Below, in pieces: positions 1 to 64,000 of a stretch of 64,000 bases of DNA. The notes under the pieces were generated by a model. The model worked only from the letters and a program-made list of their open reading frames with translations. It had not been told where the DNA came from and made no database searches. Numbering within the stretch: position 1 is the stretch's first letter; every line of letters starts with the position of its first letter. Made by a program: the position numbers and the translations under genes. Source of the DNA: a virus; IMG/VR virus record IMGVR_UViG_3300017991_000005, positions 62,001 to 126,000 of that record; one strand, 5' to 3'.

Positions 1-160
1 CCACGACCTCCACGTCTTCGAGCATCTCCCAGATGTTCGGCCCTACCTGCTTCGCATGGCCGTCCCGCACGAGGTCGTGGATGGGCACGCGATAGGTCCC
101 CGAAGCCGAGGGGTAGGGCAGCGGGCGGATGCCCGCCGGGTTGTCGGTTCCTTCGCTCAT
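1..160 (-). CDS. Hypothetical protein, partial (C-terminus off window)
   Basis: Only the first 53 codons are visible, beginning MSEGTDNPAG and running off the left edge. The ATG follows a weak purine stretch (TGAGAGC). The visible part is Pro/Gly-rich at first, then reads like a compact globular segment (RVPIHDLVRDGHAKQVG). I do not recognise a family. It follows the gene at 192-869 after a 31-nt gap on the same strand, so it is probably the next member of the same transcription unit. Confidence 0.6.
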   Translation of the reverse strand, partial: MSEGTDNPAGIRPLPYPSASGTYRVPIHDLVRDGHAKQVGPNIWEMLEDVEVV

Positions 161-191
161 GCTCTCAGTCTATCCCCGGCCGCCGGGCCGG

Positions 192-869
192 TCAATCCTT
201 GATCTCCTCGTAGGTCTCGAACCAGGATTCCAGGACGACACCGCCGTCCTTGATGTTCTGGACCTTGCGGCCGAGGGCCTTGTGCTCCCGGAGGGCCCGC
301 TTGCGCTCCTTGACGGCCTCGGCCTTGGCCTTCTTCCAGTCGTCGGCGTGGACAACGCCCGTGGGCTCACCCGTGGGGACCGGGTGCTTCACCACCAGGA
401 GGACCTTGATCCGGTCCGGGTCGTGCACGATCTCGACGCCCTCGACGCTCCAGTGCGGCTTGTCCGCGTCGCCCGGAGTGTAGAACGTACGCCCGGCCGT
501 GCTGAGGTCCTGGGACCCCCAGACCTTGACGCCCCGCCCCTCGCGGAGCCACGAGAGGACCTGCTCGCCCTGCTCGCGGTCCTTCACGTAGATGGTGTAC
601 TGGGGCTCCCAGTAGAGGGGCTTCTTGACCTCGCCGGGCGACACGTCGATGCACAGGCCCGTGAGCTCTCCGTCGTCGAGGGTCTCCAGCCGGAGCTGGG
701 GGACTTTCCCCTCCTCGAAGTACCGCGTGCCGTGCTCGTTCGTCCGGAGCCCGTTCACGGCCTTGACGTAGAGCGGCCCCCAGGGAGGGATGCCCCTGGA
801 CGTGTACCCCGTGTAGTCGTCGAGCTGCACCGTGTCGCCCACGGCCGGGATGTACTGCTTGGGGATCAT
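192..869 (-). CDS. Hypothetical protein, 225 aa
   Basis: I do not recognise this protein. Residues 1-170 look beta-rich and soluble, with many Val/Tyr/Gly. Residues 175-205 are a highly charged Lys/Glu/Arg helix (core WKKAKAEAVKERKRAL). There are no membrane segments or catalytic motifs that I can see. The start MIPKQYIP is chosen because GAGGAGG lies just upstream. Reading further upstream would run into the preceding gene. Its ATG overlaps the stop of the upstream gene as ATGA, so the two are probably translationally coupled. Confidence 0.7.
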   Translation of the reverse strand: MIPKQYIPAVGDTVQLDDYTGYTSRGIPPWGPLYVKAVNGLRTNEHGTRYFEEGKVPQLRLETLDDGELTGLCIDVSPGEVKKPLYWEPQYTIYVKDREQGEQVLSWLREGRGVKVWGSQDLSTAGRTFYTPGDADKPHWSVEGVEIVHDPDRIKVLLVVKHPVPTGEPTGVVHADDWKKAKAEAVKERKRALREHKALGRKVQNIKDGGVVLESWFETYEEIKD

Positions 870-1363
870 GACGCCTCCTCGATGTCCACGTCCAGGGAGC
901 GCCCGCACAGGTCGAGGCATCCCAGGAACCACTTGCCCTTCTTCCGGGCCCACCGGGGCACCAGGATGGAACCGCACTCGCACCGACGGATCGGGACCGC
1001 CAGGGCGATGATCGTCGCCACCCGGTGCACCACGCGCTCGTAGAACCGATCCACGCCGCCGTTCCCATCGAGCCCGGCCCGGTGCACCTTCTTGAGGTTC
1101 CCGACGAAGCGCGTGCGCTCGCGGCCCACGTAGCGGACCACGAACTTCACCGCGTCCTCGCCGTCCTCCTTGAGGGCCCGCGTCTTGGGGTCGTAGGACG
1201 TGTAGACAAGGACCGAAACGCGGGGGTTGTCCGTGGGGACCTCGAAGATAATCTCCGAGTACCCGATCTCGGCCTCGGCGTCGTGGGCCCGCTTCACGCG
1301 GTTCCGGCCCTCGACCGTCCGGGTCAGTTCCCGGTGGAACGCATTGAGCTTCACCGTCGTCAT
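866..1363 (-). CDS. Hypothetical protein with C-terminal zinc-ribbon-like motif, 165 aa
   Basis: The N-terminal 110 residues have no recognisable family. The C-terminal third carries a CxC pair followed about 20 residues later by GKWFLGCLDLCG. This resembles the single zinc ribbons found at the end of topoisomerases and of nuclease-related proteins, so nucleic-acid binding is a guess. The start is MTTVKLNAF, with GGGAGG upstream. The stop overlaps the start of the next gene by four bases. Confidence 0.68.
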   Translation of the reverse strand: MTTVKLNAFHRELTRTVEGRNRVKRAHDAEAEIGYSEIIFEVPTDNPRVSVLVYTSYDPKTRALKEDGEDAVKFVVRYVGRERTRFVGNLKKVHRAGLDGNGGVDRFYERVVHRVATIIALAVPIRRCECGSILVPRWARKKGKWFLGCLDLCGRSLDVDIEEAS

Positions 1364-1365
1364 CA

Positions 1366-1521
1366 CTACCTCCCGTCTTGCGTGAACGTGACGTAGAAGT
1401 CGGGCAGGAATCCGCCCTTCTCGCGCCACTCGCGGAGGTCCTCCAGGGCGGCGTGGGCTTCTTCCCAGTCGCCGTCCCGGATCGCCTCGCAGAACCTCTC
1501 GATGCACGCTTTGGGGTCCAT
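1366..1521 (-). CDS. Small hypothetical protein, 51 aa
   Basis: This short acidic protein (MDPKACIERFCEAIRDGDWE at the start) is probably a helical hairpin, since the residues DWEEAHAALEDLREW look amphipathic. GGAGG sits just before the ATG, and the gene ends two bases before the next start, so it appears genuine despite its size. The tRNA-Leu gene lies immediately upstream. Its function is unknown. Confidence 0.6.
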   Translation of the reverse strand: MDPKACIERFCEAIRDGDWEEAHAALEDLREWREKGGFLPDFYVTFTQDGR

Positions 1522-1542
1522 GGCTCCTCCTGTCCTATCGTC

Positions 1543-1633
1543 TGGTGCCGGGCACGGGACTCGAACCCGTAACTGATTCCGAGGGGGAATCCACCTTTCT
1601 AAGAGGCTGCGTCTGCCTTTGCGCCAGCCCGGC
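1543..1633 (-). tRNA. tRNA-Leu (anticodon UAG), class II with long variable arm
   Basis: All arms are visible on the minus strand. The acceptor GCCGGGC pairs with GCCCGGC, followed by an encoded ACCA end. There is a D arm and an anticodon stem GCCT/AGGT with the loop CTTAGAA (U33, anticodon UAG). A long variable arm (GATTCC/GGAATC) and a T arm (ACGGG TTCGAGT CCCGT) complete it. The long variable arm and anticodon identify leucine, reading CUA. CCA is encoded in the DNA. The top pair of the anticodon stem (A27-G43) is mismatched. Confidence 0.93.
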
Positions 1634-1642
1634 ATTGATCTC

Positions 1643-1876
1643 CTAATGGTCCTCTCCGGCGTCGCGGCACCACCCCTCACAGTGGGGCGTGTGCTCCTTG
1701 TACTCGACCAGGGCGAGGAAGTCCTCGACCTCGGCCGAGTTCTGGAGGAGGCGCCGCCACGCGGCCGTAGCCGCCTCGGCGTCGCGGCCGAAACGGGCGA
1801 AGACGAGACGGGCGAGGTCCACGTGGTCCAGGGTCGTGAAGAGGCGCCCGTCGGTGGTGGTAACGGAGAGGTCCAT
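1643..1876 (-). CDS. Hypothetical protein, 77 aa
   Basis: This small protein begins MDLSVTTTDGRLFTTL and ends in a His/Cys-containing segment (HTPHCEGWCRD). That segment could bind a metal but matches no motif I know. The ribosome site is weak (GGGGG about ten bases upstream). The gene is immediately upstream of tRNA-Leu in transcription order and follows a hairpin after the preceding gene. Confidence 0.55.
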   Translation of the reverse strand: MDLSVTTTDGRLFTTLDHVDLARLVFARFGRDAEAATAAWRRLLQNSAEVEDFLALVEYKEHTPHCEGWCRDAGEDH

Positions 1877-1893
1877 TGTGTTGCCCCCAAAAG

Positions 1894-1914
1894 GGGCGGC
1901 CGATTCGGCCGCCC
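1894..1914 (-). terminator. GC-rich hairpin overlapping a stop codon, weak terminator or attenuator
   Basis: GGGCGGCCG and CGGCCGCCC form a perfect 9-bp stem with a 3-nt loop, followed on the minus strand by CTTTTGGGG. The stem touches the TAG of the gene at 1914-2444. The short U-run makes it a partial terminator at best. Confidence 0.45.
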
Positions 1915-2444
1915 TATCCTTCGGCCGCGCCCGCGTGGCGCTTGGCGACCTGGACGGTGTAGGCGTTCCGGTACGCCTGCCAGCACCCCAGGGAAGGCGT
2001 CCAGCGGAAGCCGCTGGACTTGAGGTCCCTGCGGACCGAGGCGTCGGGCTTGCCGGGGAAGAAGACGCGCACCCGGTTGTCCTGGGGGGCGTCCTCGAAC
2101 CGGCCGGTGTCGCCCTCGGCCTCGGAGGGGGCGGCGGCCTGGAGGGCCTGCGCCCGCTTCACCTGGGTCTTGAGGCGCCGGATGTTCGCCCCGTTGTTCT
2201 GGAGCTCGTAGGCGGGGATGCCCACGCGCCCGCAGAAGTCGGGCTCCAGCGTCTTCCGGGCCGTCCCCTCGGAGAGCCCCAGCTCGACGAGGGCCGCCAC
2301 CTGGGCCTCGGCCCCCTTCTTGGCGTGCTTGCGGATGGCCTTGTTTACCGCCTTGTACTGCTCCTGGAGGGCCTCCAGCTTGGCGATCCGCGCCTCCAGC
2401 CGCCCCACGGCGTCGGTGTCTTCGATCCGGATGGGCTCGCTCAT
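1914..2444 (-). CDS. DUF3560-like protein, 176 aa
   Basis: Residues 1-60 form a charged, probably coiled-coil segment (RLEARIAKLEALQEQYKAV). The C-terminal part RVRVFFPGKPDASVRRDLKS followed by a GFRWTPSLGCWQ core resembles the end of DUF3560, a domain often found on plasmids and phages beside DNA-modification genes. Its biochemical role is not established. The start MSEPIR follows AAAGGGGG. A strong promoter of the conserved-spacer family lies 40 bases upstream, so this is the first gene of a transcription unit running to the left edge. Confidence 0.65.
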   Translation of the reverse strand: MSEPIRIEDTDAVGRLEARIAKLEALQEQYKAVNKAIRKHAKKGAEAQVAALVELGLSEGTARKTLEPDFCGRVGIPAYELQNNGANIRRLKTQVKRAQALQAAAPSEAEGDTGRFEDAPQDNRVRVFFPGKPDASVRRDLKSSGFRWTPSLGCWQAYRNAYTVQVAKRHAGAAEG

Positions 2445-2483
2445 CGTGTCCCCCTTTCGTGTTGGCCTCTTGTCTCCACTCTT

Positions 2484-2512
2484 ATTATGGCGTATCACGG
2501 TCCACTTTTCAA
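2484..2512 (-). promoter_or_regulatory. Sigma70-like promoter, conserved-spacer family
   Basis: On the minus strand TTGAAA, a 17-bp spacer AGTGGACCGTGATACGC, then CATAAT. It drives the gene starting at 2444. The spacer is nearly identical to those at 4956, 7273 and 9145. Confidence 0.85.
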
Positions 2513-2519
2513 GCGGAAA

Positions 2520-3332
2520 TCAAGATTTTTTTGGGACGAAGTAGGGCCCTCCCACGACCTGCCTGGAGCCGCACTCCGGGCAGTCCACGGTCTTCTCGCT
2601 GGAGAGGTTCGAGGTCTCGCTCGTGTGCTCCACGGGGGCGTCCCATTCGTGGTCGCACTCCAGGCACGTGCGGTGCCGGTGCACCGGGTCCCCCTCCGTC
2701 CAGAGCTGCTCCACGGCCCGGCCAAAGCGGGCGAAGATGTCCTTGGCCCGGCTCTTGAGCCACTGCCGGAAGGCTTCCCGGTCGCGGGTCAGGAGGCGCC
2801 GAGGCGTGTCCTGCTCGGAGAGCCCATAGCCCACGTGCTCGATGAGGATCGTCCGGACGCGCTGGCGGCACTCGTGGTCGGTCAGGGTCCGGGGGTGGAG
2901 CGGGTCGGAGTAGTCCTTGTCGGTGTTCAGGGCGTTGCGGCACGACCCCCACCGGGACTTCCCGACCAGGAACTCCCACCAATGGAGGGCGTTGGCCTCG
3001 TAGTGCATCGGGAGGCCGTCCCACAGGTGGAAAGGCAGATAGGTCTCGGCGATCTCCGGAAAATGCTTCCCGATCTCGTCGTGGACGCACCCGCACGAGT
3101 CGAGGCCCCAAGTCCCGGACTTGTCCTTCTTGCGGTCGCCCCCGTGGTAGTAGCGCCACTCGGTCCCCTGGAGCTTGCGCCACAGCTCGCCCGTGACGGA
3201 CAGGTGGGGGTTGGCGTTCCCGTTCAGGTGGGTGTACCGCACCTTCGCCACGATCCGGAAGACGTGCCCCGCCTCCGTGTAGGTCCGGGTCCGGGTCAGG
3301 CTCCCGTGGATGTTCTCCGTTACGCCGTTCAT
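2520..3332 (-). CDS. Hypothetical protein with C-terminal zinc ribbon, 270 aa
   Basis: This is a Trp/His-rich soluble protein (LPFHLWDGLPMHYEANALHW) that I do not recognise. The C-terminal 45 residues carry CLECDHEW and then CPECGSRQ, a CxxC-CxxC pair about 27 residues apart that should form a zinc ribbon. The start MNGVTENIHG follows GGAGGGCATC. The gene ends just upstream of the 2484 promoter and overlaps the start of its upstream neighbour (3329) by four bases. Confidence 0.68.
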   Translation of the reverse strand: MNGVTENIHGSLTRTRTYTEAGHVFRIVAKVRYTHLNGNANPHLSVTGELWRKLQGTEWRYYHGGDRKKDKSGTWGLDSCGCVHDEIGKHFPEIAETYLPFHLWDGLPMHYEANALHWWEFLVGKSRWGSCRNALNTDKDYSDPLHPRTLTDHECRQRVRTILIEHVGYGLSEQDTPRRLLTRDREAFRQWLKSRAKDIFARFGRAVEQLWTEGDPVHRHRTCLECDHEWDAPVEHTSETSNLSSEKTVDCPECGSRQVVGGPYFVPKKS

Positions 3333-3583
3333 GATGCCCTCCTTGCAGTCGTGGGGGGTGCGGGCAGCGGGGCCCAGTGCGTCACCCCGTCGAGGTCGTA
3401 CATATCCGGCCCTTCCAGCTTCCAGCGGGGAGGGAAGTCGTCGTAGTCGGGGTCGTAGCCGCCCTGAAGATAGCCCACGCGGACCCGGCGCCCGTCGAAG
3501 ACCAGGACCTCGATGCTCCGGTCCAGGGAACCGTCGTCTTCCACCGGGGGCTTCTCGTCGGGATATTTCTTCCAGTCCACCAT
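3329..3583 (-). CDS. DUF551-like small phage protein, 84 aa
   Basis: The layout is that of DUF551. It has an N-terminal W..YPDEKPP, a central EVLVFDGRRVRVGYLQ and a C-terminal GVTHWAPLPAPP, which is the hallmark of that family in phage early regions. The function of DUF551 is unknown. The start follows a GGAGG-type site and the 3' end overlaps the next gene by ATGA. Confidence 0.72.
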   Translation of the reverse strand: MVDWKKYPDEKPPVEDDGSLDRSIEVLVFDGRRVRVGYLQGGYDPDYDDFPPRWKLEGPDMYDLDGVTHWAPLPAPPTTARRAS

Positions 3584-3666
3584 GGGGCTCCTCCGTCTTC
3601 ATGGATTCCGGCTCGCGCTGGACGCCCAGGGCAGGGCGGCCGACGCGGGCCGGAGCCCGCGCTCCC

Positions 3667-3924
3667 TTACTCCTTTGGCTTCGCCACCACGATCTTCCAG
3701 TCGGCCCTGGCGCACAGGTTCCGAACCTCCTCGGACTCCAGGCGGTCGCCGATCTTGTAGTCGATGGTGTTCACGAGGCGCTTCACCTCGTACACGGCCT
3801 CCTGGGCGCACTCCCAGAGCGCGTTCTTGTCGTCGATTGGGTGCAGGCTGGGATGCCGCTTCCGAGCATCCGGGAGACCCCTCTTGGCCTCCTCCACTTC
3901 CACGATGATCTGCTTCTTTGCCAT
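3667..3924 (-). CDS. Hypothetical protein, 85 aa
   Basis: A charged helical protein (MAKKQIIVEVEEAKRGLP at the start), with no recognised domain and no membrane segment. A GAGAACCTGACCC leader precedes the ATG. It sits in the same run of small genes downstream of the 4956 promoter. The 83-base gap after it holds nothing I can name. Confidence 0.6.
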   Translation of the reverse strand: MAKKQIIVEVEEAKRGLPDARKRHPSLHPIDDKNALWECAQEAVYEVKRLVNTIDYKIGDRLESEEVRNLCARADWKIVVAKPKE

Positions 3925-4002
3925 GGGTCAGGTTCTCCTATCGCCCCCAGCGGGGAACCTATCCGTGTGGCCCTCGGCACAGCGCCAAGGACTTGTCTCC
4001 TT

Positions 4003-4467
4003 CTACAGGGCCTCCAGGGCCTCCAGGGCTGCGATCTCCGAGGAGAGCTCGGTCTCCTTGGCCTCGACCTTGGACTTGAGCTCGGCGAGCTCCTCGCGGA
4101 ACTTCTCGATGCGCTCGCGGGCGGCCCCCTTGGCGGCCTCGGTGATGATCTCGTCCTTGCCCTTGATGTACTCGTTCCAGGCGGCCCTGGCGATGGCCGT
4201 AACGTCGCGCTTCGCGGGCTCGGAGGGCTCCGTGAAGTTCACCCGGCTCAGGTAGATGCGGTCGCCCTTCTGGAGGTCCCAGGAGCCGTCCTCCTGGAGG
4301 AAGAGATGGAGGGAGAAGTAGTATTCCACCCCCCGGAGCCGCACGATGCGGTCGCCCTGCTCGTGGTGGCCCCCAGAGGAGGTCCCGATGAACACGTGGG
4401 ACCCGTCCGTTACGGCGTAGCGCAGGGTCCCGATCTTCGTCTCCAGGGTTCCTTCGGTCTTGCTCAT
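4003..4467 (-). CDS. Hypothetical protein with C-terminal coiled coil, 154 aa
   Basis: Residues 1-85 are probably beta-rich. Residues 95-154 form a long Glu/Lys/Ala heptad-like helix (KFREELAELKSKVEAKETEL), very likely a coiled coil. The protein may oligomerise, but no family is recognised. The start MSKTEGTLET follows GGAGGGAGCC. It is the second gene after the promoter at 4956. Confidence 0.65.
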   Translation of the reverse strand: MSKTEGTLETKIGTLRYAVTDGSHVFIGTSSGGHHEQGDRIVRLRGVEYYFSLHLFLQEDGSWDLQKGDRIYLSRVNFTEPSEPAKRDVTAIARAAWNEYIKGKDEIITEAAKGAARERIEKFREELAELKSKVEAKETELSSEIAALEALEAL

Positions 4468-4499
4468 GGCTCCCTCCGTCGGTGTCGTGGGTCCGCCGA

Positions 4500-4907
4500 T
4501 CACTGCTTGTCCACCGCCACCGGGCCGAGGCACCGGGGGCAGGTTACGATCTCCTTCCCAGCCGGGACGAAAGCGAAGTCCGGGGCGCCCTTGGTGCGCC
4601 CGCAGCACGGGCAGCCCTTCGGCTCGGTGTCGGCCGCCTTGGCGGCGTCCTTGAGGAACCTGGGGGCCCGCGAGACCCGGCCGTCCGCCTCGATCCGGAA
4701 GGACCCGGACCGGCGGCACAACCCACCGACAACCCTCCAGACGGTGCCCGTGATGGCGCCGTCGTGGTGCTCGGTGCGGCTCGTCTCGAAGAAGTAGGAC
4801 CGCCCCTGGGCGTCCTTCCAGGTGTTCTGTGACCCGGAGTTCTCGATGCACGCCTTGGAAAAGGCGTCCAGCGTCCGTCCGGCGTCCCTCGCGCAACTCC
4901 AACCCAT
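4500..4907 (-). CDS. Hypothetical protein with zinc ribbon, 135 aa
   Basis: The N-terminus starts MGWSCARDAGRTLDAF. The C-terminal 40 residues contain CPCCGRTKG and TCPRCLG, which make a CxxC-CxxC zinc ribbon. The protein is small, soluble and unassigned. The start follows AAAGGAGGAAGCC. It is the first gene after the conserved-spacer promoter at 4956-4984, so it is likely an early gene. Confidence 0.68.
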   Translation of the reverse strand: MGWSCARDAGRTLDAFSKACIENSGSQNTWKDAQGRSYFFETSRTEHHDGAITGTVWRVVGGLCRRSGSFRIEADGRVSRAPRFLKDAAKAADTEPKGCPCCGRTKGAPDFAFVPAGKEIVTCPRCLGPVAVDKQ

Positions 4908-4955
4908 GGCTTCCTCCTTTCGTCGTCGTCGTTTTCGTTTCCAGTCTCCAATTAT

Positions 4956-4984
4956 ATTATAGGGTATCACGGTCCACTTTTCAA
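4956..4984 (-). promoter_or_regulatory. Sigma70-like promoter, conserved-spacer family
   Basis: TTGAAA, 17-bp spacer AGTGGACCGTGATACCC, then TATAAT (perfect -10). It drives the gene starting at 4907. The spacer is identical to the one at 9145. Confidence 0.9.
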
Positions 4985-5004
4985 GCGAAATTCCCAAAAA
5001 ATTA

Positions 5005-5502
5005 TTAGGCCACGAGGCCGAAGTCCCGGACTTCTTTCCGGAGGGTCCCCCACGAGACGCGGCCCGGCTTCCGGAGGCCGAGGTCGTGCTCCCGGCTGAT
5101 CGCCAGGGCATGCACGAGGACCGCGATGAGGCGCCCGTCGAAGACCAGGACCTCCTCAGCCGTCAAAAGCTTCTTGAGCTGCGGGCCCTTCCCGGCGTAG
5201 AACCTCCAGCACCCAGGTTGGTGCTCCGGGAAGAGCTCACAGAGGAGGAAGTCCATGGTGGACCTGTACCGGTCCATGCTCTTCCTCCTCGCCACGTACT
5301 GGAGGGCCTCCTGGACCCTCCCACTGGACAGGAGGAGCGATTCCGCCCCGGTGAAGATGCTTTCGGTCGCACCGCCCACGAGGGCGAGCGTCTGCCGGAT
5401 TTCGAGAGTGAGGCCGATGCCGATCATGCTTCTTTCCTCAAAAGACTCGCCCGAAAGTAAAGCAATCGCCGTGCCACACTGAAACCCCTCGAAAACCGCC
5501 AT
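5005..5502 (-). CDS. Hypothetical protein, 165 aa
   Basis: An unrecognised helical protein. Its centre (VARRKSMDRYRSTMDFLLCE) and C-terminus (LIAVLVHALAISREHDLGLR) look globular rather than membrane-bound. AGGAAAGGGA precedes the first ATG at 5502. An internal ATG at 5427 (MIGIGLTLEI) also has GAGGAAAG upstream and may be the true start, giving 140 aa. Nothing in the context points to a function. Confidence 0.55.
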   Translation of the reverse strand: MAVFEGFQCGTAIALLSGESFEERSMIGIGLTLEIRQTLALVGGATESIFTGAESLLLSSGRVQEALQYVARRKSMDRYRSTMDFLLCELFPEHQPGCWRFYAGKGPQLKKLLTAEEVLVFDGRLIAVLVHALAISREHDLGLRKPGRVSWGTLRKEVRDFGLVA

Positions 5503-5581
5503 AAAAGTCCCTTTCCTCTCCCTCCGATTGGCGCTCCCGCTGATCCGATTGGAGATTTCCCACCCCCAGGTAAGGAAAGTC

Positions 5582-6031
5582 TTACGTGGGGGTATGAAAC
5601 GCCTCCAGATGCTCCTCGATCTCCTTGAGGCTCTGCCCGGTCTCGGTCCGGTACACGTCGTCGTCGCACCGCTTGAGCACGTGGAGGTTGCTGTTCCAGC
5701 CGGGGACCCCGCCCCCGTAGAGGCGCTTGAGGTTCCGCCACGCCTCGGAACGGGCGGCCTCGTAGCTGTACGCCTTGATCTCGAACCGGGCGGCCTTCAC
5801 GTCGGGCCGCTCCTCCAGGCACCGGGCGTCCGGGGCGTAGATGACCTTGAACTGGTCCGGAGCGGCCTTGATCTTCACCCGGACGGGTCCCAGCTTCGCC
5901 GAGCCGCTCTTGTTCCGGGTCGCCCTCCAGGCGAGGTGCTGCACGTCCCTCCCCTCGACCGTAACCGTGTACGTGCCGGGGGCGAGCCCCAGGGCCTCTT
6001 GCTGCGCTGCCGTTAGGATGAGCTTGCCCAC
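5582..6031 (-). CDS. Hypothetical protein, 149 aa, GTG start
   Basis: The start is GTG at 6031 (MGKLILTAAQQEALGL) because AAGGAG lies seven bases before it and no ATG in this frame is better placed. The first 30 residues resemble a small beta-barrel-like unit (LAPGTYTVTVEGRDVQ), and the rest is mixed alpha/beta. No family is recognised. It lies four bases after its upstream neighbour. Confidence 0.6.
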   Translation of the reverse strand: MGKLILTAAQQEALGLAPGTYTVTVEGRDVQHLAWRATRNKSGSAKLGPVRVKIKAAPDQFKVIYAPDARCLEERPDVKAARFEIKAYSYEAARSEAWRNLKRLYGGGVPGWNSNLHVLKRCDDDVYRTETGQSLKEIEEHLEAFHTPT

Positions 6032-6035
6032 GGTG

Positions 6036-6332
6036 CTACTCCTTCCTCGTCTCAAAATCGTAGGGGAGCGGCGTCTTGAGGTCGATCTCGCGGCCGTCCT
6101 TGAAGAGGACACGATACGCCAGCCTCTCGAACTTCTTGGCCTGCCAAAACGGGAAATGCTGCCCCTCGATCCCAGGTCCGACCCCAGCCACCTCAGCCGG
6201 GTCAATTCCCTGCTCCGCCAGGGCCATCTGGAACTCCAGAGCCCGGAGAGCCTGCTCTTGCCGGGTCCGCGCCTCCCGGATGCGGGCGATGGCGGCCCGG
6301 ACCGATTCGATCTTCTCAGGGGTCCACTTCAT
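6036..6332 (-). CDS. Hypothetical protein, 98 aa, N-terminal coiled coil
   Basis: Residues 1-45 form a long charged helix (KIESVRAAIARIREARTRQE), followed by a short compact segment ending YDFETRKE. No recognised domain. The ATG has only a weak upstream purine run. A GC-rich hairpin sits between this gene and the preceding one. Function unknown. Confidence 0.58.
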   Translation of the reverse strand: MKWTPEKIESVRAAIARIREARTRQEQALRALEFQMALAEQGIDPAEVAGVGPGIEGQHFPFWQAKKFERLAYRVLFKDGREIDLKTPLPYDFETRKE

Positions 6333-6341
6333 GCCTGCGTT

Positions 6342-6375
6342 CCCCCAGGGGACCCCCGAAGGGGCCCCCCAGGGC
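6342..6375 (-). terminator. Intergenic GC hairpin, GGGGCCCC-TTCG type
   Basis: CCCC/GGGG blocks surround a TTCG-like tetraloop between two genes. There is no U-run, so it is more likely an mRNA-stability or attenuation element than an intrinsic terminator. Similar hairpins occur at 7708 and 63935. Confidence 0.45.
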
Positions 6376-6380
6376 GTCTC

Positions 6381-7229
6381 CTACTCTCGGATGCCCTTGC
6401 CGATGGCCCACCCCGTGATGAGGAACTCCAGGGCGTCCACAGCCGCCTCGAAGGTGCTCCCGGCCGGGATGCCGGAGAAGGCCCCCGTCCCGACGCACCG
6501 ATTGATCCAGTACCCGCCCTCGCGCTTCTCGATCCGGACCGCCCACTCCGCCGGAGCCTGCTCCTGGAGCCCCAGGTAGCGCGAGAAGGCCGTGTGGTCC
6601 TCCTGGGCCGCGAGGGCCTTGTCGTTCTCGATACGGGCGCTCTCAGGGCCCTTCTCGGCCGCGTCCAGGGCCTTCTCGGCCGCGCCCAGGCGCTCGGCCG
6701 CCTTGCAGCGGGCGAGGAGGGTCTCGGCCGTGTCCCCGTGCTTGTAGCGGTAGGAGGGGACGGTCTGGACCTCGGAGGGGTCCAGGCGCTTGAGGAGGTT
6801 GTCCCAGGTGGCCTGATCGTGCGCGTAGATGGTCCCGTTGTGCACGTGGACGACCCCGTAGCGGTGGCAGAGGCACTCACACTCGGCGGCGTCTGCCACA
6901 ACCTGGGCGATCTCCTTGGCGGTGAACCGGGCGTCGTGCTCGCCGGTCTTGCAGTGGCCGAACCGGTGGCGGCCGCCGCACTCCTTCGGCTTGGCGTCGG
7001 CCTGCTCGATGTAGGCGTTGAGGGCGGCGTTCAGCGCCCCCTGCTTCACCGCGTCTTCCCGACCGATGAGCAAGCCCCAGTTGAAGAACTTGCCCCGGCC
7101 CTCGTCGCCCTTCACCCGGACCCGGACCCCGTAGGGGTTGGCGTACTGGGTGAGGACGCGGGCGATGAGCGTGACCTTCCTGCCGCTGACCACGGCGGTG
7201 CGTCGCTTGACCTGCGCGGGTGCTTTCAT
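6381..7229 (-). CDS. Hypothetical protein, 282 aa
   Basis: An unassigned soluble protein. The N-terminus (AVVSGRKVTLIARVLTQYAN) looks like a small beta domain. The middle has a His/Cys-rich patch (AAECECLCHRYGVVHVHNG) that may bind metal. Residues 185-225 are an Ala/Glu-rich helix. The start MKAPAQVKRR lies just upstream of AAGGAGGAAACG in transcription order. It is the first gene after the promoter at 7273. Confidence 0.65.
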   Translation of the reverse strand: MKAPAQVKRRTAVVSGRKVTLIARVLTQYANPYGVRVRVKGDEGRGKFFNWGLLIGREDAVKQGALNAALNAYIEQADAKPKECGGRHRFGHCKTGEHDARFTAKEIAQVVADAAECECLCHRYGVVHVHNGTIYAHDQATWDNLLKRLDPSEVQTVPSYRYKHGDTAETLLARCKAAERLGAAEKALDAAEKGPESARIENDKALAAQEDHTAFSRYLGLQEQAPAEWAVRIEKREGGYWINRCVGTGAFSGIPAGSTFEAAVDALEFLITGWAIGKGIRE

Positions 7230-7272
7230 CGTTTCCTCCTTCCGTCGTATCTCACGTGTCCCGTCTATTCTT

Positions 7273-7301
7273 ATTATAGGGTGCCACGATCCACTTTTCA
7301 A
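7273..7301 (-). promoter_or_regulatory. Sigma70-like promoter, conserved-spacer family
   Basis: TTGAAA, 17-bp spacer AGTGGATCGTGGCACCC, then TATAAT. It drives the gene starting at 7229. The spacer differs from the commonest form at three positions. Confidence 0.88.
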
Positions 7302-7332
7302 GAGAAATTCCCGCACACGGGCAAAAATTTTC

Positions 7333-7689
7333 TCAGAGGGCCTCTCCCCGGCCCCCACAGTCGGGGCAATTCGGGTCCGGGTAGGAGTAGCCGTCGCCGC
7401 ACCGGCGGCAGACCGTCGGCTCGCGGGCCGGGGGCTCCTCGTCCGGCTCCTCGACCTCCTGGGCGTACTGCGCCAGGGCGTACTCGAACACGCTGTCCTC
7501 CCAGTCGTAGCCCTTGGGGTGGTCCGCCCGGAAGTCGTCCCGGAGGTCCTCGGCGTCGTCGTAGTAGCCGGGGCCGGAGTAGTTCAGGAACTCCAGCACG
7601 TCGTCCACCTGCTCCTCGAAACGGGCCTCTGAAGCCCCCGCAGCGCCGCTCAGGGTGAGGTCCCCGGCGTCTTCGTTGTCGTAGTACAT
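7333..7689 (-). CDS. Acidic hypothetical protein with C-terminal zinc ribbon, 118 aa
   Basis: The protein is very acidic and Tyr-rich (YSGPGYYDDAEDLRDDFRAD). It ends in CRRCGDGYSYPDPNCPDCGG, a DnaJ-like CxxCxG/CxxCG pair that should bind zinc. I place the start at the ATG at 7689 (MYYDNED) because GGAGG is five bases upstream. The GTG 18 bases earlier lacks a ribosome site. Confidence 0.65.
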   Translation of the reverse strand: MYYDNEDAGDLTLSGAAGASEARFEEQVDDVLEFLNYSGPGYYDDAEDLRDDFRADHPKGYDWEDSVFEYALAQYAQEVEEPDEEPPAREPTVCRRCGDGYSYPDPNCPDCGGRGEAL

Positions 7690-7707
7690 CTTGGCCTCCA
7701 GAATCAC

Positions 7708-7733
7708 CCAGGGGGCCCTTCGGGGCCCCCCAG
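7708..7733 (-). terminator. Intergenic GC hairpin, GGGGGCCC type
   Basis: An 8-bp perfect GGGGGCCC/GGGCCCCC stem closes a CGAA loop between two co-directional genes. No U-run follows, so it is probably an attenuator or RNA-stability element. Confidence 0.45.
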
Positions 7734-7740
7734 GACCGCG

Positions 7741-9102
7741 TTAGGCGCTCACGCCGTTGAGGGCGTCGAACACCACCTTGCACTTGGAGCACTTGAAGTA
7801 GGTGTACCGGTGGTTCTTGTGGGCCTTGCCGCAGGAGGGGCAGGTGTCGGGGACGTTCCCCTCGGCGTCCTTCTCCCGGAGGACCTTGACCTTCGGAAAG
7901 CCCACCACCGTGGCGTCCTTGAGGTGCTTTTTGACCTTGCCGCGCAGGTCGAAGGTGTCGCCGAGGTTCAGGTCCGAGTGGGACCGGCGGAAGAAGACCG
8001 TGGTGCCGTCTTCGGCCTTGGCGACGTGGAAGAAGGAGACGCCCCAGTCGCTATCCTCCTCCCGCTGGAAGGTCAGGGTGTAGGTCCCCAGGTCTTGCTG
8101 CTTGGTGGAGACCTCCTTGTCCAAGCACTTCGATTCGACCTTGGGGGTCCTCTTCTCGGCCCGCTTCTTGAGGATGTCCGAGGCGATGAAAGCCGCGAAC
8201 CCCAGGGTGGTGTACTCGAAGTTCTGGCAGAGGTTGAAGAGGAACTCGGTCCACTTCTCCTCCAGGCGGGCGCGGGCCTCGGTGGCGTACTCGGAAAAGG
8301 CTTTCAGGAGCTCGTCCTTCCGGGCAGTCGCCTCGTCGAAGAGGGCCTCGCGGGCCTCCCGCTCCTCCCTGGGCTCGTTCGACTGGGGCTTGGAGAAGAG
8401 CACCGAGAGGTAGGTGGCCGTGCTCGGCTTGCCCCACTCCTCGCCCTTCCGCCTGGAGACGTACCCCCACTTCTCGACGTAGACCAGGGCGACCGGCACC
8501 GCGTACTCGGCGTCGTAGCCGTTGACGTTGAAGCCGCCGCGAGGGGCATCCCAGCCGTCCTCGTCGCCGAACTCCGCCTCGATTCCCCGGCAGAAGGCCG
8601 CGAGCTCCCGCTCCACGTCCACCCCGAAGAAGTCCTTGCAGCACTTGGAGCCGACCTGGGTGAGGGCCTCCTCGCCGTCCTTGAGGAAGAAGTAGAGGGT
8701 CTTCCGGTGGCGCCGGGTCTGGCAGTGGTCGCACCGGAGGAAGTCGGCCCCCTCGACGACCTCGCGGGTGATGGCCCCCTCCTCGGCCACCCAGAGGGAC
8801 TTCTTGTCCACGTCGTCGCGGGTGAGGACAGCCCGGAGGGTGTAGGGCCCGACCTTGTAGGTGGGGTAGGGGGCGGAGACCGTGTAGGTCACCGTCGAGG
8901 GCGGGGGGTCGGGCGCGAAATCGAGCGTCGTCTTCCCCGCGAGAGGATCATGGGTCAGGGTAGCCTTGAGGCCGGGGAACCGGGGCTCCAGCTCCGCGAC
9001 CTTGGCCTCGAACTGGGCCCTCCGGTAGCGGTCCACCTCGATGTTCGCCGTGAGGCCCGCGTCCGAGGTCAGGAAGTTCGGTTTCACTTTCCGTCGTGCC
9101 AT
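7741..9102 (-). CDS. Large phage protein with CxxC-type zinc modules, 453 aa
   Basis: Residues near 125-165 hold CDHCQTRRHRKTLYFFL followed by VGSKCCKDFFG. I have seen this arrangement in uncharacterised phage and plasmid proteins, but it has no named function. The C-terminus carries CPSCGKAHKNHRY and CSKCK, a second zinc ribbon. The region between is long, charged and partly helical. The protein has no visible catalytic motif. It is probably a nucleic-acid-binding protein. It is the sole large gene behind the promoter at 9145 and starts MARRKVKPNF. Confidence 0.65.
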   Translation of the reverse strand: MARRKVKPNFLTSDAGLTANIEVDRYRRAQFEAKVAELEPRFPGLKATLTHDPLAGKTTLDFAPDPPPSTVTYTVSAPYPTYKVGPYTLRAVLTRDDVDKKSLWVAEEGAITREVVEGADFLRCDHCQTRRHRKTLYFFLKDGEEALTQVGSKCCKDFFGVDVERELAAFCRGIEAEFGDEDGWDAPRGGFNVNGYDAEYAVPVALVYVEKWGYVSRRKGEEWGKPSTATYLSVLFSKPQSNEPREEREAREALFDEATARKDELLKAFSEYATEARARLEEKWTEFLFNLCQNFEYTTLGFAAFIASDILKKRAEKRTPKVESKCLDKEVSTKQQDLGTYTLTFQREEDSDWGVSFFHVAKAEDGTTVFFRRSHSDLNLGDTFDLRGKVKKHLKDATVVGFPKVKVLREKDAEGNVPDTCPSCGKAHKNHRYTYFKCSKCKVVFDALNGVSA

Positions 9103-9144
9103 CTCGCGCTCCTTTCGTCTCTCTCACGTCTCCCGTCTAATTAT

Positions 9145-9173
9145 ATTATAGGGTATCACGGTCCACTTTTCAA
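9145..9173 (-). promoter_or_regulatory. Sigma70-like promoter, conserved-spacer family
   Basis: TTGAAA, 17-bp spacer AGTGGACCGTGATACCC, then TATAAT. It drives the gene starting at 9102. Both boxes and the spacer are identical to the copy at 4956-4984. Confidence 0.9.
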
Positions 9174-9195
9174 GCAGAAAATACCGTGCGCGATG

Positions 9196-9239
9196 AAAAA
9201 AATAAGGCCCCACGCCAGGGCCGACCCAGCGTAGGGCCT
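9196..9239 (-). terminator. Rho-independent terminator of the PPDK-like operon
   Basis: On the minus strand AGGCCC...GGGCCT closes a long imperfect stem containing ACGCTGG/CTGGCGT, followed by TTATTTTTTT. It lies directly after the 50-aa gene at 9266 and before the promoter at 9145, so it insulates the two units. Confidence 0.85.
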
Positions 9240-9265
9240 CCCCTCGAAAGGGGCCAAGAATGGCT

Positions 9266-9418
9266 CTATTTGCTGATCCGACGCACCAGAGCACCCAGGT
9301 GGGCGTCGAACGCCTCCGGGCGGGCCTCGTCGAGGCGCACGCGCCGGAGGGCCCTCCTCATGGCCGCTCGGTTGGGCCGGAGGAGGTCTTTAGGGCGTTG
9401 TTTGCCTTTGCGCGTCAT
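9266..9418 (-). CDS. Small basic protein, 50 aa
   Basis: An Arg-rich peptide beginning MTRKGKQRPKDLLRPNRAAM, with RRALRRVRLDEARPEAFDAH after it. Its ATG overlaps the stop of the YkgJ-like gene as ATGA, and there is no separate strong ribosome site, so translation is probably coupled. The charge suggests binding to nucleic acid or acidic partners. It is the last gene of the operon, directly before its terminator. Confidence 0.55.
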   Translation of the reverse strand: MTRKGKQRPKDLLRPNRAAMRRALRRVRLDEARPEAFDAHLGALVRRISK

Positions 9419-9903
9419 GGGTCTATTGTGTACCTCGCCGACCTCGATTCCGGGACGCTCTTGGGGTCCTTGAGGCGCCCCGCGAGGACCCCCAGGCGGA
9501 GAGAGGCGTCGGCGTACCGCTCCGCGTCCGCGAGGGTCCGGAGCTCGATGGCGTGCTCGGCCGCCCCGGCCGGGCCCCCTGGGACCGCCTCGCAGTCGCT
9601 CGGCGAGTAGTCCCGGCACGGGCCCGGCCTCGCCTCGTACACCTTGCAGACGTTCCCGGCGCCCAGGGCTCGGCACCGGGTGTCCACCTGGAGATACCAG
9701 TCGGTGCGCCTGGACGCCTGCACGTCCGCGTACACGAGGACTCCCTCGTGGGCCACCCACCACCGGATTTCCTCCCAGTCGTCCTCGTCCACCGGGGGCA
9801 TGATCCGCACGGTGATGTACCGGCAGCACAGGGCCCCCCTCGGCTTCCGGGTGCCCTTGATCCCGCACGAGGCGCAGGGCTCCGGTATGGCGGGCTTGCT
9901 CAT
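9415..9903 (-). CDS. YkgJ-like cysteine-cluster protein, 162 aa
   Basis: The N-terminus has CASCG (Cys10, Cys13) and CC at 26-27. Downstream are CRALGAGNVCKVYEARPGPC and CRDYSPSDCE. This pattern of CxxC, CC and a later xRPxxCRxY-like segment is typical of YkgJ/UPF0153 proteins, predicted to bind zinc or an iron-sulphur cluster. Their biochemical role is unsettled. It overlaps the upstream membrane-protein gene and the downstream 50-aa gene by ATGA, so it belongs to the four-gene operon headed by the PPDK-like protein. Confidence 0.72.
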   Translation of the reverse strand: MSKPAIPEPCASCGIKGTRKPRGALCCRYITVRIMPPVDEDDWEEIRWWVAHEGVLVYADVQASRRTDWYLQVDTRCRALGAGNVCKVYEARPGPCRDYSPSDCEAVPGGPAGAAEHAIELRTLADAERYADASLRLGVLAGRLKDPKSVPESRSARYTIDP

Positions 9904-10160
9904 AAGCCAGACGCCCAGATGAACACGCGCACGGCGAAGCCGAGCGCCAGGGCCACGAGGACCGCCCCCAGGCAGCACCAGATGACCGCACCGACGTAGG
10001 CCACCTCCCGCCTCGGCTCTGGCCTCGGAGGGGGTACGACCTCCTCCAGGACCGCATCCGGGACAAGTCGCTGGGCGTCCCGGAAGTCCTTGGGGTTCTC
10101 GTTCGGGTCCCCGTCGAACAGGATGTCGTGGGTCTGTGGGTTTATCAGACGGAGCCGCAT
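9900..10160 (-). CDS. Small single-pass membrane protein, 86 aa
   Basis: Residues 1-50 are soluble and charged (NPNEN.. DFRDAQRLVPDAV, then VVPPPRPEPRREV). Residues 54-84 are a strong hydrophobic helix (AYVGAVIWCCLGAVLVALAL). This is a C-tail-anchored layout with no signal peptide. Its start overlaps the 3' end of the PPDK-like gene by 16 bases and its stop overlaps the YkgJ-like gene by ATGA. It may place the operon products at the membrane; this is inference. Confidence 0.65.
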   Translation of the reverse strand: MRLRLINPQTHDILFDGDPNENPKDFRDAQRLVPDAVLEEVVPPPRPEPRREVAYVGAVIWCCLGAVLVALALGFAVRVFIWASGL

Positions 10161-12172
10161 GTTACCTTCCCTCGAACCGCTACCTGCGCCGCCGCGAGCC
10201 TCGCCATCTTGAGGCGTGAGGGGGAGCAGGAGATGTAGTCCACCCCCAGGTGGGCGAAGGCCGTGATGGACCTGGGGTCGGCCGCGTGCTCGCCGCACAC
10301 GCCGATCTCGATCTTCGGACGAACCGCCCGTGCCAGCTCGATGCCCAGTCGGATAAGACGCCCCACCCCCCGGACATCGAGCGTGGCGAACGGGTCGGCC
10401 TGGAGGACCCGAAGGTCCAAGTATCGTGGCATCCACTTCTCCGCGTCGTCGCGGGAGAAGCCCCAGACCATCTGGGTCAGGTCATTTGTCCCGAAGGACA
10501 TGAAGTCGGCGTGGTGGGCGATCTCATCGGCCGTGAGGCACGCCCTGGGAGTCTCGATCATGGTCCCGATGGGGACCGCCTTGGCAGCCCTCTTGCCGAG
10601 GACCTTCTCCAGGATGTCCTCCACGAGGGCCCGGAGAGTGATGAGCTCGCGCACCGACGCCACAAGGGGGACCATGATCCTGGGCCGCGCCCCTTCGACC
10701 TTCTTGGCCGCCTCGGCGACGGCCTGGGTCTGCATGGCGTAGACTTCCGGTGCGGTGATCCCCAGGCGGCAGCCCCGGTGCCCCAGCATGGGGTTCGACT
10801 CCCGAAGGGCCTCGGTGTAGCGTTGCACCGCCGTGTTCGGAATTCCCAGGTCGGCCGCTGCCCCCTCCCCCCAGAACTCGTGAAGCGGCGCGTCCAGAAG
10901 CCGGATTGTAACGGGCGCACCGTCCGCCCCCTCGAAGATGCCCTGGAAGTCTTCGCGCTGAAACTCCAGGAGCCGAATGAGGGCGGCCTTCCGGAGGGCG
11001 TCCGTGTCGGCCATGAGCATGCGCCGGAAAGGCTCGATCCTGTCCTTCCCGAAGAACTGGTGTTCGGTCCGGCAGAGCCCCACCCCCTGGGCACCGTACG
11101 CGCTTACGGCCTCTTCCGTGGCGTCCGGGGTGTCCACGTTGGCGTACACCCGCATGCCGGGCTCGACCCAGCGGAGCACCTCGTCGAGGATGGCCGTTCC
11201 GGCAAGGGCCGCCAGAGGGACCGCCCCCTCGAAAAGGAGGCCAGTCGATCCGTCCATGGAGATGGTGAGGTTCTCCCCACGTCGGCTGCCGATGCCCTTG
11301 GCGGAGACGATGCACGGGAGCCCCATCCCACGAGCCACCACGGCCGCATGGGAGGTCAAGCCCCCGCGTTCCGTCACGATCCCGGAGCAGTAGCGAAGAG
11401 CTGACACGTCCTCCGGGGAGGTCATCTTGACCACGAGGACGGCCCTGTCCCCGTGCTCGGCGTAGTGTTGGACCGCCTCATCCGCCCCCCACGCCACCGG
11501 CCCGATAGCAACCCCAGGCGCCGCCGGGGTCCCCTTGGCGATGGCGTCCTCCGGAATGGCGTCCAGCGTGGGCGTCTCCATGGAGGCCACGTCGCTGGGG
11601 GAAATACGAAGGAGGGCCTCCTCCTGGGTCAGGATGCCCTCGTCCACGAGGTCCCGGACGAACGAGAGCGCCGCGCCCACAGTCCGGACAAGGGGAAAGA
11701 CGGAGAGGACCTGAAACTCGTCGTCCGGGCCCTGGCGGACCGCCTCGACACGGGCCACGTCCTTGAGAACCCCCTCCACCACCCGGCAGAACTCCGCGAG
11801 ACGGTCCGAGTCTCCGCCGTATTCGGACAGATGCACCCAGTCGTCCCCGTCGTGGAACTCACCCACCGGCGTGCTATCCCCAGTCCTGGGGTCCCGCGTG
11901 CTCACGCTGACCCACTCGTGCGCCTCGGCCGGGGAACCTGGGAGGCGCTGCACGAGACACCACTCCAGCCCGCGCTCCTTGATCTCCTTCCGAAGACCTC
12001 GTGGCATCCCGGCGTACTCCCACACCCCGGCGACACCATAGACCCGGAAGACGCCCTTCTTCTTGAACTGGACATCCGGACCGGAGATGATCGTGGGCGC
12101 CGCGCTCACCCCGGCCGCTTGGAGGGCTGCCAGTCGTTTCCGCAGCCCCACGATATGCTGCTTCGTAAGCAC
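10145..12172 (-). CDS. Truncated pyruvate phosphate dikinase-like (PEP-utilising) enzyme, 675 aa
   Basis: The central phosphohistidine swivel domain is intact: GGLTSHAAVVARGMGLPCIV with His275. The C-terminal PEP/pyruvate TIM barrel is complete: RLLDAPLHEF, FGTNDLTQMVWGFSRDDA, CGEHAADP, and ISCSP with Cys649. PPDK is usually about 870-900 aa with a two-lobed ATP-grasp domain first. Here residues 85-165 match only its second lobe (STRDPRTGD, GEF, DDEF), and the LQTR element that carries a nucleotide-contacting Arg reads VLSVFP. ATP phosphorylation is therefore unlikely, while a PEP-pyruvate half-reaction or regulation is possible. GTG start with GGAG upstream. It has its own promoter at 12202. 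Confidence 0.88.
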   Translation of the reverse strand: MLTKQHIVGLRKRLAALQAAGVSAAPTIISGPDVQFKKKGVFRVYGVAGVWEYAGMPRGLRKEIKERGLEWCLVQRLPGSPAEAHEWVSVSTRDPRTGDSTPVGEFHDGDDWVHLSEYGGDSDRLAEFCRVVEGVLKDVARVEAVRQGPDDEFQVLSVFPLVRTVGAALSFVRDLVDEGILTQEEALLRISPSDVASMETPTLDAIPEDAIAKGTPAAPGVAIGPVAWGADEAVQHYAEHGDRAVLVVKMTSPEDVSALRYCSGIVTERGGLTSHAAVVARGMGLPCIVSAKGIGSRRGENLTISMDGSTGLLFEGAVPLAALAGTAILDEVLRWVEPGMRVYANVDTPDATEEAVSAYGAQGVGLCRTEHQFFGKDRIEPFRRMLMADTDALRKAALIRLLEFQREDFQGIFEGADGAPVTIRLLDAPLHEFWGEGAAADLGIPNTAVQRYTEALRESNPMLGHRGCRLGITAPEVYAMQTQAVAEAAKKVEGARPRIMVPLVASVRELITLRALVEDILEKVLGKRAAKAVPIGTMIETPRACLTADEIAHHADFMSFGTNDLTQMVWGFSRDDAEKWMPRYLDLRVLQADPFATLDVRGVGRLIRLGIELARAVRPKIEIGVCGEHAADPRSITAFAHLGVDYISCSPSRLKMARLAAAQVAVRGKVTCGSV

Positions 12173-12201
12173 TCGGACTTACTCCAATGACGACAGCCCG
12201 A

Positions 12202-12230
12202 TTATACCGCATCACGATCCGCGTGTCCAT
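12202..12230 (-). promoter_or_regulatory. Promoter of the PPDK-like operon
   Basis: TGGACA, 17-bp spacer CGCGGATCGTGATGCGG, then TATAAT on the minus strand. It keeps the GATCGTGAT core of the conserved spacer but has a different -35. Expected transcript start is near 12195, giving a 20-25 nt leader. Confidence 0.8.
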
Positions 12231-12241
12231 CCGAAAATAGC

Positions 12242-12273
12242 AAAAAAGAAGAGCGGTGCTGTGGGCACCGCTC
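12242..12273 (-). terminator. Rho-independent terminator after the ParB-like gene
   Basis: GAGCGGTGC pairs perfectly with GCACCGCTC (9 bp, 5-nt loop) and is followed on the minus strand by TTCTTTTTTG. It separates the ParB-like gene from the PPDK operon promoter. Confidence 0.9.
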
Positions 12274-12345
12274 CCCCGCACAGGTGGATTCCCCCTCGGT
12301 GAATCCGAGCTCAGCCTACACTGTCCCGCGCTCGGACGCAAGCCC

Positions 12346-13608
12346 CTACTTTCCGGCCGTCTTCTTGGTGGGCCGCTTGCCGCCCCTCGCGGCCTTCTTC
12401 TTGCCTCCCCTCGCGGCCTTCTTCTTGCCTCCCCCCACCTTCGTGGTCTTGGGCTTGCCGATGCCGTTCGCCTTGCACCACTCCGCCAGGGCGGCAACGA
12501 GAGAAGGGGCGCCCGGATCGAGATTGATGGAGTAGAGAAGCCCGGCGACCTGCCCCCGCAGGAAGATGATCGTACCGGAATTCTTCTCGTCCCACTTGGC
12601 GACCTCGGCCGCCACGAACTCGGCGAGCTGTTTTCCCTTGAGCTTCTTCTTCTTGCCCCTCACCCCCGCATCCGTCTCCGCCTTGGCCCTCTTCTCCTGG
12701 TACTTCGAGAGGGAGCCCTCGACCTTCCGGATCGCCCGCTGGACCTCCGCGACAGGGCGCCCCTCCAGAACGGGCTCCGACGACACCACGACCTCCGGTC
12801 CCCGCGCCCCCTCCACGGCCGTCTGCGGGGTGCGCTTGTGCTTGTCCGCCTGCTCCCTCGGCGTCTTCTTGTCCTCCCTCGGCTTCCTGGGCTCCTTCCG
12901 GCCGTCGGCCCACCGGGCGGTGCCGTTCTTGACGGCGTGCTCGATGTGGGCGCGGAAGAAAGGCTCGGTGAGCTCCCTGAGCTTGCCGATGAAGCGGCCC
13001 CGGTCCTCCGGGTGCACCCTGAGCAGCTCGTGGCACTTGCCCACCGTGATGTCCGTGTCGCCCCCGTCGAGGCCCTTCTGGAGGTCCTTCGGAAGGGCGA
13101 GGAGCTGCGTGTGGATCGAGACCCACCGCTCCGAGCGCCCCATGCGCTTTGCCACCTCTTTGGCGGTCTTGGTGCCCAGGGCCTCCATGGCACGGGCCAC
13201 GGCGCGGGCCTCCGTCATCGGGGTCATGTTGATCCGCCGCGTGGAGAGGTCGAACGCCGCGAGCACGAGGTCCTCCCGCGACCCCTGGACGTGGGTGATG
13301 GGAACCTCCTTGAGCCCCACCTCCTTGGCGGCGGCCAGCCGGTTGTAGCCGTCCACCACGAGGATGTCCCCGTTCCGCTCCGTCACGAGGATCGGGTCGT
13401 AGAAGCCGTGCTGCCGGATGGAAGCGACGAGCTCCAGGAACTCCTCGGACGCCTTGTCCACGTCCCTGAGCTTGAGGTCCTGGGCTTCCTTGAGCGAGGC
13501 CGTGGCGAGATACGACGCGCCCAGCCTGCGCTCCTTGGGCGGCGTGCTCCGGGCCGCCGTCCCGGCGCCCTTGCGAACGCCCTTTTTGACGCCCTTTTTC
13601 TTTCCCAT
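12346..13608 (-). CDS. ParB/Spo0J-like DNA-binding protein with lysine-rich tails, 420 aa
   Basis: Residues 55-130 form a ParB/Srx-type N-terminal domain, with SIRQHGFYDPILVTERNGD and DGYNRLAAAKEVG. The usual GERR arginine patch is replaced by DGYNR. Residues 145-180 contain a helix-turn-helix (TAKEVAKRMGRSERWVSIHT). The N-terminus (MGKKKGVKKGVRKGAG) and the C-terminus (repeated KKKAARGG) are lysine-rich. No ParA partner is nearby, so it may be a regulator or a chromosome organiser rather than a plasmid-type partition protein. The start follows AGGAGG. A perfect inverted repeat lies just upstream of its promoter. Confidence 0.82.
   Translation of the reverse strand: MGKKKGVKKGVRKGAGTAARSTPPKERRLGASYLATASLKEAQDLKLRDVDKASEEFLELVASIRQHGFYDPILVTERNGDILVVDGYNRLAAAKEVGLKEVPITHVQGSREDLVLAAFDLSTRRINMTPMTEARAVARAMEALGTKTAKEVAKRMGRSERWVSIHTQLLALPKDLQKGLDGGDTDITVGKCHELLRVHPEDRGRFIGKLRELTEPFFRAHIEHAVKNGTARWADGRKEPRKPREDKKTPREQADKHKRTPQTAVEGARGPEVVVSSEPVLEGRPVAEVQRAIRKVEGSLSKYQEKRAKAETDAGVRGKKKKLKGKQLAEFVAAEVAKWDEKNSGTIIFLRGQVAGLLYSINLDPGAPSLVAALAEWCKANGIGKPKTTKVGGGKKKAARGGKKKAARGGKRPTKKTAGK
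12383..12430 (-). repeat. Tandem 24-bp repeat coding KKKAARGG
   Basis: Two identical 24-bp units (12383-12406 and 12407-12430) in frame in the ParB-like gene encode two copies of the lysine-rich octapeptide, a clear sign of tail expansion by slippage. Confidence 0.85.
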
Positions 13609-13647
13609 GACTACCTCCTGTGCTTGACTCACGAGGATACATCCAAG

Positions 13648-13675
13648 AGTGTACCGTATTATGTTACGATTGCAA
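13648..13675 (-). promoter_or_regulatory. Possible promoter of the ParB-like gene
   Basis: TTGCAA, 16-bp spacer, then TACACT on the minus strand, in an AT-rich gap 40 bases upstream of the start codon. It does not belong to the conserved-spacer family and is weaker. Confidence 0.5.
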
Positions 13676-13698
13676 GCAGAAAATACAGGAATTTTCGC

Positions 13699-13716
13699 AC
13701 TGTCGCTACCGACAGT
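13699..13716. repeat. 18-bp perfect inverted repeat, copy 1
   Basis: ACTGTCG-CTAC-CGACAGT, a 7-bp perfect palindrome with a 4-nt spacer. The same 20-nt block, CACTGTCGCTACCGACAGTC, recurs at 56915-56934. It lies 24 bases upstream of the putative -35 of the ParB-like gene, so it is a candidate operator or ParB-binding site. Confidence 0.75.
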
Positions 13717-13725
13717 CGCGGGGGG

Positions 13726-13759
13726 AAAAAGATGGGGGGCGACCTTTCGGCCGCCCCCC
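13726..13759 (-). terminator. Rho-independent terminator after the Tudor-like gene
   Basis: A GGGGGGCG.CC stem with a GAAA loop (minus strand) is followed by ATCTTTTTCC. It closes the unit coming from the gene at 13790. Confidence 0.85.
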
Positions 13760-13789
13760 GGTCGCCACTGGTGCCCGATGAGGGGAGGG

Positions 13790-14398
13790 TCACTTGGCGT
13801 TGAAGTTCTGGACCGACTTCTTGATCGAGGCCAGCGCCGCCTTGGGGATGCTCTTGAGCTCCTCCAGGGTGCCGTCGGCGAGCGCGTCGGCGACCTCCTG
13901 GACCGTGGCGTAGCCCTCGGCCTCCAGCTTCTCCTGGACCTTCTTGGCGAGCCCCAGGGCCTCCAGGCCGAAGGTGCCCGCGTCCTCGCTGTCGTCGTCC
14001 TCGTCGCCCAGGGTCTCGACTTCCTCGATGGAGTACCACCCCTCGTCGCCGTCGTCGAAGGCGATGAACACCTTCTCATCGTCGATGTTCACGTCCTTGA
14101 CGGTTCCGGGGTAGTAGTCCCCCTCGATCTTCACCTGACAACGGTCGCCGTCCTTCCACACGTCGCCGTCGTCCCCGCCGTCTTCGTCCCCCGCCTCGGC
14201 GGTCTCGTCCGCCGCTTCGTCGCTGGGGTCGGGTTCCGGGCCGAGGTCGATGTCGTCGTCCTCGTCCCCCTTCACGGGCGCGGGTCCCCCGCCGAGGGAG
14301 AGCACGCGGTCCGGGCCGATGATGAGAGAGCAGCCGGGTGGCAGCATCTCCTGGACCTCCGCCACGAGGTCCGCCAGGGTCTTCGCTTTCTTTGCCAT
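13790..14398 (-). CDS. Acidic protein with Tudor/SH3-like and HhH-like domains, 202 aa
   Basis: Residues 1-35 are helical, and residues 44-78 form a long Asp/Glu linker. Residues 80-128 read like a Tudor/SH3-like barrel (GDRCQVKIEGDYYPGTVKDV then VFIAFDDGDEGWYSIEEV). Residues 145-195 resemble a helix-hairpin-helix or RNA polymerase alpha-CTD fold (LEAEGYATVQEVADAL, LEELKSIPKAALASIK). Such a pairing suggests a protein-nucleic-acid adaptor, possibly acting on the transcription machinery; this is inference. It starts MAKKAKTLAD and ends at a strong terminator. Confidence 0.68.
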   Translation of the reverse strand: MAKKAKTLADLVAEVQEMLPPGCSLIIGPDRVLSLGGGPAPVKGDEDDDIDLGPEPDPSDEAADETAEAGDEDGGDDGDVWKDGDRCQVKIEGDYYPGTVKDVNIDDEKVFIAFDDGDEGWYSIEEVETLGDEDDDSEDAGTFGLEALGLAKKVQEKLEAEGYATVQEVADALADGTLEELKSIPKAALASIKKSVQNFNAK

Positions 14399-14443
14399 AG
14401 GGGAAATCCTCCACTCTTATATCGGTACACTTGCGGGGTTCCT

Positions 14444-15019
14444 TTAGCCCTTTTTCGCTTTTTTCTTGCCTCCCCTCTCCCTCCCCTTGCCGCCATACTT
14501 CGCGGCAGCTCCCTTGGGCTCGCCCAGGCGCTCGGAGCGGCCCAGGCCGAGACGCCCCCGGAAACGGTTGACGCGCTCGGAGAGCTCCTGCATGGCGCTC
14601 TCGGCCTCCTTGTCGATGGCGGCCTGGATGCGGGCCTTCTCCTCCCTCGTGCGGGCCTTTTCGGCCGTGAAGGAACGGGAGGGGACTTCGGTGAAGAGCC
14701 CGGAGATGTTGCGGCCGGTGGTCACGGTCGTGAGGAAGTTCACGTCGCTCTGGGTCAGCTTGCCCCCGGCCACGAGGTCCACGAGCTCTTCCTTGTGCAG
14801 GAGTCGGGCGACCGTGGGGGCGTCGGCCAGGACCACCGAGGTCTGGTTCTTGTAGAACGCCTTGCCGTCCTCGGACTCCACGAAAGCGTCCCCGTCCTCC
14901 TCCATGAGGGACCGGAGCGCGTCCTTCGCCTCCTTGTACTTCTTCTCGAAGAAGTCCATCTGCCCCTTGAGGATCACCGCCTCGTGCAGGAGCGCCTGTT
15001 TTTCCTTTTCGTCTGCCAT
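14444..15019 (-). CDS. Coiled-coil protein with lysine-rich C-terminus, 191 aa
   Basis: Residues 1-45 form a long charged helix (KQALLHEAVILKGQMDFFEK). The middle (SVVLADAPTVARLLHKEELV) is globular, and residues 125-160 are again helical. The C-terminus ends GKGRERGGKKKAKKG. No family is recognised. A distant likeness to host-nuclease inhibitors came to mind but I cannot support it. It is the first gene after the promoter at 15052 and is followed by the Tudor-like gene. Confidence 0.62.
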   Translation of the reverse strand: MADEKEKQALLHEAVILKGQMDFFEKKYKEAKDALRSLMEEDGDAFVESEDGKAFYKNQTSVVLADAPTVARLLHKEELVDLVAGGKLTQSDVNFLTTVTTGRNISGLFTEVPSRSFTAEKARTREEKARIQAAIDKEAESAMQELSERVNRFRGRLGLGRSERLGEPKGAAAKYGGKGRERGGKKKAKKG

Positions 15020-15051
15020 AGTAGCCTCCAGAAAGCCGTCCTATGGCTCAA

Positions 15052-15080
15052 ATCTTATGGTATCACGGTGGGCTTGTCAA
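15052..15080 (-). promoter_or_regulatory. Sigma70-like promoter, conserved-spacer family
   Basis: TTGACA (perfect -35), 17-bp spacer AGCCCACCGTGATACCA, then TAAGAT. It drives the gene at 15019 and overlaps the 3' end of the preceding gene. Confidence 0.88.
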
Positions 15081-15379
15081 GCGGTTTTTTTGGGACGTTT
15101 TTGGGGCAGGAGGGTGTACCCGTCGGCAATCTCCTCGGCCTTGATACCGGGCACGGACGCCTTTGTACGGCGCATGGCCTCGCGGTACACCCGGTCCCGG
15201 ACGGCGGGGCTCTTGAGCCGAGCGATCCGGGCCGCCGCGTTCCGGGGGCCCGACGACTTGTCAATGATTCCCTGGAGGACCTCCCCCATCACCTGATTCA
15301 AGAGAGAGTCGAAAACGGCCTGGGGGTAGTAGAGACCGTCGATTTCGAGCATGATCCGGCTTACAGGAGGTGTTTCCAT
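15077..15379 (-). CDS. Hypothetical protein, 100 aa
   Basis: A small basic, helical protein (ARIARLKSPAVRDRVYREAM) ending KRPKKTA. AAGGA precedes the first ATG at 15379, which overlaps the RuvC-like gene by 19 bases. An ATG at 15352 (MLEIDGLYYP) is an alternative start. It closes the packaging/head block, and its last bases overlap the next promoter. No family is recognised. Confidence 0.58.
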   Translation of the reverse strand: METPPVSRIMLEIDGLYYPQAVFDSLLNQVMGEVLQGIIDKSSGPRNAAARIARLKSPAVRDRVYREAMRRTKASVPGIKAEEIADGYTLLPQKRPKKTA

Positions 15380-15897
15380 CGGTCCTTGAGGTACTCCACG
15401 AAACCATCCTTCTCAGCCGCCAGGACCACGGCCGCCGCGTCGGCCGCGTCCTCGAAATGCTTCTGACCGGTGGGCCAGACGGCCATGGGCCACCGCTCCA
15501 TGACCACCCGCTGGGTGATCTTCTTGTCCGCCTTGGCGTTCCCTTTGAGCCCCACGGCCTTCTTGCACGCCCCCACGGTGTACCCGCGCCACTCCAGGGC
15601 GTCCTCCCGCGCAATCATGAACGCCATGGTGCGTCCCGTGGCGAGGGACTTCTCCGCTGCCGCGCTCTGCGCCCCGGCCGGGGCCTCGAACGCCACGCCG
15701 AGGGGCCCCTCGTCCCGGAAGGGCTGTAGGAAGTCGAGCACGAGGCCCATCCGCCGGAAGTCGTCCACCGTTGTTTTCAGACGGTTGTCCCGGTACGTGA
15801 TGGTGCCCCCGATCCGGTAGATGGAGTCCGCGTCCATGTCGTACAGGCACGCGCCGCATCCGGCGATGCCCATGTCGAGGGCGAGCAGGAGCCTCAT
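15361..15897 (-). CDS. RuvC-like Holliday-junction/branched-DNA resolvase, 178 aa
   Basis: The RNase H-fold catalytic pattern is present. It has an N-terminal LLLALDMGIAGCG (Asp8), a central GVAFEAPAGAQS (Glu) and a C-terminal HFEDAADAAAVVLA (Asp pair). In phages such enzymes cut branched DNA before or during packaging, and their position beside terminase and portal genes fits that role. Length matches RuvC (about 170 aa). The start overlaps the stop of the MuF-like gene by ATGA. Confidence 0.85.
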   Translation of the reverse strand: MRLLLALDMGIAGCGACLYDMDADSIYRIGGTITYRDNRLKTTVDDFRRMGLVLDFLQPFRDEGPLGVAFEAPAGAQSAAAEKSLATGRTMAFMIAREDALEWRGYTVGACKKAVGLKGNAKADKKITQRVVMERWPMAVWPTGQKHFEDAADAAAVVLAAEKDGFVEYLKDRWKHLL

Positions 15898-16940
15898 CGT
15901 TTCCCCCACGGGTTCGTGAGCGCCCCCCGCATACGGCGCAGCCTCCGGCGACCGCCCCCTCGGCGCTTCATGATCTCCTCCATGGCGGCCACCATCGAGG
16001 TTCTCTTCGGGAGGGCCCGCTTGCGTCGTGTGATCTCCCGCGAGTCGGCCTGCCGGACGAGGAGCCGGTGGCGGCAGTTTGTCCGGCACGGGGTCATCCC
16101 GGCGCGGGGGACAGCCGGGAGGAGCTCTTTGGGGAAGGGCTGCCGCTCGACGACGTACTGGCATCCCTCGCAGATACGCTTGTCCTTGATTCCAGGACCG
16201 CTCCAGTAAATGAGCGAGTTGTCGGGGAGGCCGGTGACGCGGGCCGAGTCGAACATGCTCTCCATGCTCTTGATGAACATCTCGATGCGCTCCTCGGCGT
16301 AGAAGCGGCGCCGAGGGGGCCTGGGAAGCTCCGAGACGCCCTTGGGCGCAAACTGGACCTCCCCGGCGGCGAGCTCTGCCACGAAGTTCGTCCAGTAGGC
16401 GATCTCTTGCCGCACCGCGCTCCGGAGCCACGACCGCTCCCACTGGGTCGGCACGATCTCCTTGGGCATGAACTTGACGAGGCCGCTCGCCTTGCGTCCG
16501 GTGTTGAAAATGCGCTCGTAGTAGGAGGCCAGGAGCTCCGCCGAAAGTCTCTGGAACTCCTGCGCCGTGTACGCCCCGGCCTCGAACTCGTGGGCCATCC
16601 GGAGGAGTTTCGAGCGGGCCTCCGCCTGGAGCTTGTCGAAGGTCTTGCGGGCTGCCGAGAGCTCGTACCGGACCTCGCGGGCGTAGGACGGCCTGGAGGC
16701 CATCTGGGAGTACCGCTTGCCCCGCGAGAAGGGCTCGAACGCCACGGTCCCCACCGCCTTGCTCTCGGCGATGGACTGCACGAGGAGCTGGTCCTCTTCC
16801 CATCTCCGGTAGGCATCGAGGGCCGGAAGGAGGTCCCGGCGCCCCCGGAAACCCAGGCCGGAGAACGGGTCGGAGGGGTCCCCCAGGCCGGGGTCCCCCT
16901 CGATGAAGAGGAACAGCTCGTCTACCTCTATCAATCGCAC
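15894..16940 (-). CDS. MuF-like phage head morphogenesis protein, 348 aa
   Basis: The C-terminal third contains ICEGCQYVVERQPFPKELLP followed by TPCRTNCRHRLLV. It resembles the Cys/His-rich end of Mu gpF/SPP1 gp7 minor head proteins, which bind the portal and are packaged in small numbers. The N-terminal two thirds are mostly helical. The tail is strongly basic (RRGGGRRRLRRM). I use the GTG at 16940 because GAGGAA precedes it. Its place two genes after the portal is the usual one for this family. Confidence 0.7.
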   Translation of the reverse strand: MRLIEVDELFLFIEGDPGLGDPSDPFSGLGFRGRRDLLPALDAYRRWEEDQLLVQSIAESKAVGTVAFEPFSRGKRYSQMASRPSYAREVRYELSAARKTFDKLQAEARSKLLRMAHEFEAGAYTAQEFQRLSAELLASYYERIFNTGRKASGLVKFMPKEIVPTQWERSWLRSAVRQEIAYWTNFVAELAAGEVQFAPKGVSELPRPPRRRFYAEERIEMFIKSMESMFDSARVTGLPDNSLIYWSGPGIKDKRICEGCQYVVERQPFPKELLPAVPRAGMTPCRTNCRHRLLVRQADSREITRRKRALPKRTSMVAAMEEIMKRRGGGRRRLRRMRGALTNPWGKR

Positions 16941-17110
16941 AGCTTCCTCTGGTTTGTGATCGCACCACAGTGGACGCACTCCAGGCACGGCGTGTAGCCC
17001 ACGACGCCCTCGCCCGACCTCCACTTGTGCTTCCCGTTCGGAGATACCTTGCACTCGGACTCGTACGTTACCACGATCCGCGTGTCGTCCTCAGAGTCCT
17101 TCGACTTCAT
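16931..17110 (-). CDS. Small zinc-binding-type protein, 59 aa
   Basis: A short protein beginning MKSKDSEDDTR and ending with CLECVHCGAITNQRKLC, a CxxCxxC cluster that resembles a half zinc ribbon. It overlaps the HU-like gene upstream by 20 bases and the MuF-like gene downstream by 10. Its function is unknown. Confidence 0.6.
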   Translation of the reverse strand: MKSKDSEDDTRIVVTYESECKVSPNGKHKWRSGEGVVGYTPCLECVHCGAITNQRKLCD

Positions 17111-17396
17111 CGAATACCTCCATCCCCTCCCGGAGGCGCTTGAGGAGGCGCTCCGACGTGGACAAGGCCACGCCGTTGTGGAGCCTCTTCGCCTCTCCTC
17201 CCGTCGGGGTTGCAGACCTCCCACGGTAGCAGCGGCGCCGAAAGCGCCCGATGCCCCAGAGAGTTACGACCTCCCCCCGCAGCATGGCCTCCGTCAGCTC
17301 ATCCGCCAGGGCCGCGAGGATTCGACGTGCCGTCGCCTGGGGGACCTTCGCCCTCTTGCAGACACGCCGGGTGATCTCCTTGTGCGATGTCGTCAT
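17091..17396 (-). CDS. HU/IHF-like DNA-binding protein, 101 aa
   Basis: Length and layout fit the bacterial histone-like family. It has an N-terminal helical dimer domain (ITRRVCKRAKVPQATARRIL, LADELTEAML), then the GEVVTLWGIGRFRRRCYRGR beta arm with TPTGGE, equivalent to the GFGxF..RxRKGRNPxTGE signature. HU-like proteins bend DNA and help packaging or recombination. It lies directly after the portal gene. Confidence 0.82.
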   Translation of the reverse strand: MTTSHKEITRRVCKRAKVPQATARRILAALADELTEAMLRGEVVTLWGIGRFRRRCYRGRSATPTGGEAKRLHNGVALSTSERLLKRLREGMEVFDEVEGL

Positions 17397-17400
17397 GCGC

Positions 17401-20379
17401 TCACCGCCGGGACACGGGCGAGGCCCCGGATCGCCTGGAGGCGCCTCTGCGCCCGCTTGAGCTCCTCGCCCCGCACCATGTTGGCACCGGCAGCGATGGC
17501 TTGAGGTTCTCCCAGGCTTTCAGGTCTTCGGCGCTCGCCAGCCCCTCGACAGCCTCCTTGAGCTCCTTCTGGGCCGCTTCCCGGCCGCCCTTCATGGTGT
17601 TGACCACCCCTCCGGTTCCCACCGAGGGCGTCCCCTCCATGATGAGAGTCAGCCCGGCGAGGGCCTTGGGGTCCTCCCTGATCGCCTCAACGGCCTCCGT
17701 GGCCGCTTCCTTGCTCCCGGACCGGAGCTTCTCCACCATGTCCTTCGGGAGACGCCCCACCTCCTCCAGGACGTAGGTGGTCCACACGTCCGGGTTGAAC
17801 TGCATGTCCTGTCCCAGGCGCGAGAGCCGGTCCATGAGGTCCACGCGCATCTGGAGCAGCTCAGCCCGCTCGATCTCGGCGAACGCGCTCACGGGGCTCA
17901 TGTGGAGCTCGAAAGCGTTCTCCTCGTCGAAGGGGTCCAGGTTGTGGAAAGCGAGGTCGATCATGCACGCCCGGACGAGCTCGACGAGAAAGGCCCGCTG
18001 GATGCGCGTGGCCGTCTTGGCGAACCGAACGTCCTGCTTCCCCAGGCTCATGTTCGGCTCGTACTGGCCCTCGAAGCCCAGATAGCCCTTCGGGATTCTC
18101 AGGCCGCCCAGGAGGCGGCCCAGGATGATCTCGTAGTCGCGGAAGAGGTCGTTCCCCTGGGTCGCCGGAAGGTTCTCGATGCGGGTCTGATTGTCCTGGC
18201 CGATGGGCAGGATGAGGTCCCGCGCCTCGTGGAGGGGCATCCCCTGGCTCGTGAAGAGGCCGGACACCGGGTCCACGTTGTGCTCCTTGTAGATGCGATC
18301 TTCCCACTCCTTGCAGTTGTGGGTGAGGATGTTATTCGCCACGAAGGACTCGCCGCCCTCGACGGTGAAGTCGATGAGGGTCTGCACGCCGAGAGCTTCG
18401 CTTCCGACGAACTTGGCCGTGGAGAAGCCCTCCATCGGCCCGTACTTCTTGCAGATTTCCATCGCCTCCACAGAGACCGCACCCCCGGCGATAGGAGCTC
18501 CGAAGAGAAGGAGCTTCACTCCCTTGGCAAGGCGCGTCCAGGTCAGGAGCTTCTGGCCGCACTTGAGTTGGTAGATACGCGAGCGGGGTACGTCGAATGC
18601 CGCCGCGAGCATCATGGGAGGCACCCCGGCCTCGATCATCTCACAGACGAAACGAGCCGACTCCGGCGTCCCTTGACGATCCTTGTTCGCCGGTGTCTTG
18701 TTTCCCTGCTTGCACGGCAGCCGGAAGCCCACTTGCACCAGATAGCGGTCGGCATCCTTCCCGGAGATTGTCAGCATGAAGACGGGGCTGCCCTGGGCAA
18801 CGTACTCCTCCAAAGTGCTGTGAATCCCGACACGCCAGAGGGCGCGGTGGGCGTACTCCAGGGGAAGACGGTCGCGCATGCGAATTGAAACGCAATCCTT
18901 CCCTCCGTGCCCCTCGGCGTCCATAAGGCCCTGAACGTAGGACAGGATACCGTTCATTCCCCCCGCCATGAGCCAGCGGTCGTGGGCCGGGATTTTCCCG
19001 GTCTTTGCTCCGGGAGAGAACCCCGCCTCCGCGAGCGCCCTGGTCAGGACAGGACTCTTGACGCACAGGCGTCCTTGCGACCACCCCCGCGTCCAGCCAT
19101 CCGGGTCGATCTCATCGACAATCCTGGCAATCTCGGCGTAGCCCTCCGCCCGTTCGTGAGCGTCGAGCATGAAGACGGAGTAGTCCGTCTGATTCCTGCG
19201 CTGCCAATGACCATCACCGACGAAGAGACCCACGAGGTAAGCGAGGTCGTCGTCGGGCACGAACGCCTCATCCGGCTCGTCGGCCACCACCACGTCGTCA
19301 CCCGGCTCCAGGTGTTCGAGCCGCTTCCAGTCGATCCCCTGCTCCGGGGTCCAGATGGCGACGCGGTGATCCCCGCTTGCGTCCAGCATCACGCCGCGCT
19401 CGAACGTCCACCGGGAAGTCTCCTTCGCCACCTTTCGGGCCTTGGTGATGGTCTCCCACCCACGAACGGACCGGACGAGGACGTTTTCCCCCTCCTCCAC
19501 CCTGGCCCACACCGTATCGGCATGCTGTACGCCGTCTTCCGTTGTGATCCAGGAATCCGGGGCCACGCACGCCTCATAGGCTTCCGCGAGGGCCATCCCG
19601 CCCACGTCCATGAGGATTAGGAGCCGGTCCGGGCGCCGGAGGAGCCTCTGGAGGACGATCTGGTCCTCGATGAGCTGGAGCTGCCTCCACTTCTCGCGGC
19701 TCCCCCAAAGGAGCGACGACCCATAGATGTCGTTCCGCTTCTGCCCCCGGAGCCGGAAATGGAGGACCTTGTAGAACGGAACGGCGTTGTCCTGCACCCT
19801 CGTAGGGCGCCCCTCGGCGTCGCACGGGGAGAACGCCTCCAGGCGGCCGTCCTCGTCCTCGATCCGGGCCACGTCCCACGGATCGTAGCCCCGAATGTGG
19901 AGGATGCCCGCGTTCTTGGCCGCCACCACGCGCTCGAACTGGTCCCCCATCTTGCAGGTGGCTCGGACGATGGGGAAGGCCACGTCCTCGACTTGCATGC
20001 GGTCGAGGCACCGCAGAATGATCTTCTTCACGTCGCCGTTCCTGGCCGTCGGCCAGACGGTGCGCCCGTTCTCGAAATCCCGCTGGGTGGCGTCCTCGCC
20101 GTAGGCGTCCAGAACCGACGTGATGAGAGGGTCCATGTCCATCTCGCGGTAGATGGCGTAGAGCTCCAGCCGCGTGTACTGCCGCTGGGTGCCGATGATC
20201 TGGTCCACCCAGTCGCCGGACCGTGAGCCCCGCTCGATGGGGTCCCTGGAGCGGGCCTTGTCCCTGGGCTGGGGCATCGGGTAGCTGCGCCCCATCTCCG
20301 GGCGCCGCGTGAGGCCCTGGATGCGGGCGAGGTTGGACCACGGAAACATCACCATTTCGAGTAGGTCGGCTGCTCTCAT
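17401..20379 (-). CDS. T4 gp20-like portal protein interrupted by an intein, 992 aa precursor
   Basis: The two exteins (residues 1-270 and 689-992) join to a 574-aa protein of portal size. The C-extein has the T4 gp20-like pattern LILPIGQDNQTRIENLPATQ, then GLRIPKGYLGFEGQYEPNM and RFAKTATRIQRAFLVELVR. The intein (271-688) begins at Cys271 and ends at His-Asn688 before Cys689. The start overlaps the stop of terminase by four bases. The last 32 residues look like out-of-frame sequence: a -1 frame gives a more natural helix (GEELKRAQRRLQAIRGLARV) that ends in an ATGA overlap with the HU-like gene. Confidence 0.88.
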   Translation of the reverse strand: MRAADLLEMVMFPWSNLARIQGLTRRPEMGRSYPMPQPRDKARSRDPIERGSRSGDWVDQIIGTQRQYTRLELYAIYREMDMDPLITSVLDAYGEDATQRDFENGRTVWPTARNGDVKKIILRCLDRMQVEDVAFPIVRATCKMGDQFERVVAAKNAGILHIRGYDPWDVARIEDEDGRLEAFSPCDAEGRPTRVQDNAVPFYKVLHFRLRGQKRNDIYGSSLLWGSREKWRQLQLIEDQIVLQRLLRRPDRLLILMDVGGMALAEAYEACVAPDSWITTEDGVQHADTVWARVEEGENVLVRSVRGWETITKARKVAKETSRWTFERGVMLDASGDHRVAIWTPEQGIDWKRLEHLEPGDDVVVADEPDEAFVPDDDLAYLVGLFVGDGHWQRRNQTDYSVFMLDAHERAEGYAEIARIVDEIDPDGWTRGWSQGRLCVKSPVLTRALAEAGFSPGAKTGKIPAHDRWLMAGGMNGILSYVQGLMDAEGHGGKDCVSIRMRDRLPLEYAHRALWRVGIHSTLEEYVAQGSPVFMLTISGKDADRYLVQVGFRLPCKQGNKTPANKDRQGTPESARFVCEMIEAGVPPMMLAAAFDVPRSRIYQLKCGQKLLTWTRLAKGVKLLLFGAPIAGGAVSVEAMEICKKYGPMEGFSTAKFVGSEALGVQTLIDFTVEGGESFVANNILTHNCKEWEDRIYKEHNVDPVSGLFTSQGMPLHEARDLILPIGQDNQTRIENLPATQGNDLFRDYEIILGRLLGGLRIPKGYLGFEGQYEPNMSLGKQDVRFAKTATRIQRAFLVELVRACMIDLAFHNLDPFDEENAFELHMSPVSAFAEIERAELLQMRVDLMDRLSRLGQDMQFNPDVWTTYVLEEVGRLPKDMVEKLRSGSKEAATEAVEAIREDPKALAGLTLIMEGTPSVGTGGVVNTMKGGREAAQKELKEAVEGLASAEDLKAWENLKPSLPVPTWCGARSSSGRRGASRRSGASPVSRR
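18316..19569 (-). mobile_element. Intein with LAGLIDADG homing-endonuclease domain, 418 aa
   Basis: Splicing blocks are complete. Block A is CVAPDSWITTEDG, block B is GDHRVAIW, and the C-terminal block is FVANNILTHN followed by Cys. Two LAGLIDADG-like helices occur at residues 382-391 (LVGLFVGDGH) and 481-491 (YVQGLMDAEGH) of the precursor, so the endonuclease may still be active. An extra helix-turn-helix (MLAAAFDVPRSRIYQLK) lies between the endonuclease and the C-terminal splicing block. It inserts in a central conserved portion of the portal. Confidence 0.93.
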
Positions 20380-22391
20380 CTCTTGGCAACCCCCTGTAGC
20401 TGGTCGAGGTACTTGTCGTACTTCGAGGCCCTTGTCGAGTCGCCCCCGCCCCGGTGCTCCGGAGGCACGTCACCCGGCTTGATCTTGTCCGTGAGGCACC
20501 CGTAGGCCGCCCCACACAAAGCGTCTGCCACGTCCTTCGACTCCCCCGCCCTGTGGTCCACCTTATCGGCCTCCACGTCGTGCTCCAGGCCGATGAGCTC
20601 CATCCGGAGGAGCTCGTTCGGAGGGGCTTTGATCCGCCTCTCCGCCAGGGCCCGGCGAAGGGTCTTGTAGGGGATGGCCGTGCGGTCCACCGACTGCACG
20701 TCCGCGTTGAACTTCGCGCCCCGGAGCAGTTGAATCGAATCGACGGACTCCCAGGAGTCGTAGGTCACCCGGCGAACCCAGAAGCCGATATTCCGCAAGA
20801 AGATGATGAACTTCCGGATTTTCTCGAAGTCTATTTCCTCCCCCCTCGGCCCGGCGGTGATTGCCAGCGCGAAGTCTACCTCCAGCTCCTTGACCACCGT
20901 GATGATGGGCACGCCGTCCTCTTCGCGGGGGCGCCCCTCGTCGTCCTCCTCCTTAGTGATGAAGTGGCTCGACGGGTGGAGCATGGAAATCCCGGCCGCG
21001 TCCTTGTTCTTGGCGAGGTCGATATGGATGTACCGGGGCGCCGAGGCGTGCCGGGTGGGCTTCCATCGGTTCATGTGCACCCGGCACAGGCGCTTGACGT
21101 TGAACGCCTCGATGACCTGCCGACTGTCCTGGACGAAGATGGGGATGCGCTCGGCGTCGAACGCCGCCGGGAGGGAGGCGTCCACCATGTCATGAACGAG
21201 CTGCTTGTTCCCGAAGAAGGGGGTGAACCCCCGCGTGCTGCGGCCCGCGATGTCCCGGATGGAGCCGTCGAGGTCCTCGACGAACGCCTTGTAATGCTCG
21301 ACAGGGACGGGGACCACCTCGGCAGTGTCGTCTTCTTTGTCGATCTCCCGGATGTCGAGGACCTCCACTCCGTCCGCGTCGAACTCCACCTCGTCGAGGA
21401 GCTTGGAATCCCGGAACTCGTCGCCGAGCTGGACCCGGAACTTCATGCCCGAATAGATCGTCTTCTCGTCGAAGTCCCAGAAGGCCGCATCCACGACGTA
21501 CACTCCAGGGAGCTTTTTGACCTTCCGGAGCCGGGCCTCCAGGTAGTCCGTCTCGGTTCGCTTCGAGGAGATGAGCACCACGAACCCCGCCACCACGCCG
21601 GACTCGGTGCGGAAACGGGACTCGGTGCGCCTGGAGACGGCCGCCACGAGGTCGTGGGCCTTGCGCTTCGTCCCCTTCCCCTGCTCGTAGAAGTTGAGCT
21701 CGTCCATGGAGATAGCGAAGAGGTTGTGCCCGATGGCGTGGAGCTCCTTCGAGCCCACGAGGACCCGGATGCCCTTGTCGAATACGAGGGAGTTCCCGTC
21801 GTTCGGGACCCTTGGAAAGGCATAGCGGAAGTAGGGGCTCTGGTCGATGGCCTGATCTCGGAGGTCGTAGAACCCGATCTCCTCGGCATGGTCCTTCGTG
21901 ATGGCGTACACCCCGAAGACTATCTTCGTGTTATCGGCGAGGCCGAAGTACCGGGCCGGATTCTTGAGGCACGAGAGCCAATAAATTTTGTAGGGGAGGA
22001 TGAGGGCGTTCGCTACGAACGACTTGCCGAACCCGATGGCCCCCGTGAAGATCACCTCGGAGACGTTCCGCTGGGGGTCGCAGATGTTGAGCACGTGCGG
22101 CCACCACGCCTTGTAAAGGTTCTTCCCCATGTGGCCGAGGTAGTCGGGCTCGGTGAAGAAGACCTCCGGGGGCACCGGGATATGGTCGTAGTCCTGGGCG
22201 TAGAGGGCCTCCAGCATGGCCTCGTCGCCGTCGGAAAGGCCCTCGAACAGTCGGATAAACCAGTCCCGCTGGATGGGGGTTAGCTGGGAGAAGAGGCGGT
22301 CGCTTCCCTTCTCGATGTCCAGGAAGACCGCTTCGAGCTGCTCCTCAGTCAGAGGAGCTGTCGCTATCTTCTCCCTCTTCGGATGCTGCAT
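20376..22391 (-). CDS. terL: Terminase large subunit, 671 aa
   Basis: The N-terminal ATPase has Walker A GAIGFGKS (residues 117-124) and Walker B FAISMDE (226-231). The C-terminal nuclease shows YIHIDLAKNKDAAGIS (first Asp), VTYDSWES and DVADALCG (last Asp), the RNase H-type triad of TerL enzymes. It translocates DNA into the procapsid and cuts concatemers. The length is within the family range. It overlaps the small subunit gene by 47 bases and the portal gene by ATGA. Confidence 0.92.
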   Translation of the reverse strand: MQHPKREKIATAPLTEEQLEAVFLDIEKGSDRLFSQLTPIQRDWFIRLFEGLSDGDEAMLEALYAQDYDHIPVPPEVFFTEPDYLGHMGKNLYKAWWPHVLNICDPQRNVSEVIFTGAIGFGKSFVANALILPYKIYWLSCLKNPARYFGLADNTKIVFGVYAITKDHAEEIGFYDLRDQAIDQSPYFRYAFPRVPNDGNSLVFDKGIRVLVGSKELHAIGHNLFAISMDELNFYEQGKGTKRKAHDLVAAVSRRTESRFRTESGVVAGFVVLISSKRTETDYLEARLRKVKKLPGVYVVDAAFWDFDEKTIYSGMKFRVQLGDEFRDSKLLDEVEFDADGVEVLDIREIDKEDDTAEVVPVPVEHYKAFVEDLDGSIRDIAGRSTRGFTPFFGNKQLVHDMVDASLPAAFDAERIPIFVQDSRQVIEAFNVKRLCRVHMNRWKPTRHASAPRYIHIDLAKNKDAAGISMLHPSSHFITKEEDDEGRPREEDGVPIITVVKELEVDFALAITAGPRGEEIDFEKIRKFIIFLRNIGFWVRRVTYDSWESVDSIQLLRGAKFNADVQSVDRTAIPYKTLRRALAERRIKAPPNELLRMELIGLEHDVEADKVDHRAGESKDVADALCGAAYGCLTDKIKPGDVPPEHRGGGDSTRASKYDKYLDQLQGVAKR

Positions 22392-23136
22392 CCTTCACCT
22401 GTACCTCGACGGGGGTCGCCCCGTCGGCGTCGCGGAGAGCACGGGCCTTGGCGATGATCGCCTCGATGTCCCGCTTCGGCCTCGTGAACCGGTCCACGAG
22501 GCGTCGCATCTGCTCGCGCCGCTGGGGTGTCAGGCCCTCCGGCATGACCACCTTCTCGTGCTCGCCGGAGAATACCTGGATGTTGAAGTTCGGACCGATG
22601 TTCCGCTGGCCGTCGAGCACCGCCATCTGCCCCATCCGGAGGACGGTCTCGGCGATGTCGCGGAGCTCGGACTGCCCGACCTTCGCCATGTCGATAAGGT
22701 CCTTCGTGGGAGTCGGGCCGCCGTCCTCGCGCCCCTGGGTCACTCGCCAGTCGTCGAAGAGCTCGCTGTTCACCCTATTGACATTGTGCGCTGCTCGTTC
22801 CAGGGCCGCAAGCCGCGTCTGGAGGACGGTTACGAGGGCCTTGGTGGTGGTGCCCCTCATGACCTGCCCGAAAAGCCCGTCGCCGATCTTGGCCGTGAGG
22901 TCCCTCACGAGGGACTCGTCGGACATGATCTGCTCGACGAGCTTCGTGGCGACCGGGCTCAAGACCTCCGTGGGAAGGGAGGCGACAGCCGCCTCTCTGG
23001 CGGTAGTGGGCCCGTAAACCTCCTTGTACTTCTCCAGGGACATCTCCGGGTGGTAGCGGTTGAAGTGGGAGACCGTGAGCTGCTTGTACCACTGCCCGCA
23101 CAGGGCGCACTGCACTTTTCCCGCATGCGTCGCCAT
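22345..23136 (-). CDS. terS: Probable terminase small subunit with N-terminal C2H2-like finger, 263 aa
   Basis: Residues 8-45 hold CALCG..H....H (Cys10, Cys13, His24, His29) followed by MSLEKYKEVYG. This is a MucR/Ros-like zinc finger that could recognise the packaging site. The middle is helical, and the C-terminus is acidic and Ser-rich (EEGEDSDSSSD). I infer the small subunit from its position directly before the large subunit, its overlap with it, and its DNA-binding head; I do not see a standard TerS motif. Confidence 0.65.
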   Translation of the reverse strand: MATHAGKVQCALCGQWYKQLTVSHFNRYHPEMSLEKYKEVYGPTTAREAAVASLPTEVLSPVATKLVEQIMSDESLVRDLTAKIGDGLFGQVMRGTTTKALVTVLQTRLAALERAAHNVNRVNSELFDDWRVTQGREDGGPTPTKDLIDMAKVGQSELRDIAETVLRMGQMAVLDGQRNIGPNFNIQVFSGEHEKVVMPEGLTPQRREQMRRLVDRFTRPKRDIEAIIAKARALRDADGATPVEVQVKDAASEEGEDSDSSSD

Positions 23137-23137
23137 A

Positions 23138-23557
23138 CTACCCCTCGGCTACTTCGGGCACGTCCTTCTTCCCCTTCTTCCCCTTGGCGAAGATGCCCAC
23201 AGAGATGAAGGAGACGAACCGGTCCACCCAGCCCTGGAGGCTCCCGTCCGGAAATACGAGCTTGAGCGTGATGGCCCGCTCCAGGAGGTCCCTATTGAAC
23301 GAGTTGTCCGCCAGGAGGGCGAGCCGGAGCCACAAGCCCTTGTCCACGTCCACGAGGCCCCAGAGCCACTCCCATCTTTGCTGCCGGTCCACCGGCGCCT
23401 CAGCCGTCATGGTGAACAGGCGCTCGATGGTCTTCGGTACGCTGGGCCAGACGGACACGATCCGCTGGAGCTCCGCGCTTTGCTGGAGCACGAGGAGGAC
23501 CTTCGGGTCCTTCATCGTGGATCGCTTCTCCATCTCCACAGCTTCGACTGCTTTCAC
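23138..23557 (-). CDS. Hypothetical protein, 139 aa
   Basis: A helical protein with Trp-rich centre (RQQRWEWLWGLVDVDKGLWL), ending in a lysine patch (FAKGKKGKKDVP). GTG start with GGGAGGG upstream. It lies one base from the small terminase gene, so it may take part in packaging or its regulation. No family recognised. Confidence 0.6.
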   Translation of the reverse strand: MKAVEAVEMEKRSTMKDPKVLLVLQQSAELQRIVSVWPSVPKTIERLFTMTAEAPVDRQQRWEWLWGLVDVDKGLWLRLALLADNSFNRDLLERAITLKLVFPDGSLQGWVDRFVSFISVGIFAKGKKGKKDVPEVAEG

Positions 23558-23998
23558 CTACCCTCCCTGTATCTTCCGGCAGACATAGGCCCGCCGAGCG
23601 TGCACGGTGCTCCTCGAAAGCCCCAGCCGGGCAGCCGCCTCCTCCTCGCCGAGGGCCTTCGAGAACGTGAAACACCGAGCCATCTCCACGAGCCGGTGGA
23701 GGTCCTCGAAGGGAGGGAACTCCACGCTCTGCGCGTCGCCGAGCGCCAGGACCGCCTCGGCCTTTTCCGCTCCGACGACCTCTCTCAGCTCGGCCTCGAT
23801 CCCCTGCTCTCCCCGCATGGAGTGGATGGGGAACAGGAGGCCGCTGCACACGCGGAGGACGCGAAATGCCGCCTCCGGTGGCATCTCGGCGAGCACGAGC
23901 GGTACGATCCAGTGCCCCGGATCGAGTGCGGAGAGGGCCAGCACAACGGCGCCGGTATTCTCAACGCATGGCATACACTTTGTACGCGAGCGTCCCAT
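23558..23998 (-). CDS. Sigma region 4/LuxR-like helix-turn-helix protein, 146 aa
   Basis: The C-terminal 40 residues (FSKALGEEEAAARLGLSRST then VHARRAYVCRKI) form a helix-turn-helix of the sigma-70 region 4/LuxR type. The first 100 residues are hydrophobic and unassigned. A transcription regulator of the late genes is a reasonable guess from its place before terminase. The gene overlaps its upstream neighbour by 38 bases. Confidence 0.65.
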   Translation of the reverse strand: MGRSRTKCMPCVENTGAVVLALSALDPGHWIVPLVLAEMPPEAAFRVLRVCSGLLFPIHSMRGEQGIEAELREVVGAEKAEAVLALGDAQSVEFPPFEDLHRLVEMARCFTFSKALGEEEAAARLGLSRSTVHARRAYVCRKIQGG

Positions 23999-24257
23999 CT
24001 CGCCCTGCCTCCTCGATTGCTACGTCTTCCCCCACGCTGGTCCCCCGGTCCAGGAGGAGCCGCACCCGAATCACAGCCTTATTGATGATGCGCCCGGCGT
24101 CGCTGGGCCGCACAGGGAACCGGATGCTTGTAACCGTCGGGCAGAGGACCGCCCCGTGCCGCACGAGCATCCGAACGGCCGCCATCCACACGCGGCGCTC
24201 TGTCCCCACGAAAGGGCACGCCTCGTCCGCCGCTTTGATGAGTGTATCGGGTTTCAC
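23961..24257 (-). CDS. Hypothetical protein, 98 aa
   Basis: The GTG at 24257 overlaps the TGA of the upstream gene as GTGA, so translation is probably coupled. The protein (KPDTLIKAADEACPFVGTER at the start) is mixed alpha/beta with Val/Ile-rich strands. It has no recognised motif. It sits between two DNA-binding-type proteins in the pre-terminase cluster. Confidence 0.58.
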   Translation of the reverse strand: MKPDTLIKAADEACPFVGTERRVWMAAVRMLVRHGAVLCPTVTSIRFPVRPSDAGRIINKAVIRVRLLLDRGTSVGEDVAIEEAGRDGTLAYKVYAMR

Positions 24258-25018
24258 CGCTTCGCTACGCCCTTCTTCTTGCCGCCCTTCTTGGCGGGCT
24301 TCTCTTTCCCGATGATCTTGAGCCTGATCCCGTAGTCCCGCTCGATGGCCTGGAGCATCCGCTCCACCTCGACGGCCATGCCGCCCTCGTCGTCGCGCAG
24401 GTGCATGGCGAAATAGGCCGTCGCCATCATGCTGATAATCCGGCCGTTGGCCTGCTCGCCGGTCCGGCGCTCGATGGTGGCGATGGCGTCCACGACGAAC
24501 CGGTAGTCGTCGGGGTCGTCGAACTCCAGCCCCAGGCGTATGCGCGTACGCTTGGCCTTGTCGTCCCCCTCGGCGAGCGGGTCCGGGGTCTCCGTTCCGG
24601 TGGCGATCCTGACCTCGGCTTCGAGGGCCCTCGACGAGAGGTTCTGGGCTTTCTGGAGCCACTCCCCGGCGTTGTCGTCGTCGAGCACGCGAGAGATGAA
24701 CCGGAGCTTCGTCCACCCCAGCCCTACAAGGTCCTGCTTGACGCCCCCCGACACCCGGAGCTCCTGGAGGGTGGTGTATATTTTTGCGAGCTCCTCGGCC
24801 TTGCGCTCCCGGAAGCCGAGGACGGCCCAGCACCAGTCGCCGAAGCCCTGGAAAGTCCTCGTCCCCCACTTCTTCCAGAGGACCTCCTCCCGCACGCGCA
24901 GGATGAGGCCGCCGAGGGCGAGGTTATTGGCGTGGATGTCGGAAGCGAGCTTCTCTATCTGTACCCGTATCTGCCCGTGGGAGAGCTTCCGGATTGCACT
25001 CTCAGATAGTGGGCCCAT
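24254..25018 (-). CDS. Hypothetical protein with lysine-rich tail, 254 aa
   Basis: A mostly helical protein. The early part (HANNLALGGLILRVREEVLW, FGDWCWAVLGFRERKAEEL) recalls DUF3102-type phage/plasmid DNA-binding proteins, but the match is weak. The C-terminus ends KPAKKGGKKKGVAKR, one of the recurring lysine-rich tails. An acidic run lies before the last third. It starts the pre-terminase cluster after a 55-base gap. Confidence 0.6.
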   Translation of the reverse strand: MGPLSESAIRKLSHGQIRVQIEKLASDIHANNLALGGLILRVREEVLWKKWGTRTFQGFGDWCWAVLGFRERKAEELAKIYTTLQELRVSGGVKQDLVGLGWTKLRFISRVLDDDNAGEWLQKAQNLSSRALEAEVRIATGTETPDPLAEGDDKAKRTRIRLGLEFDDPDDYRFVVDAIATIERRTGEQANGRIISMMATAYFAMHLRDDEGGMAVEVERMLQAIERDYGIRLKIIGKEKPAKKGGKKKGVAKR

Positions 25019-25073
25019 ACGCTGACACCTCCACTAAATATGGGGTATAAGCTACGGAGCGATTTCCCCCCTG

Positions 25074-25328
25074 TCAAGGGGTGTCGAGGGGGTCTCCCTC
25101 CTCGACCTGTTCGAGCACGTGCCGACGGTGCTCGGCGGCGAAGGACGGGCGGGGAATCCCCATCTCGTCTGCCATGCTTGCAAGGGTCTTCCCTGCCCGG
25201 TCGAAGAGGTAGGCGTCAAAGGACTTGTAACCGAGCTTCTTGAGAGCTCCCTCGATGGACTCGCGGGTGGAAACGCGCCGCTGCCGTGCCGGTTTGACCG
25301 ACTTCTGCTTGGACTTGGTTCTTGCCAT
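25074..25328 (-). CDS. Small basic helix-turn-helix-like protein, 84 aa
   Basis: The N-terminus is basic (MARTKSKQKSVKPARQRRVS). The C-terminal half (FDRAGKTLASMADEMGIPRP) resembles the recognition helices of small regulators in which ASMADEMG corresponds to the turn. A DNA-binding regulator is likely but not certain. A TATCGGTAC motif just upstream is shared with the gene at 14398. Confidence 0.58.
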   Translation of the reverse strand: MARTKSKQKSVKPARQRRVSTRESIEGALKKLGYKSFDAYLFDRAGKTLASMADEMGIPRPSFAAEHRRHVLEQVEEGDPLDTP

Positions 25329-25373
25329 GCCACACCTTGTATCGGTACGTTTACAGTGTACCAGACAAGCGGG

Positions 25374-26336
25374 TCATGGTGCCATAAAATTCTCCGGAGG
25401 TTTCTCGCCCCAGCACTCGGCGGCAGCCGGGCACGACCGCGCTTCGGGGTCCTTGATCTTCCGGCAGGTCCTCCAGTCCGTGTGAGGAGGGCGCCGCTTC
25501 TTGAGGGACTGGAGAACCGCCCGCGACCGCCGCACGGAGAAATCCCACGCCGCCGGGTCCTTCGGGACGATGAACTCCTTGACCTCGGACTTGTTCTTAT
25601 TGAAGTAGAGGATGAGAGCCCACTGGCGCCCGAAAAGGTGCATGTAGATGGACGCCTGGAAGACGTGCTCCGGCTTCGGGAGCGGGTCGCCGTACTTCTC
25701 CTCGTAGCCGTTCTGATTGATGCTCTTGACCTCCAGGATGCCCCGGTAGGTGTCCCCGGCGAACCGGTAGTCCAGGAAGCCGTCGGTAGAGCCAGCGATG
25801 CGCTCCGCGTCGTCTACCGCGAACGGTTCGACGTATTCCCAGTGAGGCCACGTCTCGTGGTTCTTGGAGCACTTCGGGCAGAGGTCGAAGTCGTGGATGC
25901 CGTGGCCGCTGGCAGAGACGACGCGCACGCGGGGCATCTGGAGCGGCTCCTTGCCCTTCACCACGTGGCCGCACGTCGGGCAGCGCCACGCCCCCACGAG
26001 GAGGCCGGTAACACCGTAGTAGTATTGCACCTGCTTGTGGATCACCGTCCCGGTGTCGAAGATGGCCTGGAGGGACCCTTTCGGGGAGCTGGCGTAGAGG
26101 CAGGCGTGCACCAGCTTCTTGAGGCGCTCCCTGTTCTTTCCACGCGCTCGCTTGAGCTCCAGGAGCCACGTCCGGTGCCAGTATTCGAGTATCGGGCACA
26201 TGCCCTTGACCTGGGAGGCGTGAAAGTAATCGTCGGCGTGGCGCGGGCGCCGGTTGGGCTGCACGTCCAAGTACCGCTCGACACGGTTCCAGGTCTTGTC
26301 TCCGACGAAGGGAAGGTTCAGATTCGAGAGGTCCAT
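25374..26336 (-). CDS. Cas4/RecB-like PD-(D/E)XK nuclease, 320 aa
   Basis: The RecB-type core is clear. It has GTVIHKQVQYYY (His), AGSTDGFLDYRF (Asp), GILEVKSIN (E-x-K) and FQASIYMHLFG (QxxxY). One Cys near residue 47 (VKGMCPILEYWHR) and three near the C-terminus (CRKIKDPEARSCPAAAECW) match the four iron-sulphur ligands of Cas4. A separate CPTCG...CPKC zinc finger is inserted before the core. There are no CRISPR genes, so a 5'-end resection exonuclease for recombination is the likely role. Confidence 0.82.
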   Translation of the reverse strand: MDLSNLNLPFVGDKTWNRVERYLDVQPNRRPRHADDYFHASQVKGMCPILEYWHRTWLLELKRARGKNRERLKKLVHACLYASSPKGSLQAIFDTGTVIHKQVQYYYGVTGLLVGAWRCPTCGHVVKGKEPLQMPRVRVVSASGHGIHDFDLCPKCSKNHETWPHWEYVEPFAVDDAERIAGSTDGFLDYRFAGDTYRGILEVKSINQNGYEEKYGDPLPKPEHVFQASIYMHLFGRQWALILYFNKNKSEVKEFIVPKDPAAWDFSVRRSRAVLQSLKKRRPPHTDWRTCRKIKDPEARSCPAAAECWGEKPPENFMAP

Positions 26337-26776
26337 GCCTTGATCTCCTCCTGTACTGCGGGGTCGTCGAGGTCTCCGAGGGCCGCCTCGGCGATCCGAT
26401 AGAGGACCTCTTGAACGGCTTTGGGAAGGGCCACCCACTCCTGCGGGAACCCGTGAGGCACGTCCGCGTAGCCGAAGCCGAGGGCTGGCACGCGCCCCAC
26501 GGCGAGCGCCTCCCGGCATATCTTCATGACCACGGCCTTAGAGACCTGGATGGTCTCGGCCGAGGTAGTCTTGCACTCCTCCAGGAGGAGCACGCGGCCG
26601 AGGATGTCCCCCTTTCGGGCACCGCACCCGGAGCCGGGCTGCTCGGTGCCGAAGGACTTGGCGTGGTCTTTCTGTTGCTCACGCCAGGGGATTCTCGAAC
26701 CGCACCGTGAGGGGCGACGAGGAGACGACTCGCGGGCGACGCCCGGCTTCCTTCTCCTCGGCTTCTCCTCCGCCAT
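26318..26776 (-). CDS. Resolvase-type PD-(D/E)XK endonuclease, 152 aa
   Basis: The central part GSGCGARKGDILGRVLLLEE followed by CKTT has the GD...ExK catalytic pattern of archaeal Hjc-like and phage resolvase nucleases, followed by IQVSKAVVMKICREAL and GRVPALGFGY. The basic N-terminus (EEKPRRRKPG) overlaps its upstream neighbour by 98 bases in another frame; a GAGG site precedes this ATG. It sits with the RecA-like and Cas4-like proteins, which supports a role in recombination. Confidence 0.72.
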   Translation of the reverse strand: MAEEKPRRRKPGVARESSPRRPSRCGSRIPWREQQKDHAKSFGTEQPGSGCGARKGDILGRVLLLEECKTTSAETIQVSKAVVMKICREALAVGRVPALGFGYADVPHGFPQEWVALPKAVQEVLYRIAEAALGDLDDPAVQEEIKAWTSRI

Positions 26777-26963
26777 TGAGCCTCACTCTCCGGCGCTTGC
26801 CTCGGCCGTCCACGATGGAGACCTGCCCGCGAGGGTACTCTTCCCGGATTTCGGCCAAGAGGCCACGCGCCGACTTCTCGATCTCGGACCTTGTTCCCAC
26901 CCGGACCGCCCAAGGCTGCCACGGGCCCGGCCCGTCCTTGAACTCGATCTGCGCTTCGGACAT
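26679..26963 (-). CDS. Hypothetical protein, 94 aa
   Basis: A basic small protein beginning MSEAQIEFKDGPGPWQPW, with GKRRRVRLNGGGEAEEKEAG in the second half. The start follows AGGAGG-type purines and is 28 bases from the perfect promoter at 26991. Its last 98 bases overlap the nuclease gene in another frame. No family recognised. Confidence 0.6.
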   Translation of the reverse strand: MSEAQIEFKDGPGPWQPWAVRVGTRSEIEKSARGLLAEIREEYPRGQVSIVDGRGKRRRVRLNGGGEAEEKEAGRRPRVVSSSPLTVRFENPLA

Positions 26964-26990
26964 GCTATCCTCCTTTCCACTCTCTACCCT

Positions 26991-27019
26991 ATTATAGCAT
27001 ATCACGAAACACTTGTCAA
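26991..27019 (-). promoter_or_regulatory. Consensus sigma70 promoter, conserved-spacer family
   Basis: TTGACA, 17-bp spacer AGTGTTTCGTGATATGC, then TATAAT: both boxes are perfect. It drives the 94-aa gene and the two nuclease genes after it. Confidence 0.92.
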
Positions 27020-27026
27020 GATAAAT

Positions 27027-28520
27027 TTACACCTCGAACTTCTGGGTGAAGGGGTTGCCCTTCGGGACTCCCTTCTTCTTGCCCTGTCTGGCAGGCTTTT
27101 CCGGCTCCTGGGAAGCCTCGGCCGGGCCGGGGGTCTCCTGAATCTCCGCGAAGACAAGCTCCCCCATCTCATCCTTCCGGATGAGCGCGGAGAGGACTCG
27201 CGCCCGGAGATCGGCGTACACCGTGGGGTTGTTCTCCAGGAAAGCCGAGAGCGCCTTGAGGGTCTTGAAGGTCTCCTGGCCTCCCTCCATGTACTCCGAG
27301 AGGAGCTTGTAGCCTTTGCCGTCCTCGATATGGCCGAGGCTCCGGGCCTGCTCCACGACTACCTTCTGGTCTTCCACGTCCCCCACGGCGCGGCCGAGGG
27401 TGGGTTTGAGCCAGAACCGAAACACTCCGCCGACCTTCGGGGAGCCCCCGGCCTTGTTCTTGTCCACCGTGTACTCGAAGGTCCCGTACTCGGCCACGTC
27501 CCCCTTGAACTCGTATCCCTTCGCCCGCATACCAATGTCGAGGGAGAGGGCGTGGTCGATGGCGTTCGAGGCGGCCGGGGCGAGGTAGGCGTGCTGCCCC
27601 CATCCAATCCCCTTCATGCGGACTTGATCGGTGCAGAGGATCGTGGGGGCGTACCTGTTCATGAGCCCCTCCTCGGACATGGCACTGAGCCACTTCTTGA
27701 TAGCCCTGGTCATCACGCTCGCCTGCCCGGCCACCTTGGGGTTCTCCCGGTGGCTCTTGCTGATCTCGTCCTCCGGGGTCAGCATGGCGAGAGAGTCGAT
27801 GACGATGAGGTCGAACTCGCGGGTGAGGATGAGCTCTTCCGTGGTGTCGAGCACCATCTCCGCCCACCGCCCGCCCACGAGGGCCACGAGGGAGGTGTCC
27901 ACGCCGTTGTTCTGGGCCCACTTCTTGTCGATGGTGCGCTCGCTGTCGATGTAGATACACCGCCAGGGCTCGTTCCTGTCGCACTCCTCGAAAACGATCT
28001 TGACCTTCTGCGTTTTCTTCTTTTTCCCCTTGGTTTCCACCTCGGCCGTCGTCTCGATCCAGGGCTTCTTCGGCGTCGCCGGGGCCGGGAGCATCCCGTA
28101 GCGGAGCTGTATGGTCTGCTCCTGGGTCAGGAACTTGAAGTCGTCCGGCTTGGCGAGGGTAAAGCGGGGGTCCGGGCACCTACAGTTCTTCCGGCCCGTC
28201 ATGGGGTCCTCGACGATAGGGGACTTACAGTGGCGGCAGTACCGCTGAGCCTGGGCGACCGCCCGGAGGCACAGGGTTGTCTTGAGGGTGCTCTTCTTCC
28301 CCCAGAGCCGGTTCACCCGGCCGACGACGATGCCGCCCCGCGTCTTCCAGTCCATGTCCAAGATGCCGAAGGGCAGGCGCTCCACGTCGGCGACAGCGGC
28401 CACGTTGAGCGGGAGCGCCGTATGGGTCCCGTATCGGCGATTGATCTGCTCCGAGACCTCGCGGAGGCGCTCCCGGCCCTTCTCCGGGGAGCCTCCGAGG
28501 TCGTGTTTCGCTTTCGCCAT
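27027..28520 (-). CDS. RecA/UvsX-like recombinase with zinc-knuckle insertion, 497 aa
   Basis: The ATPase core shows GRVNRLWGKKSTLKTTLCLR (residues 67-86), a Walker A in which the usual second Gly is Leu (GKKSTLKT), then YIDSERT with Glu194 and Walker B FDLIVIDSLAML (Asp242). Cys95/98 and Cys113/115 form a zinc-knuckle insertion just after Walker A, absent from standard RecA. The C-terminus has KPARQGKKKGVPKG. It would form filaments on ssDNA for strand exchange. It is the last gene of the helicase-recombinase run. Confidence 0.82.
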   Translation of the reverse strand: MAKAKHDLGGSPEKGRERLREVSEQINRRYGTHTALPLNVAAVADVERLPFGILDMDWKTRGGIVVGRVNRLWGKKSTLKTTLCLRAVAQAQRYCRHCKSPIVEDPMTGRKNCRCPDPRFTLAKPDDFKFLTQEQTIQLRYGMLPAPATPKKPWIETTAEVETKGKKKKTQKVKIVFEECDRNEPWRCIYIDSERTIDKKWAQNNGVDTSLVALVGGRWAEMVLDTTEELILTREFDLIVIDSLAMLTPEDEISKSHRENPKVAGQASVMTRAIKKWLSAMSEEGLMNRYAPTILCTDQVRMKGIGWGQHAYLAPAASNAIDHALSLDIGMRAKGYEFKGDVAEYGTFEYTVDKNKAGGSPKVGGVFRFWLKPTLGRAVGDVEDQKVVVEQARSLGHIEDGKGYKLLSEYMEGGQETFKTLKALSAFLENNPTVYADLRARVLSALIRKDEMGELVFAEIQETPGPAEASQEPEKPARQGKKKGVPKGNPFTQKFEV

Positions 28521-28529
28521 TGTGCGCTC

Positions 28530-28838
28530 CTATCCGGCCACGAGCTGGGTGACCTTCCGCTTGGCGTCGTCGAGGCTCCTAAGCTTCCCCCGGTCCGGCG
28601 GCCGGTCGCCCCGGTTCGCCTCCCAGTGGTACTCCCCCTCGACGAGGGTCACGAAGCCGTAGCCCTTCGGGTGGACGAACTGCCACACGTTCTTGAGCTC
28701 GCCCGTCTTCTCGTCGGTGAGCTGCTTCCAGCCCTGCCCCTCCCGACGGATGACCTCCTCCATGTCGGTCCCTGGCTTGCGCCGGGCCTCCTCCATGGCC
28801 TTGAGCTTCCTGTACTTGTCCGGAATCCAGATGGACAC
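28530..28838 (-). CDS. Hypothetical protein, 102 aa
   Basis: GTG start with the strong site GGAGGTGTAATC. The protein (SIWIPDKYRKLKAMEEARRK at the start) has a Trp-rich centre (GWKQLTDEKTGELKNVWQFV) and a basic C-terminus. It is tucked between recombination genes with 2- and 9-base gaps, so a supporting role there is plausible. No family recognised. Confidence 0.62.
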   Translation of the reverse strand: MSIWIPDKYRKLKAMEEARRKPGTDMEEVIRREGQGWKQLTDEKTGELKNVWQFVHPKGYGFVTLVEGEYHWEANRGDRPPDRGKLRSLDDAKRKVTQLVAG

Positions 28839-28840
28839 GA

Positions 28841-29212
28841 TTACACCTCCTCCAGGGCCTCCCGTACCTTCTCGTCCACGAAGGCGAGGGCGGACTTGTA
28901 CGAGCGGTCCCGCTGCTCCACGACGGCCGACTCGGAGTCGGGGACGTTCCTCGTCTCGGTCACCTTGCACGAGAACCAGTGATTGTGGGTGATCTCCAAG
29001 GACCGGTTGACCTCGACGCCCACCTGGGCGACGGGCACCCCGGCCGGGAAGACGACCGTCTCGTAGCTGACTTCGCTCCGGGCCGGGTCCCCCGTGTGCT
29101 TCATCCGCACGACACGGGTGTCCAGCCGGAGGACCTCACTTCCGCTTCTTGGCGCGGCCTTTTTTACGGCCTTTTTTCTTGCTGCCTTTTTCTTTCCGCT
29201 TGATGGGCTCAT
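28841..29212 (-). CDS. Hypothetical protein with N-terminal KKAA tail, 123 aa
   Basis: The start MSPSSGKKKAARKKAVKKAA gives a histone-H1-like basic arm. It is followed by an alpha/beta domain (TRVVRMKHTGDPARSEVSYE, ending ALAFVDEKVREALEEV). GGAG lies eight bases before the ATG at 29212. It overlaps the 3' lysine-rich end of its upstream neighbour by 77 bases, so both basic tails are encoded by the same DNA in two frames. Confidence 0.6.
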   Translation of the reverse strand: MSPSSGKKKAARKKAVKKAAPRSGSEVLRLDTRVVRMKHTGDPARSEVSYETVVFPAGVPVAQVGVEVNRSLEITHNHWFSCKVTETRNVPDSESAVVEQRDRSYKSALAFVDEKVREALEEV

Positions 29213-29792
29213 CGAAGGATCTCCAAGTAACACCTGCGCTGTTCAGCTCCTCGATGAGAAGCTGCCTTGTGATTGTCTCGCTCCGGCGCCCGTCGAAGAG
29301 GTAGACGCGCTCCACGGCGGCGCGAGCGGCCCGGCAGAACTCGATGGTGAACCAGTAGCGCCCGTGCTCGTCCTGCCACGAGTATCCGGGAAGCACCCGG
29401 TTGGCGATCCACCGGCGGACCGTGGGCATCGTGCGATAGACCGCCCGGCCGAGGACCCCGGACGAGTGCACCGTCGTAGGCGCCCCGTCGATCTCCACCT
29501 TCCTCGGTGTGAGGACGCGGCGCCCTTCCCAGTACGCCTCGCTCCGCTTCTTGTCCTCGGCGAGGCGCTCCTCGAAGAGCTGGGCCCGGCGAAGGGCGCG
29601 GTCCCCCTCGCCCCGCTGGCGCACGCGCTCCCGGTAGTCCTCGTCGTCCTTCCACCGCCTGGACCGCTTCTTGCTGATCTCGTCGCGGTTCTCGTCGTAG
29701 TATTGCTTGCTCGCCTTGCGGCGGTGCCGCGTCCGAGCCTCCTCGGAGCGGTGCTTCGGTGGGCGTCCACGCCCCTTTTTCTTCCGCGCCAT
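29136..29792 (-). CDS. MerR/excisionase-like DNA-binding protein with basic tails, 218 aa
   Basis: Residues 110-150 (LGRAVYRTMPTVRRWIANRV, LPGYSWQDEHGRYWFT) look like the winged helix of MerR/excisionase proteins. The N-terminus (MARKKKGRGRPPKHR) resembles an AT-hook, and the C-terminus ends EKGSKKKGRKKGRAKKRK. It is therefore probably a sequence- or structure-dependent DNA binder. It lies directly after the UvsW-like helicase. Confidence 0.65.
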   Translation of the reverse strand: MARKKKGRGRPPKHRSEEARTRHRRKASKQYYDENRDEISKKRSRRWKDDEDYRERVRQRGEGDRALRRAQLFEERLAEDKKRSEAYWEGRRVLTPRKVEIDGAPTTVHSSGVLGRAVYRTMPTVRRWIANRVLPGYSWQDEHGRYWFTIEFCRAARAAVERVYLFDGRRSETITRQLLIEELNSAGVTWRSFDEPIKRKEKGSKKKGRKKGRAKKRK

Positions 29793-29794
29793 CT

Positions 29795-31183
29795 CTATCT
29801 CCTTGCCGAGGGGATGTTATTTCGCAGCCTGATCCCCATCCGAATATACTGGGTCCTCCTCCGCTCCGCCCAGTCCACGAGCGACCCGATGCGGTCCACA
29901 AAGTCCACAATGATCGGGGGCATCTTCTTCACGTAGAACCGGAGGGCCCTCCCCACCGGTTGCTCCACGTCCGGCCTGGGGGTGGTGAGGAAAACCGCGT
30001 CTATGTCGCCGATGTCCAGGCCCTCGTCCGCCATCCCGTACGTGGCAAGGATGACGTTCTTTTGCGCCACCCGGTCGAGCTGCTCCTGCTTCCTTCGGCC
30101 CACGTAGAACCCAGTCCGGCGCCGGACCTCCAGCGGGAGGAGCTCGTACAGCTCGGCAAGGTGCCCCCGGATTCCCGAAAACACCATGATACGCCTGCGC
30201 CCGGCCAGGACAGCTTTCTCGATCTCGGCCGCGACGATCTCATTCCGGCCCGGCATGGCCGCGAGCCGCTTCTCCACGAGGGTCCGATTCAGGGACCCGA
30301 ACGACTGCATGCTCTTCACCCCGCCCAGGAAATGCAGGCCGTAGAACTGGGCGTCCGCCTTCACGTTGTCCCTGTGGAGGCGCCCCAGCACGTTGCCCAG
30401 GGCGTGATTGAAGACCGGTCCGAGGCCGTCTTTTCGACGGAGCGTCGCTGTCAGCCCCACCGCGTACCTCGCCGAGAACTGGGTCATGGCCCCCTGCCAC
30501 GTCCGCGCCGGTATGTGGTGCGTCTCGTCAACGAGGATGAGGCCCCAGGCCCGATAGAAGTCCTCCGGGTACGTCCTGGCGTGGAGCGACTGTATCATGG
30601 CGATGGACATGGGCCACTGGGGCCCGTAGTCGCACCGGTCCTCCCGCACGAGCCCCACTTTCGGGGGGCGCCCGTCCACGAGGACGTGCCGCCGAAACGA
30701 CTCCCGCCACTGATTCACGAGGGGGGACCTGTGCACGAGCACGAGCGTGGCCCGGCCGAGGGCGGCCGAGATTGCCGAACCCATGACTGTCTTCCCCATC
30801 CCGCAATCGGCCACCCCAAAGCCGCCGAGACCATTCTCCCGGAGTCCGCCCAAGATGTCTTCCACGAACTTCGGCTGCCCGGACGGGAAGGGGGCGACGC
30901 CGAGGTCTCCCCGGAACTCCATGTCGAACCCGAAGCCATCGGACCGCTTGTCCACGATCTCGAAGCCGTGCCGCCGGAGGAGGTTCGCCCCATAGAAGCG
31001 CGGGAGCCACAGGAAGGTGCCGTTCTCGCGGTACGTTTCCACGAGCTGTGGATCGTCTCCGAACTTCTTCTGCTTGAGGGTCAGAGAGTCCCGAATACGG
31101 TCCTCGACCCCGACCGGGAGGGCGTCCTTCCGCACCCGGACCATCTGATCGAGCCATGCCACCTTGTTCACTTTGCTGACCAT
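29795..31183 (-). CDS. UvsW/RAD25-like superfamily 2 helicase, 462 aa
   Basis: Helicase motifs appear in order: ADCGMGKT (residues 125-132), VHRSPLVNQW, DETHH (219-223), GLTATLRRKDG, MVFSGIRGHLAELY, and QPVGRALRF. The order and size fit T4 UvsW and RAD25-type DNA helicases, which remodel recombination intermediates and restart forks. The start overlaps the 3' end of the DNA polymerase gene by 16 bases. No unusual insertions. Confidence 0.87.
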   Translation of the reverse strand: MVSKVNKVAWLDQMVRVRKDALPVGVEDRIRDSLTLKQKKFGDDPQLVETYRENGTFLWLPRFYGANLLRRHGFEIVDKRSDGFGFDMEFRGDLGVAPFPSGQPKFVEDILGGLRENGLGGFGVADCGMGKTVMGSAISAALGRATLVLVHRSPLVNQWRESFRRHVLVDGRPPKVGLVREDRCDYGPQWPMSIAMIQSLHARTYPEDFYRAWGLILVDETHHIPARTWQGAMTQFSARYAVGLTATLRRKDGLGPVFNHALGNVLGRLHRDNVKADAQFYGLHFLGGVKSMQSFGSLNRTLVEKRLAAMPGRNEIVAAEIEKAVLAGRRRIMVFSGIRGHLAELYELLPLEVRRRTGFYVGRRKQEQLDRVAQKNVILATYGMADEGLDIGDIDAVFLTTPRPDVEQPVGRALRFYVKKMPPIIVDFVDRIGSLVDWAERRRTQYIRMGIRLRNNIPSARR

Positions 31184-33381
31184 GCCATTTTGATCTGGGG
31201 GTCCGTGACAATGGGCACCTTGAGTTGAGCGACGTGCTCCATGGTGTCCACCACCTTCCCCCGGACCTGTTCCTCGCGCTCCTCCGGGAACTCGACGAGA
31301 ATCTCGTCGTGCACCTGGAGGACGATCCCGGTGTCCCCGAACTCCCCGCTCCGGAACGCCCGGCCCAGGTCGCGCACCACCCGCTTCATGAGGATGGCCG
31401 CCCCTCCCTGGATGATGCTGTTCGTGGCCTCTCGGACCACCGCTCCGAGCTGGAAGTCGTCGATGACCCCCTTGTGGTAGAGGTCCCACTCCTTCGTGAA
31501 GTGGCGCCTGCGCCCGCTGAACAGGCGGAACCATCCCCGCTCCTCCAAGGTCCTCCGCACCCAGTGATGGAAGGAGCGCACCCCGCGATACTTCAAGAAG
31601 AAACGAGTGTGAACCTCCTCGGCCACGTCGAGGGGCACGTCGATCATGGCCGCCAAAAGCTTGTAGTACATCCCGTATATGAGCCCGAAATTCACAGACT
31701 TGGCTTTGTAGCGCCCTTCGACCGGCCCGTACGTGTCCACGAGGCCCGTCGCCACGGCGGTCTGCCAGTGGATGTCCTCGCCCAACACGAACCCGTGGAC
31801 AATCTCCTCATGCCCCTTGGCCTCCACCTCGTCCTCCCAGCACGACGGGCAGACGTGTATGGCCGTGTCCGTCTCGCCCTCGGCCCCGCACGAGTAGCAC
31901 CGCCACGTCCGGTACGCCGCGAGGAGGGCCGGGTCTTCGGTCACGTGGGCGAGGAAACGGAGCTCGATCTGCGAAAAGTCGGCGTTGAGGAACTTGTACC
32001 CCTCCTTCGGAATATACGCCCGGCGGATCGAGGGCACCTTGATCTCCTTCTTCGTGCCCGGAAGGATGTAGACGCTCCCGATAGCCCCCTCCGTCGTGCC
32101 GGGGCGCGGCTGGTTCTGGAGGTTGGGGTTGTCCGAGCTCCAGCGGTCGTTCACGGTCCCCACCGGGTTGAAGGAGCAGTGTATTCGGTGCTCCGGGTCC
32201 GCCAGGGCCCTCTCCAGAAGGTCGTCGATGTAGGTGCCCTTGATCTTCTCGATCTTCCGGAGCCGCACGATCTTCTCGGCGAGGGGGTTCTGGTGCTCCT
32301 CGATGAGCCATGAGAGGACGTTCTTGTCCGTCGAGGCGAACTTCACAGGGTCCAGGTTCCCCTTGCGCCTGTTCTTCTTCGTGAAAGCCCACTGGGGCGG
32401 CTCAATCTCCATCTCACCCCAGAAGATGGCCCGAAGCTGGTCAGGAGAGGAGGGATTCAGGTCGGGATACTCGGCAGCGATCTCCTTCCTGATCTTCTCG
32501 ACCTCCACGCCGTACACCTGCTTGAGTTGCTGGAGAATCCCCACGTCCATCCGGACGCCCCGTGTCTCGATGTCGGCGATGACACCCACGACAGGGACCT
32601 CCGTCTCGTGGAACAGGCCCTCCAAGTCCGCCTCCTGGACCACCTGGAGGTACTTCCACACGAGCTGGAGCGTCCACACGGCGTCGTGCGTGGCGTAAGT
32701 CTCGAAAAGCTCCCGGCGCCGCGCCTCGTGGACCGCCTCCACCTTGGGCCGAACGAACTTGTCGGCCGCCTCCAGCACGTCTGCCTTTTTCATGCCTGGA
32801 GGAAGCCGAAAAGCCGCCTGCTTCGCCAAGGGCCAGCGGGGGTCGATGAAGCTCTCGATGACCTGGGAAGATTTCCGGTGGTCGCGGTAGAGGGCCCAGG
32901 CGATGTTCACCATCCTCTTGATATTGGCCTGCCCGCGCTTCCAGATGGCCTCGACCTCCCTCTGGGATTCCCGGTAGGTGAGGGCCGTGGTAACTCCGAG
33001 GTCGCGCTTCGCGCACGCCTTGAGGGCGTGCCGCTCGGTCTCGTCGATGAGGTAGGAGAGGAGCATGCCGTCGTAGATGACCCCCTTGGGGTGGAGGCCG
33101 CGAGCTCCGAGGACCTGGGCATCGAACTTGTAATTCCACCACGCGAGCTTCGCCTCCTCGCGCTCGAAGAGAGGGGCAAGGATGCGCTTCCTGAACGTCT
33201 TCCAGGCGTAAGCGTCCTCCTCGAAGGACCAGTAGCGCCCGACAGGGTGCTCCGGATTCCCCCAGGCGAGCGAGACGCCCCGGAGGGTCTTCTTGCACGC
33301 CGGGATGGCGTCGTCGTCGTCGGTCTCGGTGTCCACCGCGACCCACTCCGACCCCAGAATTTTGTCCACGTCGTCGTACAT
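31168..33381 (-). CDS. Family A DNA polymerase with zinc-ribbon insertion, 737 aa
   Basis: The 3'-5' exonuclease motifs are VAVDTET (Asp17, Glu19), NYKFDAQ (Asp87) and YATHDAVW (Asp233). The polymerase motifs are NADFSQIELR (467-475), KAKSVNFGLIYG (559-570) and VHDEILVE. Between motif A and the O helix, residues 494-530 contain CYSCG and CPSC, an extra zinc ribbon. The replicative polymerase of the phage is the likely role. The ATG lies two bases after the 3' end of a tRNA-like element, with no normal ribosome site between them. Confidence 0.92.
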   Translation of the reverse strand: MYDDVDKILGSEWVAVDTETDDDDAIPACKKTLRGVSLAWGNPEHPVGRYWSFEEDAYAWKTFRKRILAPLFEREEAKLAWWNYKFDAQVLGARGLHPKGVIYDGMLLSYLIDETERHALKACAKRDLGVTTALTYRESQREVEAIWKRGQANIKRMVNIAWALYRDHRKSSQVIESFIDPRWPLAKQAAFRLPPGMKKADVLEAADKFVRPKVEAVHEARRRELFETYATHDAVWTLQLVWKYLQVVQEADLEGLFHETEVPVVGVIADIETRGVRMDVGILQQLKQVYGVEVEKIRKEIAAEYPDLNPSSPDQLRAIFWGEMEIEPPQWAFTKKNRRKGNLDPVKFASTDKNVLSWLIEEHQNPLAEKIVRLRKIEKIKGTYIDDLLERALADPEHRIHCSFNPVGTVNDRWSSDNPNLQNQPRPGTTEGAIGSVYILPGTKKEIKVPSIRRAYIPKEGYKFLNADFSQIELRFLAHVTEDPALLAAYRTWRCYSCGAEGETDTAIHVCPSCWEDEVEAKGHEEIVHGFVLGEDIHWQTAVATGLVDTYGPVEGRYKAKSVNFGLIYGMYYKLLAAMIDVPLDVAEEVHTRFFLKYRGVRSFHHWVRRTLEERGWFRLFSGRRRHFTKEWDLYHKGVIDDFQLGAVVREATNSIIQGGAAILMKRVVRDLGRAFRSGEFGDTGIVLQVHDEILVEFPEEREEQVRGKVVDTMEHVAQLKVPIVTDPQIKMAWSAK

Positions 33382-33383
33382 GC

Positions 33384-33517
33384 TGGCGCGGCGGGGAGGA
33401 CTCGAACCTCCGACCTCCCCCTCTCCGCCGGACCGGCCTGCGCGACCGGCCCGGCTGCCCCGCCTGGGTTGCGCGACCCAGGGCGGAGGGGCGCTCTTCC
33501 CACTGAGCTACCGCCGT
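33384..33517 (-). tRNA. tRNA-like gene with a 64-nt anticodon loop
   Basis: Acceptor (ACGGCGG/CCGCCGC with an A1-C72 mismatch), D arm (GCTC/GAGC), T arm (GGAGG TTCGAGT CCTCC), a 6-nt variable loop and an encoded GCCA end are all present. The anticodon stem CCCCT/AGGGG closes a 64-nt loop instead of 7 nt. That loop folds into two hairpins that both present TCGCGCA. No standard anticodon loop with U33 can be assigned. It may be a tRNA with a 57-nt insertion, or a tRNA mimic. Confidence 0.72.
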
Positions 33518-33524
33518 GAATCGC

Positions 33525-34391
33525 CTACTTGCCCTTCTTCTTGAGCCCCTTCTTGAGGCCCTTCTTCTTGGCCGCCTTCTTGCGGGGAGGCGGCGCCGGA
33601 GTGTCGTCCACGCCCTCGTCCGGAGACGTGTCGGGGTCCCCGTAGTTCACGGTCGTCCCGGACTCCGCCTCGGCCTCGTCGCCGCTGGTCTGGTCTTCGA
33701 TGCCCATGTAGGCCAGGAAGTAGGCCGTCTTCTTCTTGTCGGGAGCGAGCACCGTGTCGTAGTCGTAGGGAGAGCAGAAGAGCGCGAGGGCCTGCGCCCG
33801 CGTGAGGATGGTACCGTTCTTCTTCTTCTCCCACTCGATGGTCTGGTCGATCTGGGGCGAGTTCTTGAACCGCCGCTTCGGGTCGTCGATGTCGAGGAGC
33901 TCCCAGTCGTCCCCGACCGAGGAGGCCGTCTGCTCGGTCCGGTACAGGTGGAACTGAGCCCCCACGAGCGAGCTCCGCTTCTCCCGCTTCTTCTCCAGAA
34001 TCATGGCCGTCTTCTTGTCGAGCGGGAGGAGCTTCTTCACGTGCTCGTAGGTCTTGCCCTTCCAGGTGCGCTTCGTCATGTCCACGACGGTGAGGAAGCC
34101 GCGCCACTGGCGCCCGATGAGGTCGTGCCGGAGCATGGCGTTACAGATGCGGCAGGCCCTCGGATCGCCGTCGGCCGAGCCGTCCGGGCACGTGCACTTG
34201 ATCTTGCTGGCCTGCTTGTCGCCCTTGAGGAACATGCCGTGCTCCCAGATGTTGAACGAGATGTCGTCCAGGAGCACGATGTCCACCTCGTCCCCCGGCC
34301 GAAGGAAGAGGCGCTTCTCGAAGGACGGTTTGACCCGCGAAGACGCGGGAACCTTGTCGGCCTCGCCGAGGCCACGACTTGCGAAACCCAT
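33525..34391 (-). CDS. Probable ssDNA-binding protein with lysine-rich tail, 288 aa
   Basis: The protein has an early FLRPGDEVDIVLLDDISFNI segment, then a Cys cluster (KCTCPDGSADGDPRACRICN) that may bind zinc as in gp32-like proteins, a central domain, an acidic stretch (DEAEAESG, DPDTSPDEGVDD) and a final RKKAAKKKGLKKGLKKKGK. Its position between primase and polymerase and its own strong promoter suggest an abundant replication protein; the ssDNA-binding role is inference. The start MGFASRG follows GGAGG. Confidence 0.62.
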   Translation of the reverse strand: MGFASRGLGEADKVPASSRVKPSFEKRLFLRPGDEVDIVLLDDISFNIWEHGMFLKGDKQASKIKCTCPDGSADGDPRACRICNAMLRHDLIGRQWRGFLTVVDMTKRTWKGKTYEHVKKLLPLDKKTAMILEKKREKRSSLVGAQFHLYRTEQTASSVGDDWELLDIDDPKRRFKNSPQIDQTIEWEKKKNGTILTRAQALALFCSPYDYDTVLAPDKKKTAYFLAYMGIEDQTSGDEAEAESGTTVNYGDPDTSPDEGVDDTPAPPPRKKAAKKKGLKKGLKKKGK

Positions 34392-34459
34392 GATGTTTTC
34401 CTCCAAACTGTGCCTGCTAAGAGGCGGAATAGCCTACTGTGAGGCTCTCAACGTCTTGA

Positions 34460-34488
34460 ATTTTAGCGTATCAATTTCCGCTTGTCAA
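34460..34488 (-). promoter_or_regulatory. Sigma70-like promoter, conserved-spacer family
   Basis: TTGACA, 17-bp spacer AGCGGAAATTGATACGC, then TAAAAT. It lies inside the last codons of the primase gene and drives the probable ssDNA-binding protein, the tRNA-like element and the polymerase. Confidence 0.87.
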
Positions 34489-35461
34489 GCCCAAGAGAGT
34501 CCCAGAGGACACGATTTTTCAGAGCCTCTGGGATGGCGTCTGGGGCGCTCGCCGGGTCCTCGCCCGGAGGGAGCACGGCCACGTACAGGCGCGTGATGGG
34601 AGAGAGCCACACGCCGATTTTGATCGCCATAACGTCCTCGGAGAGGGCCTGGGACATACCGGCCTCGTCGGCGTCGAGGAGGAGCGTAACGGAGTCGAAC
34701 CACCGCTTGAGCTTCGTCCTCTTTTCCGGCGTAAGCCGGAGACCCATGAGTCCAAGGACGTTCGGGTGGTAGCGCCGGGCGATGATCGTGTCGAGAGTTC
34801 CCTCTACGAGGACCCCCTCCTCGATGGTCAGGTCCAGGGAGTGCTCCCCGTAGAAGTGCTCCCCGGTTGACCAGTCGAAGTAGGCGAGGTACTTGGGCTC
34901 GACCCCATCGACAACGGTCCGGCCCATGACGCCCATGAGGGTCCCGCCACGGTCCCAGACCGGGAAGGTGGCCCGATAGTCGAACACGTCGAGCCCCACC
35001 ATCCATCGGTCGATCTCCGCCCGCGTGAGCCCGCGCTCCAGCGCATAGCCCGGCACGTGGACCTGACAGGCCCGCACGAAGCGGGCAAGCGTACGCGCAT
35101 ACGGTTCGTCCCTCTGGGTCCTCTTCCGGCGGTGGTGAAGGGCCCGGTCGAGCCCCGCACCGAGGTCATACTTCTCGATGCGCCGGACAAAGGCGAGGGC
35201 CTCGTCGAAACCCTCGTACTGCCTATCTGCTCTCGCCAGGACCGAGACGAGGGTGCCCCGGACCCCACACCCGAAGCAGTGGCAGGCCGAGGGTCCGGTC
35301 TCGTCCACAAGGATCGAGAAGGATGGCGTGCTGTCCTCCCCGCTGGCGTGGCCGCCGGAGTGCGGCGCGAGGGGGCACTGTATCAGAATGTTAGCTCCCC
35401 GGCCCTTCCCGGCCTTGACCCCCATGATGGAGGCCAGCTTGTAGATACTCTCCCTGTCCAC
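34463..35461 (-). CDS. DnaG-like DNA primase, 332 aa
   Basis: The N-terminal zinc-binding domain has QCPLAPHSGGH and ACHCFGCG (Cys29, Cys62, Cys65 and a His). The TOPRIM part shows EGVLVEGTLDTI and VTLLLDADEAGM, giving the Glu and DxD metal ligands. At 332 aa it is shorter than bacterial DnaG and lacks a DnaB-binding C-terminus. It primes the lagging strand with the DnaB-like helicase two genes upstream. GTG start after AGGTGGGG. Confidence 0.88.
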   Translation of the reverse strand: MDRESIYKLASIMGVKAGKGRGANILIQCPLAPHSGGHASGEDSTPSFSILVDETGPSACHCFGCGVRGTLVSVLARADRQYEGFDEALAFVRRIEKYDLGAGLDRALHHRRKRTQRDEPYARTLARFVRACQVHVPGYALERGLTRAEIDRWMVGLDVFDYRATFPVWDRGGTLMGVMGRTVVDGVEPKYLAYFDWSTGEHFYGEHSLDLTIEEGVLVEGTLDTIIARRYHPNVLGLMGLRLTPEKRTKLKRWFDSVTLLLDADEAGMSQALSEDVMAIKIGVWLSPITRLYVAVLPPGEDPASAPDAIPEALKNRVLWDSLGLDKRKLIR

Positions 35462-35529
35462 GGCGCCCCACCTAATAGATACCTAACACGGATCGCTCCT
35501 GGAGGCCCGGAATCGCCCCAGAGAGCGTT

Positions 35530-35621
35530 CGACCCCCTCCCAGGTCCGAAGGTAGCCGGGACCCAGCCTTCCCCGGCGCAGAGGCCAGCCTCGCCAGCCG
35601 TGCGGCCTGCAAAGGGGGTCG
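35530..35621 (-). ncRNA. Candidate structured RNA between RNase H and primase genes
   Basis: The 9-bp perfect stem CGACCCCCT/AGGGGGTCG closes a 92-nt element on the minus strand. Inside are at least two further hairpins, GCAGGCC/GGCCTCTGC and CCGGG/CCCGG. It fills most of the 173-base gap upstream of the primase GTG. It could be a leader regulator of primase or a small RNA. It has no tRNA features. Confidence 0.4.
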
Positions 35622-35634
35622 AGCTCCCCTGTTT

Positions 35635-36150
35635 TCAGCCCCCCAGGCTCCGGACCCCCCGGAGGGCCCTGTGGGCGGCGTCGTCGGCCTCCTCGTTCCA
35701 ATGAATCCCCACGTGCCCCTTGACCCAGCGGACTCTGGTGTCCACGTCGTCCTGGAGGGCCCTCGCCTTGAGCACGAGGGCCTTGTTCTCCATCTCCCCC
35801 TCGTCGTCGTGCTTCCACTGGCGCAGGAGGAGGTTCTTGACGTACTTCGAGTCCGTGAACAGGGCGATTCGGCCGATCTCCTTCCGATTGACCTGGGCCC
35901 ACTGTAGGGCCCGAATGGCCGCCGTCAGCTCGGCCGTCTGGTTCGAGCCGTGCTCGGCCCCGTCGTACCCCCTCGCGTCCGGGTCCGTTATCACCCGGCC
36001 GGAGGCCCTGGCGATCTCATGCCCGGCCCGGTGGTCGAAGATGTCAACGCGCCGAACCGCCACGAAAGCCCAGGAGGCCGGGTTGTCCCGGCTCGGCTTC
36101 CGGTTATTCGGGCACGACCCGTCGCAGTAGAGCGCCACGTTAGGAACCAT
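35635..36150 (-). CDS. rnhA: Ribonuclease H1, 171 aa
   Basis: The catalytic residues are visible as LYCDGSC (Asp10), NQTAELTAAI (Glu), FTDSKYV (Asp) and NEEADDAAH (Asp). The VKGHVGIHWNEEAD segment is the typical His-containing loop. It removes RNA primers from the lagging strand. The 16-residue insertion after the first strand is slightly long. The start overlaps the DnaB-like gene by 11 bases. Confidence 0.93.
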   Translation of the reverse strand: MVPNVALYCDGSCPNNRKPSRDNPASWAFVAVRRVDIFDHRAGHEIARASGRVITDPDARGYDGAEHGSNQTAELTAAIRALQWAQVNRKEIGRIALFTDSKYVKNLLLRQWKHDDEGEMENKALVLKARALQDDVDTRVRWVKGHVGIHWNEEADDAAHRALRGVRSLGG

Positions 36151-37426
36151 CGGGCTCTCCCTTTTTCTCGGTGTTGCCGAATTGCTTGCCCGACTTCCCG
36201 CCCGTGAAGGTGGCGTATATCTCCTCGAAGTTCATGGTATCGAGGTCCCACCGGAGCAGGAGCTCCTTGAGCTTCACGCCGTCCCTGATTTTGATGGACC
36301 GGACAAGCATCTCGCTCAGGTTCTCCATGTCCGAGGTCCGGAAGAGGGAGAGGATGATGTCGGCGTCGTTCACGATGGCCTGAGTGAAGGCGAGGTCGGC
36401 CGTGTCCGCTTTCTTGTCCCCCTTCTTGACGGTCCGCCGGAGCTGGGTCACGAGGATGATGGGGATGTCGATGTCGTGGCGCTCCGCGAGGCGCTTGCAG
36501 TCCCGCGTGAGCTGGGCCATGTCCTTCCAGTCCGGCGTCTCGGAAGCGAGGTAGTAGGAGTCCCATATCACGAGGTCGGGCTTGTCCTCCAGAATTTTCA
36601 GTTCCAGGTCCACGATGCTCTCCACGTCGGCCGGGCCGTAGGCGAAGAACTCACCCATGGAACCGTCCTTGAGGCACCGCTTGTACCAGACCTTGAGGCG
36701 CTCTTCTTCCTCGGCCGAGAGCACCCCGCGCCGGAACCGGTCCGAGGAGATGCGGGCCCCGATGGCATCCATCCGGATGCCCACCTTCTTGGGCTTCATC
36801 TCCATCGAGGCGAAGAGGACCCGGTGGCCCTGGAGCGCGGTGAAGACGGCCGTGATGAGGGAGAGCCACGTCTTTCCGATCTCCGGCCGGGCGGTGAAGA
36901 CGATAACGTCTCCGCCCTGCCACCCGGCCGTCACGCGGGTCAGCGTGGGCCACGGGGTCTCCAGTCCCAGGACCCCCTTGAGGCTCTTGCGCTCTCGGTA
37001 GTAGGCCGCCCGTTCCTGGACGTTCCCTCGAAGGGAAACGGCGCCGGTGTCCGCGCTGGCGTAGAAACGCCGGGAGAGGTCTGCCACCACCCCCTTGAGC
37101 CCCCGGAAAGCGCCGGGCACGTCGTCCTGATCGAGGGAGGAGAAGACCCCCTTCCGGAGGCCGTTGGACATGGCGTTCTTGATCGAGCGGTTCCGAAGCT
37201 CGTCGGCGTAGTATTTGATGGGCTCCGACCCGACCTCGATCTCGACACCCTTCTGGGCCGCGACGGTCTCGATGCGCGGGAGGCGCCCGTACTTCTTGAG
37301 AAAGCCTACCACGTACTGATAGACGCCCTGCCACTCCTCGTCGAAGAGGTCCTTCTTGACCCCCTTGAGCTGCTTCGGGTCTCCCTGGTCGAGGAGGGTC
37401 CCGATGTAATACGAGTCAATGTCCAT
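36140..37426 (-). CDS. DnaB-like replicative helicase, 428 aa
   Basis: The N-terminal helical domain (residues 1-120) precedes a RecA-type core with ARPEIGKT (179-186; the first Gly of Walker A is Ala), FASMEMKPKKVGIRMDAI, Walker B DLVIWDSYYL and VTQLRRTVKK. This is the DnaB family layout. It unwinds DNA at the fork and recruits primase. The loader gene follows directly upstream with no gap, and RNase H1 overlaps downstream. Confidence 0.88.
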   Translation of the reverse strand: MDIDSYYIGTLLDQGDPKQLKGVKKDLFDEEWQGVYQYVVGFLKKYGRLPRIETVAAQKGVEIEVGSEPIKYYADELRNRSIKNAMSNGLRKGVFSSLDQDDVPGAFRGLKGVVADLSRRFYASADTGAVSLRGNVQERAAYYRERKSLKGVLGLETPWPTLTRVTAGWQGGDVIVFTARPEIGKTWLSLITAVFTALQGHRVLFASMEMKPKKVGIRMDAIGARISSDRFRRGVLSAEEEERLKVWYKRCLKDGSMGEFFAYGPADVESIVDLELKILEDKPDLVIWDSYYLASETPDWKDMAQLTRDCKRLAERHDIDIPIILVTQLRRTVKKGDKKADTADLAFTQAIVNDADIILSLFRTSDMENLSEMLVRSIKIRDGVKLKELLLRWDLDTMNFEEIYATFTGGKSGKQFGNTEKKGEPDGS

Positions 37427-38047
37427 CTACTCCTCTTCGGGCTTCTGCCACTGGTCCGTGTCCACGTCGATGGCGGTCGTGATGCGGGAGAGAAGACTCA
37501 CGACGCCCTTCGTGAAGCGTGCGCGAAGCTCCCCCATGCTGCAATTCGTGGTGATGATGACCGTCTGAATATCGTTGTACCTGTCCCGGAGCACGTTCTC
37601 GATGAGCACTCCGGCGTTCCCGTGGGTGTCGAAGGGCTCCGAGCCGAGATCGTCGATCACCACGAGATTGGCCGCCGCGATTCTATCCCGGATGACGATG
37701 GGTTCGTCGAAGGAGCGGTCTATGGTGGCGCTGTCGAAGTAGACCGCCGGGAGGTCCCTCGACTGGACGAAGTGGGCGATGCCTCCCCGCTGGATTACTT
37801 CCTTGAGGAGGACGACCGCCAGGGAGGTCTTCCCGCTCCCGTATCCGCCGCGAAGGAGAAGGCCGTGGCCCTCGGCGACGTGCTCGTGGATGACCTCCAT
37901 GTAGTCGAGGATGAGCCTCCGGTACTCCGGGTCGCCCTCGATGGCGGAGAGGGAAGCCTCCCAGAACTTCCGGGGGACCCCGGAATTGATGAGGACTTCC
38001 TCGGTGACGGGATACTTGCGCTCCGGTTGAAGCTCACGGCGTCTCAT
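37427..38047 (-). CDS. DnaC-like AAA+ helicase loader, 206 aa
   Basis: Walker A GGYGSGKT (67-74), Walker B ANLVVIDDLG (Asp132-133) and the sensor ITTNCSMGELRARF are in DnaC/IstB order. It loads the DnaB-like helicase onto DNA opened by the initiator. It lies between the initiator gene (14-base overlap) and the helicase gene, the same order as lambda O-P or plasmid initiator-loader pairs. Confidence 0.9.
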   Translation of the reverse strand: MRRRELQPERKYPVTEEVLINSGVPRKFWEASLSAIEGDPEYRRLILDYMEVIHEHVAEGHGLLLRGGYGSGKTSLAVVLLKEVIQRGGIAHFVQSRDLPAVYFDSATIDRSFDEPIVIRDRIAAANLVVIDDLGSEPFDTHGNAGVLIENVLRDRYNDIQTVIITTNCSMGELRARFTKGVVSLLSRITTAIDVDTDQWQKPEEE

Positions 38048-39128
38048 GTTTCCGGCTCCCCTTGAACGGCCTAATGCTCGGAATGTCGTCCATGGACTGG
38101 GACCCTCGGTCCTTGTTCTCCTTCTTGTTCCGGGGGGTGATCGGGCGGCCGTCCGCGTGCTCACGGATGACCGTGTACCACCCACCGAATAGACGGCCGC
38201 TGGGGGACCCGCGCCAGTCGTATGCCTTGCGGAGTTCCCGGTAGCGGTCGGCGAAGAACTCGCCCACCCGGCGGAGCTCGTCCATCGGGTAGGACTTCAC
38301 GAGGGCCCGCAGCTTCGCCCGTGCCTTTTCGTCCATGGTGACGGGAGCGATGCCGCTTTCGAGAAGCCGGTCGAAGATCATGTTCCAGAGCGTCGAGTAC
38401 CCCCACCGCGAGAGGGGAAGGGTTCCCCAGGGGCGCTTGCGCTCGGCGAGCGGGTTCGGGACCCCGGTCAAATTGTCCTGGGTGTCTGCATCCGAAATAG
38501 AAACATCTTCATTAGAGAGATAGCTATTAGTATCTCTCTTATTATTGTTCCAGACACCCAGGTCAAATTGACCTGGGTTAGGTCCGAAAATGTCCTTCGG
38601 AAAGCTGGGGCAAACCCCGCAACCCTCCTCGGCGGCGCAGCTTGCGCCGGAGCTTTTGGGAAGCCCCTTTTTCCTCCCTCGGAGCCCGTGGGCGCCAGGG
38701 AGCGGTGCAGACACCGAGGTCATTTTGACCTGGGTTGACCTGGGTTGACCTGGGTCGTCGTAAACGCGGCCGATGCCGAGTGCCTGGACGGCCCGGTCGG
38801 CGAAGTACCCCCCGGCGTCCGCGAGCACGTAAGCCGACGGGAGCCCAGGCCGCTCGACGCGCTTGATCCAGTGCTCCCGTTCGAGCAAGTTGAGCTGCCG
38901 CTGGACCGTCTTCACTGACACCCCCGTCTGCGCCGCGAGGGCGGCGAAGGTCGTGCAGGCCGCGACGCACCGATCACCCAGGGAGTGGCACACGTCGTCG
39001 GGCAGGGCCTCCCGGAGGGCGATGCGGCGGAGCTTGGCGTAGAGGTAGGCCCCGGCCGGGCGGATGACTGTCTGGAAGTAGTCGGACTCTTGGAACGAGG
39101 GGCTGAGGGGGAAGTCGTTCCTGTGCAT
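38034..39128 (-). CDS. Replication initiator-like winged-helix protein containing iterons, 364 aa
   Basis: Residues 60-115 contain a helix-turn-helix (TTFAALAAQTGVSVKTVQRQ, LNLLEREHWIKRVERPG) of the phage/plasmid replication type. The middle is unstructured and coded by an AT-rich stretch, and the C-terminal part (WNMIFDRLLESGIAPVTMDE) is helical. Directly repeated and inverted TTGACCTGGG sites lie inside its own coding region, as in lambda O. Start MHRNDFPLSP. It probably binds these sites to open the origin and hand over to the loader. Confidence 0.78.
   Translation of the reverse strand: MHRNDFPLSPSFQESDYFQTVIRPAGAYLYAKLRRIALREALPDDVCHSLGDRCVAACTTFAALAAQTGVSVKTVQRQLNLLEREHWIKRVERPGLPSAYVLADAGGYFADRAVQALGIGRVYDDPGQPRSTQVKMTSVSAPLPGAHGLRGRKKGLPKSSGASCAAEEGCGVCPSFPKDIFGPNPGQFDLGVWNNNKRDTNSYLSNEDVSISDADTQDNLTGVPNPLAERKRPWGTLPLSRWGYSTLWNMIFDRLLESGIAPVTMDEKARAKLRALVKSYPMDELRRVGEFFADRYRELRKAYDWRGSPSGRLFGGWYTVIREHADGRPITPRNKKENKDRGSQSMDDIPSIRPFKGSRKHETP
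38462..38754. other. Putative replication origin: iterons, inverted repeats and AT-rich region
   Basis: Three contiguous copies of TTGACCTGGG occupy 38725-38754. A perfect inverted repeat CCCAGGTCAA-A-TTGACCTGGG lies at 38557-38577, and a degenerate one at 38462-38482. Between them (38488-38550) is the most AT-rich stretch of the neighbourhood, with the hairpin AGAGAGATA/TATCTCTCT. All are inside the initiator-like gene. Confidence 0.72.
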
Positions 39129-39141
39129 TGATCCTCCTGTG

Positions 39142-39666
39142 CTATTCCCCTCCTGCCGTCCCTTCCTGGGCCGCCACCGCCGCGATGACCTGGACTTGGG
39201 CACGGGTCTGTGGGACTCCCGTGTCCTTCACGAGGCGGAGCGGGCCCTGTCGGGCCATGTAGGAGGCGATGCAGCCGAGGGCCATGCTCGTTCGCCCGCA
39301 CCCGGCGGAGCAGTGGACGAGCACGCGGCTGCCTTTTGATTCGAGTATCCCGGCCACCTGGGCGGCGAGCCTTGTGGCGAACTCGACGCGCATGGGCTTG
39401 TGGTCGGGGACGGGGAAGCGGAGGACGACGAGCCCTCCCTTCTGGTAGAGGCGCACGAGGTCCCGGCCGTAGTAGTAGAGCTGCTCCCCGTCTGTCAGGA
39501 GACAGACTACGTGGGTGATCCCCAGGTCCTTCCAGCCCTCGATGGTGGTCTCGACGGCACGTCTCCCGACCTCCCCCAGGGGGTAGCCTGGACGGGCGGC
39601 TCGGAAGAGCTTTCCCTTGCTGCCGCTAATCGGTCTTGCTTTGCCGTTTATCACGACGCCATCCAT
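39142..39666 (-). CDS. Tyrosine/dual-specificity phosphatase-like protein, 174 aa
   Basis: The signature VLVHCSAGCGRTSMALG is the CX5R phosphatase loop, with the catalytic Cys at residue 119 and Arg at 125. THVVCLLTDGE and RFPVPDHKPMR occupy the places of the strand before the WPD-like loop and the acid loop (Asp in VPDH). It may dephosphorylate host proteins or RNA 5' ends. I use the ATG at 39666 (16-base overlap with the upstream gene); an ATG at 39714 is possible. Neither has a good ribosome site. Confidence 0.82.
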   Translation of the reverse strand: MDGVVINGKARPISGSKGKLFRAARPGYPLGEVGRRAVETTIEGWKDLGITHVVCLLTDGEQLYYYGRDLVRLYQKGGLVVLRFPVPDHKPMRVEFATRLAAQVAGILESKGSRVLVHCSAGCGRTSMALGCIASYMARQGPLRLVKDTGVPQTRAQVQVIAAVAAQEGTAGGE

Positions 39667-40217
39667 GCAGACTGGAGCCACTGGGAAACCCGTTGAGCTC
39701 CCTGGACCATACATCCGGGCTCGAAGCCTCTGCGGGCCTGTATGCTCTGTTTTTCGTCGTACGCCGCGAAGCGGGAGCGGGCCCTCTTGATCTGGCTTTG
39801 ATTGAACTGGTCCGCTTCCGTGGCAGCTACGCTCCACGTGTCGATGGAGGGGAAGTCCGAGACCTTCGGCCTCGGCTTGAGGTCCTCCCTGGCGAGCGCC
39901 ACGCCGAGCCCCACCGCCCGGCGGAGGTACTGCCTCCAAGGACCACCGTATGGGACCTTTTTCGTGATGGAAATTCCGGGCCGTTCGTAGAGCACCTTCC
40001 CGTGGTGGGAGAAGGGCTCCCCCGTGTAGCGGTCTATGTTCGCCACCACGAAGATGCTCCCGGAGAGGGCGGGGTGGTCCGGGAAGAGAATGTGAAAGAC
40101 CGTGCACTTCGCAGCCTCGTCGTAGGCGGACTCGATCCGAGCGTCCCCGCCCACGGGGCGTGGAATGAACTCGAAATAGAGGAGCGCCTCGAAGATACTC
40201 TGCTCCGTTACTTGCAC
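39651..40217 (-). CDS. Hypothetical protein, 188 aa
   Basis: The GTG at 40217 (QVTEQSIFEALLYFEFIPRP follows) overlaps the previous stop by 10 bases. The protein is mixed alpha/beta with a SIFVVANIDRYTGEPFSHHG segment and a basic C-terminal third. No family recognised. It forms a three-gene group with the phosphatase and the 294-aa protein behind the promoter at 41101. Confidence 0.6.
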   Translation of the reverse strand: MQVTEQSIFEALLYFEFIPRPVGGDARIESAYDEAAKCTVFHILFPDHPALSGSIFVVANIDRYTGEPFSHHGKVLYERPGISITKKVPYGGPWRQYLRRAVGLGVALAREDLKPRPKVSDFPSIDTWSVAATEADQFNQSQIKRARSRFAAYDEKQSIQARRGFEPGCMVQGAQRVSQWLQSAWMAS

Positions 40218-41092
40218 GGTACGAACCCCAGACAGACGAACTGATACTTCCCGGCCGCTTCTTTCACATACTTCTTGGCCGCGAGGTCGGCAGGAACCGC
40301 CTCGTGGCCGCACGACACCACCACCGGGGCGCCCCCCAGAGGGTCCACGATGGCGCCCCCGAAATGCTTGCAGTTTTCGCACGACCCGTGGTGCTTCATG
40401 ACGAGGCCCGCGAGCATGGAGCTCTTCCAGGCGCCCGGCGTGCTCTCCACGAAGAACTCCTTGGGGACCGCGAGTCCTTCGGCGATCTTTTTCTGGAACC
40501 ACTCCAGCTCCTTGATGACGCCTATGGCATCCTCCAGAGGGGAGGGTCCGAAGTCCCCGTGCGCGAGAGAACTTTTTTCGGGAGAGGCGCCTTCGGATGC
40601 CTTTTTGACCGTGACCACGTGGTTCGGGTCCTCCATGCTCTTCACCACGTCTTTTCCGAGCGAAATAATGTCGGGTTTGATGCCCGTCTTGGACTCGATC
40701 TCGGCCGCGAGATTCTGCACGTGGTCGAATACCTCCTCCGGCAAGCTCACTTCGTCCAAAAGGAGCATCTCCGAGGGCTTCCCTTTCGGCACCTGGGGCA
40801 ACCCCACCTTGGAGATGTTGACCGAGGGCGTGCCCCCGGTGTCCGCGCCCACCACGAGGTAGTCATCGATGGGTGGGGCGGCAGGCGGGTTGTGGAGCTC
40901 GCTCTTTTCGAGCCGAGAGGTGAAGTAATCGTGCAGGTAGGCCGCCGTGTCGGTCTTGGAGGCCGTAGGAAGGTCGGCCCGGTCCAGAAGCGGGGCCCGG
41001 ACGGGGCGCACGTCTCCTCGATCCGGTGTATCGAACTCTTTTGGAGACCAAAAAAGCGCCGGAAATCTCGAAATGATCTTTTCAGAGGGCAT
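40208..41092 (-). CDS. Hypothetical protein with Cys-rich C-terminus, 294 aa
   Basis: The N-terminal 150 residues are mixed and unassigned. The C-terminal 70 residues include GSCENCKHFGGAI, VVSCGHEAV and FVCLGFVPCK, five or six Cys that could hold a metal. The transcript from 41101-41129 should begin within about two bases of its ATG, so it is probably translated from a leaderless mRNA. The phosphatase gene is in the same unit. Confidence 0.62.
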   Translation of the reverse strand: MPSEKIISRFPALFWSPKEFDTPDRGDVRPVRAPLLDRADLPTASKTDTAAYLHDYFTSRLEKSELHNPPAAPPIDDYLVVGADTGGTPSVNISKVGLPQVPKGKPSEMLLLDEVSLPEEVFDHVQNLAAEIESKTGIKPDIISLGKDVVKSMEDPNHVVTVKKASEGASPEKSSLAHGDFGPSPLEDAIGVIKELEWFQKKIAEGLAVPKEFFVESTPGAWKSSMLAGLVMKHHGSCENCKHFGGAIVDPLGGAPVVVSCGHEAVPADLAAKKYVKEAAGKYQFVCLGFVPCK

Positions 41093-41100
41093 ACGGTGAC

Positions 41101-41129
41101 AGCTTATCCTCGCTCTGCGCGGCCGTCAA
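41101..41129 (-). promoter_or_regulatory. Sigma70-like promoter, probably leaderless
   Basis: TTGACG, 17-bp spacer GCCGCGCAGAGCGAGGA, then TAAGCT. The spacer is unrelated to the conserved family. The -10 is only 8 bases from the ATG at 41092, so the RNA start nearly coincides with the start codon. Confidence 0.75.
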
Positions 41130-43321
41130 GGTGTCCGTTTCTTCCTTGGTTTGGCACGCTTCTTGACCGCTTTCTTTTTTCCACAGCTCTTGGGTCCTAC
41201 TCCCTTTTTTCGGCCTGTTTTCGCTGCTTTTTTAGGTGATTTTTTCTTCGGAGCGGCTTTGTCTGCCTTTTCCTTCGATTTTTTCGCCCACTGGTGGGTG
41301 GCGAACTTCGGATTCGAGTACCCCTGCTTGGCCGCGATGCGCTCGGCGTCGTCCACGATCCTGGAACCGAACTCCCCGAAGAGCTTCACCACCATCTCGG
41401 CACCATCGACCACCCCCTTAGCGTCCTTGATGCCGTGCTGGAGGAGGACGAGGGCCCGCGCCCGGCCCACGTACTTGATCTTGCAGACCTCGACGGCCTC
41501 CGGGGGCACCCGGTACTTGATCCGGAGGAGGGTCTCCTCGATAACGTCGCGCATGCCGAGCTTCGTGGCGCTGTCCACGTAGAGCATGACGGCCGCGATG
41601 CGCTCGGCGTCGTTCTGGAGGTTGAACATGGCGAACCGGATGCCGCCAGGGAGGTCGTCGTCGGGGAACTCTTCCGGGTTCTGGAGCGCGGAGTAGGCCG
41701 CAGTGATCCCCACGCCGGTATTGAGGGACACGAGGCCGAGGCCGAGCTGCATCGAGACGTGTTCGAGCCGGTCCTGGGTGCTCCCCACGAGGGGCTGGCA
41801 GTCCTTCGCCACGTAGTCCGTGGCACCGGAGGGGGCGTTCCCGATGGCCCAGGCGAGCACGATGTCCGGCACCTTCTTCGGGTTGGTGAGCCCGACCGAC
41901 TTGAGGCGCATGAAGTTCGCGTGCCACGAGAAGATGTCGAAGGGATCATAGTAGAAGTTCGCGGCGGCCCGGCCGAGGGCCGTTGCCTCCCACTTCCCGT
42001 CCTCGACGACGACCGCCCGCGCCTTGAGGAGCCGGTCAATAATGTGCTTGGCCTCCGTTACGGGCTCTCCGGCGTGGAACGCGAAGGTCTTGGAGAACCA
42101 CGCCTCCAGCTCGGCCTCGTTCGTCACCCGGCCCTTGGCGATCCCGGCGATGAGATGGAAAGCGAGGTTGCTGATCTCATTGATCTTCGACTCGATAGGA
42201 GGGGGCGCCGCGAGGCGCTCCTTCCACTGGTCCACCGCGTGGGACGGGAGCAGGTAGTAGGCGTCCCCCTTCGGATCGAAGCCGGGGCGCCCGGCCCGCT
42301 CGCCCATCTGGATGAGGTCGCGGGCGTCCACGTCGGACTTGCCCCGGTAGACCCCGCACACGACTACATTTCGGGCCGGGAAATTACACCCGGCCGCGAC
42401 GGTCGAGGTAGCGATGAGGACCCGGAGGTCTCCGTGGGTGAATCGTTCCTCCAGGTCCTTCCGCTTCTGGAGGTTCAGGTCCGCGTTGTGGAACTCGGAG
42501 TGCACGCCGTCCTCTTCGAGGGCTTTCTTGAGCTTCCACCCGGCGTTCTTGGTGTGGACGAAGAGGATGAACTTCTCGTCCGGCTTCGAGAGGGCGATCT
42601 GGGCGGCCGTGTGCACGAGCTCCATCTCGTTCACGAAATAGGCCCCCGAACCCAAGAGGAAGGTGAAGGGGACGAAGTGCTTGTAAAGAGGCTGGGGCCT
42701 CCAGGGCGACTCGATGACGTAGGTCTCGCGGCCGTTCAGGCGTGTGAGCCACGTGCCGATCTCCTTGGCGTTCGGGAGCGTGGCGCTGGCGGCGATCACT
42801 CGGCAGTTCTGGAAAGTCGAGAAGAAGTCCACGAGGGCCGCTTCGAGCTTGTGCCCGCGCCCCTCACTTCCGAAGTGGTGTATCTCGTCGAGCGCGAGCA
42901 CCCGGAGGTCCCTGAGCCACAGGTTCGTGTTCAGGTTCCGGGTGGCGCTCCCAAACGCCTCCGGTGTCATGAGGCGGTACTTCCGGCGGCCGAGAAGCTT
43001 CGCGTTGTCTGTGGGGTGGTCGCCGGTCTTCACGACGATGGACTCCCCGAACGGGTGGCCCGGCCGGGTCCAGTCGTCGAACTTCTGCTCGCAGAGCGCC
43101 TTGGTGGGCGTAACGTAGACGCCACCACCGCCCAGGGCCATGGCGAGCTCCAGGAAGAAGGTCTTGCCGGTGGATGCCTGGGTCGCCACGACGATGTTCT
43201 CCTCGTGCTCCGGAAGCACGTCCCACCCCGCCACCTGTATGGGGTTCGGGTCGAATGGGAGCTCGATGCCTGTGCGCTTCCGGATGTCTTCCCGGATGGC
43301 GGCCGGGTCGGTGCTGCTCAT
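41126..43321 (-). CDS. Ski2/Hel308-like superfamily 2 helicase with lysine-rich tail, 731 aa
   Basis: Motifs: ATQASTGKTFF (residues 46-56), TPTKALCEQK, LDEIHHF, ASATLPNAKEIGTWLTRLNG, FVHTKNAGWKLKKAL, STVAAGCNFPARNVV and MGERAGRPGFD. This is the Ski2/Hel308 order, seen in helicases that act at stalled forks. The last 60 residues are extremely basic (ADKAAPKKKSPKKAAKTGRK, then KRAKPRKKRTP). It overlaps the uracil-DNA glycosylase gene by ATGA. Confidence 0.87.
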   Translation of the reverse strand: MSSTDPAAIREDIRKRTGIELPFDPNPIQVAGWDVLPEHEENIVVATQASTGKTFFLELAMALGGGGVYVTPTKALCEQKFDDWTRPGHPFGESIVVKTGDHPTDNAKLLGRRKYRLMTPEAFGSATRNLNTNLWLRDLRVLALDEIHHFGSEGRGHKLEAALVDFFSTFQNCRVIAASATLPNAKEIGTWLTRLNGRETYVIESPWRPQPLYKHFVPFTFLLGSGAYFVNEMELVHTAAQIALSKPDEKFILFVHTKNAGWKLKKALEEDGVHSEFHNADLNLQKRKDLEERFTHGDLRVLIATSTVAAGCNFPARNVVVCGVYRGKSDVDARDLIQMGERAGRPGFDPKGDAYYLLPSHAVDQWKERLAAPPPIESKINEISNLAFHLIAGIAKGRVTNEAELEAWFSKTFAFHAGEPVTEAKHIIDRLLKARAVVVEDGKWEATALGRAAANFYYDPFDIFSWHANFMRLKSVGLTNPKKVPDIVLAWAIGNAPSGATDYVAKDCQPLVGSTQDRLEHVSMQLGLGLVSLNTGVGITAAYSALQNPEEFPDDDLPGGIRFAMFNLQNDAERIAAVMLYVDSATKLGMRDVIEETLLRIKYRVPPEAVEVCKIKYVGRARALVLLQHGIKDAKGVVDGAEMVVKLFGEFGSRIVDDAERIAAKQGYSNPKFATHQWAKKSKEKADKAAPKKKSPKKAAKTGRKKGVGPKSCGKKKAVKKRAKPRKKRTP

Positions 43322-44163
43322 GCCTCCCCCTTGAAAACCTTGTCAGCCTTGCAGTGGGCGATTCCCCGCTCGACAGCGGGCCAGAGTACCCTCCCCCAGT
43401 CCGTGACGGGCCGTACGCGCTTACGGTCGGAGTCCAGGCGCTTCTTGAGGAAGGAGAAGAGGGCGAGGGCCTTCCCGTACTCCTTTACCTCCCTGCCCCC
43501 GCTCCGGAGATACCACGAAGGGTGATGAATCAGTGCGAACCGGGTAGGGATTCCGATGGAGAAGTAGCTCTCCCACGCCGGGGAGCCGTCCGTGAAGGTG
43601 TCCCGCGCCGTCGCCCCCATGAGCACGACCCAGCGCGGAGCCACGAGGTCGAGAAGCTGCCGCAGATGCTTGACGCACGCGGCGATCTCTGTCGGTGTCG
43701 GCTTTCGGTCCTTCCCGGAGGGCCCCACCGGGCGGCACAGGACAGGGTTGGCGATGAGGACCTCGACGGGATCGAACCCGGCGGCCTCAAGCAGGTGGTC
43801 CAGAAAGAGACCGGAACGTCCCACGAACGGAACGCCCACCCGGTCCTCGTCCTGGCCCGGCGCCTCGCCGACGAGCACGATTTCGGCGTCCAGGGAACCC
43901 CGGTAGAAGACGCGCTTGTGGGCCTGCGCCGCGAGAGAGCAGTCCGAGCACTTGGACCAGTAGGCGTAGGTCTCCCGGAAGGTCGGGTATCCGTCGGCGA
44001 AATCGTGGAGCCTGACTGCCCACTCGCCCACGCCGTGCTCTGGCCGGGTGCGCGTGAAAAATTTCTGGATGGGCTCTCCACGCGGCGCGACGAAACCTGG
44101 GAAGATCGCCGTCCTCTGGAGGGCCTCTCCAAGCACCTTATAGCGGCATACGGTGAAGTTCAT
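43318..44163 (-). CDS. Family 4-type uracil-DNA glycosylase, 281 aa
   Basis: Motif 1 reads GEAPGQDEDRVGVPFVGRSG (residues 99-118), and the late HHPSWYLRSGG matches the UDG His loop. Cys72, Cys75, Cys143 and Cys163 fit the four iron-sulphur ligands of family 4. About 60 extra N-terminal residues precede the core. It removes uracil from DNA. The -10 box at 44170 puts the RNA start on the ATG itself, so this is probably a leaderless gene. Confidence 0.9.
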   Translation of the reverse strand: MNFTVCRYKVLGEALQRTAIFPGFVAPRGEPIQKFFTRTRPEHGVGEWAVRLHDFADGYPTFRETYAYWSKCSDCSLAAQAHKRVFYRGSLDAEIVLVGEAPGQDEDRVGVPFVGRSGLFLDHLLEAAGFDPVEVLIANPVLCRPVGPSGKDRKPTPTEIAACVKHLRQLLDLVAPRWVVLMGATARDTFTDGSPAWESYFSIGIPTRFALIHHPSWYLRSGGREVKEYGKALALFSFLKKRLDSDRKRVRPVTDWGRVLWPAVERGIAHCKADKVFKGEA

Positions 44164-44169
44164 GGCCGT

Positions 44170-44198
44170 ATCTTAGGCTATCGTGTCCCGCTTGTCAA
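44170..44198 (-). promoter_or_regulatory. Leaderless promoter, conserved-spacer family
   Basis: TTGACA, 17-bp spacer AGCGGGACACGATAGCC, then TAAGAT. Seven bases after the -10 lies the A of the ATG at 44163, and there is no ribosome site between them. Confidence 0.87.
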
Positions 44199-44209
44199 CG
44201 GAAAATTGA

Positions 44210-44246
44210 GAAAATAGGAACCCCGCCGGTCCGGGCCGACGGGGTT
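44210..44246 (-). terminator. Rho-independent terminator of the late block
   Basis: AACCCCG...CGGGGTT closes a long GC stem, followed on the minus strand by CCTATTTTCTCAATTTT. It separates the endonuclease and late genes from the promoter at 44170. Confidence 0.88.
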
Positions 44247-44286
44247 CGGGTGGGGCGTCGCTTTGACAGCAACGCTTCGGGACATT

Positions 44287-44901
44287 TCACCACGACAGAA
44301 TGCAGTGGGCGCTGTCCATCTTCCGGTCGAGGACGGGTTCGGCTCCTTCGTAAAGCTTTCGTATGACCGCTTTGACGGCCACCTTCCTGCTCACGAAGAA
44401 CCTCCACGCCCTCCCCTGGTAAAACACCTTGCTGGAGTAGCCGCAAAGTTCCTGGACGTACCGTGCAAAGGCATCCACAAGCGGCCTGTTTCCCGTTAGG
44501 GCGAGCCTCCAGCGCCGGTTTGCCTTGTCATAGTTCAGACAGCCGTCCCCGTCGAAGACACCGCGCCAGAAGTGGGGGACAAGCCTCTCCGGAAGATTCG
44601 CCGGTCCCACTCTGCACGTTTTCCGTTCCCCGATCCCGAAGGACCTGAGCGCGGCCACGGTCTCCTCCGCCTTCAAGACGACGGCAGCCGTTCCGGGACG
44701 GCCCCTGTCAATCTTGTTCGTCGAACCGACGGCCCGTTGGAATTTTCGCAGGTGGGCCACGTCGCCGTCGGAGAGCATGATCTTCACCCTGTTCAGAGTA
44801 GTCACGCACCCGTCGGCCGTGATGAATCCCAGCCAATACGCTTTTTCGGCCGTGTCGATCCTGGTGAAGTAATCCGTATTGTGCTTCGACCTGTACCCCA
44901 T
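44287..44901 (-). CDS. Free-standing LAGLIDADG homing endonuclease, 204 aa
   Basis: Two LAGLIDADG helices are present: AYWLGFITADGCVTT (about residues 18-32) and HFWRGVFDGDGCLNY (about 110-124), each with the catalytic acidic residue. The length fits a single-chain enzyme. It is an independent mobile gene placed between the lysis block and the replication block, just before a terminator. GGGGGG is upstream of the ATG. Its target is unknown. Confidence 0.88.
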   Translation of the reverse strand: MGYRSKHNTDYFTRIDTAEKAYWLGFITADGCVTTLNRVKIMLSDGDVAHLRKFQRAVGSTNKIDRGRPGTAAVVLKAEETVAALRSFGIGERKTCRVGPANLPERLVPHFWRGVFDGDGCLNYDKANRRWRLALTGNRPLVDAFARYVQELCGYSSKVFYQGRAWRFFVSRKVAVKAVIRKLYEGAEPVLDRKMDSAHCILSW

Positions 44902-44923
44902 CTTGTTTTTCCCCCCTTGGACC

Positions 44924-45313
44924 TCAGATGAGCCCGATGAGAAACGCCAGCGCGGTCTTGGCCCCGATCTCCCCCAGGTTCACGAGGATCGAGGTGGCGA
45001 CCTTCGTCCAGTCCACGTCCGGGGCGGAGGCGATGGCGTCGGCTCCCGATTCCATGGCGGCGATGAGGGCGTCCGGGTCCTGGGTCTTCTCGATGAAGAA
45101 CTCCTTCGCCCTGAGCTTCTCGCCCCGGCCGAGGAGTCCCAGGAACTCCATGACGTTGCTCTCGCCCAGGGCCACGAGGCCCTTCTTGTTCTGTTCGAGA
45201 ACCGACAGCGCCGAGCTTGCGGCCCGGCGCGACCCCGCGTTCGCCACCCCGTCGAGGCGCTCCTTGGCCTTCGCCATGAGCTCATCGAACCACTTCTCGG
45301 TGATCTCGCTCAT
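44924..45313 (-). CDS. Hypothetical protein of the lysis block, 129 aa
   Basis: A helical protein (MSEITEKWFDELMAKAKERL) ending in a hydrophobic stretch (GEIGAKTALAFLIGLI) that may touch the membrane. It overlaps the lipoprotein gene by ATGA, so with the lipoprotein and holin it probably belongs to the lysis cassette. It does not look like an endolysin, and I see no catalytic motif. Confidence 0.6.
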   Translation of the reverse strand: MSEITEKWFDELMAKAKERLDGVANAGSRRAASSALSVLEQNKKGLVALGESNVMEFLGLLGRGEKLRAKEFFIEKTQDPDALIAAMESGADAIASAPDVDWTKVATSILVNLGEIGAKTALAFLIGLI

Positions 45314-45573
45314 GGGGCCTCCTTGAGGTGCTTCTTGGCCTCCTCGTTCTCATTGATCTTGAGGTCGAGCGCGGCGAAGACCGAGAGGTTCGCCCTGAGC
45401 ATCTTCTGGTCCTGCTCCGGCGTGGTTTTTCCGTCGTCCATGAGGGAGACGTACTTTTCCTGCCGGAGATAGCTCAGGTGCACCTCGTCCTTGACCTCCT
45501 GGGAGATCGTAGGGCAGCCGCACAGCCCCAAGATGAGCGCGAAGAGGGCCATCATGAGAATTGCCCTTTTCAT
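45310..45573 (-). CDS. Small lipoprotein, possible outer-membrane spanin subunit, 87 aa
   Basis: The N-terminus MKRAILMMALFALILGLCGC is a lipoprotein signal peptide with a Cys at the lipobox end. The mature part is charged and helical. Beside a holin, such a protein could be a spanin outer-membrane lipoprotein (Rz1/u-spanin type), but no inner-membrane partner with the usual coiled coil is obvious. Start follows AAGGAGG. Confidence 0.68.
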   Translation of the reverse strand: MKRAILMMALFALILGLCGCPTISQEVKDEVHLSYLRQEKYVSLMDDGKTTPEQDQKMLRANLSVFAALDLKINENEEAKKHLKEAP

Positions 45574-45574
45574 G

Positions 45575-45988
45575 CTACCCTCCTTGTGCTGCTATGAGTG
45601 CTTCCGGATCGTCCGTGTCCACGAACGCGGCCTCGTCGTGGGCCATGGGCTTGGAGAGGGAGGACATGGAGAGGGCCGCCCGGACGGCTGCCTTTGCCAC
45701 CCCCTCATCGACGCCCATGTTCTTCGCCACGAGTTCGACCGCGATCTTCTCCTTGAACGCGCTCTGGGCCTCCTTGGAATCGAAGACCCTGTGCTTCGCC
45801 GCCTCTTCGGCGTAGTGAATCGCCGTCGAGCCCCAGCCCTCCAGGCGCTCCTCCACGGCGGCCTTCTTCTTCTCGTCCCAGCCCAGCTTGTCCCCGGCGA
45901 TCTTCACGCCGATCTTGATGAGGGCCGCGACGACGGCCGAGACGATCCCGGCCTCGATGCAGAATTGCAGAATTGCCTGCCAGTCCAT
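45575..45988 (-). CDS. LLH-family-like holin, 137 aa
   Basis: One N-terminal membrane helix (CIEAGIVSAVVAALIKIGVK) is followed by a charged cytoplasmic tail containing GWGSTAIHYAEEAAKHR, which resembles the A(I/V)xxAEQ motif of LLH-type phage holins. It would trigger lysis at a set time. Start MDWQAILQF follows GGGAGG. The lipoprotein gene lies directly downstream. Confidence 0.7.
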   Translation of the reverse strand: MDWQAILQFCIEAGIVSAVVAALIKIGVKIAGDKLGWDEKKKAAVEERLEGWGSTAIHYAEEAAKHRVFDSKEAQSAFKEKIAVELVAKNMGVDEGVAKAAVRAALSMSSLSKPMAHDEAAFVDTDDPEALIAAQGG

Positions 45989-46025
45989 GGTCCACCTCCC
46001 GAAGCGTTACTCGAAAGCCCCACTC

Positions 46026-46412
46026 TCAGGGCGTCAGCTCGTCGATCTTGGCCTCCAGGTCGGCGATGTCGGCCTCGTAGGTGCCTGCCAGGGCGGCGTA
46101 GTCGCCTCCCATGGCCTCGGCTTTATCCTTCTGGAGCGTGAGGGACACGATGGACCGCCGAAGGGAGATGACCGTCGCCGCCGCGATGTCAGGCGCGTTC
46201 CATTCTGGCTTGATCTCCCAGTCGCCGTCCTCGTTCACGGTGATGTCCTCCATGCGGAGCCCGATAGCCCCCGGAGGGTTGCCCTTCCCCGTCATATCCA
46301 CGAACCGGTACTGCGCCGGTGGAAACTGGGCGTGGAGGTCCTCCCCCTTCTCAGCGGGGCGGACGCAGACGAGAGACGAGTCCACCTTCCGCAATACTGC
46401 AAAGCGTTTCAT
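46026..46412 (-). CDS. Hypothetical tail-region protein, 128 aa
   Basis: The C-terminal half is helical (ISLRRSIVSLTLQKDKAEAM, TYEADIADLEAKIDEL), and the N-terminal half is beta-rich. Its place between the fibre and the holin suggests a fibre chaperone or a small tail protein, but there is no recognised motif. Confidence 0.6.
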   Translation of the reverse strand: MKRFAVLRKVDSSLVCVRPAEKGEDLHAQFPPAQYRFVDMTGKGNPPGAIGLRMEDITVNEDGDWEIKPEWNAPDIAAATVISLRRSIVSLTLQKDKAEAMGGDYAALAGTYEADIADLEAKIDELTP

Positions 46413-46424
46413 CTGCTTCTCCTA

Positions 46425-47954
46425 TCAGATAGCCGTCCCCGGATCATCCGTGAACTCGTCGTATCCGAGGATGTAGAGGTACGTCCCGTAGGAAACGCCC
46501 CCGTAGTCGTGGCACTGGTACTCGACTTGCTGGGAGTCGTCGGTCTCGACCCAGCCGGACAGCTCGGACTCGGAGTTCTCTTGGTCCCAGCCCTGGTGGG
46601 CCCCTATCTTGATGATGTCCTGGATGGCGGCGCCTCCTCCGATGGGCTGCGGATTCAGGACCGAGTAGTCCCCGGTTCTGACCCTGACACCGGCGTTCCC
46701 GTTGCCTCCCCAGGCAAAGGCGAACATATTGACCATCTTGGAGGTGGGAGGGACGACCTCGGCGAGGGAGAGGCTCGTCCACGATGCGCTGTAGGCGTAC
46801 GTGTAGCGGTGGGCGTGCCTGTACTGGGTGATGCGGCCGTGCTTGACCATGGGCAGAATCTCGAAGGGCCGCGCCGGGACGGAGCCGTCCGAGATGTTCC
46901 GGATCGCCGCGATGAACCTCCAGCACACGTAGTCCGCCAGGGCGAAGGTCGGCGACGAGAGGTCGGGCCCGGTGGCCGGGCCCTGGGTGCTGCACACGAG
47001 GGCCGGAGAGGAGCCGTCGCTCTTGCAGATGAGGTAGATGTAGAACCACTGGGGCGTCGAGACGTGGGCCCCGGCAAGGGAGTCTCCATGCGCCGGGGCG
47101 ACCACGGTGTCCACCGTTACCTGGAGGGGCGTCTGAGTGGCAAGATAGCTCACCCACACTCCGGAGGGCGCCCCGCCGGGGTACGCCCGCATGCGGCCCT
47201 GAAACACGTGGAGGAGGTAGTTATACCACCAGATTGTCCCTGTGGCCGGAGTGAAGACGAGCGTATCCGCCCGATCCATGTAGGCGCTCGCCGCGCCCTC
47301 CAGCGTGGAAACACGGCCCACGAGCAGCGGGTCCACTTGGTGTACGTGGGCGCGGTCCGCGTACTTCCCGGACGCGCCGGGTGCGCCGGGGCCCGTCTGG
47401 TCGGTGTTCGCCGGGGTTACACCGTCCGTGTTTAGCGGATGCCGGTGTGCCGAGGGCACGAAGCGCCGGGTCCCGGTCACGGAGATCGAGGCCGCGCCGT
47501 CGGCCTGGATGTCTCCCACGACGCCGGGCTCGTAGTGCCTCATGGGCCCCCGGATGTCCGTGATGTCGTCGGCGTCCACCACCACGGTCCCCGTCTCGGT
47601 TACGAGGACGAAAGCGATGGGGAAAGCCCCTTGCGGGAACGCCGGGCCGCCGAATCCGGGAGCGCCGGTGTACGGCGTGACGGGTAGCACCTGGGCAGCC
47701 CCGTTCAGCTTCTGGACCGTCCCGGAAGCGTCCAGGTACACGAGGTCGTAGCGGAAGAAGCCGGGCGCCACGGTCACGAAGGACGGGCTCGTCTGGACGC
47801 CCATGATGTAGGGGAGGGGGGTGGAGGGGTTGAAAAAGACCCCCGCGTCCACCTTGATCTGATTGAACGGAGCGATGCTCTCCGGGTAGGGGCGGAACCA
47901 GTCGGCCATCCCCAGTTCGAGCTGCTCCCTCCGAAGCGGGTCGAGTCCAGGCAT
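46425..47954 (-). CDS. Tail fibre/receptor-binding-type protein, 509 aa
   Basis: The N-terminal 130 residues (MPGLDPLRREQLELGMADWF) look like a baseplate attachment domain. Two HxH segments (PSAHRHPLN, DRAHVHQVDP) flank a Pro/Gly/Thr-rich spacer; such His pairs coordinate metal in trimeric fibres. The C-terminal half is beta-rich with Trp/Tyr. It is the last large structural gene of the tail cluster. Start follows GAGGTAAAAA. Confidence 0.68.
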   Translation of the reverse strand: MPGLDPLRREQLELGMADWFRPYPESIAPFNQIKVDAGVFFNPSTPLPYIMGVQTSPSFVTVAPGFFRYDLVYLDASGTVQKLNGAAQVLPVTPYTGAPGFGGPAFPQGAFPIAFVLVTETGTVVVDADDITDIRGPMRHYEPGVVGDIQADGAASISVTGTRRFVPSAHRHPLNTDGVTPANTDQTGPGAPGASGKYADRAHVHQVDPLLVGRVSTLEGAASAYMDRADTLVFTPATGTIWWYNYLLHVFQGRMRAYPGGAPSGVWVSYLATQTPLQVTVDTVVAPAHGDSLAGAHVSTPQWFYIYLICKSDGSSPALVCSTQGPATGPDLSSPTFALADYVCWRFIAAIRNISDGSVPARPFEILPMVKHGRITQYRHAHRYTYAYSASWTSLSLAEVVPPTSKMVNMFAFAWGGNGNAGVRVRTGDYSVLNPQPIGGGAAIQDIIKIGAHQGWDQENSESELSGWVETDDSQQVEYQCHDYGGVSYGTYLYILGYDEFTDDPGTAI

Positions 47955-47974
47955 TTTTTACCTCGCTGAAAAGC

Positions 47975-48859
47975 CTACCACCGCAGGTGGTAGAAGTAGA
48001 ACTTCCGGCCCGCGATGGGCGACCACCCGTTGAGGGTGATCCCCTTCGCCGTCCCGCCGCCCGTCGTGCTCTCATTGTACTGATCGGGCGGGATGAGGCG
48101 CTGGCCGTTGTAGTAGACCATGAGGCGCTTGGCCCCGATGGTGAAGTCGATGGGGACCGAGACCTCGGTCTCCCCGCCGACGGTCGTGTAGATGAAGTCC
48201 TCGACGATCCCGCTGGAGCCGATGAGCGAGACCCCGGAGCACCCGGCGGACTGGGCATCCTGCACGTCGAAGATGATGATCCAGGTGAACTGGAGCTGGA
48301 AGGAGTTCGTCTTGGTGATGGAGAATCCGCTCTTCCTTGCGAACATCGTGCCGGACCCGGTGGGCCCGGTGAAGAGCCCGGCCTCGGTGTAGGTGAACCC
48401 GTTGCCCTCGCCCGCACCCCAGGTGGCGACGCACTGCACCGTATTCTGGGGCTGGGTGGGCACGAAGCTCTTGCGCTGGCCCGTGGTTTGCTGGAGGTTC
48501 GTATCCGCGAGCTGGGGAGGGTTCGGAACGGCTGGGTCGCCCAGCTCGATGTAGTCGAGGGGGGAGTTCGCCACCCCGGCCGCCATGGCCGCCATGAGGA
48601 TGCGGGCCTGGGTCACCACGAGGTTCGGTCCGGGCAGGTCGGCCTCTTCCTGGACGACGACCTCCCGCTCGCCGGTGGGCTCCTCGGTTCCGGGCTTGAC
48701 GAAGATTTTCTCCACCTTCACGAAGCCCTGGGCGAAGGGCGCCTGATCGGCCTCCGTGTGGCGGCGCCGGTTCCCCTCCACCACCTCGACGGGCTTCGTC
48801 TTGGGGAACAGCCTTGCGAAGAGCCCCCTCCGGAGCCTCTTGCGTGCGTTGTCGCTCAT
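47975..48859 (-). CDS. Tail/baseplate-associated protein, 294 aa
   Basis: A basic N-terminus (KRLRRGLFARLFPKTKPVEV) precedes a mostly beta protein. The middle (EGNGFTYTEAGLFTG, TMFARKSGFSI) resembles the AG(L/I)F segments of phage tail-collar and baseplate proteins. It ends in an aromatic cluster (GRKFYFYHLRW). Position suggests a fibre-connector role. Confidence 0.6.
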   Translation of the reverse strand: MSDNARKRLRRGLFARLFPKTKPVEVVEGNRRRHTEADQAPFAQGFVKVEKIFVKPGTEEPTGEREVVVQEEADLPGPNLVVTQARILMAAMAAGVANSPLDYIELGDPAVPNPPQLADTNLQQTTGQRKSFVPTQPQNTVQCVATWGAGEGNGFTYTEAGLFTGPTGSGTMFARKSGFSITKTNSFQLQFTWIIIFDVQDAQSAGCSGVSLIGSSGIVEDFIYTTVGGETEVSVPIDFTIGAKRLMVYYNGQRLIPPDQYNESTTGGGTAKGITLNGWSPIAGRKFYFYHLRW

Positions 48860-48868
48860 CGTATTCTC

Positions 48869-49330
48869 CTATCCGATGCAGACGGCGAACCCGGCCTCTG
48901 CGGCGGCGTGGGTGATGACCACGCGGTTCACCGAGGTTTGCTGGATGTCCGACGGCTGCAAGAGCCTCCAGTTCTGGTCGAAGCACTGCACCATGCAGTA
49001 CGCGCCCAGGTTGTGGTCCACCGTCCAGATGGCGGCCCCCGGCGCGACGATGGTGGCGATGAACTTGAAGGGCGCCGGGATGCCCAGCTCAATGTGCTGG
49101 AAGATGGTCCTCCAGGCTCCGTTGAAGTAAATCTGGAAACGGACGTTCGTCTCGTCGTCGGCGAGGATGCGGGGCATCCCGTCCCTGGGGTTCGGGGGGT
49201 AGGCCGCGTCCGTCGTGATGTTGAGCTGCCCCAGAAAGCCCAGGTTGTCCCGGACGATCTTCGAGAGGAGCTGCGCCTTCGTGGCGGGCACGTCCCACAG
49301 GAAGATGGGCGTATAGGTCGGTAGCGCCAT
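48869..49330 (-). CDS. Tail-region protein, 153 aa
   Basis: A small, hydrophobic beta-rich protein (PTYTPIFLWDVPATKAQLLS). The middle (AIWTVDHNLGAYCMVQCFDQ) looks like a fibre knob. It has no named motif. It is part of the baseplate/fibre run and follows the gpI-like gene. Confidence 0.58.
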   Translation of the reverse strand: MALPTYTPIFLWDVPATKAQLLSKIVRDNLGFLGQLNITTDAAYPPNPRDGMPRILADDETNVRFQIYFNGAWRTIFQHIELGIPAPFKFIATIVAPGAAIWTVDHNLGAYCMVQCFDQNWRLLQPSDIQQTSVNRVVITHAAAEAGFAVCIG

Positions 49331-49340
49331 CCGTTTCCTC

Positions 49341-50567
49341 CTACCACACCCCGTCGTGCGGTTGCGCCGGGGTGCTGGTGATTGTCATTGTATCGCTCGC
49401 GGGGCACACGAGGGGAGCCAAGTCGTCGAGGACAATCTCCTCGAAGCCGTCGCTCCTCGAAATCTGGAGGTAGCCGTCCTCCCCCTCGATGCCGAGGTCG
49501 CCGACGTAGAAGTCCTGACCCCCATCCCAGAAGTCCTCCACCATCTCCGGACCGCACCCCGCCCCGTCCCTGGCGAAGTCGCTCACCGTGTCCGAGTCCT
49601 CGTATATGAATGAGAAGGCCCGCACGAGCACGTGGATCGGGTTCACCTCGTCCAGCCGGTCGAGGATATTCTTGACAAAAGTGGCGTCCACGACGGCGGG
49701 GGGACCGCCCCCGATGGGCACAAGGAATACGTCCAGGTCGATCCGGGCGGCGTGGTACGGGTATTCGTCGTCCACGTGGTCGTAGTCGGCCGAGACGGCT
49801 CCGGCAGGGGGAGTGGCGAAGTTCACCCGGTACGCGCCCGTGGCGTAGATGATTGAACCCGTGCCGCCCTGGTTCCCGATGAGGCCGCCCTTGCCGTCGT
49901 CCCGGAAGGTCTCCACGCCGTCGGTGATCCTGAGCGACGTGGGCCGCACCGGAGGGGACGCCAGAGTCCCCACAGGAATCGTGGTCAGTGTCTCCCCGGA
50001 CACGGCCGACACGCTGTCGAAGCGCGTCCTGGCGTAGCGGTCCTGGGCCTCGTGGACGGCTTTTTTCCACAGGGGCCACGCCGAGATGCGGTATCCGAGC
50101 ATGCGATAGAAGATGACGTACGAGATCGGTTTTCCCCTGATCTTGTTCAGCGGGACGATGGCCTGGAGGGTCTCTCGCTGGGCCTTTTCGGAGAGCCCCT
50201 CCTCAAGGGCGTGCCCCAAGGAGCGGGCCCAGATGGGGAGGAACTCCACTGGGCACCTGTCCGGGTCCCGGAGGTCTTCCAGGTTTTCCAGCTCGATGAG
50301 GTCCTCCTTGCTCTCGTTTTCCATAACCCAGAAGAGGCTCTCCAGGACAGGCTTGTATCCGGTCCTGTCCCAGATGGCCCCCGCCTCGTCCCAGAGGGAG
50401 ACCCCGCTCTCTTCCGGGTCGTCCCAGAAGTCGAGATAGGTCATGTGCCCGCTTTGCTGATCCTGCTCGATGATCTCGCGGGGAAGGAGATTGTAGAGGT
50501 CCGGCCGAGGCGTCCGGCGAACCTCACAATAGTCAGTCCCCACAACCCACGAGCTGTAGCTTCCCAT
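49341..50567 (-). CDS. gpI-like baseplate wedge protein, 408 aa
   Basis: Residues 90-165 (DRCPVEFLPIWARSLGHALE, IRGKPISYVIFYRMLGYRIS) follow the C...LPxLA..LG...RGT layout of the P2 gpI/phage tail protein I family, which joins the wedge to the tail fibres. The C-terminal 230 residues are extra and beta-rich with acidic repeats. It follows the gpJ-like gene and the fibre genes, and starts one base inside the stop of the upstream gene. Confidence 0.75.
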   Translation of the reverse strand: MGSYSSWVVGTDYCEVRRTPRPDLYNLLPREIIEQDQQSGHMTYLDFWDDPEESGVSLWDEAGAIWDRTGYKPVLESLFWVMENESKEDLIELENLEDLRDPDRCPVEFLPIWARSLGHALEEGLSEKAQRETLQAIVPLNKIRGKPISYVIFYRMLGYRISAWPLWKKAVHEAQDRYARTRFDSVSAVSGETLTTIPVGTLASPPVRPTSLRITDGVETFRDDGKGGLIGNQGGTGSIIYATGAYRVNFATPPAGAVSADYDHVDDEYPYHAARIDLDVFLVPIGGGPPAVVDATFVKNILDRLDEVNPIHVLVRAFSFIYEDSDTVSDFARDGAGCGPEMVEDFWDGGQDFYVGDLGIEGEDGYLQISRSDGFEEIVLDDLAPLVCPASDTMTITSTPAQPHDGVW

Positions 50568-51556
50568 TATCCTCTCCCTGCCCTGACCCTGTAATAGTAC
50601 CGGCCATTCGTGCGGCCGTATACGTCGAAGAACACGTCCGGCCCGTGGTAGAGCGTCGTCGGGTTCGAGAAAGCGTTGCTCCTGGCTTCCTGGAGCTCAT
50701 ACCATTCCGCCCCCTCTGAGGGGGTCCAGGTGATCCGAAAGGCTCCCGTGCTCGACTCCGGCGGCACGGAAACCACAGACGGAACCACCGGGGGGAGGAC
50801 CTCGACAGGGTTGTCCCCTTCGAGCCACGGGCCCACGTTGTACTGATTCACCCCCCTAACACGGTAGTAGTAGGTCCCGTCTGCTTTCCCCTCCACGTCG
50901 AGCTCGATCTCGGTCCCGGAGTAGACCTGCACGGCATCCTCGAAGTCCTCGTTCGTGGCCTCCTCGACCTCGTAGTAGTCCGTCAAGAAGCCCCCGCCCC
51001 AGTACACGCGGTAGTCGCCGGTATGGCTCTCCTCCGGGACCACGAGGAAGTCCGGGAGAGTAGGGACGGGCGCGTAGGCCGTGAAGTCGAAAGTCCCGGC
51101 CACGTGGTCCGTCGTGGTCGAGTCGTAGTCCATTTCGATGCGGAACCACAGGGCTCCCGTCGGGGCCCCGATGATGTCCAAGGGCACGCGGTAGTTCGAG
51201 CCGGTAGGGCTCCCGGCGGCGGGCCACGTGTACGCGGGGTCGAGCACGAGAATATCCCCATCGGTCCACGGCCCACTCTCCGAGAGGCTCCACTGGACTT
51301 TCTTGAGGGTGATCCCCATGGCCTGATCGTCGTATACCTTCCCGTACACGTCCACGATGTTCGAGATGGGCCTCTGGACCGCGCTGGTGATCCGGATGTA
51401 GGTGGTGTTCCTGGAGTCCACCCCGACCTCGGCCGCCTGGGAGGGGCCGTAGGATTTGCGCTGGTAGACCCCGAAGGTGCTCCCCCTCGCGGGACCGTAA
51501 GACTTGCGGGAGTAAATCCCGAAAGTAGCGCCTTTCGTTGTCTGGTAGTCGCTCAT
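50567..51556 (-). CDS. Fn3-like tail protein with N-terminal repeats, 329 aa
   Basis: The N-terminus has two copies of a 16-residue unit (KGATFGIYSRKSYGPA and RGSTFGVYQRKSYGPS). The C-terminal half contains two Fn3-like modules with the typical YRVYWGGGF, YYEVEEAT and YYYRVRGVN strands. Such modules decorate tail fibres or baseplates and can bind host glycans. It overlaps the gpI-like gene by one base. Confidence 0.7.
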   Translation of the reverse strand: MSDYQTTKGATFGIYSRKSYGPARGSTFGVYQRKSYGPSQAAEVGVDSRNTTYIRITSAVQRPISNIVDVYGKVYDDQAMGITLKKVQWSLSESGPWTDGDILVLDPAYTWPAAGSPTGSNYRVPLDIIGAPTGALWFRIEMDYDSTTTDHVAGTFDFTAYAPVPTLPDFLVVPEESHTGDYRVYWGGGFLTDYYEVEEATNEDFEDAVQVYSGTEIELDVEGKADGTYYYRVRGVNQYNVGPWLEGDNPVEVLPPVVPSVVSVPPESSTGAFRITWTPSEGAEWYELQEARSNAFSNPTTLYHGPDVFFDVYGRTNGRYYYRVRAGRG

Positions 51557-53575
51557 TTAGTCCGTGTCCGCGTGAATTGCCGCCGCGATGTTCTGGCCCA
51601 CGCCCAGGTCGAGCACGTGGTCCCACATGAAGTCGTGAAGGACACCCCCCTCGAACCTTCCGAGACTCCCGGCGCCCGATACGTTGAAGTCCCCGAAACC
51701 GGGTCCGGACGATTGATTCGTCCACTGGCTCGTGGTTTCCGTGAAAGCTCCGAGCCACGCCTGCATCTCGCCGGTATAGACCGGCAGGAGTGCGGGGGCG
51801 CCGAGGACTTCCGGGGTGCCCCCCACGTCCACCGTCATGGTGAAGTTCCCCAGCGCGTCGCGGGCGATCTCGATGACCATGCCGTCCAGGAGGCCGGTGG
51901 CCCCGATGGCCCCCACACTGATCGGACCATCTATCGAGGCCGAAAACGCCTCCGCCAGGACCGGGCCGTTCCTGTGGATGAGAATCCCGTACGCCCTCCC
52001 CGTCCCCTCCTTCACCATGAAAACCATTCTGTAATACTTGGAGGAGTTAGAGGAAAGGGCGGCAAGATTGGCGAGGGTGGCCCGGACTACAAACTCACCA
52101 TTCAAGCCCCATCGAGACTTGATCCCCACGCCGGTGTATGCAGCTACGACGGCCGACGGGCTCGTGCCGCCGGACCTGATCTCGCCATTTTCTTCCACGA
52201 GTTTGTAGAACACGCGGGCATTGTTCACATTGATAAAGCCGTAGTCCTGACCGGAGACCGTTCGCATGGCGATGTTGACGGGCTCCCAGAGAATTGGGTC
52301 GATCACCCCGTCCTCGAAGTCGTCGTCCAGGTCGGACAGGACGGCGATGCCCGCAGGCTTCGAGATGAGGCTTGTCTTGCCCTCACTTCCCACCCCGGAC
52401 TTCTCCGAGCACTGGGGGAACACCGGGTGCCGTGTGGGGTCGTTCAGGTCCTCGTATCGGAGGTCCACGTCCACGGCGGCGTTCGCCTGGAGATCGTAGA
52501 CCCTGTGCTTGATCGTGGCGTACTCCGAAGGAGACGAGTCGAAGGACTGCTCCACGTGGCACCCGTGGGCCCCCTCGTCCCAGATGGCCCCGGCCGTCGC
52601 TCCGAGGCGGTGGCCGCCGGAAGCGACAAAAGTCATGGGATTCACCCCGTCGAACTCGTAGCAGTCCCATCCGGTTGCTACGCCGTTATGCCCTATCAGG
52701 TAGACGAGACGGTCGCCCCCTGTGTCGTCCACGACCTCGAAAACCTGTCGGTAGTTATTTCCGGGAGCCACTTTCCATCCGGCCGGGACGAGATCATTTC
52801 GCTCCGTGATTGTCCCGGCAACCTCGTCCACCTCGTAGAGCCGCTGGAGCTGGGTCGCGCTCCCGGTGTTATACGAAAGGAGAATCCACAGCTTGTCCCC
52901 GGCCTCGAAAAAGGCCGCTTCTGCGGAATGGTCCTGGAGGTCAGCTTGATCGGAGATCGGCTGATACGCCGCCAGATTGACCCAAGCTCCCCCCGTGTAC
53001 TGTGAGATCCTAACTCCACTGGAAGTGGTATACATGGCGCCCATCATGACTCCCTTGAACGGGCACAGCTTTTTCACAGTGGCGGCAGCGGACCCAGGTG
53101 GCGACGTGAAGGGGTACGACCACACGATGGTGTTCCCCCCATTTGAGGCGCATAAAACCATGTCTCCGAGAGCCGCCCACTCGTTCACCGTCAAGCTTAC
53201 ACCCGCACCCCCGGCGTGATCCATGTAGCGCGGAGAAGGCCCGCTTTGGTGGAAGGAATACTGGATGATCCCCACACGGTCCCCGATAGGGATCGGGGTG
53301 TCCTGGTAGCTCCGGAGCACCTCGAACTGGAACTTGCCCGTCCTGGGGTTGAAAGAGACCCACCCCAGATTGGAATTTGTCGGGTGCCCGACGGGCATGA
53401 AGATGTTGCCGTTCCACACGAACACCGTTTTCTGATAGCTGTCGGCGACGGAAGCGACGCAGGCGCCGTTCTCGTCGCCAGCGACCGTGGAGGAGCCACC
53501 CTGTACGATCTTCAAGACGCTGACCGGTGTTCCGGACACGTAGAGCGGCACGAAAATTGGATGGGCAAGAGCCAT
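51557..53575 (-). CDS. Large tail fibre protein with lectin-like C-terminus, 672 aa
   Basis: The N-terminal half repeats short strands separated by turn motifs (KTVFVWNGNIF, GNTIVWSYPFTSPP, LVYLIGHNGV), as in a beta-propeller-like fold. The C-terminal third (DDFEDGVIDPILWEPVN, GLLDGMVIEIARDALGNFTM) resembles a concanavalin/LamG-type jelly roll. A receptor-binding fibre is the likely role. It lies after the gpJ-like gene and overlaps its stop. Confidence 0.65.
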   Translation of the reverse strand: MALAHPIFVPLYVSGTPVSVLKIVQGGSSTVAGDENGACVASVADSYQKTVFVWNGNIFMPVGHPTNSNLGWVSFNPRTGKFQFEVLRSYQDTPIPIGDRVGIIQYSFHQSGPSPRYMDHAGGAGVSLTVNEWAALGDMVLCASNGGNTIVWSYPFTSPPGSAAATVKKLCPFKGVMMGAMYTTSSGVRISQYTGGAWVNLAAYQPISDQADLQDHSAEAAFFEAGDKLWILLSYNTGSATQLQRLYEVDEVAGTITERNDLVPAGWKVAPGNNYRQVFEVVDDTGGDRLVYLIGHNGVATGWDCYEFDGVNPMTFVASGGHRLGATAGAIWDEGAHGCHVEQSFDSSPSEYATIKHRVYDLQANAAVDVDLRYEDLNDPTRHPVFPQCSEKSGVGSEGKTSLISKPAGIAVLSDLDDDFEDGVIDPILWEPVNIAMRTVSGQDYGFINVNNARVFYKLVEENGEIRSGGTSPSAVVAAYTGVGIKSRWGLNGEFVVRATLANLAALSSNSSKYYRMVFMVKEGTGRAYGILIHRNGPVLAEAFSASIDGPISVGAIGATGLLDGMVIEIARDALGNFTMTVDVGGTPEVLGAPALLPVYTGEMQAWLGAFTETTSQWTNQSSGPGFGDFNVSGAGSLGRFEGGVLHDFMWDHVLDLGVGQNIAAAIHADTD

Positions 53576-56490
53576 TAGAGGTCGATCTCCTTCGCAAGCT
53601 CCTCGGCGATCACACGGCCCAGGCCGCCGATTTCGAGGGCGTCTATCGGGATGTCCTTCCGGTCCGACTGCCTCCAGGCATCGTAAGAAAGCATGGGAGA
53701 TTTCCCCGCCCCCACGGGCCCGGAAGCAATCTGAGCGATGAGGTTCCCGGTCTTGTGGATGAGCTGATTCGTGGGGTAGGCCGATCCGGGCTCGCCCCAG
53801 AGCCGCCCCTCATTGTCCGCGTAGAGGTAGTGGTCGTGCCCTGGGGCTCCAGAGGTCTTCACATACCACACGAAATTCGAGTAGATGGCGACGGTTACGG
53901 GGTCCACGTAAGCCCCGACCGCCGTGGCCCAGGCGCTCGTGGGGGCGGACAGGAAGTTGAGGTATCCGATCCCGCTCGCATAGTCGAGCTGAGCCCCGGC
54001 GAAATGATCCACGTCCTCCCCGTCGAGGCGTCCCTGCCAGTTATCAAACACGTCCCGGAACCCGTCGGCGGCCCAGGCGGTGGAGAACTCGAACCGGAGC
54101 CTCCCCTTGTAGTTTCCGGCCGCGAGGATAGCAAGCCACGCCACGGTCCCGCTCGCATTGATGGTGAAACGAGTAGTCGTGCCATCCGGGGCCGGGGAGA
54201 TGTTGAAGACGGCGGCTGCTCCGCTTCCTGGCGGCGTGGTGTTCCACTTGAACGACACAAGGCCCGTCTCGTAGTCGATCTCGTTCGTGTACGTCGGGTC
54301 CACGTCCCCGCAGATGTTCCCATCCCCATCGTCGTAGGCGATGAGCTCCCCGCTGCCGTAGCCGCCCACGAGGAAGAGCCGACCCGGCTCGGCGGGCATG
54401 AGATAGTCTGGAAGAGTGAAAGAGACCGTCTGGCCGTAAGCCACGCCCCTGGGCGGCGTCTTCACGATGGGGGCGTATTCGGACACGATGTCGAGGTCCA
54501 CGAGGGTTCCGTCCGAAGAGTCGAGCGTCTCCTCCCAGGCGAGGTTGGCGATGTAGCGGGCCTCGGCGTAGATGGTCGAGCCGGTGGCGGGCGGTGAGGC
54601 GAAAGTGATGGTGAACACGCCCGTATCGTAGTCCACCGAGTTCGTTCCTCCGCTGTCGATGTCCCCCACGAAGGAGCCCTCCCCGTCGTCCGTGGCGGAC
54701 TGAGTGGGGTTGGATTGATTCGGCTCCTCGATGAGGATGGAGCCCCCCTTGATGTCCAAGCCGTCCGGCTTCACGAACTGGTCCGAGAACGCCTTGGACG
54801 TGCCGTCCCCGGTCATGGTGAGGAGCTGCTTGATCGTGCCGGTGAGGTTGTAAATCACCACCCGGTAGACCCCCTCGATGTCCTGGAGCACCTTGTAGAG
54901 CTGGGAGATCGAGAGGTCGTCGCCGGGCTTCACGAGGGCGGAGTCGAAGAACTTCTGGACCGCCGTCGTGATGGCCGAGAACACGGTGTCGGCGTAGTAG
55001 CCGTCGTAGAGGGAGACTCCGAGCTCGATGTCGAAGTGGATCACCGTGCCGTCCACCATCTCGATGGAGACCGTCTCCACACGCCTCGTAAGGAGGTGCC
55101 CCCGAAGGGCCTCCTTGAGAGCGTCCTGGGCCGTGGCGAGGTGGCCGTCGGCGTCCCGGCTCCAGACCGCGACCTCGACCGTGTTCAGCTCCGGCTTCTC
55201 CTGCTTGAGCTTCGCCGAGGCGTAGGCGGGGGCGCCGTACAGGGCGTCGATGTAGGTGGACCCCAGGGCGTCGTAGTCCTCTTTGCGGACCGCCCGGTTG
55301 TTCGCCTTGGCGACTCGCGGAGCGTAGAACTTGGCGTGGTTCAGGGTCTCGCGGGGCTCGCCCCCGCTGCCGGGCTCGTAGTTATAGAGCCGGACATTGA
55401 TCTCCTTGCCGTCGGGGAGGAACCCCCGGATGGTGGTGTCCAGCGCCCCGATGTCGAGGTTCCCCCGCGAGCCGCCCCCCACGCGGTAGGAGACGACGAC
55501 GGCCGCGCCGTCGGCAGGGATGAGCCCGGAGTCCCCGTCGCCCGCCACGACGGTGGCCCGGTCGTCGTCGTCGTACTTCACTTCGACCCGTTGCTGCGGG
55601 CCGGTGATCTGGTAAATCACGTCGATCTGGGAGAGGTTCGGAGGGGCCGACCCGTCCGCCGCCCACCCGAAGACGACGGTGGAAACGCCGTCCACGTCTT
55701 GGGTGATGATGCACTCCTCGGCCGCCCCGGTGAAAGAGTCCACGAGAAGCCACCTCGTGCCACCCACGAGAACGATGGGCGCATCCTCACTGTCCGGGTC
55801 AATGATAGCGTACAGGAGGGCGAGCTCGTAGGTCTGGCTGTCGGTCCCGTCTCCGGTGAAAAAGTCGCGCCCGTAACCGTCCCCCTCGGTGAAGATCACC
55901 GAGTCCACGATGTCCCAGACTTCCCCGGCCACCGATACCTCGATGCTTCCCTCGATCACCCCCTCCTTCGAGACATCGAACTCCTGGAAGGCCGTTCCGT
56001 CCCCCACGAAGGAGTCCTCCTCCGTGGCCCCTTCCACGAGGGAGATTAGGTTGTCCGTGGTCTCGTCGGGCCAATAGGACTTCCCGGCAGGAATGGTGTA
56101 GTCCTGGGGAACCTCGAAAATGAGGTCGTCCACTTGGAGCTGGGTCCCGCGCCGGAGGGTCACCGGGACGGCCTGGGGCGGCGTGGGGTAAGCGCGTACG
56201 GCCACCGAGGCGCTGGAGGCCGGGCGCATGGTGTAGCCCAGGGCCTTGCACAGGGCTCGGCAAGCTTCGCGCTCGTCGCACGTGTCCAGGAAAGCATTGA
56301 TGGAGAGGCGGTTGTAGTAGTACGTCCTCTGCCCGTGCATCCACGCCAGGGCGGTCAGGCACCCCTGCCCGACTCCCGCCTTGAACACGTCTTTCCACTC
56401 GGTCGGAAACCGCACCCGCACGAGCTTGTTCAGGGCCCGCAGCACCGCGTCCTGGGTGCGCTCCGTGTACGTTACTTCTGGAGACGCCAT
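53575..56490 (-). CDS. gpJ/gp6-like baseplate protein with extra beta domains, 971 aa
   Basis: Residues near 350-530 have the baseplate J pattern (VRKEDYDALGSTYIDALY, VAVWSRDADGHLAT, LTRRVETVSIEMVDGTVIHF, VQKFFDSALVKPGDDLSISQ). The N-terminus (NAFLDTCDEREACRALCKAL) fits too. Compared with P2 gpJ (about 300 aa) it has a long insertion and a 400-residue C-terminal extension with repeated GD.D.....DY.TG beta units, which may form a fibre or side spike. Confidence 0.82.
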   Translation of the reverse strand: MASPEVTYTERTQDAVLRALNKLVRVRFPTEWKDVFKAGVGQGCLTALAWMHGQRTYYYNRLSINAFLDTCDEREACRALCKALGYTMRPASSASVAVRAYPTPPQAVPVTLRRGTQLQVDDLIFEVPQDYTIPAGKSYWPDETTDNLISLVEGATEEDSFVGDGTAFQEFDVSKEGVIEGSIEVSVAGEVWDIVDSVIFTEGDGYGRDFFTGDGTDSQTYELALLYAIIDPDSEDAPIVLVGGTRWLLVDSFTGAAEECIITQDVDGVSTVVFGWAADGSAPPNLSQIDVIYQITGPQQRVEVKYDDDDRATVVAGDGDSGLIPADGAAVVVSYRVGGGSRGNLDIGALDTTIRGFLPDGKEINVRLYNYEPGSGGEPRETLNHAKFYAPRVAKANNRAVRKEDYDALGSTYIDALYGAPAYASAKLKQEKPELNTVEVAVWSRDADGHLATAQDALKEALRGHLLTRRVETVSIEMVDGTVIHFDIELGVSLYDGYYADTVFSAITTAVQKFFDSALVKPGDDLSISQLYKVLQDIEGVYRVVIYNLTGTIKQLLTMTGDGTSKAFSDQFVKPDGLDIKGGSILIEEPNQSNPTQSATDDGEGSFVGDIDSGGTNSVDYDTGVFTITFASPPATGSTIYAEARYIANLAWEETLDSSDGTLVDLDIVSEYAPIVKTPPRGVAYGQTVSFTLPDYLMPAEPGRLFLVGGYGSGELIAYDDGDGNICGDVDPTYTNEIDYETGLVSFKWNTTPPGSGAAAVFNISPAPDGTTTRFTINASGTVAWLAILAAGNYKGRLRFEFSTAWAADGFRDVFDNWQGRLDGEDVDHFAGAQLDYASGIGYLNFLSAPTSAWATAVGAYVDPVTVAIYSNFVWYVKTSGAPGHDHYLYADNEGRLWGEPGSAYPTNQLIHKTGNLIAQIASGPVGAGKSPMLSYDAWRQSDRKDIPIDALEIGGLGRVIAEELAKEIDL

Positions 56491-56491
56491 G

Positions 56492-56905
56492 CTATGCCGC
56501 CTTTTGCTTGTCGAAGATCACCGCCGTCTGCTTCTTGGCGCCCGTGGGGTCGCTCTGGCGCACGTAGGCGATCTTGACCTCGACGAGGTGCTGCGCCGGG
56601 AACTCCGCGACCGAGACGCCCTGCACCTCGATATAGGGCAAGTTGTCCGCGAGGTCCTTCACCGTGTAATACTGGACGAGCTGTGTCGTAACCGAGTCGA
56701 GGGGATCGAAGATGAGGTCCCACAGGTGCGAACCGAAGGAAGGGTCCGGCCTCCAGGAACCCACCCGCGTCTTGAGGATAACCTGGATGGCGGTCGCCAG
56801 AACCTCGTCGTCGCTCTTCGGGCCGAGGACCCCCATCACCCCGTATCGAAACGGGAACGCCGGGCCCGTCCAGACCCCGCTGATCGGCATGATGTCAAGG
56901 GCCAT
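56492..56905 (-). CDS. gp25/gpW-like baseplate wedge protein, 137 aa
   Basis: The core ATAIQVILKTRVGSWRPDPS, FGSHLWDLIFDPLDS, then LADNLPYIEVQGVSV matches the GPW/gp25 family (TRxGE...PxFG...I). It initiates sheath polymerisation at the baseplate. I use the ATG at 56905. An 18-bp inverted repeat lies just upstream. Confidence 0.85.
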   Translation of the reverse strand: MALDIMPISGVWTGPAFPFRYGVMGVLGPKSDDEVLATAIQVILKTRVGSWRPDPSFGSHLWDLIFDPLDSVTTQLVQYYTVKDLADNLPYIEVQGVSVAEFPAQHLVEVKIAYVRQSDPTGAKKQTAVIFDKQKAA

Positions 56906-56915
56906 CTTCCACCCC

Positions 56916-56933
56916 ACTGTCGCTACCGACAGT
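56916..56933. repeat. 18-bp perfect inverted repeat, copy 2
   Basis: Same ACTGTCG-CTAC-CGACAGT palindrome as at 13699. It fills the 27-base gap before the gp25-like start and touches the previous stop, so it could form an RNA hairpin or a protein-binding site. Confidence 0.75.
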
Positions 56934-57583
56934 CAGCTCAACACATGAATATGCCCCGGACCCAGCGCCGGGGCAAGAAGAGAATCTACCTGGATCGCCC
57001 GCGAGAACTCCGTCGCCGCCGCGAGCACGAGCTCCTGCACGAACCACGGGTATCCCCCCGATGGGGCCACCACCGGCAGGAGCGAGAGAACAGTGGCCGT
57101 GATTGCGGCCGGGAGCGGGACGGAGGCCCACTCGTGGGTGTGCAGGACCGCCCCGTCTATCGGGAGCGTGATGAGCTCCACGCTGTCCACGTGCTGGAGT
57201 AGCCCCTGGGCCCAGGCGTCCACGAAGACCTCCCAGCCCCCCTGCCCGGCCGTGAAGAGGCCGCTCACAAGGGCAGTCGCCTCGATGGCCGTCTTGTAGG
57301 CCGTCACGAGCGCCGAGAGCGTCGTGCCGAGCATCGTGTGGGCGTGGGTGTACGTCCCAGGAGGAGCCGGTGGCGGGGGCCCCGTGCCCGGCTGCATGTC
57401 GAGCCCTATGGTCGGCCAGAGCGTGACGAAGTGGGAGCAGGCCGCGTCGAGGAAGACGTAGGGGGCGTTCCCAGCCTGGACGGCGAACATCGGCCTGGAC
57501 TCCCCCGTGTCGGGGTCCGTCCACGTCTTGGCATTGAGCGCCGCGATGATGGCCTCCCGCATTGTCGTCGCTACGAGTGGCAT
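56933..57583 (-). CDS. Hypothetical baseplate-region protein, 216 aa
   Basis: Mostly helical and Ala/Leu-rich with Pro-rich linkers (MQPGTGPPPPAPPGTYTHAH). No signal peptide. A small baseplate or chaperone protein is plausible from its place between the spike gene and gp25. Start follows GGCATAAGGCATG-like sequence. Confidence 0.6.
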   Translation of the reverse strand: MPLVATTMREAIIAALNAKTWTDPDTGESRPMFAVQAGNAPYVFLDAACSHFVTLWPTIGLDMQPGTGPPPPAPPGTYTHAHTMLGTTLSALVTAYKTAIEATALVSGLFTAGQGGWEVFVDAWAQGLLQHVDSVELITLPIDGAVLHTHEWASVPLPAAITATVLSLLPVVAPSGGYPWFVQELVLAAATEFSRAIQVDSLLAPALGPGHIHVLS

Positions 57584-57586
57584 GCC

Positions 57587-57817
57587 TTATGGCTTCCATC
57601 CTTCCAGCCTCACCCAGGCGTGAAAAGTGCACCCCTCGACAGGGCACACGACGCTGGGCCGTACTTCTCCGTTCTTCTCTATCTTGTGCTGGGAGAGTGA
57701 GCACGTTTGTCCACACTCCGGGCACGACACGAGGGCCGACCGCCTGCCGTCCCTCCGCTTCGTGCCGCGCCAGACCCCTCTGGCCTTGAAGGGTTCGCCC
57801 TCCTTGATCGCTATCAT
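57587..57817 (-). CDS. Small zinc-ribbon protein, 76 aa
   Basis: The peptide MIAIKEGEPFKARGVWRGTK is followed by CPECGQTC and CPVEGCTF, a CxxC-CxxxxC ribbon. The start overlaps the spike gene stop by ATGA. It may stabilise the spike or act on nucleic acid. No named family. Confidence 0.6.
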   Translation of the reverse strand: MIAIKEGEPFKARGVWRGTKRRDGRRSALVSCPECGQTCSLSQHKIEKNGEVRPSVVCPVEGCTFHAWVRLEGWKP

Positions 57818-58452
57818 CCGCTCGCTTCGATTTCGAGGGACCCTTGGGGGTGGGGCGATCCCGTGTACGCGCACACGTGGTTCTTTGTCACGATCCCCGC
57901 CGGGATGAGCACCCCAGGGAACCCGATGAGCTGGACCTTCCCGGTTGTCAGACTGATCTTGATGCCCACGCCCCGACTGTCGAGGAGGGACATCTCGTTC
58001 TGCGTGGTGTCCATGGTGAAGACCATGGCGTCGGCCGGGGCTTTGATCTCGAATTTGCTGTTCGGGCTCTTCTCATCGAACCCGATGAGCCACCCCCCGG
58101 CCGTCTTCCGATAATTTCCTTTCGGCTCGCTGTTTGCTGGGCCGGTCGAGGACATCTCCGGGTTCGGGCCCTCGCCGGTCCCGTAGGGAACCCCGACCCA
58201 GACCGGCACGTGGGGGTCGCCTTGCTGGAACAGAATCCAGACCTGGGCCCCCACTCCGGGCACGAAGTCGTCGCCGTACGTCGGCCCCCCGAATGGGAAG
58301 CACGGGAGCGCCCAGGGGAGGTCCGTGTCCTTGATGTCCTGGTCCGTTACGGTCCCGTGGATGGCGGGGACGCGGACCTTGACCCGCCGGAGCCCCAGCG
58401 GGTCCTTCGTGTCCACTACCTGCCCAGGCCACAGGCCGTGCCGTTCTTTCAT
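57814..58452 (-). CDS. gpV-like baseplate spike protein, 212 aa
   Basis: The OB-fold segment LGLRRVKVRVPAIHG, LPWALPCFPFGG, PGVGAQVWILFQQGD and PVWVGVPYG follows the P2 gpV/Phage_base_V pattern, whose trimer forms the membrane-piercing spike. The later region (ADAMVFTMDTTQ, VGIKISLTTGKVQLIG) reads like a short triple-stranded beta helix. It overlaps the hub gene by ATGA. Confidence 0.83.
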   Translation of the reverse strand: MKERHGLWPGQVVDTKDPLGLRRVKVRVPAIHGTVTDQDIKDTDLPWALPCFPFGGPTYGDDFVPGVGAQVWILFQQGDPHVPVWVGVPYGTGEGPNPEMSSTGPANSEPKGNYRKTAGGWLIGFDEKSPNSKFEIKAPADAMVFTMDTTQNEMSLLDSRGVGIKISLTTGKVQLIGFPGVLIPAGIVTKNHVCAYTGSPHPQGSLEIEASG

Positions 58453-59663
58453 CCCAGCGCCCTCGCCGATACCTTTATAGTCTGTCCGAGCCCCTGAGCT
58501 CCCGTTGTCAGCGACAGGAGATAGGCGTCCTGCCCCCGCGAGGAGGACACGTTCGCCCCTCCGGCCGCCTGCTCTCCGGCCTCCGCCTCGCGGCGGTAGC
58601 CGGTGATATTCGTCGTGAACTTGCCTCCTTTGGCGTACTTGTGCTCGACCTCGAAGACGGGGTAACGCCCTCGGATGAACGCCCCCTTCGCCGGGACTTC
58701 CTTGAGGAAGTCCACCTCGATCATGTCCCCCACGGAGACCCGGAGGTCTCCCTTCGTCTGGAGGGTGATCCCGTAGTAGCGCATCCCCAGCTTGGCCCAC
58801 CGCGCCCTGGCGGCTGCCCGCACGAGGGCGAGGTCGGCCCCGGCCACGTTCTCGCTGCACAGGCCGCCGGAAGGGAGGCGCGGAACGTAAGTTGAGAGGG
58901 CAGGGCCCCCTGCCGAGGTAAGCCCGGCCTCGAAGTAGAATCCCGTCTTCTTCGTAACGTCGAAGGAATAGACCCCGTACCGGCGCCCCCCACCCCGGTC
59001 CACTTCGCCCCCGTAGAAGCTCACGGGCGAGTGTGCCGCCCGGTCGTCCACGCCGCCCAGGAGGTACTTGTCCGTCGAGGGCTGCTTGAAGTCGAAGGGG
59101 CGGAAGTGGAGGGTGCCGTTGTCAAACCAAAACCACACGTCCCCGCGCCCGGCCGGAGTAGCGGCCCAGTCGAGGAGGTACTTGAGAAAGTCAAAGTCGC
59201 TGTCTTCGAGCTGATACCACGTCCTCTGGCCGTCCATCTTCACCGTGTCCACCACGAAGCCGTAGCGGGCCCCCAGGAGGCGCACCACAGAATCCACCGT
59301 GGCGAGAGGGTAGGCCCCGATCTCGGCCTTTATGGCCGTCTGGAGGAGGGCGTCGGCGCCTCGAAGGGTCCCGTGGAGGTACTGGCGACTGAAATCGGAC
59401 TCGGAAGCGTCCACGTGGAGGTCGAGCCACCCCGTGGTCTCCTGGGTGTTGGACTTCGAGAAGGTCAGGCGCACCTTGAGGGGCGTCGTACCGGAGACGT
59501 AGGGCTCCCAGAAGGCCCAGTCCGAGTCCGCGAAGACAATTTCCCAGCGGCGCCCGTGCTTGAGGGCGCTGTGGAGGATGGAAAAGCTCTCCACGAGCGG
59601 CGTAGCGTCTTTCGCGCCCGTCGTGGGGTCCAGAATCTCGATTTTTATCTGCTTGCTGAACAT
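58449..59663 (-). CDS. gpD-like baseplate hub protein, 404 aa
   Basis: The order and content fit late control protein gpD/gp27. There is an N-terminal ADSDWAFWEPYVSGTTPLKV segment, then TVDSVVRLLGARYGFVVDTV and DFLKYLLDWAATPAGRGDVW, with the FDNGTLHFRPF strand typical of the hub. The trimer links the tail tube to the spike. It lies between the spike and LysM genes. Confidence 0.78.
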   Translation of the reverse strand: MFSKQIKIEILDPTTGAKDATPLVESFSILHSALKHGRRWEIVFADSDWAFWEPYVSGTTPLKVRLTFSKSNTQETTGWLDLHVDASESDFSRQYLHGTLRGADALLQTAIKAEIGAYPLATVDSVVRLLGARYGFVVDTVKMDGQRTWYQLEDSDFDFLKYLLDWAATPAGRGDVWFWFDNGTLHFRPFDFKQPSTDKYLLGGVDDRAAHSPVSFYGGEVDRGGGRRYGVYSFDVTKKTGFYFEAGLTSAGGPALSTYVPRLPSGGLCSENVAGADLALVRAAARARWAKLGMRYYGITLQTKGDLRVSVGDMIEVDFLKEVPAKGAFIRGRYPVFEVEHKYAKGGKFTTNITGYRREAEAGEQAAGGANVSSSRGQDAYLLSLTTGAQGLGQTIKVSARALG

Positions 59664-60014
59664 CTAAATGTTTTGCTTCCGTTCCTGGGCCGCCTGGAGA
59701 GCCGCCATCACGTGCTCTTCCTTCGGAATGATGATTGTGAGCCCCCGCACCACGTCCCTGGGGGGATAATTGATCTTGTTCACGTGCCCGATGACCCAGA
59801 AGAGGTTCTTGTCCCCGTAATACTCGTAGGCGTAGCCCGTGAGGTCGCCCGCGTGGGCCTCGTCCACGATCACACGGTCCTCGTCGCCGTCAATCTGTAT
59901 CTCCGGGGGCCTCCAGATGCCGAAAAACGCCTTTCCCTTGTCCAGGAAGAGGGGCGTCTCCTTGAACGGCGACGTGAAGGGCAATTCCAGCTCGAATTTC
60001 TCCTTGTCCGCCAT
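59664..60014 (-). CDS. LysM-like gpX/gp53-type baseplate protein, 116 aa
   Basis: The core DLTGYAYEYYGDKNLFWVIG followed by HVNKINYPPRDVVRGLTIII is the LysM-like pattern (YYGD..W.IA..N.I..P) of P2 gpX and T4 gp53. Such proteins hold hub and wedge together. The stop lies one base from the hub start. Confidence 0.8.
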   Translation of the reverse strand: MADKEKFELELPFTSPFKETPLFLDKGKAFFGIWRPPEIQIDGDEDRVIVDEAHAGDLTGYAYEYYGDKNLFWVIGHVNKINYPPRDVVRGLTIIIPKEEHVMAALQAAQERKQNI

Positions 60015-60018
60015 GTTT

Positions 60019-60645
60019 CTACCCCGGAATAGCTACCACCCCCGTCTGCGGGGGTGCCTGATAGATGGGATTGCTCGGCCCCGTGAGCGTCGTCTTGCCC
60101 TCGGCGATGGTGAACCAGTCCGGATAGAAGCCGGAAACGCGCTGGAGCGTGATTTCGGCCTTTGCGCCGTGCGGACGGACGGTCCTGGGGTCGAAAGGAC
60201 CCGTCCAGCGGACGTTCGTGCCGAGGCAGACGCACCGGAGGGTCATGAAAGACCCGAAAACGACGAGAACGAAGGGCGGATCGCCGGGTCGGGCGTTCGT
60301 CCGGAGCTTGTCCGGCGACCTTTTCCGGCCTCGCGGCGCTCCGAGGGCCTGGAGCCACCTCAATTTCCTCTCCATTTGCTGGAGAACGGTGTCATCGGAC
60401 GCCGATTCCTGCGCTTGGGAGCCTACTCCGGCCTGGAACTTGAGCGTGAGGGTCCAGTTTGCCCACCCTCCGCCGGTCCACTTCCACGAGAGGGGCTCCG
60501 AAGCGCCCGCGTCGATCACCGGCTGCCAGTTGCTCTGATACTGCTCCGGGATTCCCTCGTCCGTGGGGAAGCTCTCGAAGTTGAGACGCTGATTCGGGTC
60601 CTTTTCGAGGACCAGAGAGCACATGACTGGAGGCCCCACAGGCAT
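60019..60645 (-). CDS. Tail tube/LysM-adaptor-like protein, 208 aa
   Basis: The N-terminal half (LNFESFPTDEGIPEQYQSNW, then DAGASEPLSWKWTGGG) resembles the CIS_tube-like initiator proteins that lie between tape measure and hub in contractile systems. The second half has a VLVVFGSFMTLRCVCLG strand. I rate the family match as probable rather than certain. Confidence 0.62.
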   Translation of the reverse strand: MPVGPPVMCSLVLEKDPNQRLNFESFPTDEGIPEQYQSNWQPVIDAGASEPLSWKWTGGGWANWTLTLKFQAGVGSQAQESASDDTVLQQMERKLRWLQALGAPRGRKRSPDKLRTNARPGDPPFVLVVFGSFMTLRCVCLGTNVRWTGPFDPRTVRPHGAKAEITLQRVSGFYPDWFTIAEGKTTLTGPSNPIYQAPPQTGVVAIPG

Positions 60646-62864
60646 TAGAACCCTCCTTCGAGGGCGGGCGGGCGCACCCGCTCGTCCCGCGAGAGCAGAT
60701 TCACGATCTTTCCGAGCTGCCCGACCGCCTGCTTGAGGAGGTCTTTCAGCTCCAGGTCCGTTTCAACCTTCATGGGGCCCATTTCCACGGGCGCCATGAG
60801 GGGTAGAACGCTCGCCATGAACCTCTGGATGTAGGTCTTCTCCAGCGGGAGCACCATTTCGGGAATCCCGCGCTCCACGAGGGTCGTCGCCGTCGGCTCC
60901 GTCACGATACCGCCCTCTTGGAGGTAGCTTAGAGAGCCCAGGCCGAGGTTTCCTCCCAGCGTCCCACCGATCACCGGCACCTTCCACCGGAGGAGGCTAT
61001 TGATTGTGTCGATAATCGTGCTATTGATGAGGTCTTTTATGGTCTCCACAGGGGCCGTTACGAGCCCCTTTATCGTGTCGATGAATTTCCCGGCCATTTT
61101 TCCGACCGATTTGAGCCCCACAAGCTCCAGGAGGCTCATTATCTTCTCTTTGATCCAGTCCATGGCCTTGACGAAAGACGTTTTTATGGTGTCCACGACC
61201 CCGAAAAAGAAGTCTTTGACCTTCTTGAAGCCCGATTCGAGCGTCGTCCAGGCCCAGGTGATGGCGTTCCAGGCCGCATCCTTCACGCTTTTCCACACGC
61301 CCACGACCACCTTGCCCACTTCCTTCCAGAAGGAGAGCATGTTTTTCACGATCCCCACGACCTTCTCGAAGATCGGGACGACGAGCGCCTTCACGATCTT
61401 GTAAATCATCTTCCAGATATTGATGTAAATCGTGAAAGCTCGGATGATCGGCGGTCCGATGAAGTCCCAGATGGCCTTCACCACCCCTTTCAGGATGCCC
61501 CACGCCCGCTCCAGGATGTCAGCGAGCCCGGCCCAGGCGTCCTTGATGATGGTCATCCACTCTTCCAGGCCGATAGCGAGTATCTCCGCGAGCCACCCCA
61601 CCACCTTCGCCAGGGGGTCGATCACCACCATGAGGACTTTGGCGATCTGGAGCCATGCCTTGACCATCCACATCATGTACTTCGCCTGGGTCTCGATGGA
61701 CATCTTGAGGAGCAGCCCCACGATCTTCACGAGAGGGGGCACGATGGGGAGCAGCGCGTCCACGAGCTCGACGAAAATCTCCACGAGCTCCTGAATGAGC
61801 GGCGCCTGATCCTCGGCCATCTTGGCGAAGAGGTCGATGATCGGCATGATCGCCGGTTCGAGAGTGTCCAGGAAGGTGTCCGCTACCCTGAAAATCGCCC
61901 CGATTATCACCCCCAGGAGGGGCTCCAGGCGCTCGAATCCGGCCACCATGATCGGGACGAGCTTCTCGACGAGCTTCGAGATGATGTCCACGGCCTTGGT
62001 GAGAATGGGAATGATGGCCGTTTCGAGGATCATGTTCACGACCCGGAGGATGATCGGTAGGACCTTCTCGGCGAGGTCCGTGAGGGAGGAAATGATGCGG
62101 CCCAGAGGCTCCTTGAGACCGTCCCAGAGCTTCTTGATGGCCCCGAAGACGGTCGAGATCACCCCTCCCCCCTCGCTCAGGCCGGACACGAAGTCCCCCA
62201 CGAGGGGAATCAGGTTCGTCACGATGTCCACGATGGGGGTCAGGGCTTCGGAGAGCATCGGCGCGAGCTTCACGGAGAGCTTGTAGAACTCCTCGGTCAG
62301 CGGCGCCAGGGTGGTCTTGAAAGCGTTCTGGAGGACCTCGATTCCGGGGCCGATGGTGTCCTTGAGCGTGTCCCAGACAAAGCCCAGGGTGCGCTTCCCC
62401 GCCTCCATCCCGGCCCCGAAGATGGCGCCGACTCCTCCGATCTTGATGATCTGGCCGAGGGCCCCTCGAACGAAGTTGAGCTGCCCGAAGAGGCCCTCGG
62501 ATTCCTTCTTCATTCTGCGGGCCGACTTGCTCGCCCGCATTGTCTCCGTGTCGAACTCCCCCATGGCGCCCGCCGCGTCTCGCGCCACCTTTTTGACCTC
62601 GGTAACGGAGGAGGTCAGGGCCATGGTCAGGGACCGAAGGATCATGTTCGTCTGATTGAACCCGGCCTCGATGGTCGTAGCGACAGTATCCGTGGCGGTC
62701 CCCATGCTCTGGGTGGCCTTTTCGGCACTCTCGGCGAGGTCCTCGACGTGAACCTCGGCCGCTTTGGTGGCGGCTTCGACGTTCTCCTCGGCTTTGGTGA
62801 CCACGCCACTGGCGAGGTCCGTCGCCGAGAAGACGAAACCGAGATTTTCAACGGCGTCGGCCAC
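60645..62864 (-). CDS. Tail tape measure protein, 739 aa
   Basis: The N-terminal 130 residues form a charged coiled coil (ENVEAATKAAEVHVEDLAES). The long middle is built of amphipathic and hydrophobic helices with many Ile/Val/Met and the repeat-like LTPIVDIVTNLIPLVGDFVS, LVEKLVPIMVAGFERLEPLL. GTG start after GGGAGGCGCGGA. The length sets tail length. It is upstream of hub and spike, the expected order. Confidence 0.85.
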   Translation of the reverse strand: MADAVENLGFVFSATDLASGVVTKAEENVEAATKAAEVHVEDLAESAEKATQSMGTATDTVATTIEAGFNQTNMILRSLTMALTSSVTEVKKVARDAAGAMGEFDTETMRASKSARRMKKESEGLFGQLNFVRGALGQIIKIGGVGAIFGAGMEAGKRTLGFVWDTLKDTIGPGIEVLQNAFKTTLAPLTEEFYKLSVKLAPMLSEALTPIVDIVTNLIPLVGDFVSGLSEGGGVISTVFGAIKKLWDGLKEPLGRIISSLTDLAEKVLPIILRVVNMILETAIIPILTKAVDIISKLVEKLVPIMVAGFERLEPLLGVIIGAIFRVADTFLDTLEPAIMPIIDLFAKMAEDQAPLIQELVEIFVELVDALLPIVPPLVKIVGLLLKMSIETQAKYMMWMVKAWLQIAKVLMVVIDPLAKVVGWLAEILAIGLEEWMTIIKDAWAGLADILERAWGILKGVVKAIWDFIGPPIIRAFTIYINIWKMIYKIVKALVVPIFEKVVGIVKNMLSFWKEVGKVVVGVWKSVKDAAWNAITWAWTTLESGFKKVKDFFFGVVDTIKTSFVKAMDWIKEKIMSLLELVGLKSVGKMAGKFIDTIKGLVTAPVETIKDLINSTIIDTINSLLRWKVPVIGGTLGGNLGLGSLSYLQEGGIVTEPTATTLVERGIPEMVLPLEKTYIQRFMASVLPLMAPVEMGPMKVETDLELKDLLKQAVGQLGKIVNLLSRDERVRPPALEGGF

Positions 62865-63051
62865 TCCGCGCCTCCCTGAGAGCCTTGTCGTGCTGTGCTT
62901 TGTCCTCCCGGAACTTGTCCGCGAGGCGCTTCACGAAGTCCTCCCGCTGCCACGAGGTCATCGAGGCCCACGCCTCGTAGGGCTGGCGCCCGTGCACCAT
63001 GATGTCAAACCTCTGGCGGCGGAGAATCTCCAGGTCCGGAACTTGCCGCAC
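62848..63051 (-). CDS. Small downstream frame of the tail chaperone region, 67 aa
   Basis: The protein (RQVPDLEILRRQRFDIMVHG at the start) is basic and helical. It starts at GTG 63051 with no ribosome site and overlaps the upstream gene by 47 bases, so it is more likely the second part of a frameshift product (-2 or +1 at TTTTTT in 63053-63058), or starts at ATG 63000. It overlaps the tape measure gene. As an independent gene it is doubtful. Confidence 0.55.
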   Translation of the reverse strand: MRQVPDLEILRRQRFDIMVHGRQPYEAWASMTSWQREDFVKRLADKFREDKAQHDKALREARSGRRR

Positions 63052-63892
63052 GAAAAAAGCTGCCGTCCAGCGGGAGCCTCGTGCGGAAATAGCCCCCGCA
63101 GTGCGGGCAATCGAAGCGCGGGGTCAGGTCGTAGCCCGTTTCGCGCCTCCGGAACGCCTCCGAGAGGGCCCGGAGGTCGCGGGCGACGGCCTCGCGCACC
63201 CAGTCGATGGCGTCGAGTATCTTCATGGCCTTGCCCCCCACCGACACAATGTGCTTGGCGAGGGTGTACGTGTGGAGAGGGCTCCCCGGATGGGTCTGGA
63301 TGCTCTCTTGCTGCCGCGCCCAGTCCTCGGCCGAGATCATGTCCCGAAGCCGGAGGAGCTTCCACGACACCTTGGCCTTGCTCAGAGGCAGCGGGGGCGC
63401 CTCGAAGGGCTCTCGCCACTTGTGCGCCTCACTGTCTTCGATGGTCTTGCACTCCATCTCCTCGATGTTCACCATCTTGGGGAAGAACTTGTGGCAGTGC
63501 GGGCACCTGGGCCGGAACCGCATGATGGGATCGTAGGAGAAAGCGAGCAGGTTCATGAGGAGGGCCACCCAGTCGCTCAAGAGGAGGTCCTCGTAGGGGA
63601 GTCCCTTGAGGTCCACGAGCTGGGCGACCACGTATCGGAAGACCGGGGTGGCCTCGACGCCCTCGCCAGCCCCGGCGAGGAGCTCTTCCTGCTCCCCCCG
63701 GATGGGGTAGATGATGACCTTGCCACCGGGGCACTTGCCCCCGTAGAGAACGCCCCGCGAGGGCAGCGTGTAGGGAAGACTGATCCCCTTGGGTTCCGCT
63801 ACCGCCTTCTCCTCCGTCGGTCTGGGGGTTTCGGTGGCCGCAGCCGGGTGTCCCGTCCCCGCTGCGTCCTCGTTCCGAACGTCGTCTGCCAT
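63005..63892 (-). CDS. T4 gp26-like baseplate hub/tail assembly protein with zinc motifs, 295 aa
   Basis: The core LPYTLPSRGVLYGGKCPGGK, VIIYPIRGEQEELLAGAGEG, LLLSDWVALLMNLLAFSYDP resembles the gp26-type hub assembly family. CPHCHKFFPK and CPHCGGYF are two CxxC pairs. The normal stop is at 63005. Codons 279-280 are TTT TTT inside a six-T run next to the start of the overlapping small frame. Confidence 0.7.
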   Translation of the reverse strand: MADDVRNEDAAGTGHPAAATETPRPTEEKAVAEPKGISLPYTLPSRGVLYGGKCPGGKVIIYPIRGEQEELLAGAGEGVEATPVFRYVVAQLVDLKGLPYEDLLLSDWVALLMNLLAFSYDPIMRFRPRCPHCHKFFPKMVNIEEMECKTIEDSEAHKWREPFEAPPLPLSKAKVSWKLLRLRDMISAEDWARQQESIQTHPGSPLHTYTLAKHIVSVGGKAMKILDAIDWVREAVARDLRALSEAFRRRETGYDLTPRFDCPHCGGYFRTRLPLDGSFFRAASSGPGDSPPPEV

Positions 63893-63934
63893 TGTAACGC
63901 CCCTTTCATGTCAAAATCCTGCCATGTGAGGGCA

Positions 63935-63958
63935 GAGGGGGCCCCCGGAGGCCCCCTT
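63935..63958 (-). terminator. Intergenic GC hairpin, GGGGGCC/GGCCCCC
   Basis: A 7-bp GC stem with a 6-nt loop lies between the upstream partial gene and the gp26-like gene. There is no U-run. It resembles the hairpins at 6342 and 7708. Confidence 0.45.
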
Positions 63959-63966
63959 CCACCTTC

Positions 63967-64000
63967 CTACTTCTGGAGTCCCTGGATGAGGTCCACCGAG
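63967..64000 (-). CDS. Partial CDS, C-terminal end only
   Basis: The last 10 codons (SVDLIQGLQK) and the TAG are visible at the right edge. The hairpin follows the stop. Because the next genes are tail assembly and tape measure, the full gene is probably a tail tube or chaperone gene, but this cannot be shown from ten residues. Confidence 0.45.
   Translation of the reverse strand, partial: SVDLIQGLQK

Follow-up and report, generated by a model that had tools for sequence, protein, structure and literature searches.

A putative PEP-fed phosphohistidine protein derived from pyruvate phosphate dikinase in a lineage of large tailed phages

The window analysed, a stretch of 64,000 nucleotides, corresponds to positions 62001–126000 of a phage record of 131,295 bp with 65% G+C, and on the gene map one strand holds 141 of the 143 predicted genes. 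Genes for a portal, a large terminase, DNA polymerase I, DnaB, a tape measure protein and a contractile baseplate are found in the window and a Gp23-type capsid and a tail sheath are encoded in the remainder of the record, which is, judged by these genes, that of a large tailed phage. Positions 1–62000 of the record also encode an AdoMet decarboxylase, a radical-SAM protein, an N6/N4 DNA methylase, glycosyltransferases, a calcineurin-like phosphoesterase and DUF5662 and collagen-repeat proteins.

An open reading frame for a protein of 675 aa resembling pyruvate phosphate dikinase (PPDK) is present on the minus strand at 10145–12172, where a preliminary description of the locus had placed it (Table 1). 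The gene is located within the phage backbone, with a ParB-like gene on one side and a small membrane-protein gene on the other, and has a GTG start with GGAG 9 nt upstream. Its open frame comprises 677 codons, running to a stop 2 codons upstream of the start, and 174 bp separate it from the end of the upstream ParB-like gene, whose position fixes its limit. With the stop so near and the neighbour 174 bp away there is no overlooked N-terminus, and a missed start or a split gene could be ruled out, also by the absence of PPDK_N from the record. The motifs identified in the protein are VLSVFP (aa 155–160), GGLTSHAAVVARG (aa 270–282), FGTNDLTQ (aa 560–567), CGEHAADP (aa 626–633) and ISCSP (aa 647–651).

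Table 1. Location of the PPDK-like gene, its predicted domains and other features in the window and in related phage records (record handle before the colon)
Feature	Position	Strand	Basis or remark
PPDK-derived putative PEP-fed phosphohistidine protein, 675 aa	10145..12172	-	ORF, motifs, Pfam/NCBIfam/PDB matches, AlphaFold, Foldseek
Predicted miniature pseudo-ATP-grasp domain, residues 1–165	11678..12172	-	profile comparison, residue tables, AlphaFold, Foldseek
PPDK-type helical linker, residues 166–210	11543..11677	-	TIGR01828 and PDB alignments
Phosphohistidine swivel domain, residues 211–322	11207..11542	-	PF00391, residue table, alignment
PEP/pyruvate TIM barrel, residues 323–675	10148..11206	-	PF02896, residue tables
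86-aa protein with C-terminal transmembrane helix	9900..10160	-	start overlaps PPDK-like gene by 16 nt; candidate partner
CxxCxxCC (YkgJ-like) protein	9415..9903	-	PF03692, E 3.8e-4, just under cut-off
ParB-like protein	12346..13608	-	directly upstream; Pfam/PHROGs
Portal	17401–20355	-	syntenic marker
Large terminase	20376–22391	-	syntenic marker
DSP-type protein phosphatase, VHCSAGCGRT	39142..39666	-	at 27 kb distance; retained in each of the three PEP-type phages
GC(M/N/L)GGxGRTG phosphatases	L011:4773-5336, L010:5444-5914, L146:7084-7608, L152:12720-13268, L154:6470-6946		
CsrA-like small proteins	L011:4302-4769, L146:6524-6832, L147:10657-10938, L152:12238-12720, L154:5995-6477		

The same gene, with 70–71% identity, was found in a 116-kb IMG/VR phage (L007/G001), the terminase of which is 82% identical and which has its gene order in common with the window phage over at least 13 kb. 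A distant phage type (L033/L038) harbours a 702-aa version, 39–40% identical and of the same architecture; its terminase is 44%, its portal 46–47% and its counterpart of the gene at 15894–16934 34% identical to those of the window phage, and the PPDK-like gene is again situated after these three. Since the synteny with portal and terminase is kept, the comparison indicates that the gene is inherited with the backbone of the phage lineage. The PEP-type proteins, as they are referred to from here on, represent three distinct phage types, all metagenomic and with linear records that may be incomplete, and a tree of swivel and barrel places them in one clade (support 100/98) apart from cellular PPDKs. 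Between the two close phages dN/dS was about 0.23 overall, below 0.5 in every segment and lowest in the barrel (0.15), which indicates purifying selection on the gene; the fastest-evolving part is the N-terminal domain, residues 1–125 being 45–50% identical and the barrel 81%. A pseudogene could be ruled out by the dN/dS and the intact frames, and an assembly or sequencing accident by the two independent relatives and the presence of the architecture in three phage types.

When 84,980 cellular genomes were searched with patterns of the N-terminal domain no relative was found, and a PPDK-pattern scan of cellular genomes gave 80 loci, all full-length PPDKs except three broken or contig-edge ORFs. 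Single-protein and portal queries against IMG/VR gave no match, and the PPDK matches on viral contigs other than L033/L038 and the close relative were taken as host DNA (58–97% to cellular PPDKs). Neither the bacterial genomes searched nor the annotated phages contained the PEP-type architecture.

Pfam places PEP-utilizers (PF00391) at residues 243–311 (E 5.8e-23) and PEP-utilizers_C (PF02896) at residues 340–665 (E 1.6e-71), in accordance with the phosphohistidine domain and full PEP/pyruvate barrel of the preliminary description, and all catalytic residues checked in them are conserved. The GGxTSHAAVVARG swivel domain of PPDK is present, with T273 and H275 corresponding to T453 and H455 of Clostridium symbiosum PPDK, and the ~12-residue insertion carried by the swivel of cellular PPDKs is lacking. 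In the barrel R368, E370, R424, E540, N563, D564, C626 and H629 are equivalent to R561, E563, R617, E745, N768, D769, C831 and H834, among them the five residues (R561, R617, E745, N768 and C831) by which a PPDK barrel is recognised, and with its barrel complete the protein is not a short PPDK of the VadK/phage-LV6 kind, which consists of ATP-grasp and swivel only. Residue tables comparing the phage proteins with 33 and with 77 cellular PPDKs, the latter invariant or nearly so at the compared sites, revealed that all three PEP-type proteins keep the equivalents of H455, R561, E563, R617, D620, E745, N768, D769, C831 and H834.

The best solved relatives in the PDB are PPDKs, and a full-length AlphaFold model (pLDDT 86.7, pTM 0.87) gave PPDK as top Foldseek matches with a query TM of up to 0.81. 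Among the NCBIfam models PPDK (TIGR01828) is far ahead with 535 bits, followed by the PEP synthase models TIGR01418 and PRK06464 (169 and 184 bits, cut-offs 740 and 598) and PTS enzyme I (TIGR01417, 148 bits, cut-off 342), all of them below their cut-offs. For PPDK the score falls short of the family cut-off of 843 because the ATP domain is missing, the alignment starting only at model position 303 of 865. A mimic of enzyme I, feeding host HPr and thereby hijacking the PTS, would make use of the PEP barrel and phosphohistidine logic common to enzyme I, but we find this scarcely credible given the bit scores; moreover the protein has no HPr-binding enzyme-I N-domain and no HPr gene was found in the three phage records searched, and for these last two reasons HPr is not favoured as acceptor. 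Another proposal of the preliminary description, a dominant partner, would use the barrel, which is the dimer interface of PPDK, to form mixed dimers with host PPDK and so alter or block the host enzyme. Barrel and swivel are indeed ~40–45% identical to cellular PPDKs and are modelled as PPDK, but such a role presupposes a host with PPDK, and a merely interfering subunit needs no perfectly kept catalytic residues in its barrel, which makes it very unlikely.

In the N-terminal region no PPDK_N was found by Pfam, nor did the domain appear at E<=1 anywhere in the 131,295-bp record, in a search for which 13 of 14 control genomes were positive; it is absent from all four phage records (the window phage, the 71% relative and the contigs of the third type). 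Profile comparison proposes residues 58–154 to be homologous to PPDK 211–334 (prob. 79%, E 1.7e-5), and a PDB sequence search with the N-domain as query gave no match. AlphaFold, using an alignment of two phage relatives only, modelled residues 1–165 with pLDDT 86 in the order helix, hairpin, helix, strand, sheet, helix, sheet, and Foldseek matched this model with D-Ala-D-Ala ligases, PurK and other ATP-grasp enzymes (prob. 1.00, TM 0.5–0.6) and, among viral models, first with gp139 of Bacillus phage G. The ~165 residues are consequently predicted to be a pseudo-ATP-grasp and not an empty stump, that is an ATP-grasp shrunk to about half the normal size from which the ATP residues are gone.

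Of the residues K22, R92, D321, E323, Q335 and R337 that PPDK_N should hold, only E323 could be recognised in the window protein: the K22 region is absent, the R92 region is absent or not reliably alignable, and D321, Q335 and R337 are replaced by R, S and F. Across the three PEP-type proteins K22 is absent, Q335 has become S, S and G, D321 R, L and E and R337 F in every case, and these four residues are invariant among the cellular PPDKs compared, while E323 is kept in all three and E279 in two. The LQTR element is replaced by LSVF in two phages, in the window protein as part of the VLSVFP described earlier, and by ITGVF in the third. The loss of the ATP-binding lobe claimed by the preliminary description thus stands for the N-terminal portion of PPDK with K22 and VRSGA and for the ATP residues but not for the fold, since a small ATP-grasp is predicted to remain; the full ATP-grasp fold in residues 1–165 that this description had held against its own claim is there in the prediction, not in function.

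As E323 is kept, and E279 in two of the three, residual nucleotide binding by this domain may be possible. One could go further and regard the protein as a still complete PPDK, its miniature ATP-grasp binding ATP or another NTP by non-standard residues, for which the predicted fold and the E323 equivalent would speak. We consider this highly improbable as the losses above include K22 and R337, classical mutation sites of PPDK (K22A, PDB 1jde; R337A, 2dik), whereas VRSSA..MPGMMD and LQTR are retained in the compact ATP-grasp that gp139 of phage G possesses. With the PEP-site residues kept and the ATP residues lost, the protein should be capable of the PEP half-reaction but not of the ATP half-reaction, in line, at residue level, with the PEP-only half-enzyme first suggested.

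The missing half could be supplied in trans, the swivel exchanging phosphate with the ATP-grasp of another protein, e.g. host PPDK, which would give the full PPDK reaction under phage control by a two-component logic like that of HpeHI. HpeHI is a precedent for working ATP-grasp/swivel splits (PMC12167813), and linker and swivel are still PPDK-like. However, no PPDK_N is encoded by the window phage, the 71% relative or the contigs of the third type, and the place where such a partner should dock is taken by the pseudo-ATP-grasp, and a split dikinase therefore seems quite unlikely.

When analysing the neighbouring genes, a 52% identical counterpart of the 86-aa transmembrane protein was found in L121/L007, and in L033 a small protein with a C-terminal transmembrane helix (7874–8101), without clear sequence similarity to it, follows the PPDK-like gene. 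The gene of the YkgJ-like protein is next in the operon, with a 4-nt overlap with the transmembrane-protein gene, and is kept in the 71% relative. The DSP-type phosphatase may, on weak grounds, be a functional companion: such phosphatases are present in nine of ten swivel-bearing phages and in none of five terminase relatives without swivel, all these phages being related to each other. Because of this relatedness, and because phage G is an exception and the phosphatases belong to two different subfamilies, the association is only a lead.

The overlapping gene also bears on the possibility that the protein is a PEP drain or sensor without acceptor, in which His~P is hydrolysed, converting PEP to pyruvate and Pi, or its charged state is only read by a partner; as a drain it would starve PEP-using pathways (PTS, aromatic and cell-wall synthesis). 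The complete PEP half-site and the lack of an acceptor domain recognisable by sequence agree with this, and the small tail-anchored product of the overlapping gene could localise the PPDK-like protein or read it out. A pure drain, on the other hand, needs no maintained ATP-grasp-like domain, yet the domain is under purifying selection, and the PPDK phosphohistidine is not known to be hydrolysed fast, which also counts against a drain. We regard a drain or sensor without acceptor as unlikely. A PEP sensor and a phosphate sink, both put forward in the preliminary description, may nevertheless be conceivable roles.

Relatives of the window terminase (about 27–33% identity) occur in phages of Vibrio, Stenotrophomonas, Rhizobium and Rhodobacter whose genomes include a gene annotated as pyruvate phosphate dikinase; for the phages of Vibrio, Rhizobium and Rhodobacter this gene lies a few kb at most from the related terminase. 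These ATP-type proteins (Vibrio LV6, Ares1, SIO-2 and others, Stenotrophomonas DLP_3/5, Rhizobium RHph_TM16, Rhodobacter RcZahn) contain PPDK_N with every ATP residue and a swivel but no PEP barrel, whereas no swivel domain was found in the terminase relatives of Maribacter, Streptomyces and Gordonia phages, Rhodobacter RcDurkin and Pseudomonas SM1. Like the PEP-type they are PPDK-derived swivel phosphohistidine proteins, but with the complementary truncation. A common origin of the two is not supported, as they do not group on a swivel tree, which has several long branches.

In five of the records (L010, L011, L146, L147 and L152; MT110073, OP918262, MW677529, MN988459 and MG720309) the annotated PPDK is without PEP-utilizers_C and without R561/E745/N768/C831, and these proteins should thus not perform the full reaction of their annotation; for their last ~180 aa there was no match in Pfam. 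In five different phages the ATP-type PPDK is followed, at a distance of one or a few genes, by a DSP-type phosphatase whose motif, GC(M/N/L)GGxGRTG, is unusual and which in SIO-2 is annotated as thymidylate synthase; PPDK and phosphatase may possibly form a kinase/phosphatase pair. The small protein encoded immediately behind the ATP-type PPDK resembles a divergent CsrA (E 2.8e-6 in LV6; 0.004 in RcZahn, below the cut-off), an identity which, if true, would connect the gene with the regulation of carbon metabolism; as a partner it was set aside, being seen weakly and in ATP-type phages. Bacillus phage G encodes, beside an FtsZ-like gene, gp139 (L153:3713-4810), a compact PPDK of 365 aa with a shortened ATP-grasp in which VRSSA..MPGMMD and LQTR are intact, a swivel and no barrel, by its residues a minimal ATP-charged phosphohistidine protein. 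Phages thus retain one half of PPDK, be it that for ATP or that for PEP, and the element in common is, as far as the residues tell, a phosphorylatable histidine on a mobile domain. Since the ATP-type keeps its ATP residues without a barrel, the conserved product common to both groups would be His~P.

Compared with PPDKs such as those of C. symbiosum (1kbl) and maize (1vbg), a family which also gives the best Foldseek matches, the phage protein has a collinear linker, swivel and barrel, ~40% identical, with the catalytic His and all checked PEP-site residues, but ~210 N-terminal residues of the ATP domain are missing, the rest of it is shrunk and K22, D321, Q335 and R337 are gone. VadK (Rv1127c) of Mycobacterium tuberculosis is a PPDK reduced to ATP-grasp and swivel which autophosphorylates on histidine and regulates methylcitrate enzymes through binding (PMC13400623); it likewise combines one half-reaction with a phosphohistidine, but keeps the ATP half where the phage protein keeps the PEP half. 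PTS enzyme I has the PEP barrel and phosphohistidine and uses no ATP, as the phage protein, which however lacks the EI N-domain/HPr-binding domain, is PPDK-type in sequence and linkers and has a pseudo-ATP-grasp instead. In HpeHI, where swivel and ATP-grasp modules are recombined with new substrate domains (PMC12167813), and in rifampin phosphotransferase (PMC4844700) the swivel is again combined with alternative donor or acceptor domains, but these enzymes use ATP and their substrate domain is unrelated to the PEP barrel. That the protein is of a new kind, as first claimed, accordingly applies to the PEP-half architecture, seen in none of the bacterial genomes or annotated phages searched, and not to truncated PPDK phosphohistidine proteins as such, the opposite half being known from VadK (PMC13400623) and the short PPDKs of phages.

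Taken together, we think it somewhat more likely than not that the protein acts as a PEP-driven phosphohistidine phosphotransferase, derived from PPDK, in a lineage of large tailed phages. In the cell PEP would phosphorylate His275 with release of pyruvate, and the His~P swivel, since it could not regenerate ATP, would dock elsewhere, most likely at the face of the pseudo-ATP-grasp, where a small molecule or a protein of phage or host might replace ATP as acceptor or, alternatively, the His~P/His state might be read out as a PEP:pyruvate signal. By analogy with VadK and HpeHI His~P would be used on something other than AMP/PPi, the first candidate acceptors being the overlapping membrane protein (9900–10160), the DSP phosphatase (39142–39666) and host proteins. 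Binding of the acceptor at the pseudo-ATP-grasp is a guess, as this domain evolves fastest and has no obvious pocket conserved across the three. More tentatively, and with somewhat less than even confidence, we suggest a phage phosphorelay in which a PEP-charged PPDK derivative passes phosphate by His~P and a repurposed pseudo-ATP-grasp to a target of phage or host, while the ATP-charged opposite half serves the same end in other phages, so that selection would act on His~P and not on PEP/ATP interconversion.

The opposite truncation is already known in phages and mycobacteria; for the PEP half of PPDK the observation is confirmed here and widened to a conserved trait of a phage lineage, not an oddity of one phage. 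According to reports, phage PPDK genes assist metabolism by converting PEP and pyruvate for energy gain, but judged by sequence the residues that the full reaction requires are found in neither of the two kinds examined, one appearing to be ATP-only and that of the window PEP-only. If the PEP-fed reading is true, the protein would mirror VadK and present the two half-reactions of PPDK cleanly separated by nature, and it would point to a phosphorelay in phage takeover.
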